Shown: positions 1 to 64,000 of the stretch, in pieces
Numbering within the stretch: position 1 is the first letter of the stretch
Layout: each line of letters begins with the position of its first letter
Made by a program: the position numbers and the translations under genes
Source of the DNA: Vigna angularis
Taxonomy: Eukaryota; Streptophyta; Magnoliopsida; Fabales; Fabaceae
Assembly: GCF_016808095.1 (NCBI RefSeq)
Contig: NC_068975.1
Coordinates: 31,457,001-31,521,000 of the forward strand
Direction: 5' to 3'
Length of the DNA stretch: 64,000 nucleotides
Notes under the pieces: model-generated
What the model was told of the DNA's origin: nothing
The model's database searches: none
Seen by the model: the letters and a program-made list of their open reading frames with translations, nothing else

Positions 1-1
1 T

Positions 2-163
2 CAGAAGCAAATCAACAACTGGTTTATTAATCAAAGGAAACGACACTGGAAGCCTTCGGAGGACATGCAGTTTGTGGTGATGGATCCAAGCCATCCACAC
101 TACTACGTCGACACTGTTATGGCCAATCCATTTCCCATGGATCTCTCCCATCCCATGCTCTAG
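2..163 (+). CDS. Class I KNOX homeobox protein, 3' terminal exon (partial)
   Basis: The window opens inside the last exon; 53 residues and a TAG stop at 161-163 remain. The reading starts QKQINNWFINQRKRHW, which is homeodomain helix 3 of the TALE/KNOX type with invariant W, F, N and R. It continues through KPSEDMQFVVMD and ends NPFPMDLSHPML. That tail matches the SHOOT MERISTEMLESS branch of class I KNOX proteins as I recall them, so an STM-like meristem-maintenance transcription factor is likely. KNOX proteins act in the nucleus, usually as heterodimers with BELL homeodomain proteins. The MEINOX and ELK domains lie outside the window. A possible polyadenylation signal (AATAAA-like) is at about 334-340. 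Family is certain; the STM subgroup is inferred from the C-terminus only. Confidence 0.93.
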   Translation, partial: QKQINNWFINQRKRHWKPSEDMQFVVMDPSHPHYYVDTVMANPFPMDLSHPML

Positions 164-1396
164 CTACACATTTTCATAGACTGCTGTTCTCACCAAAACC
201 TTACCATTATTATATTTATATTATTAATATTAATATGCTCGAAGCTCATGTAAGCATTCTAAGAAATCCTAGATTGCTATACTATTGTACCCTCGTGTGG
301 ACCATCTACTCAAACAATATTCACCATCTTATATGAATAAATCAAATTCCCTAAATTTCAAACTCTTGTTACTTCCCTTTTTCTTCTGTTCAGTGTCAAA
401 TGCAAATTGGAACATTGAATATTGTTTTTAGCTTTGTTAGTTTAGTATGTAATAAATATTTATGAAACTTAATAATAATCTATATATTAAAATTTGTAAT
501 TAAATGATGGACGAATAATTCAAACATTTAGAAAAACTATTCAAGGATACTTTAAGTTTTATATTGAATAGAATTAAGAAATGAAACATTATATAAAAAA
601 GAAAGATTTATAAATTTGTATTAAGATTTAAGATTTTAAGTTGAGAGCAATGTTAATTTTTTATATGATCGAATTCAAAGTTTAATTGATGTTGTGTTTT
701 CTTAAGTAAATTTCTTTTCTTAATAAACCTATTAGTAAGTTAGAATCTATTTCAAATTATATTAAAAAAGAATTGAAAATTTGTTTTCGATACTTTTAAC
801 CTTTGGTGTAGAGTAATTCCCCTTCGCTCAAAGTGTTTTAATAATTTTGGTTCAACTTTTCCCGTATGATATATTTACACTATCCTAAAGGCACGATGCA
901 AGATTCAAGATTATAATCCTATATCTCTGATATAATATAATATCACGTAATTGTGTATATGTTCACAGAAATATTTTAATAATGTGTTTTCCAGTCTTAA
1001 TAAACTTATTTTATGTCATTACTGAATTTACTTTAAACTTTTTTATTCAATGTTGGGTCAATTTTACACGCGCATAATTTGTTTAGAAAATGGATAAATT
1101 GACCAACAAAAAGAAATGTTTTGGGTTGTGATGATTTTAAAAACTATAATCTTGACATCATTATGGCACTAAATATAAAGGATAAATTAATAAAGAAATC
1201 TTACGTTGTATATAAAATGAACAAATGAGATGCATAAAAATATATTAGAATGATAAAAAAAATTCTTATTATTGATAGCTTATAACGTACCATACCTATG
1301 ATGAGCAAGTAAGAAAAAAAATAATAAAAAAAGATTTATTTTTAAAAATACTAATAGTCAAATTTTAGATGCAAACAATAAAAGGATTTAATAATT

Positions 1397-1429
<33 letters not shown>

Positions 1430-2280
1430 GTTGATTATTCAGGATCTGTCCTTAACTCATACAAATTAGTTTATCATGAACAATTGTAAATTAATTTTGA
1501 GTGAATCAATAGAGAAAATTAGGAAGAACAACAAAAGTTGTTCTGCCCGTAAAACCCTAAAGTATAGTACAGTGAATGGATTGACCCATACTATTCACAG
1601 TCCCGGTTTTCTCTTAGCACCCTCGGGTGTTCTTTTTTAAAAGTTTATATATGGAAACTAGTTTCTGTAATTTAGTTGGTTTTATATGTATCTATCTTTT
1701 TTTTATAGAGTATTTTAATACAATTTATGAGCTGCATATTTTGTTAATTACAATTCATGTTAATGGATTTAATTAAATTTTAATGTTCTTTTATCTATTA
1801 AACTTTTATAGTTTCGTTAATTTATTTTAAACAACTTATGCTTTGATGAATGAAATATGGAACAAAATTAAGCATAACAAAATCCTACGCAGAGTCTCCG
1901 TGAAAGGAAAAACAAGTTCGGATTTGAATTTAAAAGAAATGGTTCTAAAATTTTAGTATTTATTTTCATTTCATTGTCATTTTCTGGATAGAGAAAGCTA
2001 TTAAGTTCACATTATTTTTATAATTTTAATTTATGTACACAATTTTGAATAAAATATATGTTAAATTATTAATTATGCTCTAATTGAAAAAAATATAATA
2101 CAATGAAATATTTAACTTATATATATATGACTAAAATTTGTAAGAATGCATTATTTAAAAATTGGTAGTGAAGAAAGAAAAGAAGAGAGTGAATTTCTAT
2201 ATAGGAGAATACCTGTGTATGTTTGTATGCTTTGCAGAAGGAGTGTATAATATATAGAATATAAAGTAGTTTCAAACGGC
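164..2280. other. AT-rich intergenic region between KNOX 3' end and mL46 5' end
   Basis: I see no gene. It holds a (TG)n(TA)n microsatellite at about 1397-1429 and a small inverted sequence near 1570-1602 (GTGAAT...ATTCAC). The rest is A/T homopolymer-rich DNA with no long open frame. Confidence 0.6.
1397..1429. repeat. Compound microsatellite (TG)n(TA)n
   Basis: A run of alternating TG changes directly into alternating TA. It is a simple sequence repeat in the KNOX downstream region. Confidence 0.9.
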
Positions 2281-2445
2281 ATCGTTTTGACCTTGGTGTT
2301 TATGCCTTGGGTCTCTCACGCTTCCCCCACATTCAAAACCCTTCTTTTCTTCCCTTCACTAATACCCTTTGCTGCAACAGCTATCTCGTATATTGTACCG
2401 AATGGAATGATATTGCGGGCTGTACGCTTCCGTTCTTTCGTTAAC

Positions 2446-3363
2446 GTAAGAAAACTCTTTTCTTGTTCTTTTGGGGGACCTCATTGATTGATTGGGCATT
2501 GCCATTTCTTTCTGTATTCTCTGCTTTCTGTTCCCTTTCTATAGATTATAGATTCTGATCCAAAGGAAACCCCCAATGCCATCAGAAAAGTGATACGGCG
2601 TTGCATCAAATTCATGAAAACATTAATTTTGAATTTGTGTGAGTTTGGGGCACTTAAGTTATCAGCTGCCTACTTAGATTACTTGTTTCTTATATGTTTT
2701 TATCTGCGTATGTGAAGAGAATTTCAAGCTCGTGGTGTTACTTGTCAGTAGTAGTCTTTGGTGAAACTTTGCTTTGAAACTTCAGCACTGATATTAGATA
2801 TTAGAAGCTGTTGGTGCCTGGTGATGTGATTTTTTCAAAATCATAAACTGTATGTTACTTATTTTTTTCTAGAACAGAAGCACTTGACTGCATTGATGAT
2901 TAAACTATAAATCCTTCTATAGGACCTTACCTCTAACCACCCAAAAAGGGGCAGGAACATCTATAGAATATCTGACACTTAAACTAATTCAGGTGTACGT
3001 TAAGATGAAGATTAGAACCTTGGGCAATTGGATTTTATTGATTTAATTATGACTATTGTAGGTGTATTGACTCTTTAGTGTTATTGCACATCAAGCCTTT
3101 GCTTAAATGATGTATTCTGTCAAATGTTAGAAAAATAGCATTATTGTGCACTTGTATAAAATTGATCTTCAAAAATTTTTGCGTACAAAATTGGGGAAGA
3201 AATCATGACAGCAATAATAATTAAATTGAATATAGAAAATATTTTTTCTAATAAACCGAGCATTTGTATTTCTGCTGAAGAGAGTGTAATCCTCTCCCGC
3301 ACAGATTATATATTTATTTCTCTTGCTTCTTTTTCTGCATCTGATGGTTCTGCATACATCCAG
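2446..3363 (+). other. Probable 5'-UTR intron of the mL46 gene
   Basis: A donor-like GTAAGA follows TTAAC at 2446, and a CAG acceptor at 3361-3363 lies one base before the mL46 start codon. DNA just upstream (about 2280-2445) is less AT-rich and CT-rich, like a plant 5' leader, and carries a short upstream open frame with ATG at 2302. Joining these sites does not extend the mL46 reading frame upstream, so the first exon would be noncoding. Inferred from splice-site fit only. Confidence 0.4.
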
Positions 3364-3364
3364 G

Positions 3365-5704
3365 ATGAAGATGTCATTGGTTCGACCTCTCTTGACAAGG
3401 CGAGGATTCAGCACAAGCTCTGAGAACCTTGTTGCTTCTGTGCTCTTTGAGAGACTGCCAGTGGTCATCCCCAAAATTGACCCTGTAGTTTACGCATTTC
3501 AAGAATTCTCGTGAGTTTCTCTCTGCTTGAATAAAAAGTATATCTAGGAAATTGAATCTTGGATTTGTAGTCATAGAAGGTATTAGTTCATTTTTCAAGG
3601 AAAAAGATGTGATTCTGCTGGAGGACTGTAGAATAGGAAGGGATGTCATGTGAACATGAATTGTTGAACGCTCCTTTTATGAATTTGGTGATTTGGAAAC
3701 TAGGTGCACGGTGATATTTAGATAAATTTTAGTGATGAATATCCTATTTTCCACCTCGAATTTTCAAAAGAGAACATATGGAAAATGAAAACCTTGTATT
3801 CTGGTGAATTTTTAGTTGTCGTTTGATTAATCTACATGAAGAACCTGTTTTGGCAGTGACTATTGTACTAAATGTATTTTTTTTATGGGGTTTAAACTGT
3901 TAGGTTTCGGTGGCGACAACAATATCAACGCAGATATCCTGATGAATTTCTAGACAAATCTGATGCAAGGTATAAGTACTCAATGCTATGTCTATAGTTT
4001 GAATATTCTGGTATTTACCTAAGCCTTATAATGACTTCATTTGGTTATATAGTATGATTTGATCTTTTGCCAAACCTATAAAGTTAATGCCGCCTTTTAG
4101 ATTATTTTACTTGGTTCGCCAAATTTAACTTAGTGGCTTAGAATATGATGCAATGACAAATGTTTCATATTCTTTTTGCCTCCTTCTCAATGTGTTGATA
4201 TGCTTAAGATTTATCATAGCTGGCAATACAGATAGTTTCTTCTTTTCATTTGTTCTCATGAAAACTATGTTACTTCCAGGGGAAAAGGTGATTATCAGAT
4301 TGACTATGTGCCAGCACCAAGATTCACCGAAGCTGACAAAAACAATGACAAAAGGTACATACCAATATGAATACACTTTTACCATAAGAAAATGATTTAT
4401 TTAAATTTCACTAATATATGAAGGAAGACGAATGCTATAAAAGAAAAGCCATCATCTCAGTACGTGTGATTCTCCAATGGAGTATTGGTTTTTTCTTAAT
4501 CTCATCTTCCTTGGGAGTGGACCAATGTCTATTTTCTGTAGCATGTTGTTTAGTTACGGATAATAGTTAGCAAGGGTTATTCAGAATTTAAATTCCATTT
4601 TTATTCCCTTGCCTGCTTTAGTGGCGAGGGAATGAATTTTGCTTTGATAAATTGTTGTTTTTATAATGTAGAGCAAACTTGCCATTTGTATATTCTCATA
4701 CTCGTCTTTCGTCTTTATGAATATGAAAGTTATCATAGATTTGTATACCAGGTCTTATTTGTTCAAACTAAATACACTTATGCTAGGGCAAGGACCAATC
4801 CTCATTCTGTGTCTTAGGTAACATAGTCAAAACTAAATATAATTTCAATGCTGAGAAGACAGAGAGACACTACCTACATTTATCTATATTTATCCCTTTT
4901 ATTTTTCATTATTTTAAACAAATGAATTTGCTTTCAGACATCATTTTTTAATGACTGCTCATTCTTTTACTTGTTACTACTTGTCTAATTAGGTCATTAC
5001 AACGAGCTCTTGATAGAAGACTCTACCTTCTCGTCTATGGTAATGCACATGGGGCTCCTAGTGGAAAGCCTGTGTGGCATTTTCCTGAGAAAGTTTATGA
5101 CTCTGAGGATACCATGCGCAAGGTGAACCTTGGCATATATGGCTTTTCTTTTATTTTTCTGTAATTTTTCCCTATCAACTTTTTTATATTTTTATTTTGC
5201 AGTGTGCAGAGTCTGCATTGGAATCAATCATAGGAGATCTTTCTAATACATATTTTGTTGGAAACGCTCCAATGGGCCATATGGTTGTTCAGCCTACAGA
5301 AGATCAGTCTGGATCCACATCTTATAAGGTTAATCTATAGGAAATTTGTTATACTTCTGGTTTACTTATTGAAGCTTCAGTTTTTTTATAATCTTATTTA
5401 TATCAATATATGTTGGCACTTTATTTATTGAAGTGCTTAGGACTTTAACTTGTTTGGTTGTCACATGATTCCAAAACTAGCCTTTCCAGTGCTTCTTTTA
5501 TCTCAATGTAAAAGTTGATTTATTTGCTTATACTTTCTCTTTGTTGAAATCTTCTGCCAGAGATTCTTCTTCAAGTCTCAAGTAATCGCTAAAAACAAGT
5601 TCAACATTGCGAAGTGTGAGGATTTTGTCTGGGTGACAAAGGATGAATTGATGGAGTATTTTCCTGAGCATGCTGAATTTTTTAACAAAATGATCATTAG
5701 CTGA
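3365..5704 (+). CDS. MRPL46: Mitochondrial large-subunit ribosomal protein mL46 (MRPL46), Nudix-like
   Basis: Six coding exons: 3365-3510, 3904-3969, 4280-4354, 4993-5122, 5203-5328 and 5561-5704. Together they give 228 residues and all junctions are GT-AG. The protein starts MKMSLVRPLLTRRGFSTSS, which looks like a mitochondrial presequence (Arg/Ser-rich, no acid). Family landmarks follow: VVIPKIDPVVYAFQEFSFRW, then PAPRFTEADKNNDKRSLQRAL, RRLYLLVYG, a Nudix-like middle (WHFPEKVYDSEDTMRKCAES) and YFVGNAPMGH. The end, VWVTKDELMEYFPEHAEFF, is typical of mL46. The Nudix fold is structural here, and I see no complete Nudix box, as expected. A second in-frame ATG at 3371 is an alternative start. 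The product should be a component of the mitoribosome large subunit in the matrix. Confidence 0.9.
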
Positions 5705-7813
5705 TGATAATGGAGGACATTTGTTTTGTTGAAACAATTGCAAATTATCACTGAATGATAGTGAATGACCTTGAAAAAACATCAAACTACCATAATGTTT
5801 CAGGGCACGTCTCGATTTAATGTTTTGATATCTATCCTTCCAGTTCACCAACAAATCTTGTTCTTAAATTTCAATTTAAGTTGTTTTTTTTTTTTTTTGC
5901 GTTCCTTAGATTCTCTTCTCATCTCCTTGCTCCCGAACAGCAGTTATATTTTGCTAATTATTTTTATTTGACAATTTTTGTGAAAGAAAACGGTATTATC
6001 TACTAAGCTTAAAAATATTTAATATATATTTAATTATTTAAATATTTTTTAAGTTGTTATTGTTCAATTAATATCGCTAATAAAATAAATTAAAATAATC
6101 AGTATATTTACGTGTTAAATTATTTGATTATAATTAATAATTGTAATTTAATTTATAAGTGTTAATTGTTTAAATTTCTACACTGATAAAGATTTACATC
6201 TTAAGATAATATAATATAAAAAATTATTTTTTATTTTTCGTTTTAATTTTTAGTACTTTTTAAAAGATGGATGAGTTCATCCTCTCTTTGGTCCGATAAT
6301 ATAACTTTGATCCGCCAATTTAACAAATTATGGAGGACGGATGAGAGCAAACTGACAGATAAAAAACTTCAATCTGACCCATTAATTTTAGCATACTGGT
6401 TGTAGTACATTTTGACATTTCTAATTTTTAGAAATTTAATTCTTCATTTCACCGAATTCATTCATTTTTTTGTCTTATTGCTATTTAAGACAAACAGTAC
6501 TTGAATTTCATATAAATGAAAAGGATAAAATAGAAAATGTTGTAAATATTTTATTAAGATCTAACATTTTTTTTCTTCAAAAATAACTTTAAGCTGTAGC
6601 ACTTTTCAGTTGGTGAGATTATGTTCTTTCAAACATACTAGTGAGTTGTTACTTTTAGTATATTTGAGATTTTTTTTTTTAAAAATCTCAAAAATCTATT
6701 ACTTATGCGAACTTTTGAAGATAAGGCGACTAGTTTAATAAATACAACAAATATATTTAAGTAGCAAATATATTTTTATGAACAAAAATCACTTCTATGA
6801 AAATGTTTTGAAATACTCTTGTTCTTTTTTCTTTTTTTTTCTTTTAGAATTAGTGGTGCTTATTTGCTAGACATATTTATAACTTACAAGGACCTAATTT
6901 AGCAAATGCTTATTGCAGTATGTAAGCTTTTTAAATTGTCATCTAATCACAACTTGCTATACATAATAATTTTATTAAAAATTTGAATTTCAATCCAATC
7001 ACAACTTTGTTATATGTAATAAGTTTATCACACTTTTAAATTATATAAATAATTACTTTTAATTAATAAATAAATAATATGAAAACTTTTACACTCGTCT
7101 AAATAAATCCGTCGTTTTGTTTGGTTGGGTATTTTTATCAGAAACTAACGTCTACCCAAGCGAGAAGGGTTTTTATTTTCAAACTCAAATTAATATAATT
7201 ATTTCAAGTTAATGTATTAATTTTTTTTGTTACATATTAAACTATTTCATAAGTTAGTATTTGAGCTTTAACATATCAAATAGTCTAAAAATCTTGAATG
7301 TGATCCTAAAATGTTTATTAATACATAAAAAAGATTTAATTCATTTACGTCAAAATAATTATATTTGTTTATTTTCAAAGTTTGAAAATCAAATTATATG
7401 CAAATTCAATTTTCTACGAAAGTTTAATGACTTAAAAACATATTTCTAATAGTAATAATAATACCTAAATAAATATTATTAACTGATTGGGTAATATAAC
7501 TAATATTGGTGATGAATGTAATCACTGTCTTCTTTGTCGGAAACACTAGTTTTTCTGAAATGATCACATTACGGATAAAAAATTTCCATAAGGTTTCAAA
7601 ATAGATAATAATTTATAACTGCGAAAAAAAATTCTGAACATTTACAGATAATTTAATAGATTGAAAGACTTCCAACACAGACCATTGAAGTAACTATCAA
7701 TCATGTTGTAAATGATTTGACAGTATCCACCGTTTTGTTAGAAATTGTTTTCTTTAAAATGAGTAAGCATATTTTAAAAAATGTGAAAACAAAAAGTTGC
7801 AGTGTTACTTACC
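5705..7813. other. AT-rich intergenic region
   Basis: No gene recognised. It includes a perfect short hairpin near 6667-6695 (GAGATTTTT...AAAAATCTC). It also has an imperfect direct duplication of about 65 bp at 6945-7030 (ATCACAACTT-G-TATA-T-ATAA). Confidence 0.55.
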
Positions 7814-9374
7814 ATGGAAGCACTGTTATCCAAGCGTGTACAAGAAATGGTGAGGAATGGTGAGGAACCACCTCCACCTTATGTTCGTAGAGATGTTAAC
7901 TATACACAAATCGTGCCTTCAACGTTATGTTCACCACCCATCATTGATTTTGGGCTCATATCTTCATCAACACCATTAACCAAACAAAAAGAAGAGCTGC
8001 AAAAGCTAAGATCAGCTCTCTCCTCTTGGGGATGCTTCCAGGTATGTACTTGACAATTTTATTTCAATTTGTAAAATTGTAGATTTGTAGATACCACTTG
8101 CACAAGCATACCATATGAGCTTTTTTGGAAGGCAATAAACCATGGCACATCAAGCACACTTTTGGACAAGGTTCGTGAAGTTGCAAGGGAATTTTTTACG
8201 CAGCCAATGGAACAAAAGAAGATAATTTCCAAAGGGGTGAAAGAATTTGAAGGGTATGGTGCGGATCCAGTTCCCGAAGAAGGTCAGTTTTTAGATTGGT
8301 CAGATCGTTTGTGCCTTGATGTATACCCTGAAAATAGAAGGAAGTCAAGTTTGTGGCCAGAAAATCCATCATCTTTTAGGTAAACTGAAACTACTACTTC
8401 ACTGATGAGTGAGGACTTCTTAAATCTTAATGCTAATTATGTAGACAAATGTTCAAACGGTTGGCAGGTGACATGTTTGTGTTGGCTAAGATTAGTAACA
8501 CTCTTTTTTGCAGGAAAATTGTGGAAGAATACACAGCAAATCTGAGAGGCAACAAATCTTATTTCTAGAGCTATTGCTAAGTCATTAGATTTAGAAGAAA
8601 ATTGCTTCTTGAATCAATTTGGTGAACACGCACTACTGCAAGTGAGGTTCAACTACTATTCCTGCTGTGCTCAACCTGACATTGTGCTCGGGCTTAAACC
8701 CCATGCAGATGGTTCAGGGTACACCATTATACTGCAAGATGACGTTGAGGGCCTCCAAGTCCACCGTAAGGATAAGTGGTTCACAGTTTCCACAATTTCT
8801 CATGCCCTATTTATACTCATGGGTGATCAAATGGAGGTATATATGTGTTGTTAATTGTGTTTCATAACATTTTCTCCAGCAAACAAACGAGTTTCGAACA
8901 TGACATTTACTACATTACCTCAAAATCTAAGTAGTGTGAACATTTTCATTATTCAATTGATGTTACAACTTAACAAAACAACTATGAATCAAGTTCTTTT
9001 TTTTCTTTTTGTATTTCAGATTGTGGTGTGCCCATCCAATTTAAAAATTGTTACTTCTTACTTAATTCCGAAACATGGCATGGCAGTGGATATCAGGAGC
9101 AATATAGGTGATAATAGTGATCTTTTTGACATTGCAGATAATGACTAATGGAATTTTCAAGAGTCCTATGCATCGGGTATTGGTGAACTCCAAGAGGGAA
9201 AGAATATCTGTTGCAATGTTCTATACTCCAGAGCCAAACAAAGAAATTGGACCAGAACAAGGTTTGGTGAATGAAGAACAACCGAAGCTGTTTAAGAAAG
9301 TGAAAGATTATGCTGATACGCATTGGGAATATTATCAACGAGGAAGGAGAGCAATTCATGTAGCAAAAGTATGA
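7814..9374 (+). pseudogene. 2-oxoglutarate/Fe(II)-dependent dioxygenase (SRG1-like), frameshifted
   Basis: Four exons fit the family: 7814-8041, 8132-8379, 8514-8836 and 9138-9374. Exon 1 carries the N-terminal region with PIIDFG and ends SSWGCFQ. Exon 2 opens with AINHG and contains FFTQPMEQK and GYGADPV. Exon 3 has the iron-binding HAD motif (GLKPHADGSGYT) and exon 4 the distal His (SPMHRVLVN) plus the 2OG-binding R-x-S (RERIS). Such enzymes hydroxylate or demethylate small molecules such as alkaloids, flavonoids and hormones; the SRG1/codeine demethylase-like group is the best fit. In exon 3 the frame breaks between 8544 and 8549. The expected LRE-ATNLISRAIAK needs two more bases, and the actual frame reaches TAG at 8566-8568, before the HAD motif. 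Everything else looks intact, so this is a very young pseudogene, a null allele or a sequencing error. Confidence 0.85.
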
Positions 9375-9753
9375 ACCACAGTTGTTGCATTTGTGTGTGA
9401 TTATAAATTCAACAAAAGAAAACATTTATGGTGAGAGTACACTGTTTAGTGTCTAATGGTTGTAACAGCTGCAAGACTTTGGACTGCTATTGAATATTAT
9501 TAGTTAAATAAAAATAAAGATTTTTTTTTACACCAATTAATTCAGTAGACAACCTATTTTAGGTATATTTTAGTCAGTAAAACAGTTTATTTTTGTATTT
9601 ATAAAAAGGAAAAAGGTTGAAAGATAAAACAATTGGTGGAAAGTGTGTGAAGATGTGTAGGGTGTCAAATAGTATCCAAAAATAAAACCTTACGTGTAGC
9701 TAATTAAACATGTGTGTAAAACAAAGTTATGAGGCAATCATGAAACAAATATT

Positions 9754-9996
9754 GGTGTTTCTTCTGGTACTTCCACGCATTTTTTCTTGTATCTTCACAT
9801 TTCAAAAATAGTCTTAATTTCATTTTTAATGAATTTTGGATTTTGTTAAAGAATTTTTTCTTAACAAATTTCAAAATTTGTTGAAATACCAAAAAGAATG
9901 TAAGTTTTTTTTGAATTGCGAAAGATAGTTTTGAAATTTTAAAAAGATATGAGGTTGCAGAGAGAAGAGAAATGTGTGGAGGTGAAGAAGAAACAC
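9754..9996. mobile_element. Possible MITE with imperfect terminal inverted repeats
   Basis: The left arm begins GGTGTTTCTTCT followed by CTTCCACGCATTT and a TTTCAAAA segment. The right end read on the minus strand begins GTGTTTCTTCTTCACCTCC, then CACATTT and later TTTCAAAA. The arms are roughly 55-70 bp and flank AT-rich DNA. I could not define a target duplication, so the class is open. Confidence 0.4.
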
Positions 9997-10216
9997 TTAT
10001 AATTTTTCATCCGAATCATCTATACATATTTTTGAGTTTCAACACATTAAAAAATAAAAAAAAAACATTTATAATCTCTTAAATAATGGTTAATAGACAA
10101 TAAAATGTAGCAAAAGCCTTTAACTAAATGAACGGCCGGCCCAAACTTTAAAGGAAATGCAGGTCCAGACCAGATTCCGGTATTCCAATTCAGTTAAAAT
10201 GAGATGAACTTTAGGC

Positions 10217-10416
10217 GGTAGCTTCTTCTTGCTCTTTCATATTTTATTATCTTTTTTAACCTTTTTGAATTATAAAATTTGAAAGTTTCCTTTTCAAAAA
10301 AAAATTGTTTACGGACTTGAAAGTCACTGGATTTTACAATTTTAAAAGGGTAAAAATAGGAATTTTCTTTATATGAGGTGCAGGAGTAATATATGGAGGT
10401 GTAGGAAGAAGCTTCC
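10217..10416. mobile_element. Second possible MITE, related in style to the one at 9754
   Basis: The left arm has GTAGCTTCTTCTTGCTC. The right end on the minus strand reads GGAAGCTTCTTCCTACACC, then a CCTCCATAT-type segment resembling the CCTCCACAC of the neighbouring element. The arms are imperfect and no target duplication is obvious. It lies just upstream of the uL4m leader. Confidence 0.33.
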
Positions 10417-10971
10417 AAGCGAAAAAATGTTGTTGGGCTAAAACTTATAAATTCCTGTCCATTTTTAACCTAAGCCCAGAAGGCCCATTAGCCGAGCCAC
10501 CCTTTGTAAACTGTAACGAGCTCGAGAGGATCTTCCATGGAGGCATAGACGGAGACATGATCATGAATCGGAGAAAGTACAGATTCTTATTTTAAGCGAA
10601 ATTTGGGGCAGCAGCGAGCTAAATCCTCTATCAGAATTACCTTACCTCTCTGTACTGTCTCTGGTAACTTTTCTTTCTTTCTTTTCCTAACATCTTTATT
10701 TGCTCTAGGTTGTAGTGTAGTTCGATACTTGTTTCATTTTTCACACCGTTTTGTAAATTGATGAGGGGCCCTTCCCTAATGAAAATACTGTGGTATAAAT
10801 GGTGTAGTGGTTGAATTTGCGAATTTAAGTTGCGGCGTGCAATGCATTTGATTAAACGTCTCGCTTCCTTCTCTGCTTTAGTTTGAGCCCTTTTAGTTGC
10901 ATTCTTACCGTTGCTTCTGCTCTGAATTTCAAATGGGAAGGTGCAATCTATAGTAGATTGTTTCGTCAGTT

Positions 10972-13900
10972 ATGGCGGCGTTAATTTCCAAAAGGCTACT
11001 ACGTTGTTCTTCTGGGTCCTTGCCTTCACTGGGACGATGCTACTTTAATTCACCTAATGCTGCGTCTGCCCCTTTTTATCAATCACGTTGTAAGACCTTT
11101 TATGTAGTTCCTTAACCGTGGACAGTTGCCATTTCCCGTCAATTTGATTTTTGTTCTTTTTTCCATCTTTTATAAATCTTTATATTTGCGATTATTTTTT
11201 GTGCACAGATGTATACAGCAGATTATCTGGGGAAAGACTCCTTTCTGCAGAATCTTGTTTGGTACATTACCATAGCATTTGAATATATTTCTATATTTGT
11301 TACTACTTGCAGGATGAAAGCTTAATCAATGTAGCTCTCTCTTGTTCTGACTTTAACTGACTCTTCTTTAATAATGTGGTATAGTGTGTTTCAATGTAGG
11401 TCAGATCAATGATCCAACAATTTTCTACTTCTATTTTAACTCCTGTGCCTGATGAGAGCGCATTTCCGTCCGATTTATTGTCCAAGAAGGCTCTAGCAAC
11501 ATCTGAGCGTACTATAGGTATGTATGAAGGATAATTTGAAGCATCTTGTACCCCAGAATATAACTGTGCTTCTGTTTTTGCTGACTTTGATATTTATTTC
11601 TGAAAGGAGAGTCAATCGACTGCTAGGCATGAATTCCAGTGTGGTTTAGATTATGAGATATTTTTTGTAGTCTATTTTGTATGATCTAGACTAATATCTT
11701 CCGTGTCTATGTTTCTTCTTGATTTGTACTACTTCTGAAGATACAAAATTTACACCAAATAAAAACATGTGGGATTTACTGAAATGCATTTCTACATATT
11801 TACATGTCAGAACTTGCATATAGTTTGTTCTAAAATTGACCCTGTAAGTGAGATGCTAATATTTTATTCATACTTGATGATCTTATTCTGCTCTGAAATT
11901 AAAGGAACTTGGGCCCAGAGTTTAACTTTTTGTGTCCTCCACAAAAATCATGTATTTATTATCCTAAGTTACCATTAGTTTTCCCTAGTTTTTAATTGCA
12001 CGAAGGCCACAACCTTGTTATTATTGGAAAATCCTTGTGGGGTTGCATGGGAATCACAGTGAAGGTGCTTATGTAACACTCTTCCAAAAAGCCTTTACCT
12101 AGGCACTGGTTAGGATTCTCATTATTATAAATCAAAATTTGGAGTGCTTCTTTTGATTGTTTCACTGTTTTCTTCACTACCTACCTTCTTTGGTGACATC
12201 TTGATCACAGCATGTGCTGATTTTTGTCTCAATAAGATTCTAGAGTGTCTTGATAAAGTTCAATATATTTTAGGGCTTTGCCAGGATCTTTTAATTCCAG
12301 TTACCAACTTTCATAATGAAGACAAGGGCTTTATGGTGTTACCTGGAGATGTTTTTGATTTGCCTATTCGGAAGGACATTATTCATCGTGTCGTTAGGTG
12401 GCAGCTTGCAAAACGACAACAGGTAGTGACTGCTTAATGTTTTGGAATCTGAAGATTGTTTCTCATTGTCATTGCATATGTACAATACAGAGGAAATGCT
12501 ATATTTATTTATTTTTTAGTCAAGATGGTGATATTTTTCTATATTGCCTTTTAGTAATTTTGGGATTGAGGCAAGCATTTTGGTTTGGGACCAAACTATA
12601 ATTTAGAATGTCTATTCAAATGTTTTAATGATAAAATGTTTTCACTGTTATCGAAGGCGTAATAGTTGAATATATGCACACACATATTATCTAGGAACAT
12701 GGATCTAAATTTAGCTATGGAGTCTCTATGAAAATATCATATATTTTGCTAATTGATTTGGTCAACAGGGGACTCATTCAACAAAAACTATAAGTGAGGT
12801 CAGTGGGACTGGAAGAAAGCCTTGGAATCAAAAGGGAACTGGTAGAGCAAGGCATGGTTCATTGCGTGGGCCTCAGGTAGTGGAGCATTCTGCTCATTAC
12901 TTGATCATCTTTATTCCTTCACATTTCTTCTGTTCTTGTTTTTTTCAGCAGTTTGAAAATAATAAATTTTTTGAATGGTAACAGTTCAGGGGTGGTGCCA
13001 CTATGCATGGCCCCAAGCCTCGAAGCCATGCTTTCAAAGTCAATAAGAAGGTTCGGCGTCTAGGGCTAAAGATTGCCTTGTCCGCTCGTGCAGCAGAAGG
13101 AAAGGTGAGTTTCCCCCACCCATGACCTTATTCACCGTCAAAAATAAAAATATGGCATCTCTACGTTATTCTATCTCCTACATGAGTGTTCATTCTTGCT
13201 TATACTCAATATAGTGTGATTTTTCAGTTTTCACTTCTGGAAGATTTGGTTTCTATAATTTACAAGTAAATTGTTTAATGGTTTAGTAGCCTAACTGAAA
13301 AGATACACGATTTTTTTATTTTTTGTAAGGGTTCCTTTTGTTGTTGATATCGAAATTAAAGGTATAACATATAAGGTATAAGATATTCTTAGTTCAGTGA
13401 AGTGATTGTGTTGTCAGCCACACCTCAGCCTACCTGGTTGACAATCAATCATAATGTTTTTATTACCTCTTTGACTTTTTAATTATATATCATTTAACGT
13501 AAATATATTTGACGATTTCATATACTTATGGAAGTAACCAATGTGGGAACTTCTTTCAAATGAACACCTTCATGTGTATATCTTCACAGAATTGTGGTTG
13601 GGGTGTAGGGAAAATTGAAGTAGGAACAAAGGAATCATGCATCTAGATTTATGACGAGGAATCTGAGTGCAAAGATCTTAAGATCATTTATAATATGTTA
13701 AGTGTAATAAGCCCTGCTCAGAATGCTTGCCCCCGACTAAACTTGACACTCTAGAGTCTGGTTGTTATCAGCTAGAAATGTGACTACATAAATACAATAA
13801 AGCCTCATAAAGGAGCGTAACGGGAAACTAGGAAAAAGAAAATCAAATTATGACAATGTTCGTACAATAGCTTTCCTTTCCTTACTGCTTTTGTCAAGGT

Positions 13901-15163
13901 ATAATGGTTATTTTTGGCATGTATTCCTATCCTGATCCTGATAATCGTATGCTCTGATATGATAGATCGTATTTCTTTTAGCTGTTTAGTATATAGCGTT
14001 TTTGCTTTCATCCAATAATTATCTTGTTTGTCCTTATTTTGTTTTTTATTACTGCATTATATCTGACATAAGAGTTTCTTCGTGCTAATATTCTGGGGAA
14101 CTTTGTTTACAGCTTCTTGTGTTTGAGGATCTGGAGGTTCTCACACATAAAACCAAAAACATTGTGAAGTATTACAATCAAATGGAGAGCACCAAGAAAC
14201 TTCTGCTTGTGGATGGCGGGCCTATAGATGAAAAGTTAAAATTATCTACACAAAATCTACACTATGTTAACATACTTCCCTCCATTGTAAGTTTCAGTTT
14301 TTATCCATTTGAAATTTATAATGTTTCTTAGAGTCGAAGCATTTCCAACAGTGACAACAGTACATGGATTAATAATCTATTGACACAATTGAGATCCCCA
14401 ATTGATCATATACGGCAATAGAGCTTATATGGTTTGGGCAATTTTCATTTCATGAGCTAGTCATTGGGGTTGAGACCGAAATTGAAGATAATGTCAAAGC
14501 CTATAATATTTTATATGGGGCCTCAACTGTTAAAAAAAGAACCTGGCTCGGCAGCTTTCCCTCAATCTTACATTAGATACAATCCTTAGCATTAGGGAGT
14601 GGGTTAAAATCTCACGTAGATTATATATGTGACTAAAACAGAGTTTATAAGGGCTTTGGGCAGTCCTCACTTCACGAGTTCGCTCTTGGAATTGAATTAG
14701 GCTCAACCTAGATACCATTGGCTCCATCTAACAACAAATTTTTAGTAAAACTATTTATACCAAATTCTTTTTTAATGGTTTGTCCCAGCTGCTTTATTCA
14801 TTAGAACATCTAAGATCGAACGGAAGATGGTCCTAAACGTGTTTGAGTAGCCATCGGGGACAAAATAGTTAAAGACGATCTCCATTTGATCAAATAATCT
14901 GTACCACTTGTGGTATGATGCAAATTATTCCAAAATTTCACCTCCGAAACATTGGTAATTCATGCCTCATTGAATCTTGTAGATTTTGCTAGTTCCAAAG
15001 TTTTTCCTAAAACAGTATTTTTTTTTATATTATATAGTTATGTTTAACATCTTTTTTGTAGGGCTTGAATGTCTACAGCATTTTGCTGCATGACACATTG
15101 GTGATGTCCCAAGCTGCGGTGAACAAAATTGTTGAGCGGATGCGTACTCCAATTAATCGTTGA
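10972..15163 (+). CDS. RPL4: Ribosomal protein uL4, mitochondrial type (bacterial L4 family)
   Basis: Eight coding exons: 10972-11089, 11209-11261, 11400-11517, 12274-12422, 12769-12876, 12985-13104, 14113-14286 and 15062-15163. They give 313 residues. The first ~85 residues form an Arg/Ser/Leu-rich extension ([15 protein letters not shown]...), consistent with organelle import. The bacterial L4 core follows: [20 protein letters not shown], then [19 protein letters not shown], the rRNA-contacting loop expected in uL4. Next come [15 protein letters not shown] and [19 protein letters not shown]. The C-terminal fold ends [21 protein letters not shown]. uL4 lines the exit tunnel of the large subunit. 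The presequence and lack of acidic residues favour mitochondria over the cytosolic eL4 type; a plastid location is less likely. A 5'-leader intron is probable, since the region at 10500-10970 looks transcribed. Confidence 0.92.
14376..14735 (+). mobile_element. Decayed short LTR-like (TRIM-like) repeat in uL4m intron 7
   Basis: Two diverged direct copies sit about 220 bp apart. Copy one (about 14421-14480) contains CTTATATGG-TTTGGGCA, then CATGAGCTAG and GGGGTTGAGA. Copy two (14638-14712) contains TTATAAGGGCTTTGGGCAG, CACGAGTTCG and GGAATTGAATTAGGCTCAAC. The sequence between includes CTGGCTCGGCAGCTTTCC. I remember this wording from short repeats common in dicot genomes, but I cannot name the family from sequence alone. 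Confidence 0.35.
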
Positions 15164-17566
15164 GGCTAAAACTATTTTTTTGTGCTTTACTTCTTTTACT
15201 CAAAAATAGGAATTGTATCCCATGTCCCCATTTCTGTAACATAAAGAGATCCAATGAGTGGTACGAGATTTCTGTTAAAAATTACATAAGTGAGGCAACT
15301 TATGCCATTTTGCTCGTGTTGAAGGTGAACTTAGGAAATTGTTGGTCTAATATGAATGTTCAAGGGGTTAGGTTTATCATGTTTTCCCATGACTAAACTC
15401 GTATCTTTTTCAATCTTTTCACATGCATAAGATTTGATAAACCGGCATAAGTCATCCCTGTCCTTCGATCATGAATTTATCTAATATAATGTCTTTTGCT
15501 TTCAGTGGTTGTGGTAAGATTAGGTACTATTATTTTCACATTCAACATATTTTTTTACGTACAATTTACATATAATATTTAATCTTTTAACTTTTTTTTC
15601 TTTACAATTACAAAAGTTAATTATTTTAATGATGAAAGAGATATTTAATATATGATAACATGGTTTATTTTAATGATGTTATTTGAGGAACTTGAAAAAG
15701 GAACATTCACGTTTTCAAACCATAGATCCTTAAGTAATTGGAGATGACCAATCATACTCTTTATATTACTTTTAAGTAATTGGAGATGACGAATCATATT
15801 CTTTAGATCTCAAGTAAGAGACATGTTTTTATCACATTTAATATCTCATGTTTTTTAAGAATTGAAGTCGAAAACAAGTCAAGACAAAATCATGATAAAA
15901 ATTATATGCTTCAAATATATAATAATTGATTTTAAAGATATTATTAGACAAATTTAAGGTAAAAAGAATATTGTTCTTTATCGTTAAAAATACAAAATAA
16001 ATAAACCAAATCCTCCACTAGAAATTCATTAGTAAAATTTCAAAGATTGTTAGTAAGTGTTTACATAATTATTAATTTAAACTCCTCAATATAAATATTT
16101 TAAAAATATTGAACAAAACTTATTATCTATAATTAATGAAAACACATACATGTTAAAAAAATAATAAAATTACAATTATAAAAATAAAGCTTAGATGCTT
16201 ACTTCGTCTCCATGTTAAGAGGTGAATTTATGTTTAGTATCCGATTTTAGAGAGAGACAAGACCTTATTCATACACTTTTAATAACATAGGACCCAATGT
16301 CTTCATTTTTAAAACCGGGTATTAAACAAAAATTCACCTCTTAACATGAGGACGAAGTAAGCATTTAAGCCTAAAAATAAATATAAATAATTTGAAAAAG
16401 TTAAAAATATTTTTATTTATTTTGTAGGTAAATTTAAAAATAATTTGAAAATGTTTAAAATACTTTACAATTTAATTATAAATATTTTTATTTATTTTGT
16501 AGGTAATTTTTATTTACTTAGTAAATATTTTTTATTTATTTAATTTAAAATAATAGTAAAATTAAAAAAAAAAACTATTAAACTTAAAAATCAATTGAAT
16601 TTAAATAAAACTTGAAAAAGTTAAAAAAAATTGACACTATAAGAAAAAAAAATCTGTTTATATGTAGTTATAGAAACACTTCTTAACCTATCTTTACCTA
16701 AATATAAAATTTTACACCAACTTATTTCAAATAAGATTAACAGAATCTCACCAAATTGAGTTACGGGAATACTTCTACAAACTCCAATATAGAAATGAAA
16801 GTTCCTTTCTTATATATGAGAAGAAAAGTATTACTGGCAAAGTAAAAATATGTATGAACCTAGTTTTAATACAAACATGCTCCGACCCACCCCAGGACTC
16901 GACTTGATTGTTTGATTAGCTGTTTAAACCAAAGAAGTCCACTTTCCAGATCCGTGACAATTTCTAAATTCTCCATTTCATACTATGAAAATGTACCAAG
17001 GCACTCCAAACATGCTCTAACTAAAAAGGAAAAGGAGTTTACTGTAAATTCAAACTAGTTGCAGGGCCATGCACAAGAAGACAATAAAGTGCTAAAAAAT
17101 GCAAGAAAAAGGCCAAATGCGTCTGTTAGAGAAATGGAAAGGAATTAGAGAACAGTGGGACCGTGTACCGTCACAATAATAATCCAACTCATTACAAATG
17201 AATAGCATCCACACTCTTTTCCAAGGCCTTTATGTCGGTAGTTGAAATTTCATCTGTGCTTGCCAACAAAGCCTAAAACTCATAAAGTTGATTCCTACAA
17301 TTCTCTTTTTATAAGACTATTTTGCATCAAGGACTTTAAAATTATATATATTACACCATGATGAGGTAACTAAATATACACTTTATTTTCCAGAGTAATT
17401 TCTAAATGTTGTGTGAGAAAATCCAACAAGTAATTAGTATCTTAAAATTGCTTGATACATTTTCACAAACTTTCTACTCCTTCCTTGCTTCCTGTGTTTT
17501 ATAGTAGTAAATTTTTAACCGGGACAACTGCACAAAATTGCAAAAGAGTAAAAAAGACACCAACAC
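15164..17566. other. AT-rich region between uL4m and the SRF gene
   Basis: The two genes converge here. The only defined structure is the MITE at 16188-16371. The stretch 15500-16690 is very AT-rich with no coding signal. From about 16700 to 17566 base composition rises and probably includes the 3' UTR of the minus-strand SRF gene. Confidence 0.55.
16188..16371. mobile_element. 184-bp Mutator-type MITE with 9-bp target duplication
   Basis: Terminal inverted repeats of about 57 bp start AGCTTAGATGCTTACTTCG on the left and GGCTTAAATGCTTACTTCG on the right (minus strand). They continue through ATGTTAAGAGGTGAATTT with few mismatches and leave a central loop of about 70 bp. Both sides carry the identical 9-mer TAAAAATAA (16179-16187 and 16372-16380). 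A 9-bp duplication is the signature of Mutator-like transposases, so this is best read as a nonautonomous MULE MITE. The flank is AT-rich, so part of the match could be chance. Confidence 0.75.
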
Positions 17567-20500
17567 TTAAAATGACATGTCAATGGCCTCATGTTCTGGG
17601 GTCTTGTGACCAATGCCAGATTCGTCACTGGGTCGTCTTTTAACCACACTTGCTCTTTGCACTAGTCGGACCAACGCTTGCACCACCTCAGACATTGGAG
17701 GTCGAAATTCAGGTTCCGGCTGTGTACAAAATCAAACTCATTAACATCTTCTGAAGAATTATGGTGTTAGCAATAACACCAAATAACTCTAGGTACACAT
17801 ATTGGTCAACAATACAAATTACTACAATGGTCTCTTTAAGGTGCATTAAATACACCCTATTCAATGCATCCAATGACTAGTACTACTATTTTTCTATAGT
17901 AATACTTTGCAATCAAACTTTTTTCCCACAAGTTGGAATGAGCAACAAAAAAAAAAATCAAACTGAAATGCTTTGTTGTGAACAGTGTATATATACAATT
18001 CAATCACCATTATATTCTTAATAGTTTTTCCTGTAGTTTTTCTCGGTTGTCCTTTACCTATATAGGACTGTTCTCTATCTGATTCAGATTTAGTCTTCTT
18101 ATGGAACCTCTGTCAGGTCTACTACACATGTCTACACAATCTTAGGCAAGATTCTTATGTTAGTTCTTTTAATAATAAACCCTACCTAAAGATTCTCTCT
18201 AGTTTATTCATTCTTAATCTTGTCTGATATGTCCACATTTCCCTTTAACTCTAGTAATAGGACTATCCACTATCTTGTCATAGTCCTCTTAGAGGAGCCT
18301 CGTTGGACTTTTCCACGTAAGATGATACCTCAACTCTCTCTTTTAATACATTCATTTCTCTAACTGTTTTGTATGTATACTCATCCAATGGAACATTCTT
18401 GTATTTACTATGTGAATTTTATCGTTTTGTTGGCTTTTTACTTCCCAACACTAAACTTGAGGGGCATCTTTTGTCATGTATAACAACACTAGAGGCACTT
18501 CGCCTTTTCATTCAATAAAAATTTCTTTCGCTTCTTTTGACAGATGCCCTTTGGTACCAAATAGCATTTTCTCTATTATAAACACTAAACTAGAACCAGA
18601 AATAAATGCACTAGTGCAGTAAATGAAAATAAGTACTAAAACAAGTTGCTAGCGATCAGTCGTTCATGTTCTACCTGAACACAGAGGGCAATGATATCAG
18701 CAAAGCGTGACAGTGACTTTGCAGGATACATGCCATTCAAAGTAGGATCCACCATTTTTGCCAAGGCATCTATATCATGGAGTTGGGGTGTAGCCCACCT
18801 CACAAGTGACTGCTCTGATCGAATTCGTGAACTAAACTTGCAAAGATTTCAAATGAACGTAAGAAGCCATACAGAAAAGAACAAAAAAATAATAATCATG
18901 AGCAAACATTAAAGTGATGAGCATTTTTAATTTTCAAAGTGTATGCTAGACTCACCTGTCTAGCGGCTTCCGACCAGTCAACAATTCCAGCATAACCACC
19001 CCAAAGCTGTAAACATCACTTTTTACAGTGTATACTCCTGATAATGCAAACTCAGGAGCACTGTAACCAAATGAACCGACCATCTGAGTCGATACCTGTT
19101 AAAACTCAATGATTTTAATCAATGTATTAAGCAAATAGCAAAGAAAAGATACAATAAAGAAACCATGCGCAGCTGTTTAAGGAAATAATATTTCACCAAC
19201 CTGCCGCTCTGTGTTTGGTGTCAAAGCAGCTAAACCACAGTCAGACAGGTGAGGATTTAGCTCCTCATCAAGTAATATATTTGCTGATTTGAAATTTCTA
19301 TGCACAACAGAGGGCAAACACACTTCATGCAAGTACCTGATAGACAAAGCATAACTCAAGAAATCAGCCTTTATGCCATATACTAACTCACCCTACAGGC
19401 TAAAGCAAATAAACTAGAGGGTAAAAACAACAGGGTGGGGTAGCCTCTCAAGGCCATGCCCAGGAGAGACTTAATATGTTAGATATACTCATGAAACATA
19501 CTCTAATGCCCGGGCTGTGCCAAGTGCTATGCGAACACGAGAATTCCAAGACAAAGCCTTGCCACTGTTTTCTTCAGCAAAATGGAGCATGTCATGCAGA
19601 TTTCCATTTCCTATATACTCATAAACTAGAAGTCGTTGGCCATGTTCAGCACAATATCCAGTCAATGTCACAATGTTCGGGTGCCGCAGGCGCGACATAT
19701 TTGAAACAGCTTCAAGAAAATTGTCTTCCTCCTGTAATGACAGTGCAGAGTTGTCGATCTTCTTGATAGCCATTTCCTAAACAAATGCCAATATCAGAAC
19801 CATTAGAATGTTATAAGAAAATAAAAACGATTTTTCCAAGTTCAAATTCATAAGAAAATAAACATCCATGATAGAAAAAGAAAATGAAGAAACAGGCAAA
19901 GATAGATGGATCATTGTACAAAAACTGTGTTAAATGACAATCAGCCTTGGTGAATGAATAAGTAGACACCGTGAACCAGATGATTTCTGACTTGCGACTG
20001 TAGAAAAAATAAGTAAACAAAGAAATTCAAACCAAATGAAAGATTAAAAACATCTGAAGAAGAAAAAAGAATCATCGCTTAACATGCAGCAAAAAGGGAA
20101 TTACTGACGTAGAAAGAATGTCTATAAACTCTAGGGACATTCATCCAGCACTGGTTCAAAAATTTCCCATCTTAGTTTGAAAGACATTTTTCATCCACAG
20201 ATAAAAACAATAAATTCCAAAAATGCAGTGGAAAGGGAGATAACAAATGCAACACTAAAAGGTGTTACCTTCCCATTTGGGAAATCAGCCTTGTAAACAC
20301 GGCCTAGAGAACCTTCACCGATTATAAATTCTTGACTAAAGCTATTTGTAGCACTTTGGAGAGAAGCAATGGTGTACGATGTTGAAGTTATAGGGGACTT
20401 CATATGCCGTACTGATCCACTTTTAGTAGGTAATCTCTCAACTGATACATTTTCTGCTGGGCGAGGCTTCAGGTCTGTAACAACATTAGAACTCTTTACC

Positions 20501-23500
20501 CTCTGCTCTTGCATCTGAGGAGTAACTGATCACAACCCATAAAAAAGCTAAACAAGTCAGGATGCATAGATGCCAAACAAACCAATCCTAAATAGTATAA
20601 ATTTCGAAACAAAATTAGTTGTATAAACAGCTTAAAAGATTAATGCAAACGAATTTGTAAAAGAATAAAGAAAAATGTCACCATAACATTTGTGATAACA
20701 GTTTTTTATTTGAGTGGGTGTTTGCTTGCACATTTGACATGTGCATTTGTTGGTATATTCACATCAAAACTCAAGTTTACACAGCAGCTACAAGATAATA
20801 TGTTGGTATTGACATGGATCTAACTTAATTAACATTAAACCAAACATGCTATAAAACTATAATGCTTTATACATGGAATTTACACCAAATAAAAAGCTCC
20901 AAATCCTAATTTTCCCTAAAAATATCCTTCTAAACACTTTATCTGTATCTGTATCTGCTCCCTTTAGTACCTCCAAATATTGGGGCAAATTAATGCACAT
21001 ACCATATTGAACCACATTTGACAAAGAACCCAAATTACAGAATCATAATCTCTGTGTGTGTGTGTGGAAACAAAAAAGAAAAAAGGAAAGGAATTCACCA
21101 TTAATAACTCCACGAGGAAGGCTCCCACTAAAATTCCTTGCACCCTTTTTCTTCCCCTTTTGCTTTTGGATGCAGAAAATAAAAGCAAGCAGCACAATGG
21201 CAGCCACCACTATGGAACCTAACACAATGCCGACAACAGCCCCCACTTTCAAACCCGTGTGACCATCAGAATTTTCATTATCAGAGGCTTGTGTTTTATT
21301 ATGTGAGCCAGATCCAGAATGATGATGATTACGGGATCCACTGGGAGGAGAAGTTACTGCTGGTGGAAGAGGAGCAGGAGTGTTCTCAAATGAATTTCCA
21401 TCATATCTAGTCCATATTTAAAGAGTCAAAATAACCACAATGTTAAAGCTATTAATTAGAAAACACAAAGGCATTTCAAACAAAAATCCATAATACTTAC
21501 ATGAAAAGACGTATGGAAGTAATTTCACGAGGTAGCCATCCACTGAAATTATTGTTCGCAACATTTCTGGAAAATTATATAGCAACATTAGAAACTGATA
21601 TGCAGATAATCAAGGCCAAATGGGAGAAGAACTTACAAAGTATCCAAAGGCAAACCGACGAGAACACTAAGAGAACCAGTCAACTGGTTTTTCTGCAAGA
21701 AACTACAAAAGAATTTTGATAAGCCTTAACTTAACATTTACTGCAAATCACTATCAGTCCATCAATTAAAATATCAACCAACATACAGGGAAGAAAGATT
21801 GGCCAGTGAACCAAATGAAGGAGGAAGATCCCCCGAGAAGTTATTGAATGATAGATCCCTGCATCATTGAAAAGGAATGCAAACAATCATCAGATAGAAT
21901 CTATTATTCCATCATAAAACTATTATTAGTAAGTCCATGATATCCAATCAACCAATTGACAATATAAGGTTTCTGTATGAAACTGTTCCTCTTTATCTAC
22001 TGTTCTATCAGATTTCCGCTAGAGCATAGACTCTATATTAGTGCGGTAAATTGATTTGGATTCTGATATATGATACTAAAAGTATGAGTCAAGTATAAAG
22101 TCAATTTATGAGCACGCTTTAAGGCCAAATCCAAAACTCAGAAAATTTGGTCCGAAAACAACAATAGCCCAATCCTAAAATGTAAAAGTTCATCTATTCA
22201 GCCAAGGAAAATGCTTATTCATATATTTTGAGGGGTAAAATCCATCAGAAAATTATTAACCATTGCCATAAATCAGCATTATAAACATTCATTTCTTAAT
22301 TAGAATAAGAAGAAAATGAAAGAAAGGGAAGTCGGACTTAAGACATTACGTACTATATCTTACAAGACTTACAGGATATCTAGATCTGAAAGATTAGCAA
22401 AAACATCGCCAACTGCCATGGACAGTGCATTATTGCTTAAATTCCTAAAAACAACAAGAAAACACAGTAAGCGGCTCCAATGTATGATCAAATTGATATT
22501 ATGAAATAAAACTATATACACCGAAAAGAAACTTACAAATAATTGAGAGAACCCATAGCAGAAAAGGAATACGGAAGATTTCCAGATAAATTGTTTCTTG
22601 CAAGATTCCTGATTGTCCCAATTGAAAAGATATGACACGATTCAGAAAAGGAAATAACATTCCTAGTAAAGAAGCAAACTTACAACGATCAAAAGATGAA
22701 ATGAGTAATTGGGAGTAAATATTACAGGCTTGTAAGATTTGGCGGCAACTGGTAGGGAATTGTATCATGGATCTTGTTGTCACTCAAGTCACTGGAAAAA
22801 TACAAAAATAAAATTGAAAAACCAATAACCATTTAACAGCATTTGTTAAAACAATAAAGATTATATGTAGTGTGGCACGAAATTACAGAGTAAAATGATC
22901 TCACAGCTTTCTGAGTGACATAAGGTCCGAAAGCAGGTACCCCAGAGTCCCATCGAGTCCTAATCCTGAGAGCTCACTAGCCAGCATCACAAAAAGATGA
23001 ATTAGTTTTCTCGACCACAAACAAGCCTGAAAAAAATTGTACAGCAACCGCGATTTCGGTCACAACAGCAAGGTTTCCAGCACATTTGTCCGCAATTTCC
23101 GGCAATGTCAAGGATTGCGACAAAATCATAGCTGATAAAACCTTGACAATAATAAACACACTTAAAAAGGTAAAAAATTAAAAAATTAAAAGTCTTCAAT
23201 ATGACATGAATCTCATACATGGAAACAACGGCTGAACCTTCACAAATTACCCCTTTCCATGACTCTCCACATGGATCACCACCACCGATTCTCCAACCCG
23301 TTAACTGAGTTGAACTATTCAACGCATTGTACATAACCTCGAGAGCTTGAACTGCAACAGAAACAAAACATCAATAAAAAAGACCATTTTGGTATGAACA
23401 AGCACCCACCCACAACTTCATTACTTGCATTACCACGTATGTCCTCTGCACCCAGAGTCCAAAAAACAAAATCAAAACCAAATGCCCTCGACGCAAAATC

Positions 23501-23733
23501 AATTTTTTTTTCCCCAAGAACAATCACTCCCCAGTTCCCATCACATGACTACATTAAAACCGATCCCATCAATCAACCGCCGCATGATCACTCCAAAAAA
23601 CACAAAAAGAGAGAAAAGGAAGTAGCAGTAATATATTACCATCAGTAGGATCAGTGTTGGCGAGGGAAAGAGGAAGAAGAGAAAGGAAGATGAAAGCGAG
23701 GGAGGGAGAAAGGGAGGAAGGATGGGCAGGCAT
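17567..23733 (-). CDS. STRUBBELIG-receptor-family LRR receptor-like (pseudo)kinase
   Basis: Sixteen coding exons on the minus strand, all GT-AG: 23640-23733, 23219-23351, 22905-22976, 22726-22791, 22537-22608, 22373-22444, 21787-21858, 21637-21702, 21501-21566, 21099-21406, 20269-20525, 19502-19776, 19201-19336, 18956-19095, 18675-18831 and 17567-17719. They encode 712 residues. In order: signal peptide (1-25); a Cys-containing cap ([12 protein letters not shown]); six or seven LRRs on 66/72-nt exons of one phase; a Pro/Ser/His-rich hinge; one membrane helix ([20 protein letters not shown]); juxtamembrane segment; kinase domain. The P-loop is GEGSLGRVY and the VAIK lysine is present (MAIKKI). 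HRD is replaced by HRN ([13 protein letters not shown]) and DFG by DCG (LSDCGLAAL), the hallmark of this family's atypical kinase. The C-terminus ends HEAIDMSF, as in SRF6/7-like proteins. It should be a plasma-membrane receptor; SRFs act in tissue morphogenesis and cell-wall or growth signalling. Confidence 0.93.
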
Positions 23734-24828
23734 TGCGGTCAGAATCGTGGTTCAGGTGTGGAGACGCACATGCAGAGTACCATGGAGGCGAAAGAGATGT
23801 CAAAGGAGAAGAGGAAAACAGGGGTAGCAGTAGTAGAAGTAGTACCGTAGTAGTTGAGTTTCAGATCGCGACTGGTTGTACAAGGCAGGGCCATTAAAGA
23901 AAGAAAGGGACAGATATTAGAGATTCGAAGCTTGGTGTAATGAAGAGAGAGAATAACCAAAAGCACACAAGACTGTTGTGTTGTGCTGTGTCGCTTTGAG
24001 TGTGTGAGTTTGTGTGTGTCGGCGAAAATAAGAAACTCGAAAAAATTAATACTACAATGTACTGCTAACATAATAATGCTGTAGAGCTAATACTAATAAT
24101 ATAGAAAAAAGCGAAAAATAATAATGTGAACTGGGTGGATGTTTATATTATTTTATGGGGTCCCACACCTTTTTTCCCTTCTGAGGTTTTGGATTTTGTG
24201 GCTTTCGTTTGCACATTCTCATTCTACACCTTTCGGGCTTTTACCCTTCAAACTCTGTCATTTCAGCTTTCCCAGCTTCTCTTCATTTCATACCACTTTT
24301 GTAGTCTTGTTTTCCCTCTCCGGTCACATCCTCACACCTGCTACACGGGGCAAATTTAATTCAAAATCACTATCAGATTAGTCTTAATTAAAACTCGCAA
24401 TCGCGTGTGTTCAAACATGAAATCAACCATAAATCAGTAACTTACTAGGACCAGAAGATAGAAGAGATTTGGAAATGCATTAACTTGAGATCAAAATGTA
24501 AATAATCCCTGTCAGCACGTAATTTGGAATTTTAGGGAATGATAAATATTGATTGTCTTCAAAATTACTATCAGATTTGACGCATTAGGTACTCGTCCAG
24601 CTTTATGTTGTTGAGGTGCCCAGTCTTGCATATTAGGTTGAAGCAGTTTATACTGTGTAAAATTTAAACTTTGAATTTGAATTGGTTATGAAAATAATTT
24701 GTTTAATTAAGCTTGATATAGTATTAAAAAATGTGCTGTAATTATAACTCATTCATAAGTGAACCGGCTGGACACTATTACCGGCAATTAAGCCGTTCAA
24801 GGCAGCCGCCGGCATATGTATGGTCGGA
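23734..24828. other. SRF 5' leader/promoter and intergenic DNA
   Basis: The first ~300 bases upstream of the SRF start are GA/CT-rich and probably leader and core promoter for the minus strand. Further out the DNA is AT-rich. A short sequence is repeated at 24361 and 24560 (TCAAAAT-ACTATCAGATT). No gene seen. Confidence 0.5.
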
Positions 24829-25189
24829 CATTAAATTCAAATACAACTTAAAAAGAGATTAGCGAAAGTAGTACACGAGGCTTAGTAATAAATGTGAGTA
24901 CATAGTGTTTGGAACAGAATTAGTCTCTAAATAGTAATGATGAACTAATCTTATAAATACAACTACAGATAAAGATAAAAGGTACTTTTTTTAATATCTA
25001 ATAATATTTGTTTGAGACTGTTAAACAATAAAATACTTATTTAAGTATTAGAATATCATTTGTAAGTATCTTTCAGATACTTATTTAAATATATTTTGTC
25101 CAAGTATATGGTTTAATAGGATTATCTCGATCTTGTAAAAATATTTTGGCAAGATGATACAATAATATTATTAGACCACATAGTGAAAA
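24829..25189 (+). repeat. Diverged ~550-bp tandem repeat, unit 1 left part
   Basis: It begins ACATTAAATTC and shares a series of landmarks in the same order with DNA at 35152-37335: TAGTAATAAATGTGA, then CTTATAAATACAA, TTTAATATCTAAT, and AACAATAAA...ACTTATTTAAG. The unit is interrupted at 25189 by the LTR retrotransposon and resumes at 35152. Confidence 0.6.
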
Positions 25190-28100
25190 TGTAAGGACCA
25201 TGATTTTAAGAGTAGTGGGGACACGGTGGTCACCCACCCTTTTTCATTTCAGGGGAGCAACATGCCACACACAGAGCTCACATTCATGTGAGAGCATAGT
25301 AATATGCCACACCCGTGAACATTGTTATAGTTCACATGCACACAGTATATTTTACTATTATCTTCATGGGTGAACAATTAAATTGGAAAGCTGCACACAT
25401 GAAAAACAACACGTAAAGGATAGCTCCTGGGAACAACTCATTCCTTTCATCCAACACTTCAATGTTTCTTCTCTTTGGCTAGCGGAACCAGCAGATGCCC
25501 ACGGTCCAGCTGGGAGGCGTCACCACCATGGCCTCCACACAACGTCCAACATCCAGGAGCCAGCAGCCACACCCAAAGCAGTAGAAGTTCACGGTGCTGC
25601 AGTTACTGACTGGAAGGGAGAATACGCACGTTACCCTTGAGGAGAAGAAGTGCCCAGCAGCCACCATCTTCATCATCCAATAACCACTTTCACGCAACCA
25701 GCAGAGAAGCCTTGAACCATCCAACACGGTGCAGCAGCGGCAGGAGTTGCAGTCAGTCACGGCCTCTCGTCCATCAACACCAGTAATCCGGTATCGCCCA
25801 GCATGCAGCCACCACATTCACGTTGATTCCAGAGAAGATAAAAAGGAGGTACTGGGTTCTCAAATGGGGAAGAGTCTTTGCTACCTTGCTGCCATTTTTG
25901 TGAGAAAAGGAGAAGTTCAAAGCTTGGTGGAATTGCTTGGAGCTGCAAGTTTTGGAAGAGTTAGACTCAAAGAATTCACAAAGGAAGTCTTCAAGAGGTA
26001 AGGAGTGCTAGATTTTGTTTTGATTAGTTAACCTTACTGTTTTTGTAGAAATCTAAAAGCTTTAGAGTTAAAAATGGAGGTTTTCTGGTTTTCTGGAAAA
26101 CCTGCGATTCTGCAGAATCTGCAGAATCGCGTTCGTCCAATTTGGTTTCAATTTGGACGTTCGTCCAAAACTTGACAAATGGAACGTTCGTCCACGTTGT
26201 TTTGAGCGCTCGTCTCTTTTTCTCTGTCGAGCGCTCGTCCAAACAGTGTTGTCGAGCGTTCGTCCTTAAGTTACATGTTGAGCGTTCGTTCTTAAATATT
26301 CTGAACGTTCGTCCTAACAGTATATGACCAAATATAGGTGGGTTTCTGAGCGTTCGTTCATATATAGTGGATTAACGAGCGTTGGTGATAAGGATTTGAG
26401 TAGAGAGCGTCTGTGTGCGCCTGTGAACGTTCGTTCATTCCAGGTAAGGGAAGCTTATTTAATTTAACTGGTATGATGTATGCTATGTGAACGTTCGTTA
26501 TTTATTTGTAAGAAAATAAGGCATGATGTATGAATGAATGAGCGTTCGTCATTTTACTGTTGGATGCTTCTATGATTGGCTATGTGAACGTTCGTTATTT
26601 GATGGTATGTGTATAATGCATGATATTTGATTTATTGAACTGCATGAACGTTCGTTTTCTCGGTGAAATGAGATGTATGAATTTACATGACATGGATTGT
26701 ATAAAATGTGGAAGTTGATGTTGATATGAACGTGTGAAATCTATGAGTATGAATGACAAAAGATGAACTGGAATACAAAAGAAATTGACTAAGAAACTTT
26801 CCCTATGAACATAATCGTTCGTTGCTGAACGGTCCTTGACCGTTCGGTTTTCCTGATAAAGTAGTAGAAGTGGGATTCGTTCATTTGGAAGGATCCCTTG
26901 TTGAGGACGAGCGTCCTCGTGTCTAAAGGGTATGCTTGAGCGTTCGGCCAAGCATTGTGTTTGGTATTCTTTGATAAAAGCCCTTCTGTTGTATGCACAT
27001 ATGTAATAGTGTATTTTACCGTTCGTACTTCTTCGATATCAAAGTCTATTATTTTAAGATTATTAACGTTCGGTCTCACACCAGCGTTCGTCCTAAAGGG
27101 GCGTTCGGTTCTATACTGAACGTCCGTCCTAATTGGTATTTAATCTTATACTGAACGTTCGTTCTGTTTAGTGTTCGTTCATAATGAGTGCTCGCTCAAA
27201 ATGGTGTTCGGTCTTATACCGAACGCTCGCTCAAATTGGGGCTCGGTATCACACTGAGCGTTCGTCCTAATAGTGCTCGGTTTCGAATTGAGCGTTCGTC
27301 CAAATAGTGCTCGGTCTCCAACTGAGCGTTCGTCCTAATAGTGCTCGGTTTTGAATTGAGCGTTCGTCCGAATAGTGCTCGGTATCATTTTGAGCGCTCG
27401 TCCTCATTTTCCACAAAATAGCGTTCGTTATTTGATACGAACGAGCGTCTTTGGTCTCGCTTTTAGCGTTCGTTTCTTTGATCCGAACGAGCGTCTTTTT
27501 GTCTCGCAAAACAGTGTTCGTTCTCGTTCCCCTTATGATGGTACGTTCGGTATTTAAATGATGAATAGTTCATGATGAACAGTAAATGATGAATAGTAAA
27601 ATGACAAATATTATATGATGAAAATGATTATGGAATGATGACTAGTGAATTATGAATATATGATCAAAAGTGAATGATGAACAGTATTTGCGATGATATG
27701 AAAGTTATGAATATTGAACGAGCGTTCCAGGCAGGAACGACTCATGGTTGAATGTTGAAAGTTGTAAAGTATGACTGTGGTTAGCTAATGCTGGCTTGGT
27801 CTATCCTGATATTCCGTGATACTCATCTTCACGTAGAGGAGGGTAGTTCATGTGTGGGAATGGCAGGAGGTCCTTAGTCCATAAGTTAACATGGGCGACG
27901 TAAGAACGGACTAACCTCGAGGGGCAGCTGTTGAGTGTATTCCAGTTACTACACCACTCGGGTGCAAAGACGCCTGTAGCTACACAGTTCATACAGTCCG
28001 GACAGTCAGTCGTGTTGAGTTTTATTTTGTACATGCGTTAAATTATGTGATGTATGATGAATGTGTACGTTGATATGTATGTGTGAAATGAACTGTTTGC

Positions 28101-28562
28101 TAGAAATTATATGTTGATGCATGAGTTAAATTACGTAAGCTTACCCTTTCGTTTTCCTTGTGTTGTCAATTGTCCTTGTACGTCCGTCTTGTCATTGCGA
28201 TGATCATCCGTGTGGATGTGAGCAGAGGGAGACGAGTGTTTGGAAGAAATGCTGAATGAAGAGAACCTGGTTGATGTTGAAGTGAAGACCGAACAGTGAG
28301 ACCGCTCGGCCAGTAGTGTGATTGTTGAATTGAGTGGTCGTCCGACCATCCTTTGTTTTCGTTTAAGTTTATTTCGACCGTTCGGTAATTGTACTGTGTA
28401 AACCGTTCGGTCAGGTTTTTATTTGTGCGTTCGACTTCGGATTGTGATTCGTGTTGTAAGGTGTACGGCTTGGCTTTTGTTTTTAGCGAAAAACTGTACT
28501 GAATTATTATTAAATGTGACTTTCTGAATTTATAGTTATGACTGTATTTTTGGGATGTCACA
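25190..28562 (+). repeat. 5' long terminal repeat, 3373 bp
   Basis: It starts TGTAAGGACCATG and ends GGGATGTCACA. The 26.1-27.5 kb part holds about 30 exact CGTTCG cores, mostly GAGCGTTCGTCC or GAACGTTCGTT, plus variants such as GAGCGCTCGTCC. At 27196-27400 they form a ~34-bp periodic array alternating with AGTGCTCGGT. Small open frames inside are noncoding by appearance. The sequence is identical to the 3' copy except for one base I noticed (C in CAGCTG near 27930, T in the 3' copy). Confidence 0.95.
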
Positions 28563-28566
28563 TTAG

Positions 28567-28578
28567 TGGTATCAGAGC
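28567..28578 (+). other. Primer binding site, complementary to initiator tRNA-Met
   Basis: TGGTATCAGAGC begins 4 bases after the 5' LTR terminal CA. This is the standard plant iMet primer site for minus-strand DNA synthesis and fixes the element's orientation as plus. Confidence 0.93.
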
Positions 28579-28713
28579 AGTTTTGTTCTTTTAAGGACAT
28601 TGTAGGTTGTGAGTACACCATGCTTGTTGTGTTGTGTGCTCAACGTTCGTTTATTGAGTATTTTAAGCTCTTTGAACTTAACTAACGATCGTTTTCTCTG
28701 CCTGAGAGAACAA

Positions 28714-29415
28714 ATGGTGCCAAGACCATTTCCTCAACCTATCAATCTTGAGACGCTTGAACAGCAGAGCGCTGCTTTGGTACATCTGAACACAGTCACA
28801 TTGCAAAGTTTGGAGGTCGCACGGGCAAACTTTGAAGCTACCCAAAGACAGCTGATGGAGATCATAGGAATCACTAGGGACATTATCAGAACGTTTATTT
28901 CCTCTAGAAATCAATGAACCGAGTTGAGTTTAGAGTGTTTCCGCCAACATCATCCAGCTAAGTTCACTGAGAGGTGTCTCCCTCAGGAGGTGGAAAGAAC
29001 TCAAGTATTAGAAAAGAATGTGACGGAATTGGAACAGCACAAGGGGCAATAATAACAGACAAAAAGAGGAGTCATATCTTTAAGGAACAATGATAATCTA
29101 AGGAGGACACCTTATGATCGTTCAGTACTACCTTCTGTTCTGGTAGGTGTCAATCAAAATTTTTGGTGACTGTCGGTCGGTCTGGACAGAAAGAGACCGT
29201 AAAATGTTTTGAGTGTGGGGGACAACACTTTCGATCAACGTGTTCCCAGTTGTTAGGAGTAAAGTCAGGTATTCATTGTGGGAGGAACGAAGACTTAAAA
29301 CGTAAGTGTAATATGGGAGAATGAACGGCCAGACGGATAGGACAACTCGAAAGCATGAGGGCATGGAAGTCATGTCGGGAATGGATTGGTTGACTATCAA
29401 CCGTATTCTTCTTTG
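28714..29415 (+). pseudogene. Degenerate gag-protease remnant
   Basis: An open frame from ATG 28714 to 28917 reads MVPRPFPQPINLETLEQ and continues as a helical gag N-terminus. After a frame change, FRQHHPAKF and CLPQEVERTQVLEKNV appear with sequence missing between them. A damaged zinc knuckle (CFECGGQHFRSTC) lies near 29205-29243; its spacing is one residue short of CX2CX4HX4C. GMDWLT with a following INRILL (about 29376-29414) matches the end of the gypsy aspartic protease, and a stop follows. The catalytic D-S/T-G is not seen. Internal deletions and frameshifts make it nonfunctional. Confidence 0.75.
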
Positions 29416-29780
29416 AGTGGTCGAAAGTAGTTGGTGTTTTTTTTTGACCCAGATGGTTTGGAGCTGATCGCGAACAAGGAAGTCTTGACGGATGTTAGTA
29501 ATGGAGCCGTGTATTTTGTAGTATTAATTCAATGGAAATTGTGATATACGAGTTCGGGTATCTCAAATTCAATTATGCTACTTTATTGGTTATATTCTCT
29601 GACGCGGTTAGTGGTATAATATGTGTAGATACTTGAAGGATATAATTTTACGCACTCTTGTTTCATTTTTGGAACATTATAAGAATGTGTTAGCTTAAGA
29701 GTATAAAGAGGAGAGTTATATTCGAAGAAAGTAAATCTCATTTTCAGAAATAAGACAAATACCATATAATTCATTAATTT
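29416..29780 (+). other. Residual retrotransposon interior, left of the captured gene
   Basis: The first ~130 bases still read like the segment after protease (DPDGLELIANKEVLTDVSNG). Beyond about 29560 resemblance fades and DNA becomes AT-rich. The left edge of the captured segment lies somewhere in 29560-29790. Confidence 0.4.
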
Positions 29781-30022
29781 AGACCTTTAAGGCCATGGAG
29801 ACTACACATATTTTTCAAACCTCATAAGTTATAACCAGATACCATAATATTCGTGTGCAAATGGTACCACACACTTTAAACGAACAAACATAAAAAGTAA
29901 AACAGATAAATATTACAGTCCATAAAATACGCAAATAAAGCAAATAAACAAAAGCAAATAAAAGATGTTCGGGGTTCGATCAATGTTGATCGTTAATATT
30001 ACAGACCATCAAAATTAAAATT

Positions 30023-30574
30023 TCAGTGGAAAAATTCTCGAGCCGGTTGTGGTGGCCTAAGGGAGAGCTCCGTCGAGGGAGCTCTGGTTCGGAATGCGAG
30101 AGGCATGGGTTGAGGGATTTGTCGTTCGTCCTTGTCATCGTCGATGATGATCGGAACGGGGAACAAGTTCAGCAACCTCGGCGCCTTCATAATTACCCAG
30201 CCATATTCTTCAAATAATATTTTGTGTCAAAAATAGAAGGGGAAAAATAAAATAAAATAAAATAAATAAAAATGAAAATAGTGGTAATTAGGGTTCTTAC
30301 CATACATGTACAGCGGCAGCTGAGAAAATACGGTGCCAGTGGGGTCTAATTCCGCTTGCCAGCGCTTGACCCGGTTACCATGATTGTTGAACCAGCAGTG
30401 TACATTATATTCACTGACTTCTCCGAAGGCCCTGAGTCGAGATGCAATCTCGACGACTTGGGCTCTGCTGGGATGTGTGACCCCGTGGTTGAAGATATTG
30501 GTCATCATTTTGACCTGATCATCAGTAGGTTTCCACCGCTGACTGGTGTACCTCTCCATCTCCATATCACTCAT
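30023..30574 (-). CDS. WUSCHEL-related homeobox (WOX) protein carried inside the retrotransposon
   Basis: Two coding exons, 30301-30574 and 30023-30207, encode 152 residues; the donor is strong (G|GTAAGA) and the acceptor GAAG|AA is weak. Residues ~12-73 form a WOX homeodomain: QRWKPTDDQVKMMTNIF, then SRLRAFGEVSEYNVHCWFNN. The extra residues in loop and turn are typical of WOX. W61, F62 and N64 keep the recognition-helix core, but the HKAR that normally follows is HGNR. Residues 103-109, LLNLFPV, match the WUS box (TLxLFP) with Thr replaced. Residues 137-143 (TELSLRP) resemble an EAR repression motif. The first AUG of the spliced mRNA is at 30574, after an in-frame stop in exon 1. WUS-box WOX proteins are nuclear regulators of stem cells and organ growth. 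The strand is opposite to the retrotransposon. I see no stop or frameshift; whether it is expressed is unknown. Confidence 0.82.
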
Positions 30575-30591
30575 CTTCCTCTCAGAGTATT

Positions 30592-31380
30592 TCTAAAGCA
30601 TAATGAAATAATAAAATAAAATAAAAAGGGCAAAAACAGAACAAAATATTCAGTGTTTTCTTTAATTGTTTTGTTCTCTTTTAGGTTCTTTTGTCCGGTC
30701 AATCATTGTTGTTTCAGTGTCCAGTCTCTGATCTGTTTCACGGTCCTCGCAAAGGTTCCTAAACGGATCTATGTCAATTTGTCCATGTCCGGTTCATACA
30801 AATAAATTCCTCTTTTTAAGTTTTCTGTTTTTATGGGGTACGTGGCGTTGTTCTACCCGATTGTCTCTGTCATACCCTCAATCGAGGGGAGATTAACGTC
30901 TGGTTTCCAGCCGATATACCCCTTATCTTAGTTAATGCAGTGTGTTCTTAGTTTTAGTTAATAAAAGGAAAATAGAAGAAGAAGAAAGCAAATGCAGGAG
31001 CAGAAGTAAAATAACAAAACGGAAAATAAAGATGAAAGCAGAATAAAATTGCGGGAAATAAAAGCTCAGAAAAGAAAAAGAAAAGTACATGAAAGGAAGC
31101 AGAAAGAAGAAAGGGAAGAAAAGAAGCGAGAAGTAAAGAAAGAGGAGAAGCTGGGTAAAGGAAAAGAAGAGATAAGAGAAAAGAAATACTTACTCGAGGC
31201 GGAGCAAAGCCTTGGAACTTGCAGATTTGAAACTTGCCGGAAAACTCTCCGATCTACCACACTCAGTCGTTCAGATCTCGCAAAGTTTTCACTCTCAGAA
31301 CCCTCGATGCTCAGATCTCACTCTCTCACTCTCTCTCTCTCTCTCTCTATCACGTGCTCTGAAAATCTCAGCGTTTCGAA
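30592..31380 (-). other. Predicted noncoding first exon and first intron of the WOX gene
   Basis: On the minus strand a leader exon runs from about 31380 to 31194. It carries a (GA)n tract (31322-31350) and ends CTCGA|GTAAGT, a near-consensus donor. An acceptor CTTTAG sits at 30593-30598, so exon 2 begins at 30592, 18 bases before the start codon. The intron is about 600 bp and purine-rich on the plus strand (31049-31190). This layout is typical of a plant gene, not of retrotransposon interior. Confidence 0.55.
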
Positions 31381-31402
31381 GTGTCGCCTAACGCGGCTAA
31401 CG

Positions 31403-31413
31403 CCTTACTTATA
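31403..31413 (-). promoter_or_regulatory. TATA box of the captured WOX gene
   Basis: The minus strand reads TATAAGTAAGG about 30 bases upstream of the proposed leader start. It is the only TATA-like site at the right distance and supports capture of the gene with its own promoter. Confidence 0.45.
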
Positions 31414-31479
31414 GCCAAAGAACCTTACTGTGCTCACAGTTCCGGTCATGCATAACCGGAATCTTCAATAGTAGCGGTT

Positions 31480-31765
31480 AAAAAAAAAAAAATTTAATAA
31501 TAAATAAATAATAATAATTGTAATATTGTATTATGAGATTTTTTGGTGTGAGATATGTGATATGTATGTTGACCCAGAACTCTCTCTTTGTACGAAGAGT
31601 GAGAGTTGTCCTGATAAGCTCTTTAAGCGGTGGGAACTGCTGGATAAGTTTAGTATACGAGTTGTAGGAGGCAACTCTACCTAAGAATTTGAGGACAAGA
31701 TGAGAGAGCTGTATCTCAACTGGTTTTAGAAAACTTAATTTTCGAGGACGAAAATTTTTGTTGTT
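31480..31765 (+). other. Residual retrotransposon 3' interior
   Basis: After an A-rich tract at about 31480-31492 the DNA resumes typical gypsy 3' noncoding wording. It includes TTTGAGGACAAGATG and TTTTCGAGGACGAAAATTT, and runs to the polypurine tract. No open frame. Confidence 0.5.
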
Positions 31766-31773
31766 GGGGAGAA
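31766..31773 (+). other. Polypurine tract
   Basis: GGGGAGAA directly abuts the TG of the 3' LTR. It is the plus-strand primer site expected for a plant Ty3/gypsy element. Confidence 0.88.
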
Positions 31774-34700
31774 TGTAAGGACCATGATTTTAAGAGTAGT
31801 GGGGACACGGTGGTCACCCACCCTTTTTCATTTCAGGGGAGCAACATGCCACACACAGAGCTCACATTCATGTGAGAGCATAGTAATATGCCACACCCGT
31901 GAACATTGTTATAGTTCACATGCACACAGTATATTTTACTATTATCTTCATGGGTGAACAATTAAATTGGAAAGCTGCACACATGAAAAACAACACGTAA
32001 AGGATAGCTCCTGGGAACAACTCATTCCTTTCATCCAACACTTCAATGTTTCTTCTCTTTGGCTAGCGGAACCAGCAGATGCCCACGGTCCAGCTGGGAG
32101 GCGTCACCACCATGGCCTCCACACAACGTCCAACATCCAGGAGCCAGCAGCCACACCCAAAGCAGTAGAAGTTCACGGTGCTGCAGTTACTGACTGGAAG
32201 GGAGAATACGCACGTTACCCTTGAGGAGAAGAAGTGCCCAGCAGCCACCATCTTCATCATCCAATAACCACTTTCACGCAACCAGCAGAGAAGCCTTGAA
32301 CCATCCAACACGGTGCAGCAGCGGCAGGAGTTGCAGTCAGTCACGGCCTCTCGTCCATCAACACCAGTAATCCGGTATCGCCCAGCATGCAGCCACCACA
32401 TTCACGTTGATTCCAGAGAAGATAAAAAGGAGGTACTGGGTTCTCAAATGGGGAAGAGTCTTTGCTACCTTGCTGCCATTTTTGTGAGAAAAGGAGAAGT
32501 TCAAAGCTTGGTGGAATTGCTTGGAGCTGCAAGTTTTGGAAGAGTTAGACTCAAAGAATTCACAAAGGAAGTCTTCAAGAGGTAAGGAGTGCTAGATTTT
32601 GTTTTGATTAGTTAACCTTACTGTTTTTGTAGAAATCTAAAAGCTTTAGAGTTAAAAATGGAGGTTTTCTGGTTTTCTGGAAAACCTGCGATTCTGCAGA
32701 ATCTGCAGAATCGCGTTCGTCCAATTTGGTTTCAATTTGGACGTTCGTCCAAAACTTGACAAATGGAACGTTCGTCCACGTTGTTTTGAGCGCTCGTCTC
32801 TTTTTCTCTGTCGAGCGCTCGTCCAAACAGTGTTGTCGAGCGTTCGTCCTTAAGTTACATGTTGAGCGTTCGTTCTTAAATATTCTGAACGTTCGTCCTA
32901 ACAGTATATGACCAAATATAGGTGGGTTTCTGAGCGTTCGTTCATATATAGTGGATTAACGAGCGTTGGTGATAAGGATTTGAGTAGAGAGCGTCTGTGT
33001 GCGCCTGTGAACGTTCGTTCATTCCAGGTAAGGGAAGCTTATTTAATTTAACTGGTATGATGTATGCTATGTGAACGTTCGTTATTTATTTGTAAGAAAA
33101 TAAGGCATGATGTATGAATGAATGAGCGTTCGTCATTTTACTGTTGGATGCTTCTATGATTGGCTATGTGAACGTTCGTTATTTGATGGTATGTGTATAA
33201 TGCATGATATTTGATTTATTGAACTGCATGAACGTTCGTTTTCTCGGTGAAATGAGATGTATGAATTTACATGACATGGATTGTATAAAATGTGGAAGTT
33301 GATGTTGATATGAACGTGTGAAATCTATGAGTATGAATGACAAAAGATGAACTGGAATACAAAAGAAATTGACTAAGAAACTTTCCCTATGAACATAATC
33401 GTTCGTTGCTGAACGGTCCTTGACCGTTCGGTTTTCCTGATAAAGTAGTAGAAGTGGGATTCGTTCATTTGGAAGGATCCCTTGTTGAGGACGAGCGTCC
33501 TCGTGTCTAAAGGGTATGCTTGAGCGTTCGGCCAAGCATTGTGTTTGGTATTCTTTGATAAAAGCCCTTCTGTTGTATGCACATATGTAATAGTGTATTT
33601 TACCGTTCGTACTTCTTCGATATCAAAGTCTATTATTTTAAGATTATTAACGTTCGGTCTCACACCAGCGTTCGTCCTAAAGGGGCGTTCGGTTCTATAC
33701 TGAACGTCCGTCCTAATTGGTATTTAATCTTATACTGAACGTTCGTTCTGTTTAGTGTTCGTTCATAATGAGTGCTCGCTCAAAATGGTGTTCGGTCTTA
33801 TACCGAACGCTCGCTCAAATTGGGGCTCGGTATCACACTGAGCGTTCGTCCTAATAGTGCTCGGTTTCGAATTGAGCGTTCGTCCAAATAGTGCTCGGTC
33901 TCCAACTGAGCGTTCGTCCTAATAGTGCTCGGTTTTGAATTGAGCGTTCGTCCGAATAGTGCTCGGTATCATTTTGAGCGCTCGTCCTCATTTTCCACAA
34001 AATAGCGTTCGTTATTTGATACGAACGAGCGTCTTTGGTCTCGCTTTTAGCGTTCGTTTCTTTGATCCGAACGAGCGTCTTTTTGTCTCGCAAAACAGTG
34101 TTCGTTCTCGTTCCCCTTATGATGGTACGTTCGGTATTTAAATGATGAATAGTTCATGATGAACAGTAAATGATGAATAGTAAAATGACAAATATTATAT
34201 GATGAAAATGATTATGGAATGATGACTAGTGAATTATGAATATATGATCAAAAGTGAATGATGAACAGTATTTGCGATGATATGAAAGTTATGAATATTG
34301 AACGAGCGTTCCAGGCAGGAACGACTCATGGTTGAATGTTGAAAGTTGTAAAGTATGACTGTGGTTAGCTAATGCTGGCTTGGTCTATCCTGATATTCCG
34401 TGATACTCATCTTCACGTAGAGGAGGGTAGTTCATGTGTGGGAATGGCAGGAGGTCCTTAGTCCATAAGTTAACATGGGCGACGTAAGAACGGACTAACC
34501 TCGAGGGGCAGTTGTTGAGTGTATTCCAGTTACTACACCACTCGGGTGCAAAGACGCCTGTAGCTACACAGTTCATACAGTCCGGACAGTCAGTCGTGTT
34601 GAGTTTTATTTTGTACATGCGTTAAATTATGTGATGTATGATGAATGTGTACGTTGATATGTATGTGTGAAATGAACTGTTTGCTAGAAATTATATGTTG

Positions 34701-35146
34701 ATGCATGAGTTAAATTACGTAAGCTTACCCTTTCGTTTTCCTTGTGTTGTCAATTGTCCTTGTACGTCCGTCTTGTCATTGCGATGATCATCCGTGTGGA
34801 TGTGAGCAGAGGGAGACGAGTGTTTGGAAGAAATGCTGAATGAAGAGAACCTGGTTGATGTTGAAGTGAAGACCGAACAGTGAGACCGCTCGGCCAGTAG
34901 TGTGATTGTTGAATTGAGTGGTCGTCCGACCATCCTTTGTTTTCGTTTAAGTTTATTTCGACCGTTCGGTAATTGTACTGTGTAAACCGTTCGGTCAGGT
35001 TTTTATTTGTGCGTTCGACTTCGGATTGTGATTCGTGTTGTAAGGTGTACGGCTTGGCTTTTGTTTTTAGCGAAAAACTGTACTGAATTATTATTAAATG
35101 TGACTTTCTGAATTTATAGTTATGACTGTATTTTTGGGATGTCACA
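31774..35146 (+). repeat. 3' long terminal repeat, 3373 bp
   Basis: Same length and ends as the 5' LTR. The only difference I found is one C-to-T change near 34514. It is followed by the target duplication GAAAA. Confidence 0.95.
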
Positions 35147-35151
35147 GAAAA

Positions 35152-35335
35152 CAAGAAATATAATTACACATCACGTAAGAAATGAAATTTTCTTTTATTG
35201 TACCAACACATGAATCTTGTGTTAGAATGAAACCTAAGTAACTACGCACTCTCTCGAGTCTAGAGTTAATGAATCGATCAAACACGGTTACAAGTTAGTA
35301 GGCGGTTCTTCATGTCCAATCAGACATTAAATCTA
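35152..35335 (+). repeat. Diverged ~550-bp tandem repeat, unit 1 right part
   Basis: It resumes the repeat broken by the LTR element: TTTCTTTTATTGTACCAACAC, then ATCAAACA-GGTTACAAGTTAGTA. This aligns with TTTCTTTTATTATACCAACAC and ATCAAACAATGTTATAAGTTAGTA of unit 2 (36950-37070). It ends at the MULE target site, ACATTAAATCTA. Confidence 0.6.
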
Positions 35336-36506
35336 GGTTTAATATCTCTCTATTTTTGTTAGGTGTGTTCGATTTGGTCTCAGTTTTTTTTTCTGTTAAA
35401 TGTTGTCTTAAAAACTGTAATTTTTGTTCAATTTAGTCATTTTTGCAAACGACGTTTAAATCGTTAACGGCAGACAATCCAGGTGTGCACAAGACTAATG
35501 AGATGACATTTAACTTCTGCCACGTCATTATCTTCTTCAACCTTCAGCCCAAAATTAAGGTTCTGCTTTTGGGGAAAACCTTCCTACGCTTGCGCCGCGA
35601 GAAGAAGGAAAACGCTGCTCACGGTTTTGCTTCAATGGAGGATGATTTCACAAATTATGCTGCTCATGGTAGCATGAAGAAAACGAACCTAGTTGTGTAA
35701 GAAAGCACTCATGGTGGCCGGTGGAGGCAAGCAGCGGGTTTCTTTGATTTGGGATTTTTCTGGATTTCGTTGTGGTTCTCTGCAGGTTGGAGAAGATGAT
35801 GGCCCTAGAGCTTTGCGTGACGACAAAAAGGATTGTCGCGCTGACGATGAAGCTCTCGATTTGGATGATTCATGGCTGATGTGCGAGAATGAAGATTCGA
35901 ATGGAGTTTGAGATTAGGGTGGCTTGCGACATTGTTGACGGTGAAGACTTAGCGATTTAGGTGGTGTGATTCAACTTTCTTTGTTTCTGGGTGCTTGTGT
36001 TTGATTTGCAGGTACGAGATGCTGGCAATGACAGCTTGAGAAAATCCTGTGATGCGGAGGCGCGGAGGTGATCTGGGTAGCGTGGTGGCGTTAGGAGAGT
36101 TTTGTGATTTGGGGGAGATCGCGACTTTGATGGTGGTGGCCATGGAGGTTGCGTGTGATGGTTGTCATGGTTCTCTGCAGGTGCGGCTTCACGGTGACAT
36201 GATGACTTTGGACGAGGTTTGTAGTGGCGGTGGCGTTAGGGTTTGATGGCGGCGCTAGGGTAGGGTTTCAGTATTTGTTTGGGCAGAAGGATGAAGAAGA
36301 TGGTGACGTGGCAGTAATTAAATGTCATCTCATTAGTCTTGTGCACACATGGACTGTCTGTCGTTAACGATTTAAACGCCGTTTGCAAAAAGGACTAAAT
36401 TGAACAAAAATTATATTCTTTAGGACAACATTGAACAGAAAAAAAACAAACTGGAACCAAATCGAACACACCTAACGAAAATAGAGACCATCAGAGGTAT
36501 TAAGCC
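35336..36506. mobile_element. Mutator-like element, possible Pack-MULE (1171 bp)
   Basis: Terminal inverted repeats of about 195-204 bp (35336-35528 and 36303-36506) start GGTTTAATA on the left and GGCTTAATA on the right (minus strand). Shared blocks include TTAGGTGTGTTCGATTTGGT, TTGTTCAATTTAGTC, TTTAAATCGTTAACG and TGTGCACAAGACTAATGAG. Flanking 9-mers are TTAAATCTA (35327-35335) and TTAAATTTA (36507-36515), a target duplication with one mismatch. The 770-bp interior is far more GC-rich than its surroundings and looks like captured gene sequence. No transposase is present. Confidence 0.75.
35529..36302 (+). other. GC-rich interior of the MULE, putative captured host sequence
   Basis: Open frames here (for example ending FASMEDDFTNYAAHGSMKKTN before TAA near 35700) have coding-like composition but no domain I recognise. 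CTGCAGGT at 35783 and 36175 and TTTGCAGGT at 36006 look like intron acceptors, as if two or more exons were captured. Identity of the donor gene is unknown. Confidence 0.35.
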
Positions 36507-36515
36507 TTAAATTTA

Positions 36516-37085
36516 TAAAGAACTTAAAAGATGATTTGTGAAACCATTAAAGGAAACATAGTAATAAATGTGATTACACCTTAGATTAGGATTAGTTTGT
36601 AATAAGCAATGATAAATCAATCCTATAAATACAAGTATATGTAAAGAAAAAAGGATACATTTTGTTTAATATCCAATCCTATTTGTCTAAGAACAATAAA
36701 GATATTTACTTAAGCATCAAAATATTTTTTGTAGGTACCTCACTTTTTTCGCTTGGATCGACCAAAAGAGAAGATTAATGAAGAATCACTAAAGTTTTGA
36801 GTATGTAGTCTTATAAGACTATCCCAATCTAGTAAAAACATTATGGTGTCCATTGTAAGACTAATGGCAACATTATTAGATCACATGGCGAGAATGAGGA
36901 ATATGGTTGAATAAAAAAGACAACGTCTGCATAGAAAATGAAAATTTCTTTTATTATACCAACACTTCAACCTTCATGTCATAACCTCACTAACCACGAC
37001 AAGACTTGTTGCACTTGCTCAAGTTTGGTATCAGTAAATCAATCAAACAATGTTATAAGTTAGTAAGCGATTCTCGATCAACTAG
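36516..37085 (+). repeat. Diverged ~550-bp tandem repeat, unit 2
   Basis: Landmarks in the order of unit 1: AACTTAAAAGATGATTTGTG, ATAGTAATAAATGTGATTA, CCTATAAATACAAG, TTTAATATCCAATC, AGAACAATAAAGATATTTAC, TTATTAGATCACATGG, ATCAAACAATG-TATAAGTTAG. It ends in ATCTGTTGGACATTAAATTAAG, where unit 3 begins. Confidence 0.6.
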
Positions 37086-37340
37086 TATCTGTTGGACATT
37101 AAATTAAGAAACAACTTAAAAATGATTGTAAAACCATTAAATAAAATTTAATAATAAATATGATTATATTGTGCTTGAGTCAAGATTAATCCATGACTAA
37201 TGGATCCTTCAACCAAATAAATACAAGTAAATATTAGAAAAAATATAAGTTTGTTTTTAACATCTAATCAAATTTGTTTTAGACCAACAAACAACAATAT
37301 ACTAAATTAAGTATCTTTTAATGGTATCTCTCCCTCCTTC
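37086..37340 (+). repeat. Diverged ~550-bp tandem repeat, unit 3 (partial)
   Basis: It again reads GGACATTAAATT, AACAACTTAAAAATGATTG, TTAATAATAAATATGATTA, AAATAAATACAAGTAAATA, AACATCTAATCAAATTTGT and ACAACAATA. Similarity is lost after about 37340. Confidence 0.55.
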
Positions 37341-38360
37341 TACTTGGACCAACTAGAAAATAAAACTATCAATTTTGTATGAACCATATAAATAGATAAT
37401 TAAATCATAAATAATTAAAAACTTAGTACCGCCTATTAATACTATTAATCAAAATAAATAAGTAAGGTTAATTACGAAAATTACAATTATAATAAAAAAA
37501 TGAAAAGGTGAATTTCTTCAGTGTTCTTTTATAAGATACGCGAATAAATAAATCAATATTTTTAAAAATTCTTAAATTGTTTTTAATAGAGAATTTGATA
37601 TGTATAGAACGAAACAACTTTTTATATGAAATTAAAAAATATACAATTTTATTAAAATAATTAAATTGTTTAAAATTAGACAATGTTAAATTGTATCTTA
37701 ATTAAATATTTGTATTTTTTTTCATGTCAATTTTAGTTATGATTAGATATTTTTTTATTAATCTTTATAGAAATTATATTTATTTATTTAATTGGTTAGA
37801 ATCCTAATCATTGTAGAACACTTTTATATTTACTCAATAATTGCAAGTTTTATTGATGAATGTTAAAGATTGCATTTTAATAACATTAACATGTGAACTA
37901 AATGTTTTCAGTGACATTATAATTTTTATACTGATGAATACAATAACTATTTTTTACCAACGTATATTGTTTTTTGATAATAATTTGTTAAAATTTGTTT
38001 TTAATTTTAACAATGAAAAACTTTCATTGAATATTAATTAAGATTATTTTTTATTGATGTCAACCGAAAAAAAATTCAATCGATATTGATTGAATAGTCA
38101 ATAAAAAGAATCCCATTATCATTATTATTGGCATAAATAAATATGGTTAATATCACGAAAACATATTTCGAACAAAACAAAGATTCATTAAAATTAATTA
38201 AAAATTTATCAGCATAAATAATTATTAATGACATATTCCATTTTTGGTAGAATAATAAAAAAGTTCCAACCTTATAAAAACAAATTTAATTTTGCTTGCT
38301 TTTATTTCAACTGCAATATTGATTAAAGTAATTAAACATATAGTTAGTCTTTAGTAATGG

Positions 38361-38361
<1 letters not shown>
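37341..38361. other. AT-rich region with no gene
   Basis: Runs of A/T with short chance open frames only. I see nothing coding or structured. Confidence 0.6.

Positions 38362-38454
<93 letters not shown>
38362..38454. repeat. (TA)n microsatellite, left of the TIR element
   Basis: About 93 bp of uninterrupted alternating TA, ending exactly at the inverted-repeat element. Confidence 0.95.
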
Positions 38455-38455
<1 letters not shown>

Positions 38456-38458
<3 letters not shown>

Positions 38459-39700
38459 CTGCTAACGTGCGTACGTCTGTTTTTCAGTTGGTACGTTTTA
38501 GCAATGTGTACCGGGTTTTAATAGACAAAAATATCTTTATATATCATGGATTCTAAGTTTTAAGGTTAAGGGTATTTTAATAATTTTCATTTTCAAAACT
38601 TAAAAAAAAAAAAAAAGAAACCCCCAAACCCTTACTCACCTCTGTCATTCCTCTCAACCCTTTCTCTTTCATCTTTCTAACTCCAATCTTTTCTCTGTCT
38701 TTCTCATTCCTCTCAACCCTTTCTCTTTCATCTTTTTCAGTCCAATTTTTTCTCTGTCATCCCTACTGTAGCACCAATTGAAAAAATAAAAAATTTCTCT
38801 CAACCCTTTCTCTTTCATCATTCTCACTCCAATCTTTTCCCTGTCATCTCTACTGTAGCCCCGATTGAAAAAATCAAAAACACTTGCCGTTAAACAATCT
38901 TACAAAAAAAATGATTTTATAATGAGTTTTCATCTTATAATTTTTGTCTTATCTAATTTTATCCAATTTTTACAAGCATAAAGGAATTAGTAATTGACTT
39001 GGAAAAAATCAGAAATACTTGTTGTTAAACAATTTCTTACAAAAAATGATTTTATAATGAGTTTTTATTTTATAATTTTTGTCTTATCTAATTTTATCTA
39101 ATTTTCACAAGCATAATGACATCAAAGGAATTGGTAATTGGCTTGGAAAAAATCAGAAACACTCATTGTTAAGCAATTTCTTACAAAAAATGACTTTATA
39201 ATGAGTTTTCATTTTATAATTTTTGTCGTATATAATTTTATCTAATTTTCACAAGCATAATGACATCCAAAAGAATTGGTAATTGGCCTGGAGGGATGAT
39301 TCAACATATGCAGATGATGAGGGTTAGTGAAGATGGTGAAATTGAAGAGATCTTGAATGAACTTTTGCCTGAAGGTGAATATGTCAATGACTCAACTATT
39401 TACAAAGGCAAATTGTTTAAAGGCAGATGTTTCTGATTTTTTCAATTGGAACTACAGTAGGGATGACAGAGAAAAGGTTGGAGTGAGAGAGATGAAAGAG
39501 AAAGGATTGAGAGGAATGAGAGAGGTGAGTAAGGGTTTGGGGTTTTTTTTTTTTTAAGTTTTGAGAATGAAAATTATTAAAATACCCTTAACCTTAAAAC
39601 TTAGAATCCATGATATATAAGGGTATTTTTGTCTACTAAAATCCGGTACACATTACTAAAATGTACCGACTGAAAAACAGGCGTATGTGCGTTAGCAAAC

Positions 39701-39701
<1 letters not shown>
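38456..39701. mobile_element. 1.25-kb terminal-inverted-repeat element inserted in a (TA)n tract
   Basis: Arms of about 245 bp (38456-38700 and 39459-39701) start GGTCTGCTAACG and GGTTTGCTAACG. They share ATCATGGATTCTAAGTTTTA, AAGGTTAAGGGTATTTTAAT and CCCAAACCCTTACTCACCTC. (TA)n tracts flank both ends, so the element probably integrated into a microsatellite, as the rice Micron family does. The target duplication cannot be read inside TA repeats. The interior has no transposase and contains three tandem copies described separately. Confidence 0.75.
38867..39290 (+). repeat. Three ~135-145-bp tandem copies inside the TIR element
   Basis: Units start near 38867, 39002 and 39146 with GAAAAAATCA. 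Each contains TGATTTTATAATGAGTTTT (ACTTTATAATGAG in the third), TATAATTTTTGTC and CACAAGCATAATGACATC or variants. The last copy runs into a 57-codon open frame from about 39261 (MTSKRIGNWPGGM..., later EDGEIEEILNELLPEGEYV), which may be a captured exon; no family recognised. Confidence 0.65.

Positions 39702-39702
<1 letters not shown>

Positions 39703-39756
<54 letters not shown>
39703..39756. repeat. (TA)n microsatellite, right of the TIR element
   Basis: About 54 bp of alternating TA, the right flank of the insertion. Confidence 0.93.
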
Positions 39757-39759
<3 letters not shown>

Positions 39760-40101
39760 AGACATTAGGTGAGATTTTTATTAACAGGTCAAATATAGGA
39801 GATATTAAATTCATTAATATTTGGACAAACTAATCATCTGAGTTTTGACTCTTGAATATGAGACGCTTTCTTTTTCATTTGACTTTTGTCTTTTAAATAT
39901 ATTTTCAATGTTTACTATTTACGTTATTCAAGAAATTATTTATTTTAATCATTTTTATTTAAATTATAACAGTGGTATATTTTTCTTTCTCTATAGTTAA
40001 TATTATGAACTACCACACTAAATTTAACTATGAACTACCACACTAAATTTAGAAAAGGAGTGTACTAAATACATGTACAGTGTAATTTAAAACATGTAAA
40101 A

Positions 40102-40103
<2 letters not shown>

Positions 40104-40168
<65 letters not shown>

Positions 40169-40169
40169 T
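40104..40169. repeat. (TA)n microsatellite
   Basis: About 60 bp of alternating TA with one phase slip. The following ATTAGGTGAGATTTTAA resembles ATTAGGTGAGATTTTTA after the previous TA tract at 39765, so both tracts may flank related insertions. Confidence 0.9.
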
Positions 40170-40636
40170 CTTTTTTGAATTTAGTTATCTACAAATTATT
40201 AGGTGAGATTTTAACTCGTACGTCAGCCGTGGGAAGATATTTTAAATGTCAGATTTGACCATTGAATATAAGAGAAATCATTTTTTCTTCGATTTACGTT
40301 ATATCATTTAGTTTTATTTAGTGTTTACTTTTTTTCTCTTCCAAATTTTAAGTTAATGAATCTAATTAGTATTTGTCCCTGTTTATTTTAGTTTATCAGT
40401 GCTACTTTATACTCATTAACCGTCATTGTAAATTCCACCGCTAACTCGGTATAATTCAGTTTAAAAATTAAACACTCGTTTTATCAAGAATTGCTCCTTT
40501 ATTTTTCTCTCATTACATAAAAACGTGAGCTGTAGCTATGTAATTACAATTAATTTACATTTAAATTCCATTTGGATATCTTGAATATTTAGATTTTAGT
40601 TCACGGGTCATTGAGGACATTAAATGATAAATAATA

Positions 40637-40832
40637 ATAATTTATGTATTCTAAATTTATTATTCATTTAGTAGATGGATAGGATATAATAACTACATAC
40701 TATAATTTATGTATTCTAAATTTATTACTCATTTAGTAGATGGATAGGATATAATAACTACATAATATAATTTATGTATTCTAAATTTATTATTCATTTA
40801 GTAGATGAATAGGATATAATAACTACATAATA
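40637..40832 (+). repeat. 65-bp tandem repeat, three copies
   Basis: The phrase TTTATGTATTCTAAATTTAT starts at 40641, 40706 and 40771, an exact 65-bp period. Copies share CATTTAGTAGATG-ATAGGATATAATAACTACATA with only a few differences. Confidence 0.9.
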
Positions 40833-41148
40833 TGTTACTCCGTAGGATAAGATTGGCTTATTATTATTATTATTATTTTGTGTAATATAAATTGTATTAT
40901 AAAAGAGAATTTGACCTTGGTTAACAATAACTTTTCTCTTCTTTTTTTATGAATAATATTTATGCACAAATTTAAAATATAATAATAATTAAAATATGAA
41001 AAATATATTTTTATCATCTACTTATATGAAGAAAACTGTTACATGAAAAACATATGTTACATGTTTATTAGTGATTTTTTTCTTTTAATTTTCTTTCACG
41101 TGTTTTATTTTTTTATATTTTTCATATTCTTTTTATCGACGATTGTGA

Positions 41149-41460
41149 AAATATAGAAAATAACTTAAAAGTAATGATGAATTTTATAAAAGTATCATTA
41201 TAATATATAATAAGAAAATGTTTAAATTATGTGAAGGTTTTTAATAACTGAAATTTATTTTTTATAAAATCATGTGAAGGTTTTTATTAACTGAAATTTA
41301 TTTTTCATATTGTTTTTATAGGTGATTGTAAAAATATAGAAAATAACTTAAATGTAACGATGAAACTTATAAAAAATATCATTATAATATATAATAATAA
41401 AATGTTTAAATTATGTGAAGGTTTTTAATAAAAAAATTATTTTTTATAAAATTAAATCTG
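41149..41460 (+). repeat. ~183-bp direct duplication
   Basis: ATATAGAAAATAACTTAAA begins at 41151 and 41334, and both copies continue to TTTAAATTATGTGAAGGTTT. A shorter echo (ATGTGAAGGTTTTTA-TAACTGAAATTTATTTTT) is duplicated inside the first copy. Confidence 0.8.
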
Positions 41461-42429
41461 TTTAAGTTTTTAATTATATTAAGGATTTTTTTCCATTCTT
41501 TTTCTTCGTTTTATATTTAATTTTCATTTTATTAAATATTAGATATGTGACTTAAGATTATGTATGTGGTCGGTTTGAAAAATGTTATTAAGTATAAGGA
41601 TTATTATATGTGAATTGAATATTGTGTTTGAATTGTATGGTCGTATAGTTTCTAAGGTGTAATGACATGAATTGTAAGTCTAGTGTTATGCATTTACTAA
41701 GGACACTTTTTAGAAGTTATTCGTATACTTTATTGGACTCTTGAATTCATAAAAGAAAAGTTTAAGTGGTGAAAAGAGAATGAGGCTCGTATAGCTAGTA
41801 TTGGATTAATTTCTATTAAGTTATCAGCGAACCACGTTGTCACGAGATAGAGAAACCATATACCGTTGCTAGAATTGTAACACTAAAAATTTCATTTTAC
41901 AAGACAAAAAAAAAACTTTTAGAGTTCGAGTAGATGCATAAATATGAATAATTGAGTCTAGGTTATATGTATGTTAACAATTGACAACTATCCTGGAATA
42001 TGATAATGTTGTTTTGGATAAGGTTGATTTATCACTGTTGAAAAATATATTATTGTGTAAGAATTGTATATGTATGTTTAAGTCATCATTAAATTACCTT
42101 CATTTATTTGTTGGTTGTCATGTTTATTTTGTAATTATCACTTCTATAATGTGAACAAATGAGGTTTCAAGTAATGATTGTGCTATTCAATAAGTTGTGA
42201 GTTGAAGTTTAATTTTTTTTTTTAAAGAATGTACATAATATCTTATATGTTGTAGTTTAAAAGTATTGTTTCATATTTTGAAATAAGTTATTGACTCAGG
42301 TATTTCGAAAGATTTAAAATTTTGTAACAAGACTATAAATATTATATGTCGCATATGTACATTTCTTTTACCTATATAACTAGGTTGTTCAATAATTAAC
42401 TTGTAATAATTAAAGAAAATAAAAAAAAT

Positions 42430-43030
42430 ATATATTTTCTTAGACTGTTATAATGATTGTGAATTAAATTTTCATAATTTAATTTAGATTTAATAAAATA
42501 TATTAAATCCAAAATCTAAGCTAATTTTAATTTGATTGATTTGAATTAATTTTTCTTTCAATCCACTTTAAATTATGTTAAACTTAGATTATCCAAATTT
42601 TAAAATTATATTAAATTTTAAAATTTAATTGACTTTGTTTAGTAACCTAACTAAACTCAATCTAATGTGATGATTTAATCTTTTTAAGCTTAACTTATAG
42701 TAATTCAATATAATTAGACCTAACTAAATACATACTAATTAATATCACTTGATAAATATGCTCCATTAATTTGTTTCATTTTAATTTGAAGTCAATTAAT
42801 CCAACTTAGTCTAACTTAATTAACTAAACTCAACTTAAATTAATTTGATTTAATATATTGAGACTATAAAATTAACTAAACCAAATATATATTAAGTTTG
42901 ACCTAAATCAAATAAAGCTCAATTAACTTAAATTTCCTTAACCAATTTAACTCGAACTTAATTCTACCTAATTCACCTCAATCTAATTTCAACTTGGATT
43001 TAGACTTAATTCAACCAAATAATTGTGGGT
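42430..43030. repeat. Low-complexity region rich in degenerate CTTAA/CTAAC words
   Basis: About 600 bases are built from variants of AACTTAATT, CTAACTAAA, CTCAACTTAA and AATTTGATT. It looks like a decayed short-period repeat. No open frame or fixed period is evident. Confidence 0.5.
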
Positions 43031-45340
43031 TAAGCACCACCAAATCTAAACCCGTTTTAGAGGCTACACGAATGAACCACACAAAAATACCTCAATCCAT
43101 CTAAGTTCACATAGTCTTCCTCGTATTTTATGAATTTTACAAAACTAGCCATTGGATGAAGCACATTTTCTTACGTCTCTAGTCACAAAAAGACAAAAAC
43201 AAAACCATGTACTCAATAAGCTTGAAATTGATATTCGGATCGCTTTCCATCATTCTTCCCTTTCCCTTACATTCTCGTCATTATGGATATGTTGATAAAA
43301 AAAATAAAATAATAATTTCAATAATGGTAATTTAGCACGTAGGAAGAAGCTACGGGTATCTCATTATCACTTTTAGGGAAACCACAATAATTTTCAAAGT
43401 TTGACGTCTGTTCGCTTTACAGTTAATCCAGATATGAATTGTTACATAATCGAAAAGTTTTAGTAATGTAATCATTATCTTAAAAGTTGCATTTAGAACA
43501 TTGTTTTTACTATTTGGCGTAAAAAATGTACATTAACAGTATATCAACGTTAGAACAACTTATACGAAATAATCGAAATTAAATTGGCCTGAGTAAACAA
43601 GGAAGTTGTGTATATGGTGAATACGAGTATAAAAAAATTACTCCACTAGGAACTTTCATTGAATTCTATTCAACATTTTTTTTATCAGCACTCAACGTTT
43701 TCTGTATAAATTAAATTCTAATATAATAATTGATATTCAACGTTCTATTAGTGGGTTAAGTTTGTAATTTTGTAAAATTTCGAAATTGATTTATACTCTA
43801 TCAAATAGATTTAATTTGGCATTCGGTATATTAAAATATAAATACGCGTTGAACTAAAATCATTTAACTATAAATGACATAGATATTTAATAATCCTCAC
43901 CCTCTAATTATAAAGAAAATTTAGAACACTAATTATTTCTTAACGTTTATGATTTAATTTAACAATAGACTTAAACACTATTTTTTGTGACTTAAGATCT
44001 TTTTTTTAAGAATAACTACAAGATAACAACTTACAACGCGAGACGGAAACATAATTAACTCAAATATATAAATGAAAAATAATATTCCTCAACAATTATA
44101 AAAATAATTTTGATTATAGATATATATATATATATAATAAATTTAATATTGTTAACTAATTCCTTTAATATTGAGAATAATAAATTTCGTACACAGAGCG
44201 TATTTTGCATTAGTGAATTAATTGGTTAGCTTTTACATAATTAAAAATCAATAGAATAGTAGTAAAGGAAGCAACACTTTTTTAAAACGGGAATTTTGGC
44301 ATAAAGAAATGAGGTGTGGAAAGTAATCATGTAAAGAGTATGAAAGTAAGAAGAGAGAATTGAATATCTCGTGAAAAGTGTTCCATGGGGCCAAGGGTTG
44401 CTAACAATAGTTTACTTTTAATTTGATTTTTTTATGATTTTTGTATGGAATGAGTGATGCCTAATTGCCCGTGACTTATCATAGATTCCTTCCATACAAT
44501 ACGAACGCACAATTCCATATATTGCCCACGTGTCATGCACTTTACTCAATACCAATAACAAGTAATACACTTTATAATAGTTTAAATCCAATCAAATTTA
44601 TAAAATTACGACTGAAATTCGATAATATAAAATGAGACATTTTTTTTTGTGATTATCAATAAATTTTAAATTGATAAAAAATTAATAATTTGAAAATTTG
44701 TACACAGTTTCCAATAACAATTCAAAATCAATTCCACTTACACTTAAATTTTAAATAAACGAACATGTCTAATTAACGAAGAATAAACATGCATTGAGAT
44801 ATTAAAATTAGCGTGATGTTGGTTGGGATGACTAGATTAACAGCTATCCAAGTGATGTAGTAATGCCTTGTTAACATGGTTTGTCATAATCACTGAGCCA
44901 ACAATTAGAATCTCGAATAATGATGTTTCTCATTCAATAATTATATTATCGAAAGTACTCACCATAATAAATAACTCTGCTAAATTGTCACTACTAATAA
45001 ATTCAAACGTTAACTATCTTTTTGACACTCCATTCATTTTGTATATTTGACAAATAACTTATGCTTTGTTTGTTTTAGAAGATATTTTTGTTTAAAGACA
45101 CTGTGAGATGTGGATTGACTAATAACTTTATCCTTAAATTCATTTTCATAAAAAAAAAATATTTAAAAAAAAACAAATAAATCGACCTTTTTTCAGAAGC
45201 ATGAGCAAAGACAACTAAGATCTGTAATGTCGTGTTGAATAAAAACATTTACAAGAAATATTTTTTCACTGATTTTGAATTTGATTATTACATTTATTAT
45301 AAACATGTTTTAGTTATGGTATGTTTATTTACAAAGTGTA
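43031..45340. other. AT-rich intergenic region
   Basis: No gene recognised. A short TA tract lies at about 44120-44137. Nothing else structured was found. Confidence 0.55.
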
Positions 45341-45604
45341 ATGATGTTATTCTATAAAACGACGTCGGTGGTTGGTTGCCCTTGCAGTGAGATGGACGTT
45401 GCAATTAATGTGGTGAATGAAAACTCCTCTCCCTGGGGATCAAAGATCAAAGTAGAGATTCAATCACGGATTACGGAACAAGCAACATTCACGCCAGAGG
45501 AGATCAGGGTCAACGAGTCGTGTATCAGTTTTCTGTATGAATGCCAACAACCTAAAATTTCACAGACCCAAACACCAAGACAACATCAGATCACGCAACC
45601 ATAA
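45341..45604 (+). CDS. Small hypothetical ORF, 87 aa
   Basis: The frame runs from ATG 45341 (alternatives 45344, 45392) to TAA 45602. Its composition (about 45% GC in a ~30% GC surrounding) looks coding. A CGACGTCG palindrome overlaps the start, a motif frequent near plant gene starts. The protein has a mixed N-terminal half (MDVAINVVNENSSPWGSKIK) and a Gln/Thr-rich tail. I recognise no domain. It could be a first exon, a decayed gene fragment or chance. Confidence 0.25.
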   Translation: MMLFYKTTSVVGCPCSEMDVAINVVNENSSPWGSKIKVEIQSRITEQATFTPEEIRVNESCISFLYECQQPKISQTQTPRQHQITQP

Positions 45605-46863
45605 TACTTTTATCCAATCTAAATTTCTTATAAAGATATTTGTGTGCTGTAATTGTCGTAGGAACTTTTGCTTTCATGTTTCTTGCATCATTTAAGTTAT
45701 GAAGTAATGTTTTCGTTGATCTTTAGCAATTATTAAATTCTGATAATTTAATTTAATTCTATTGAAATCATTTAAGTGTAGTGTAATGTAACCATTTCAA
45801 CAATTCAAATTTGTATGGAAAAAGGTAATGTAAAAGAAGGGAAGAGTATTGTTGAATGAGAGCAGAACAACATTTTGAATATACTGTAAGAATGGATGAA
45901 CATCAAAGGAAAGAATGTGCTCCCGGGAAGCTAGTTGTGACCTATCCGCATTCATTTCTCATTTTCTTGGATTGTAAGTAAGATATATGCATATTTACAG
46001 TGACCACATGTTAGCAACTAGCATATAGCATTCAGAATAAAAATCCTTTTCTCTTTATTCTCTTCTTTTATATTTTTTGCATATCCCCTTTTCAGTTTAT
46101 CGTATTACATGGGTGAGTTAGATGGCCAAAGTATCTTCATTGGCTCATTCATAGTACATGTTTTTGATATAGGGTTTAGGCACTCTAATTTATTTTAATT
46201 AGACTGTTTCTCCCTGTACCTCCATTCATTTCTCCTTCTACCCCACATTTTTTAAAATTTCAAAATTAGTTTCTATAATTCAAAAAAACCCTACACTCGT
46301 TTTTTTGTACTTCAACGAATTTAATCCGTTGAAGGATTTTGCTTTTATCATTTATTAAGACGGAAGGCATCATTGCAACGAATCGTTCATTAAACTTGGT
46401 TAAGTATAAAATTAAGCATATGGTAATGATACAAGTCACTAATAAGGAATAATGAGTCCATGCTACACTACATGTTTGAATTGTACGTTATTTCCCCTCA
46501 AACTTGACATTTTTCCAATTAGATAGAAGTCCAATACAGCTGACCCAAAAGTAAAGAGTCCAATTTGTTAGCATTTTGGGTCATGCAGCCCAAAACCTGA
46601 AAATCTACAGTGATGTGGATAGTCAGCGTCAGACGTTGACCCTAGAAAGGAATGAGAAAAATGTGTGGCTTGCAAGCAACGCGCTTCTACCTCGGAATAA
46701 GAACTTAAAAACAAAAACAGTAGGGGTTGTTGCCAAACAGCGATGTAACACACGATCCAAAAGCAGAAAGCAAACTTCATTCACTACACCAGTTGTTGAT
46801 TTCGATTGTGGAACGCACATATGTTTCACCCAATAAATAGGAGAACAATAATAATAAAAGAAA
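45605..46863. other. Upstream region of the malonyl-CoA decarboxylase gene
   Basis: Mostly AT-rich. The last ~300 bases (46560-46860) have higher GC and an uninterrupted plus-strand frame without family resemblance, probably promoter and leader. No TATA box assigned. Confidence 0.45.
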
Positions 46864-49800
46864 ATGAGCAAAAAAGCTTTGTCCATTTTGATGCGCGCCA
46901 GAATGAAGCCCAACGATCGTACAAACCTTTCTCTCTCTCCCATTCCTCTAGCCGTGAGTAAAATAATCTTGCTCTTACCTTCCATTCGTTCCTTTTAGTT
47001 CCCCTGATTTTTTTCTGTGCAGATTTTTCTCATACAAACATTTTGTTTTGATTCGATTATTCAATCAAGTCCATAATATTTTATGTGCATGAATTAGCTT
47101 AGACTTTGATTCTTGCTGACTTACGGTTCTTTCGATTGCGATGAATACACAACAGAACGTGACGAATCAAACGCAGCAGCAGAATTCTCGCCAAAACGGA
47201 TCTCCAGGTGAAGGAAATGCGGTGCCTAATGACTCCGGCAACTCCGAGAGGTTCCTATTTTTTAGTTATTTTCTTAATTTTTGTTTCACATACCTGGAAT
47301 TGGATTTTGCTTACGTTTTTTGGCTCATTTTTTTCTTCTGTTATTTATGTGTTGTTTTTTTAACTTATTCACAGAGAGTTTAAGCGTGTCCGTTCCTCAA
47401 TGCACTCTGCCATATCAATGAACAAAACAGAAGTTCTGGATGATGTTCTTAACAACTTCTCGGAGGTAGTCTGATTTTATATTTTAATTAATGTGGTGAA
47501 ACTTTCTTGATTCTATTTTTTTTTTTGTCATTGCTTATTTCATTTCCATATGCCGGTGTGATGATGTAGGGTTATTTTAGTCTTTCTCATGAAAACCGTC
47601 GCAAGTTGCTTCTTGTCCTTGCCAGAGAGTATGATCTCAATCGATCACAAGTGCGTGACCTGATAAAGCAGTACCTTGGACTTGAACCACCTGCTGGTGA
47701 GTTATTATATGTCGTGGGCGTGGGCGTGGGCATGCGCGCTTGTGTAACTCTTTCAATTATTGCTTTCAAAACTGTTGTGTGAAAGAAAAATTATTGGATT
47801 GGCAGACAAAACTCAAGTGTGTGATTACGAAGATGAAAGCTTGTTTTCTCCTTTCTATCGCATTGAGAGGAATTTGAGACATGCCCTTCAGCCAGTTTAT
47901 GAAGTTCTTTTTGAGCGTCTCAACACTCATCCAGGAGGGTTGAGGATCTTATCCATTCTTCGAGAAGATATCCTAACCATTCTAGCGTAAGTTTATGACT
48001 GGTGCTACGCGATTTTATTTTGAACAATTTTTCTGCTATATCTGTTTCCTTTAATTTTCTTATCTTGCAATGACGGAAGGAGCAAATAAAAGAAATCTTA
48101 GTTCATCGTTTTGCTTTTTGAAATTTAGTTACCTTTGTCTGCACAAGGAATTTTTGCTAGGAGAACCTTAAAATGAAATAAATGTATACAAGTACGAATT
48201 TTAGATACCTGTAGTTCATAACGTTTCTGGAGGAAATGATGAAAGAAAGATAAGAGAAGAACAAGAGTTCAAACTGCTTTCCTGAAATTTTGAGTATAAT
48301 GATTCAATTCTTCCACTACACAGAGAGGAAAATATTGCATCTCTGAGAGCATTGGATTCTTATTTAAAGGAAAAATTTGTTACATGGCTTAGTCCTGCTG
48401 CCTTAGAGCTTCACCAGATTACATGGGATGATCCTGCTTCTTTGCTGGAGAAAATTGTTGCTTATGAAGTACTTTTCTCTTTTTTTCTTGAACTGTCATT
48501 CAATGTAGCTCTGGTCTTCCACTGTATGCATAATCTTTCATATCTTATGTAGGCTGTTCACCCAATTAGCAACCTTCTAGATCTTAAGAGAAGGCTGGGA
48601 GTTGGCCGTCGTTGTTTTGGGTATTTACATCCAGCTATCCCTGGTCAGCAGTTCCTCTAATCCTTTGTTACTGAAAGATTGTTCTCTACCTCTCACAGTT
48701 TTATAATTTGTACTGGTGCACTAACCAACATCCTAGCAGTAATTGTTTTCACCTCTATTTAATATTTTGAGTTTGTATCAGCGGCTCAGGAAGTTGGTAA
48801 CGTCAAAATGCTTTCTAGTGATCGTATTAAGTAGGCAGTACAGCGGAATTTCATTATTCTCCTGAGCTTGGAAAATTAAATTTGGTGCTAATACTTTCTA
48901 TATTCTACACTATTTTCCCCTTTGTGATCCAGTGCATATCATTGGTTTAAAATATGTCGTTATATACCTGTTCTCAAATCCGCTGTTTGAAAATTGTGAT
49001 TGTGATTAATATGCCACTGAGAATTGTAGGAGTTAATGTAACATTGGTAAGATGGTCAAAGGAAATAGTTTAGTTCTTTATTATTATGATAATTATTATT
49101 ATTCTTGTAAATGCAAAAATAATTTATTGTTATAAACATCAAGGTTACTGAGTGCTCCTACCCAACAGTTCACTTAACTTCTGTCTCATTTGAAGAGGTC
49201 TATTCTTAAAGCTTCAAGTGTGTTAAAGTACATTATGTGGTCTTCTATATTTTCCTCAGGTGAACCCCTAATTTTCATTGAAGTTGCACTGCTGAAGGAT
49301 GTTGCTCAGACTATACAGGTTAATGTTATTAAAATTCAACTGGATCAAACCCTTTTTCAGTAACTTAACAGTATTTATTTATTCCACAGGAAGTTTTGTG
49401 GGATAGTCCTCCTATACCTGAAAGTGAGGCAACATGTGCCTTGTTCTACTCTATATCATCAACTCAGGTATGCTATGTATCATAAAAGTAATGAAAGTTA
49501 TGACTAGTGGAGATTTAACTAAATATCTCGGTGAAGTTCAGTACAACCATTCTTAGTGCAAAGTGAACTGTTTATTCTTTGGCTTTTTCTCCGACTGGAA
49601 TTATTGCTACAATTTGCTTAAATTTGCCCGTTCTCTTTTATGTTCTGTTTTTATTCATGCTCGCACCTTTGATCTGCTTGCTTTCTGTTTATATCATTGT
49701 CAGTTTCTCCCCCTCCTGATTCCCTGAAGAAGAATAACGATGGAGATAGTTTTATATCTGATATGGTATAATTTGCAGCCTGGCTTAGCAGGGATCAACT

Positions 49801-52198
49801 TAGGAAAATTTCTTATCAAACGAGTTGTAACACAGGTGAAAAGAGAGATGCCGCACATTTCTGTAAGTATTTTTTATCAATTATACGGAGATTCATGGGT
49901 TTTGTGAATGCACAACAATTAATGAACATAATTCTATCCTACGTTTTTTTTTTCTTTTTTTAATCTCAGCTTCTGACCTTTTATTTTCATGCTTTTGCTA
50001 TAAATGGAAATGGCTAAACAAAATGTGTTGTCTCTTCCCTTTAAATCTTCACATTTGATGGGAGGTTTTCCAAGTATATCAGTACAACCTTATGGTTTCA
50101 TTCTTTAAACCCTGGGTTTTTAAATCTTTCCTTCCTCTGAAAGATGCAGATTTCTGGAGTCATTGTTTGCAAAAGCACTATAGAACTATAGACACGTGGC
50201 ACTTTGCCGAAAAGACCATTCTTTCAAATTGATATTTTCCCTTCTTTGTAGTGCAATCTAAAAGTAATATGCTTAATCCCACTAGTAATTGGGCCCATGT
50301 GTTATGGATTTTTCTTGATTAATGTCATATTTCTTAGGATACTGCAATATCTTACTTACGTCCTACCACATCCAAGACTGCTGATCATTTTTTGGCTGTA
50401 GACCTTTGCAACTCTAAGTCCCATCCCCGGATTCATGTCATGGCTTTTATCCAAGTTAGCAGTATCTCAGACACTACTTGCTGAAGGAAGCAATTTGTCT
50501 CAATCACAAGCCGATGGATCTAGTTCCACTTTCTATGAAAATATATTTAAACCAGAGGAAGAAGAAGCACTTATGAGTTTATCTAAGTAAGATATATACT
50601 GTTCTATCTTCATATTTTATGTTATGATATTTCTGGATATTTTTTGGCAACACCACTCGCATATTCATATATCATCAAGTAAACTATCCTATTAGCTGCA
50701 TTACATTTTTTTTGTCTTCTTTTGTTTCTCCTTTATCGTGAGCCCAATTGGCTCCTTATGTGTTGAAAAAAAATGTAGAAAATTTGTGCAGTTATTAAAA
50801 GTGCATTATTCAAGCTTCAGATTGCATGATTAAATATGGTGTGATTTGGCAAGTTCACAATTCATGTAGTCTGATGAATCAAAATATGACCTTGAAACGT
50901 GTCATGCTTGCGGGAACCGTTATTATTCTCTATCATTAATACTAACTGCAACATTCAGCGGTTAAGTTTTTTTTCTCTTCTTTTTTGCTTTCTCATTTCC
51001 CCCCTACTTTGTATCTGAGTTACTATCAAGTGACTAATGTCAATATGAGATGCAGGGATATTGCCTCGGGAAAAAATGGAATGGATTTGATGTTTAACTT
51101 GCTTACTTCTACATCCTCTAAGTGGATACATTCTCCAGAACTTCGTTCAGCATTAAAAGCTCCTTTGATGCGTTTGTGTGCCAGGTATTGGAATGCTGGA
51201 AACAAATTATGGGAAATAAAACAAAGCCATGTTAGAAATGACTTCTTTGAAACATCGTATTGAGCTAGGTCGCTTGCTAATACTCATAATTTATAAGTCA
51301 AAGTAATCTGGAAGCATATGGGGTTCTTTTGGTATCACAGGTACCTTCTAAAAGAGAAGAAAAGAGGAAAAGCTTTGGACTCTGTAGCAAATTTTCACTT
51401 GCAAAATGGAGCGGTATGTTTTACAACCATAATGTAGAGCCAATTAATTTCATTGTTATGGTTAATGCTATTTTCATTCTGAAAGCAGTAGTTTCCATAT
51501 AGTACGTTATACTCTTTGGATGGCTTTTTCGCGGAAGTCATTGTATGGGTTGTTTTCTTGGTATTTCTTTCTCTATAATCAATATGGTAAAATGGTTCTT
51601 TTCATGTAGCAAATCTGTGTCCTATCTGCAACTATCCTTCAGTTGTACTTTGATTAAATTGGCGTGAATAAAATTTTGCTTCTCGATGTGGACAGATGGT
51701 TGAAAGAATAAATTGGATGGCTGATCGATCAGAAAAAGGTCTTTCTCAAAGTGGAGGGATCATGGTGAACTACGTGTATAGGTAATTGTCCTCTGGGTGT
51801 TGTGTTGTTCGTACCATAGTTACACTTATAGAGTCAATTTACTTTGTGAAGGCTTTTTTGGTCGTACAAAGAAATCTTGTTTGCTAAGATGAAAATTCCT
51901 CTCACTCCGTTTTGGTTCTGTTAGTGAAGCTAGGAAATCTTACCAACATGAAAGGAGCAATGGCTGTACTTGTCATTTCATTGTTTTGAGGGTTACCAGT
52001 ATTTTCAATATATATATTGATTTGATCAAATTTGAAATTGCACTTCACTTGGTCAAATTTGAAGTGTATGCTGCTAATGACACGTAATTTTGCAGGTCGG
52101 ATCACATAGAAGAATATGCCCATTCATACTTCAGCAATGGTGAAATTCACGCCTCAAGTGATCTACATCACTATGTTGATGAAGCGGATACTGCTTAG
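46864..52198 (+). CDS. MCD: Malonyl-CoA decarboxylase
   Basis: Fifteen exons: 46864-46953, 47156-47250, 47375-47465, 47570-47696, 47806-47986, 48324-48468, 48553-48643, 49260-49318, 49390-49467, 49779-49862, 50402-50586, 51056-51184, 51341-51413, 51696-51781 and 52096-52198; 538 residues. The enzyme converts malonyl-CoA to acetyl-CoA and CO2. The N-terminal helical domain includes LLLVLAREYDLNRSQVRDLI. The GNAT-like catalytic domain carries RRCFGYLHPAIPGEPLIFIE, SISSTQPGLAGINLGKFLIK, FATLSPIPGFMSWL and VNYVYRSDHIEEYAHSYFSN, all typical of MCD. Exon 1 (MSKKALSILMRARMKP) is basic and could act as a targeting peptide. The exon 2 acceptor (47154-47155) is inferred; starting instead at ATG 47141 would shorten the protein. 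No C-terminal SKL-type peroxisomal signal: it ends DEADTA. Convergent with RbcX. Confidence 0.93.
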
Positions 52199-53290
52199 CA
52201 TCAATTCAAATTTGATAGAAGATAAACTTCAACGTATTTTCAACAATATCATATGCGCATGTGCTTTAGAAACAAATGTCGTCGGCAGCGGACAACCTTA
52301 TTAACACTAACCTTTACCTTTCTTTGTCTCAACCTCTTTGCTGTCATTTGCAGCCACAGTGGCAAATAATTGTGAAGTCTGCTTGATCGGAGCATAAAGG
52401 AAGGTTTCATTAAAACTATAGGACAAATGCATTGAACTCTAAAACCGAGGATGCTTGTATCTTTAATCATTGATTAGTTCTGCCGGAGTACACTGTGTCA
52501 CCAATCCAATTCTTTGGCAAAATTGGGTAGGAGACATTTGCTAAACTGCACTACTTTATATGGCATAGCACGAGAGGTGCGAAGTAGACAAGTTATATTG
52601 AATAGACTATGCTTGGTAAACCTCAAGCTATACATCTCAGGTGATATTTGTAGTTGGTATTCTGACAAGAAAACCCTATATCTTAGTGAAGAAGGTGATT
52701 TTAGTTGTGTTGGTTGGAAATCATAAAGTGTAAACTGTAAACTATCAAAGAGAAACTATTTCCTTGAACATTGAGAATTGAAGGTAATGCTTGTTGCTTG
52801 TTTGTTTCATCCTTAGACAGTGTTTCATTTCAGATGTAAAGGATAATTAATTATGCATTATATGTTTTCAGAATCAAGCCTTGAAGAAAGCACCAATATT
52901 TGTCTTGAAATATGATACTTTATTTCTGCTTGAATGTTTACATATTTGGACCAGACAATTCTTTTACTCCCAAGTAAAAGTGTGTTTCTATAAACGGTTT
53001 GACTTAAATCGAAAGGGATTTCACACATTCCATGCGTCAAATGTGTATTTAAAATTTTGAAGCTTTTAAACACAACCAAACAATATATCTGTTGATTATC
53101 AATTTGTGTATCGAATTTGTCTAACCATTCTATGATCTAACTGTTTTTTTAATCATAACCTTGCTAATGCTGGAGTATAAAATTGATTGATAAACGTGTC
53201 AGTTCTTTCTGTACATATAAATAGGTATATTGCCCTATCTCCTCTTCGATCGGAAGGAATAAAGGGGCTAATACTTTGGTTGAAGACTAT
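52199..53290. other. Convergent intergenic region between MCD and RbcX
   Basis: It contains the 3' UTRs of both genes. No third gene, tRNA or repeat recognised. Confidence 0.6.
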
Positions 53291-54549
53291 TCACTTCTCA
53301 CTTTCAACATGACTGGTTTCTAAGACATATTCCGTCATGAGCCTCGTGTTAGATTCTGTGACCATCTACAAGACAATAAGGGCATAAATATAAACATTAG
53401 TCAATCATACAGAAAGTTGAATAAATTTCAGTCCTGAACATAAACGTTATTGTGCTACAAACCTTGAGGGCTAGGCGCTTCAAGTTGTCCCATTCAAAAT
53501 CATTTTTGCAGTATGCTGATCTCACCTATAATCATACGTCGTTGTATTTAATCATAACTCCTTAACAGGTGATGGATAATATAAAAATCTGCTTACCTCC
53601 ATTATGCGTAGGGCTATTCATGTACATGCCAGATTAGTTCGGAGATTTCGTTCATACAAAGGCAATACACAACAAAGTTGTTTGTCAGATATTAATAATT
53701 AGATACCAATTGAGGATTGAGTGGCTTGATAATAGCCGTTACCTAAGTTCTTATGTCTTGATGATTCTCTGAACATGGCGGCACAAAACTTGTCACCATC
53801 ATTCAACGAGTGTCTACCAAGAAATTCAATCAGCTCCTCATATGCCTCAGGATTGTAGCTCTGCTCCGCGAAATATTATTTGACAGATGACATTATTAGA
53901 TACAAAAAAGTATTAACCACTAGAAATAGATATTAAATTAAAGAAACGAAAAAAACTGAATTAAGTTGAACAACGTGGATCAAAGTAAATCCACTGACAA
54001 ATCATTGTTATTATTATTTAGCCTTGGATCAGATTGACAACGTTGGAGGTCTAAATCTCTCTATATATAAATTCACAAAAATTTCATCCAACAATAAAGG
54101 GGTTGTCAAAGCCAATAAGGAGAAGGAACCTCAAGTTGAGCAGCAACAATCTTCACAGCTACGTAGGTGAAGAAATTGTGGAGGTGTTTAGCCGCCTTTG
54201 CTTCTGGTGATGCTTCTCCAAATCCTGCATCTCAATCGATATAACACAACCCCATCACATATAACTAATGCTAATTTGGTCACAAATCAATGTATCAGTG
54301 ACAAATTCTTTTTCATTGCCAGTATTTTTGTGGTTAACGTTAGTTCCTTTTAATCATAATGGAGAAGAGGAACAGAGTAGAAAAGTAACCGAACCAATTA
54401 CCTGGTACATACATCTTGTTGCAGCGTAAGCGTGTTGGCAGCGAGCTTCTTCGCTTGCAAGGCCAAAAGGGGTAAGCTTTGTTACTCCTGGGTGTTGCAG
54501 GGTACACAAAAGGAAGCTGAGAAAGAGGTAGAGTTGCAGAAGATTCCAT
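53291..54549 (-). CDS. RBCX: RbcX, Rubisco assembly chaperone (plastid)
   Basis: Six exons on the minus strand: 54402-54549, 54130-54224, 53743-53860, 53597-53613, 53463-53525 and 53291-53365; 171 residues. RbcX dimers bind the C-terminus of the Rubisco large subunit during L8 assembly. The first ~45 residues are Ser/Pro/Arg-rich (MESSATLPLSQLPFVYPATP) and look like a transit peptide. The mature part opens MYVPGFGEASPEAKAAK, the usual plant RbcX start, followed by LHNFFTYVAVKIVAAQLE, SYNPEAYEELIEFL, FCAAMFRESSRHKNLALRIM and VRSAYCKNDFEWDNLKRLAL. It ends LETSHVESEK. Exon 4 is a 17-nt microexon, easily missed by gene callers. Of the two plant RbcX types this resembles the RbcX-II-like chloroplast form with long C-terminus, but I am unsure of the subtype. 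Confidence 0.93.
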
Positions 54550-55704
54550 GGCTAAGCAGTGTTAAAAATTTGTGTTATGTATATTGGAAAAAGGCCTTAA
54601 TTTTTATGATGCCAATTTAAGCATGTGAACACCATGGTGAGGTTGTAATCACTGCAAAACCAAAAATATCTACATGGTTCTATCCACGTAGAGAAATATC
54701 TTTGAGCTTACGTGGAAAATTAAGTAAGAACCTTTACATCCATGGTGGAACCCACTTGAAACTTCTTCTTTTTCAGTTCTTCCAAACACATACCTCTTTC
54801 GCTCTGAATTTTTTTCTGCAACCTTTCTCCCATACAAGAGACACATTTGTTGCTATTCCTATATATCTAACAAAGTTCTATTTATTTCTTGAAAATATCC
54901 TTTGTATGCCTTCTTTCTGAAAAGATTATTCTTCAACTATCATCTCAAAAATCTCACTGCAGTCCAAAAGGTTACATCTGGCCTCATTTTTTGAATTTAT
55001 CATGCTTGCTTAACTTTAATTTCTTACCATCAATTGAATACGATTATAATTAATGTAAAGAAAAAAGTCTCTTCTAACCAAAATTTTAATACCTGGCCCA
55101 AGTAAAAACAAAAAGAAACTAACAAACCATCATATTTGTTATTCAAAATTTAATTATTAATTAAAAAATATTATTATTATTATTTTCAACTTCTAAATAT
55201 TTTTTAATATAATATATATTTAAATATCTTTTAATATAATATATATTTACTAAGATAAAAAAAAACATACACAGCCTAAACGTATGCACAGATCTAAAGT
55301 TTCATATAAAATAAAAGCTAGTACCATTATTTGATTATGAAAATTGAAAAGTGACGTATAATTCCTTAAACTTTGATTCATAGTTTAATCTTTAAAAATC
55401 CAACACACGGCCATTTGGAGTTGCTCTCCATACCTTTTCATCCGAAGCGTAATTGGAAGTCACATTCTTCACGTAATCTACAAATTTAAAAAATAAGCAT
55501 AATCGTCCCAAAAGTATTAGAAAAACACCACAATTAACAAAAACAATGAGAAGACTCATTCAACACACAACATTGACATCAATAACATCATCAATCGGTG
55601 CCATCTACAATAATATAACAAATCAATGAAGCTGCACATAAAATAAGCACTAGTGTAATAACAACTTCTCAAGCTCCTAACTCTTCTGATCCCTAACACA
55701 CAAA
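54550..55704. other. Divergent intergenic region between RbcX and CERK1-like genes
   Basis: About 1.15 kb with both 5' regions. AT-rich centre (55140-55270) with TATATT runs. No other gene seen. Confidence 0.6.
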
Positions 55705-63387
<7,683 letters not shown>

Positions 63388-64000
63388 CTCATGTTCATTT
63401 TTCTGAATATTTAAATTGTAAATAAATGTTACATATCTTACCAATTTCTTCTTCAAAATCAAATACGCAGATATTTACTTCTCCAAGTCATGTTAGAGTA
63501 CATGTTGATGATTATATTATATTTTTAAGAAGGAACGAAATAAGGATATATGTATACGACACAATTTACAAAAAATAGTATTCTTACTGAAAACATTTTA
63601 CAAAAAATTCTTATTAATTATATTTGAAAACTTGTATTATTAACCTGAACAGTAATTAATAATCAGAAAATAATTTATTGTAAATAAAAGATAATATGAT
63701 TGCTTCGGGACAAAATTTGTAACTTTAACATCATTTTATCCCAAACCTCCTATATCTACTTTTCTTTTCTTAAGATTTATATATTATATCAGTTTTGACT
63801 CGTCATTTAAAATGAGTAATGTTACGATATATATTTACATTCATTTATTTCAAACATTTAATAAGATAAAATAATCATAAAAAAATGAATTTTTATATTT
63901 TTTTAAGAAAGAAGAAAGTAAAAATTATAAAAAAGTAATATCAAATGAATATAAAAAAATTAATTGTGTCAAAATATTATTTTTTATTTAAAATTGAAAA
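63388..64000. other. Downstream of the CERK1-like gene
   Basis: 3' UTR followed by very AT-rich DNA to the window end. No gene seen. Confidence 0.6.

What the first reader, a model, noticed from the sequence alone, without database searches (positions are those of the whole stretch)
29780..31480. An intact, intron-containing WUS-box WOX gene rides inside a very young LTR retrotransposon
Seen: a 152-residue ORF over two exons with WOX homeodomain, WUS-box-like LLNLFPV, EAR-like ELSL, a leader exon with strong donor, and a TATA box, all between the gag/protease remnant and the polypurine tract of a complete LTR element. Known: plant retroelements can capture host genes, but usually as fragments or spliced copies. 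Inference: an entire developmental regulator with promoter and introns has become mobile cargo. Each new copy could place a stem-cell-type transcription factor at a new locus.
Basis: partly seen in the sequence, partly recalled or inferred. Interest (0 to 1): 0.93.

Follow-up and report, generated by a model that had tools for sequence, protein, structure and literature searches.

The report
Retrotransposon carrying an antisense homeobox gene
In what appears to be the azuki bean genome, a family of recently active jumping genes carries its own intact copy of a plant stem-cell-type regulatory gene, kept in working order by selection and swapped between different jumping-gene types; it is an unusual case where the host origin of such a passenger gene can be recognised.

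Summary
The window contains a complete, very young LTR element (25190-35146, TSD GAAAA, LTRs differing at 1 of 3373 sites) that carries, antisense, a 152-codon two-exon WOX gene with TATA box, leader exon, homeodomain, WUS box and EAR motif. It is not a one-off capture or nested insertion. All 40 genomic places scored (of 513 candidates) match it. In all 10 further copies read at 20 kb it lies antisense in the same place with an intact frame; 7 of these have two LTRs and a perfect TSD. Coding changes are constrained (pN/pS 0.27 pooled over the nearest pairs, dN/dS about 0.1 at dS near 1; EAR lowest). In the 10 elements listed gag is degraded and no long pol frame is present, so they look non-autonomous. 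Two unalignable backbones share nearly identical WOX coding units, so the module has been exchanged by recombination. WUS box, terminal EAR and a phase-1 intron point to a WOX5/7-like donor; the homeodomain tree does not support this. LTR-borne WOX amplification is already in print for two other Vigna species. Layout, selection and module exchange appear to be the additions. Expression, function and the share of WOX-less copies are untested.

The parts
25185..25189 (.). target site duplication GAAAA (left)
25190..28562 (+). 5' LTR, TGT...ACA, 3373 bp
28567..28578 (+). primer binding site TGGTATCAGAGC (complementary to initiator tRNA-Met, recalled)
28609..29519 (+). degraded gag/protease-like remnant (N-terminal ORF 28609-28917, CCHC-like CFECGGQHFRSTC); gag nature recalled from motifs, no Pfam hit above cut-off on the window piece or on four pieces of related copies
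30023..30208 (-). WOX exon 3 (coding part): WUS-box-like LLNLFPVP, EAR-like STELSLR, stop TGA
30209..30301 (-). WOX intron 2, 93 nt, phase 1, donor GTAAGA, acceptor AG
30302..30592 (-). WOX exon 2: ATG at 30574, homeodomain (residues 12-71)
30593..31193 (-). WOX leader intron (donor GTAAGT conserved in 11 of 11 copies aligned; acceptor inferred)
31194..31380 (-). WOX untranslated leader exon (start about 31380, inferred from the TATA box)
31408..31416 (-). TATA box GGCTATAAG, present as GGCTATAAA or GGCTATAAG in 11 of 11 copies aligned
31744..31773 (+). 3' end of the internal region with purine-rich tract (GAGGACGAAAATTTTTGTTGTTGGGGAGAA)
31774..35146 (+). 3' LTR, 3373 bp; 22 forward and 1 reverse copies of CGTTCGT
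35147..35151 (.). target site duplication GAAAA (right)

Best explanation
The feature is an accessory gene of an LTR retrotransposon family. A WOX gene (most like WOX5/7 by gene layout) entered an LTR element antisense, where most of pol would lie, long enough ago for several diverged groups of the gene to exist and for relatives to occur in three Vigna species. Because it is antisense, its introns are not splice signals in the element's own genomic RNA, so the whole unit with promoter passes intact through reverse transcription (inference). The elements look non-autonomous and would be mobilised in trans by an autonomous relative that I did not find. The WOX unit is transcribed from its own promoter in each new copy (inferred from the conserved TATA box and splice sites), giving a short nuclear homeodomain repressor that keeps WUS-box and EAR motifs. 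Selection acts on the protein while it is carried, not only on rare host-adopted copies. The coding unit passes between element backbones, probably by template switching between co-packaged RNAs. The most likely benefit is to the element: the repressor lowers host silencing, or keeps cells in a dividing, undifferentiated state from which new insertions reach the germ line. That last step is inference without a test here.
For: Shown: LTR pair and perfect 5-bp TSD in the window element and in 7 of 10 other copies, WOX antisense at the same place in all 11. LTR-LTR differences 0-8 per 2.0-3.4 kb in 10 elements, so recent activity. Frame intact in 10 of 10 further copies read with 20 kb; two more copies, L002 and L003, are open over both exons. 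dN/dS medians 0.14 (217 pairs, dS 0.4-0.8) and 0.10 (93 pairs, dS 0.8-2) in 39 models. 18 disjoint nearest pairs of 37 sequences: pooled pN/pS 0.27, 0.22, 0.18 by distance class; by domain in 28 group-A sequences EAR 0.06, WUS box 0.13, homeodomain 0.17. TATA box and leader donor in 11 of 11. Module exchange: left internal region alignable over 0.00-0.04 between backbones while the coding unit is up to 99% identical; backbone I as one clade is rejected on the coding unit, p-AU 0.0076. Intron phase 1 about 20-25 codons after the homeodomain in WOX5a, WOX5b and element groups A, B, F, against phase 0 in WOX4b and WOX3. WUS base readers R38, N90 and R94 are kept, by my own reading of the rows, in the representatives of groups A, B, D, E, F (rows).
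Against: No transcript or protein evidence. The homeodomain tree places the element WOX clade beside host WOX9/11 (89/83, long branches), not beside WOX5; the window protein's nearest host homeodomains by identity are WOX13 (38%) and WUS and WOX2 (36%), WOX5b has 33%. No autonomous element found: the one gag-like place opened had no frame over 101 aa in 4 kb. The share of WOX-less copies is unknown: of 40 places matching the gag-like region, 8 (window included) lie beside a WOX match listed, and the other 32 are undecided because those lists are capped. A trans-acting protein is a shared good, so selection in every lineage needs a cis advantage that I cannot name. Copies were taken from best-scoring matches, which favours intact ones. 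Among the 12 closest pairs (dS up to 0.05) the median ratio is 0.55-0.62, and 2 of the 18 disjoint pairs are near 0.9. The canonical WUS site TTAATGG is absent in 9 of 10 LTRs. LTR context beyond group A was seen in one of two B flanks; one E and one F flank showed no such LTR start within 2 kb, C and D were not looked at.
Confidence: 0.6

Rival explanations
1. Passive cargo: the WOX unit does nothing for the element; it looks intact only because the copies are young or homogenised by conversion.
For: LTR pairs of the 10 elements measured are nearly identical; coding units are exchanged between backbones; the closest pairs show ratios of 0.55-0.62; 6 of 40 gene-only copies are broken.
Against: Constraint is strong between long-separated lineages, dN/dS about 0.10 at dS 0.8-2, and pooled pN/pS of the 9 nearest disjoint pairs is 0.27; the EAR and WUS box are the most constrained parts; gag in the 10 elements listed is degraded.
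Confidence: 0.12
2. Host-gene explanation: a few copies are adopted Vigna genes under selection, and elements repeatedly pick up sequence from them by recombination.
For: Some copies are annotated as WOX genes (P0053, P0067, P0072); one E and one F flank, and one of two B flanks, show no LTR start within 2 kb upstream.
Against: Several diverged groups are constrained; 8 of 11 copies read with 20 kb are LTR insertions with perfect TSDs. A syntenic LTR-free anchor copy was not looked for, since no other Vigna genome is held.
Confidence: 0.2
3. The useful product is antisense RNA or promoter activity (regulating the element's own transcript), not the protein.
For: Antisense layout and conserved promoter and leader donor; the review of antisense ORFs raises this for other elements.
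Against: Constraint is at the amino-acid level and strongest in EAR, WUS box and homeodomain; intron 2 length varies (78-111 nt, leaving out one aberrant model).
Confidence: 0.08
4. Later nested insertion or assembly artefact: the WOX segment entered this one element separately.
For: None found beyond the antisense orientation.
Against: 40 of 40 scored places match, same position in the 11 copies read, published LTR-borne WOX copies in two other Vigna species.
Confidence: 0.01

Closest known systems
LTR-borne WOX amplification in Vigna marina and V. riukiuensis (Naito, in meeting report PMC10714607; passages seen)
   Same: WOX genes mostly between identical LTRs with TSDs, many copies (over 1000 in V. 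riukiuensis)
   Different: The passage gives no orientation, gene structure, selection, donor or exchange between elements and does not name V. angularis. The preprint it cites is not held, so overlap cannot be excluded.
Antisense additional ORFs (aORF-3R) of plant LTR retrotransposons: Grande gene23, RIRE2, Retand ORF4, PvRetro13 ORF2 (PMC7264820, parts 1 and 2 of 3 read; PMC11963269, passages)
   Same: Antisense gene before the 3' LTR, present in most copies; own promoter in Grande; nuclear localisation or predicted DNA binding of some products
   Different: The review says no clear similarity to other proteins is described and argues against transduced genes; here the host family is recognisable and introns are kept. 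Those genes are described between pol and the 3' LTR; here no long pol frame is present.
AlkB (2-ODD) domain in Phalaenopsis Ty3/gypsy elements (PMC9289625, abstract and passages)
   Same: Host-type protein domain fixed in an LTR element lineage
   Different: Enzyme domain in 25-kb elements; a word search of the main text gave no homeobox, homeodomain, WOX or Vigna.
Host WOX5/7 genes (loci L104, L105; names assigned by me from recalled family signatures)
   Same: Short second exon with WUS box and C-terminal EAR (PPLDLRLSFM, PPLELRLSFL against PSTELSLRLSF in group B), phase-1 intron after the homeodomain
   Different: Homeodomain strongly diverged (WOX5b 33% to the window protein, 44-47% to representatives of groups D, E, F).

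Membership tests
LTR retrotransposon | Two LTRs with TG...CA ends and target site duplication | tested here: met
LTR retrotransposon | PBS next to the 5' LTR and purine-rich tract before the 3' LTR | tested here: met
   (PBS complementarity to tRNA-Met recalled)
LTR retrotransposon | gag and pol (autonomy) | tested here: not met
   internal regions of 3.0-3.8 kb without a long gag or pol frame in the 10 elements listed
Ty3/gypsy chromovirus, Tekay/Del-like | Recognisable gag/pol domains of that lineage | tested here: inconclusive
   no Pfam family above cut-off for four remnant pieces; lineage suggested only by recalled motifs
WOX protein, WUS clade | WOX-type homeodomain | tested here: met
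WOX protein, WUS clade | WUS box (TLxLFPxx; motif recalled) | tested here: met
   VTLDLFPIP fits exactly in group D; LLNLFPVP in the window has L for T
WOX protein, WUS clade | EAR-like motif at the C terminus | tested here: met
   STELSLR; lowest pN/pS of the seven parts measured, 0.06
WOX protein, WUS clade | Groups with WUS-clade homeodomains in a tree | tested here: not met
   separate clade, nearest to WOX9/11 at 89/83 with long branches, few columns
Antisense additional ORF (aORF-3R) of LTR elements | Antisense gene before the 3' LTR, kept in most copies of the family | tested here: inconclusive
   antisense before the 3' LTR in 11 of 11 copies read, but these were found through the WOX gene; share of WOX-less copies not measured (8 of 40 gag-region places lie beside a listed WOX match, 32 undecided)
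Antisense additional ORF (aORF-3R) of LTR elements | Transcription from its own promoter | not testable with these tools
   TATA box and leader donor conserved, no RNA data

The most novel reading that the evidence does not exclude
A retroelement has domesticated a host homeobox repressor as its own accessory gene: the WOX module is under selection as an element gene, outlives gag and pol, and circulates between otherwise unalignable non-autonomous LTR elements, which share it and borrow their replication proteins in trans. New insertions would then be able to act on stem-cell or silencing programmes of the plant to favour transmission of the element.
Probability: 0.4. Interest if true: 0.9.

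Novelty: new variant of a known kind. Interest (0 to 1): 0.72.

Why it matters
The origin and use of antisense accessory genes in plant LTR elements is an open question; the review read here says no clear relatives of their proteins are described and doubts that they are captured genes. This case has a recognisable host family, young and old copies, and defined motifs (homeodomain, WUS box, EAR), so origin and function become testable. It suggests selection on a host-derived transcription factor while it is carried by apparently non-autonomous elements. It also warns that WOX expansions reported in Vigna genomes may in part be elements rather than host genes.

Tried and rejected
Nested later insertion: rejected, other copies carry the segment at the same place. 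Canonical WUS sites in the LTRs: TTAATGG absent in 9 of 10 LTRs (3 copies in C2_7288500, equal to the highest of 200 shuffles), TTAATSS not above shuffles in any; TGAATGAA in 3 of 10 LTRs. Autonomous partner: one gag-like place (C8:4.28 Mb) opened for 4 kb, no frame over 101 aa; others could not be fetched. Full-length structure: mean pLDDT 57, homeodomain blocks about 73-84; Foldseek best hits are the STENOFOLIA and WUS homeodomains. Pfam on gag/pol remnants: nothing above cut-off. Rfam on the window: none.

Rows dropped or failed: L004, L007, L008 left out before as duplicates of full copies; L036 and L058 (frameshift, stop) were still in the 39 models and were dropped. L002, L003, L005, L006 had no model because I turned them the wrong way; one search shows them open over both exons. 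12 of 40 gene-only loci had no model: six of them are open (L041, L055, L060, L062, L063, L064), four broken (L032, L035, L059, L061), two undetermined (L042, L066). In one search, 455 of 741 pairs fall in the printed dS classes; the rest have dS of zero, saturated or above 2. Host WOX names (WOX1-13) are recalled signatures, not database labels. Intron phase was read for WOX5a/b, WOX4a/b, WUS and WOX3 only; the WOX4a and WUS models are unreliable.

Full report
What is there. The window lies in an unnamed 448-Mb genome. It is probably Vigna angularis: all 66 matches of the first protein search carry that name, and contig C8 has the same length (36286043) as a contig holding V. angularis protein P0021. 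At 25190-35146 there is a complete LTR element: LTRs of 3373 bp differing at one site, TG...CA ends, and the 5-bp duplication GAAAA on both sides. Its 3.2-kb internal region has a primer binding site, a degraded gag/protease-like remnant, a WOX gene in antisense orientation, and a purine-rich end. The gene has a TATA box, a leader exon with donor GTAAGT, a coding exon with the homeodomain and a second coding exon with a WUS-box-like and an EAR-like motif; the spliced frame is 152 codons. Pfam finds the homeodomain at E 5.6e-8; the closest solved structures by sequence are the WUSCHEL and STENOFOLIA homeodomains.

It is shared by many copies. A search of the genome with 30023-30600 scored 40 of 513 candidates, all matching at 88-100% identity. 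A search with a diverged relative (P0055) scored 150 of 1023 candidates, giving 255 matches. Both counts are lower bounds. I read 10 further copies with 20 kb each. All 10 hold the WOX gene antisense in the same place with an intact two-exon frame; 9 of 10 have an LTR pair, 7 of 10 a perfect 5-bp duplication (GGAAC, GATCA, ATCAA, CTATT, CCGTC, TATAC, ATTTA), 2 an LTR pair without a matching duplication at the ends I set, and one no clear pair. LTR pairs of the window and these 9 differ at 0-8 sites in 2.0-3.4 kb. In 40 gene-only stretches, chosen by me across the list, 32 are open over both coding exons, 6 are broken (L032, L035, L036, L058, L059, L061) and 2 undetermined (L042, L066). High-scoring matches favour intact copies. 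How many elements lack the gene is unknown: of 40 places matching the gag-like region (562 candidates), 8 including the window lie beside a WOX match; the other 32 are undecided because those lists are capped.

Selection. In 39 spliced models the median dN/dS is 0.55 and 0.62 in the 12 closest pairs (dS up to 0.05, few changes), 0.29 (16 pairs, dS 0.05-0.1), 0.19 (53, 0.1-0.2), 0.27 (64, 0.2-0.4), 0.14 (217, 0.4-0.8) and 0.10 (93, 0.8-2). In 18 disjoint nearest pairs of 37 sequences the pooled pN/pS is 0.27 (9 pairs), 0.22 (7) and 0.18 (2); with sites weighted for a transition bias of 3 it is 0.35, 0.28 and 0.23. Individual pairs range from 0 to 0.88. By part in 28 group-A sequences: EAR 0.06, WUS box 0.13, homeodomain, N-terminus and linker 0.17, middle 0.31, tail 0.30. 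So the protein is constrained while carried, with the reservation that the closest pairs look less constrained. In the 10 elements whose internal region I listed gag frames are broken and no long pol frame is present; possible pol-end remnants (recalled motif WEVEDAMKDLYPHLF) remain in two.

Exchange between backbones. The 11 copies fall into two backbones. Between PBS and the 3' end of WOX, backbone I (window, C8:31.62 Mb, C1:35.64, C4:13.91) aligns within itself at 90-99% and with backbone II (7 copies, 88-96% within) over only 0.00-0.04 of the length. Yet the WOX coding unit of the window is 98-99% identical to that of four backbone-II copies and only 89% to two of its own backbone. A tree of the coding unit rejects backbone I as one clade (p-AU 0.0076), while the tree of leader intron to promoter agrees with the backbone (92/99, not starred). 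The simplest reading is recombination inside the WOX unit, probably template switching between co-packaged RNAs; conversion between genomic copies is not excluded.

Relatives and donor. Three protein searches gave 66, 77 and 41 matches; by the names shown all are Vigna (angularis, radiata, umbellata) except one Rehmannia homeodomain protein. I sort them into groups A (window) to F; D is about 33-40% identical to A. Of two B-group upstream flanks read, one (L118) shows the same PPT and LTR start and the other (L115) does not; one E and one F flank do not within 2 kb. In a homeodomain tree with 19 host WOX homeodomains of the same genome the 18 element-type proteins are one clade (99/98), beside WOX9/11 with weaker support (89/83) and long branches. 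Gene layout argues instead for a WOX5/7-like donor: a phase-1 intron about 20-25 codons after the homeodomain in WOX5a, WOX5b and element groups A, B, F, against phase 0 in WOX4b and WOX3, followed by a short exon with WUS box and terminal EAR. I rate WOX5/7 at about one half.

Likely mechanism. Shown: TATA box and leader donor in 11 of 11 copies and conserved coding splice sites. The WUS structure paper names R38, Q89, N90 and R94 as base readers (passages); by my own reading of the rows the element proteins keep R38, N90 and R94 except in group C, and group A has Asn for Q89, so DNA binding is plausible with some change of preference. Inferred: antisense layout protects the introns; the protein enters the nucleus and recruits a co-repressor through EAR and WUS box; the benefit is to element transmission. 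Nothing here shows expression. The LTRs of both backbones hold 16-26 CGTTCGT copies (both strands counted, at most 1 reverse) in 9 of 10 elements and 3 in the tenth, against at most 3 in 200 shuffles, and 0 in 9.8 kb of window flank; whether the WOX protein binds them is an open idea. Canonical WUS sites are not enriched.

Against known work. A 2023 meeting report (passages) says WOX genes in V. marina and V. riukiuensis were amplified and mostly lie between identical LTRs with TSDs; a genome paper notes WOX expansion in V. reflexo-pilosa (passages). The basic phenomenon is therefore in print. In the listings of ten full-text searches I saw no title or abstract start describing the antisense layout, selection or module exchange; the cited preprint is not held. 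Antisense accessory genes are known in Grande, RIRE2, Retand and PvRetro13, but without recognised host origin. Hence new variant of a known kind.

Noticed in passing
window 3' LTR 31774-35146 and one LTR of each of 9 further copies: Dense, nearly always forward arrays of CGTTCGT (16-26 per LTR in 9 of 10 elements, 3 in the tenth), shared by two backbones whose LTRs align poorly; none in 9.8 kb of window flank. Could be an element enhancer.
   Followed up: partly
G000:C6:30866515-30867092 and C6:30873313-30873890 (L003, L002): Two WOX units nearly identical to the window's, 6.8 kb apart on the same chromosome: possibly two internal regions sharing one LTR.
   Followed up: no
G000:C9:22.90, C9:28.35, C10:23.36, C10:9.78, C5:12.79, C1:35.26, C11:22.87 Mb (L072, L073, L077-L081): WOX groups E and F; representatives have homeodomains 44-50% identical to host WOX5b/WOX2b. 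One E and one F upstream flank lacked the LTR start seen elsewhere, so their carrier is unknown and they may be close to the donor form.
   Followed up: partly
window 35347-36487 and 38355-39767: Two long inverted-repeat elements (arms 169 nt at 91% and 159 nt at 92% complementarity), the first about 200 bp from the LTR element; MITE- or hairpin-like.
   Followed up: no
window 55705-56334 (+): LysM receptor-like ectodomain (Pfam LysM_RLK 1.5e-17; LYK3/4/5 LysM2 7e-9).
   Followed up: partly
public protein names P0038, P0053, P0061, P0067, P0068, P0072, P0073: Element-type WOX proteins are named in databases as WUSCHEL-related homeobox 1, 2, 4, 4-like, 5-like and 8-like of Vigna, which can inflate WOX family counts.
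   Followed up: partly
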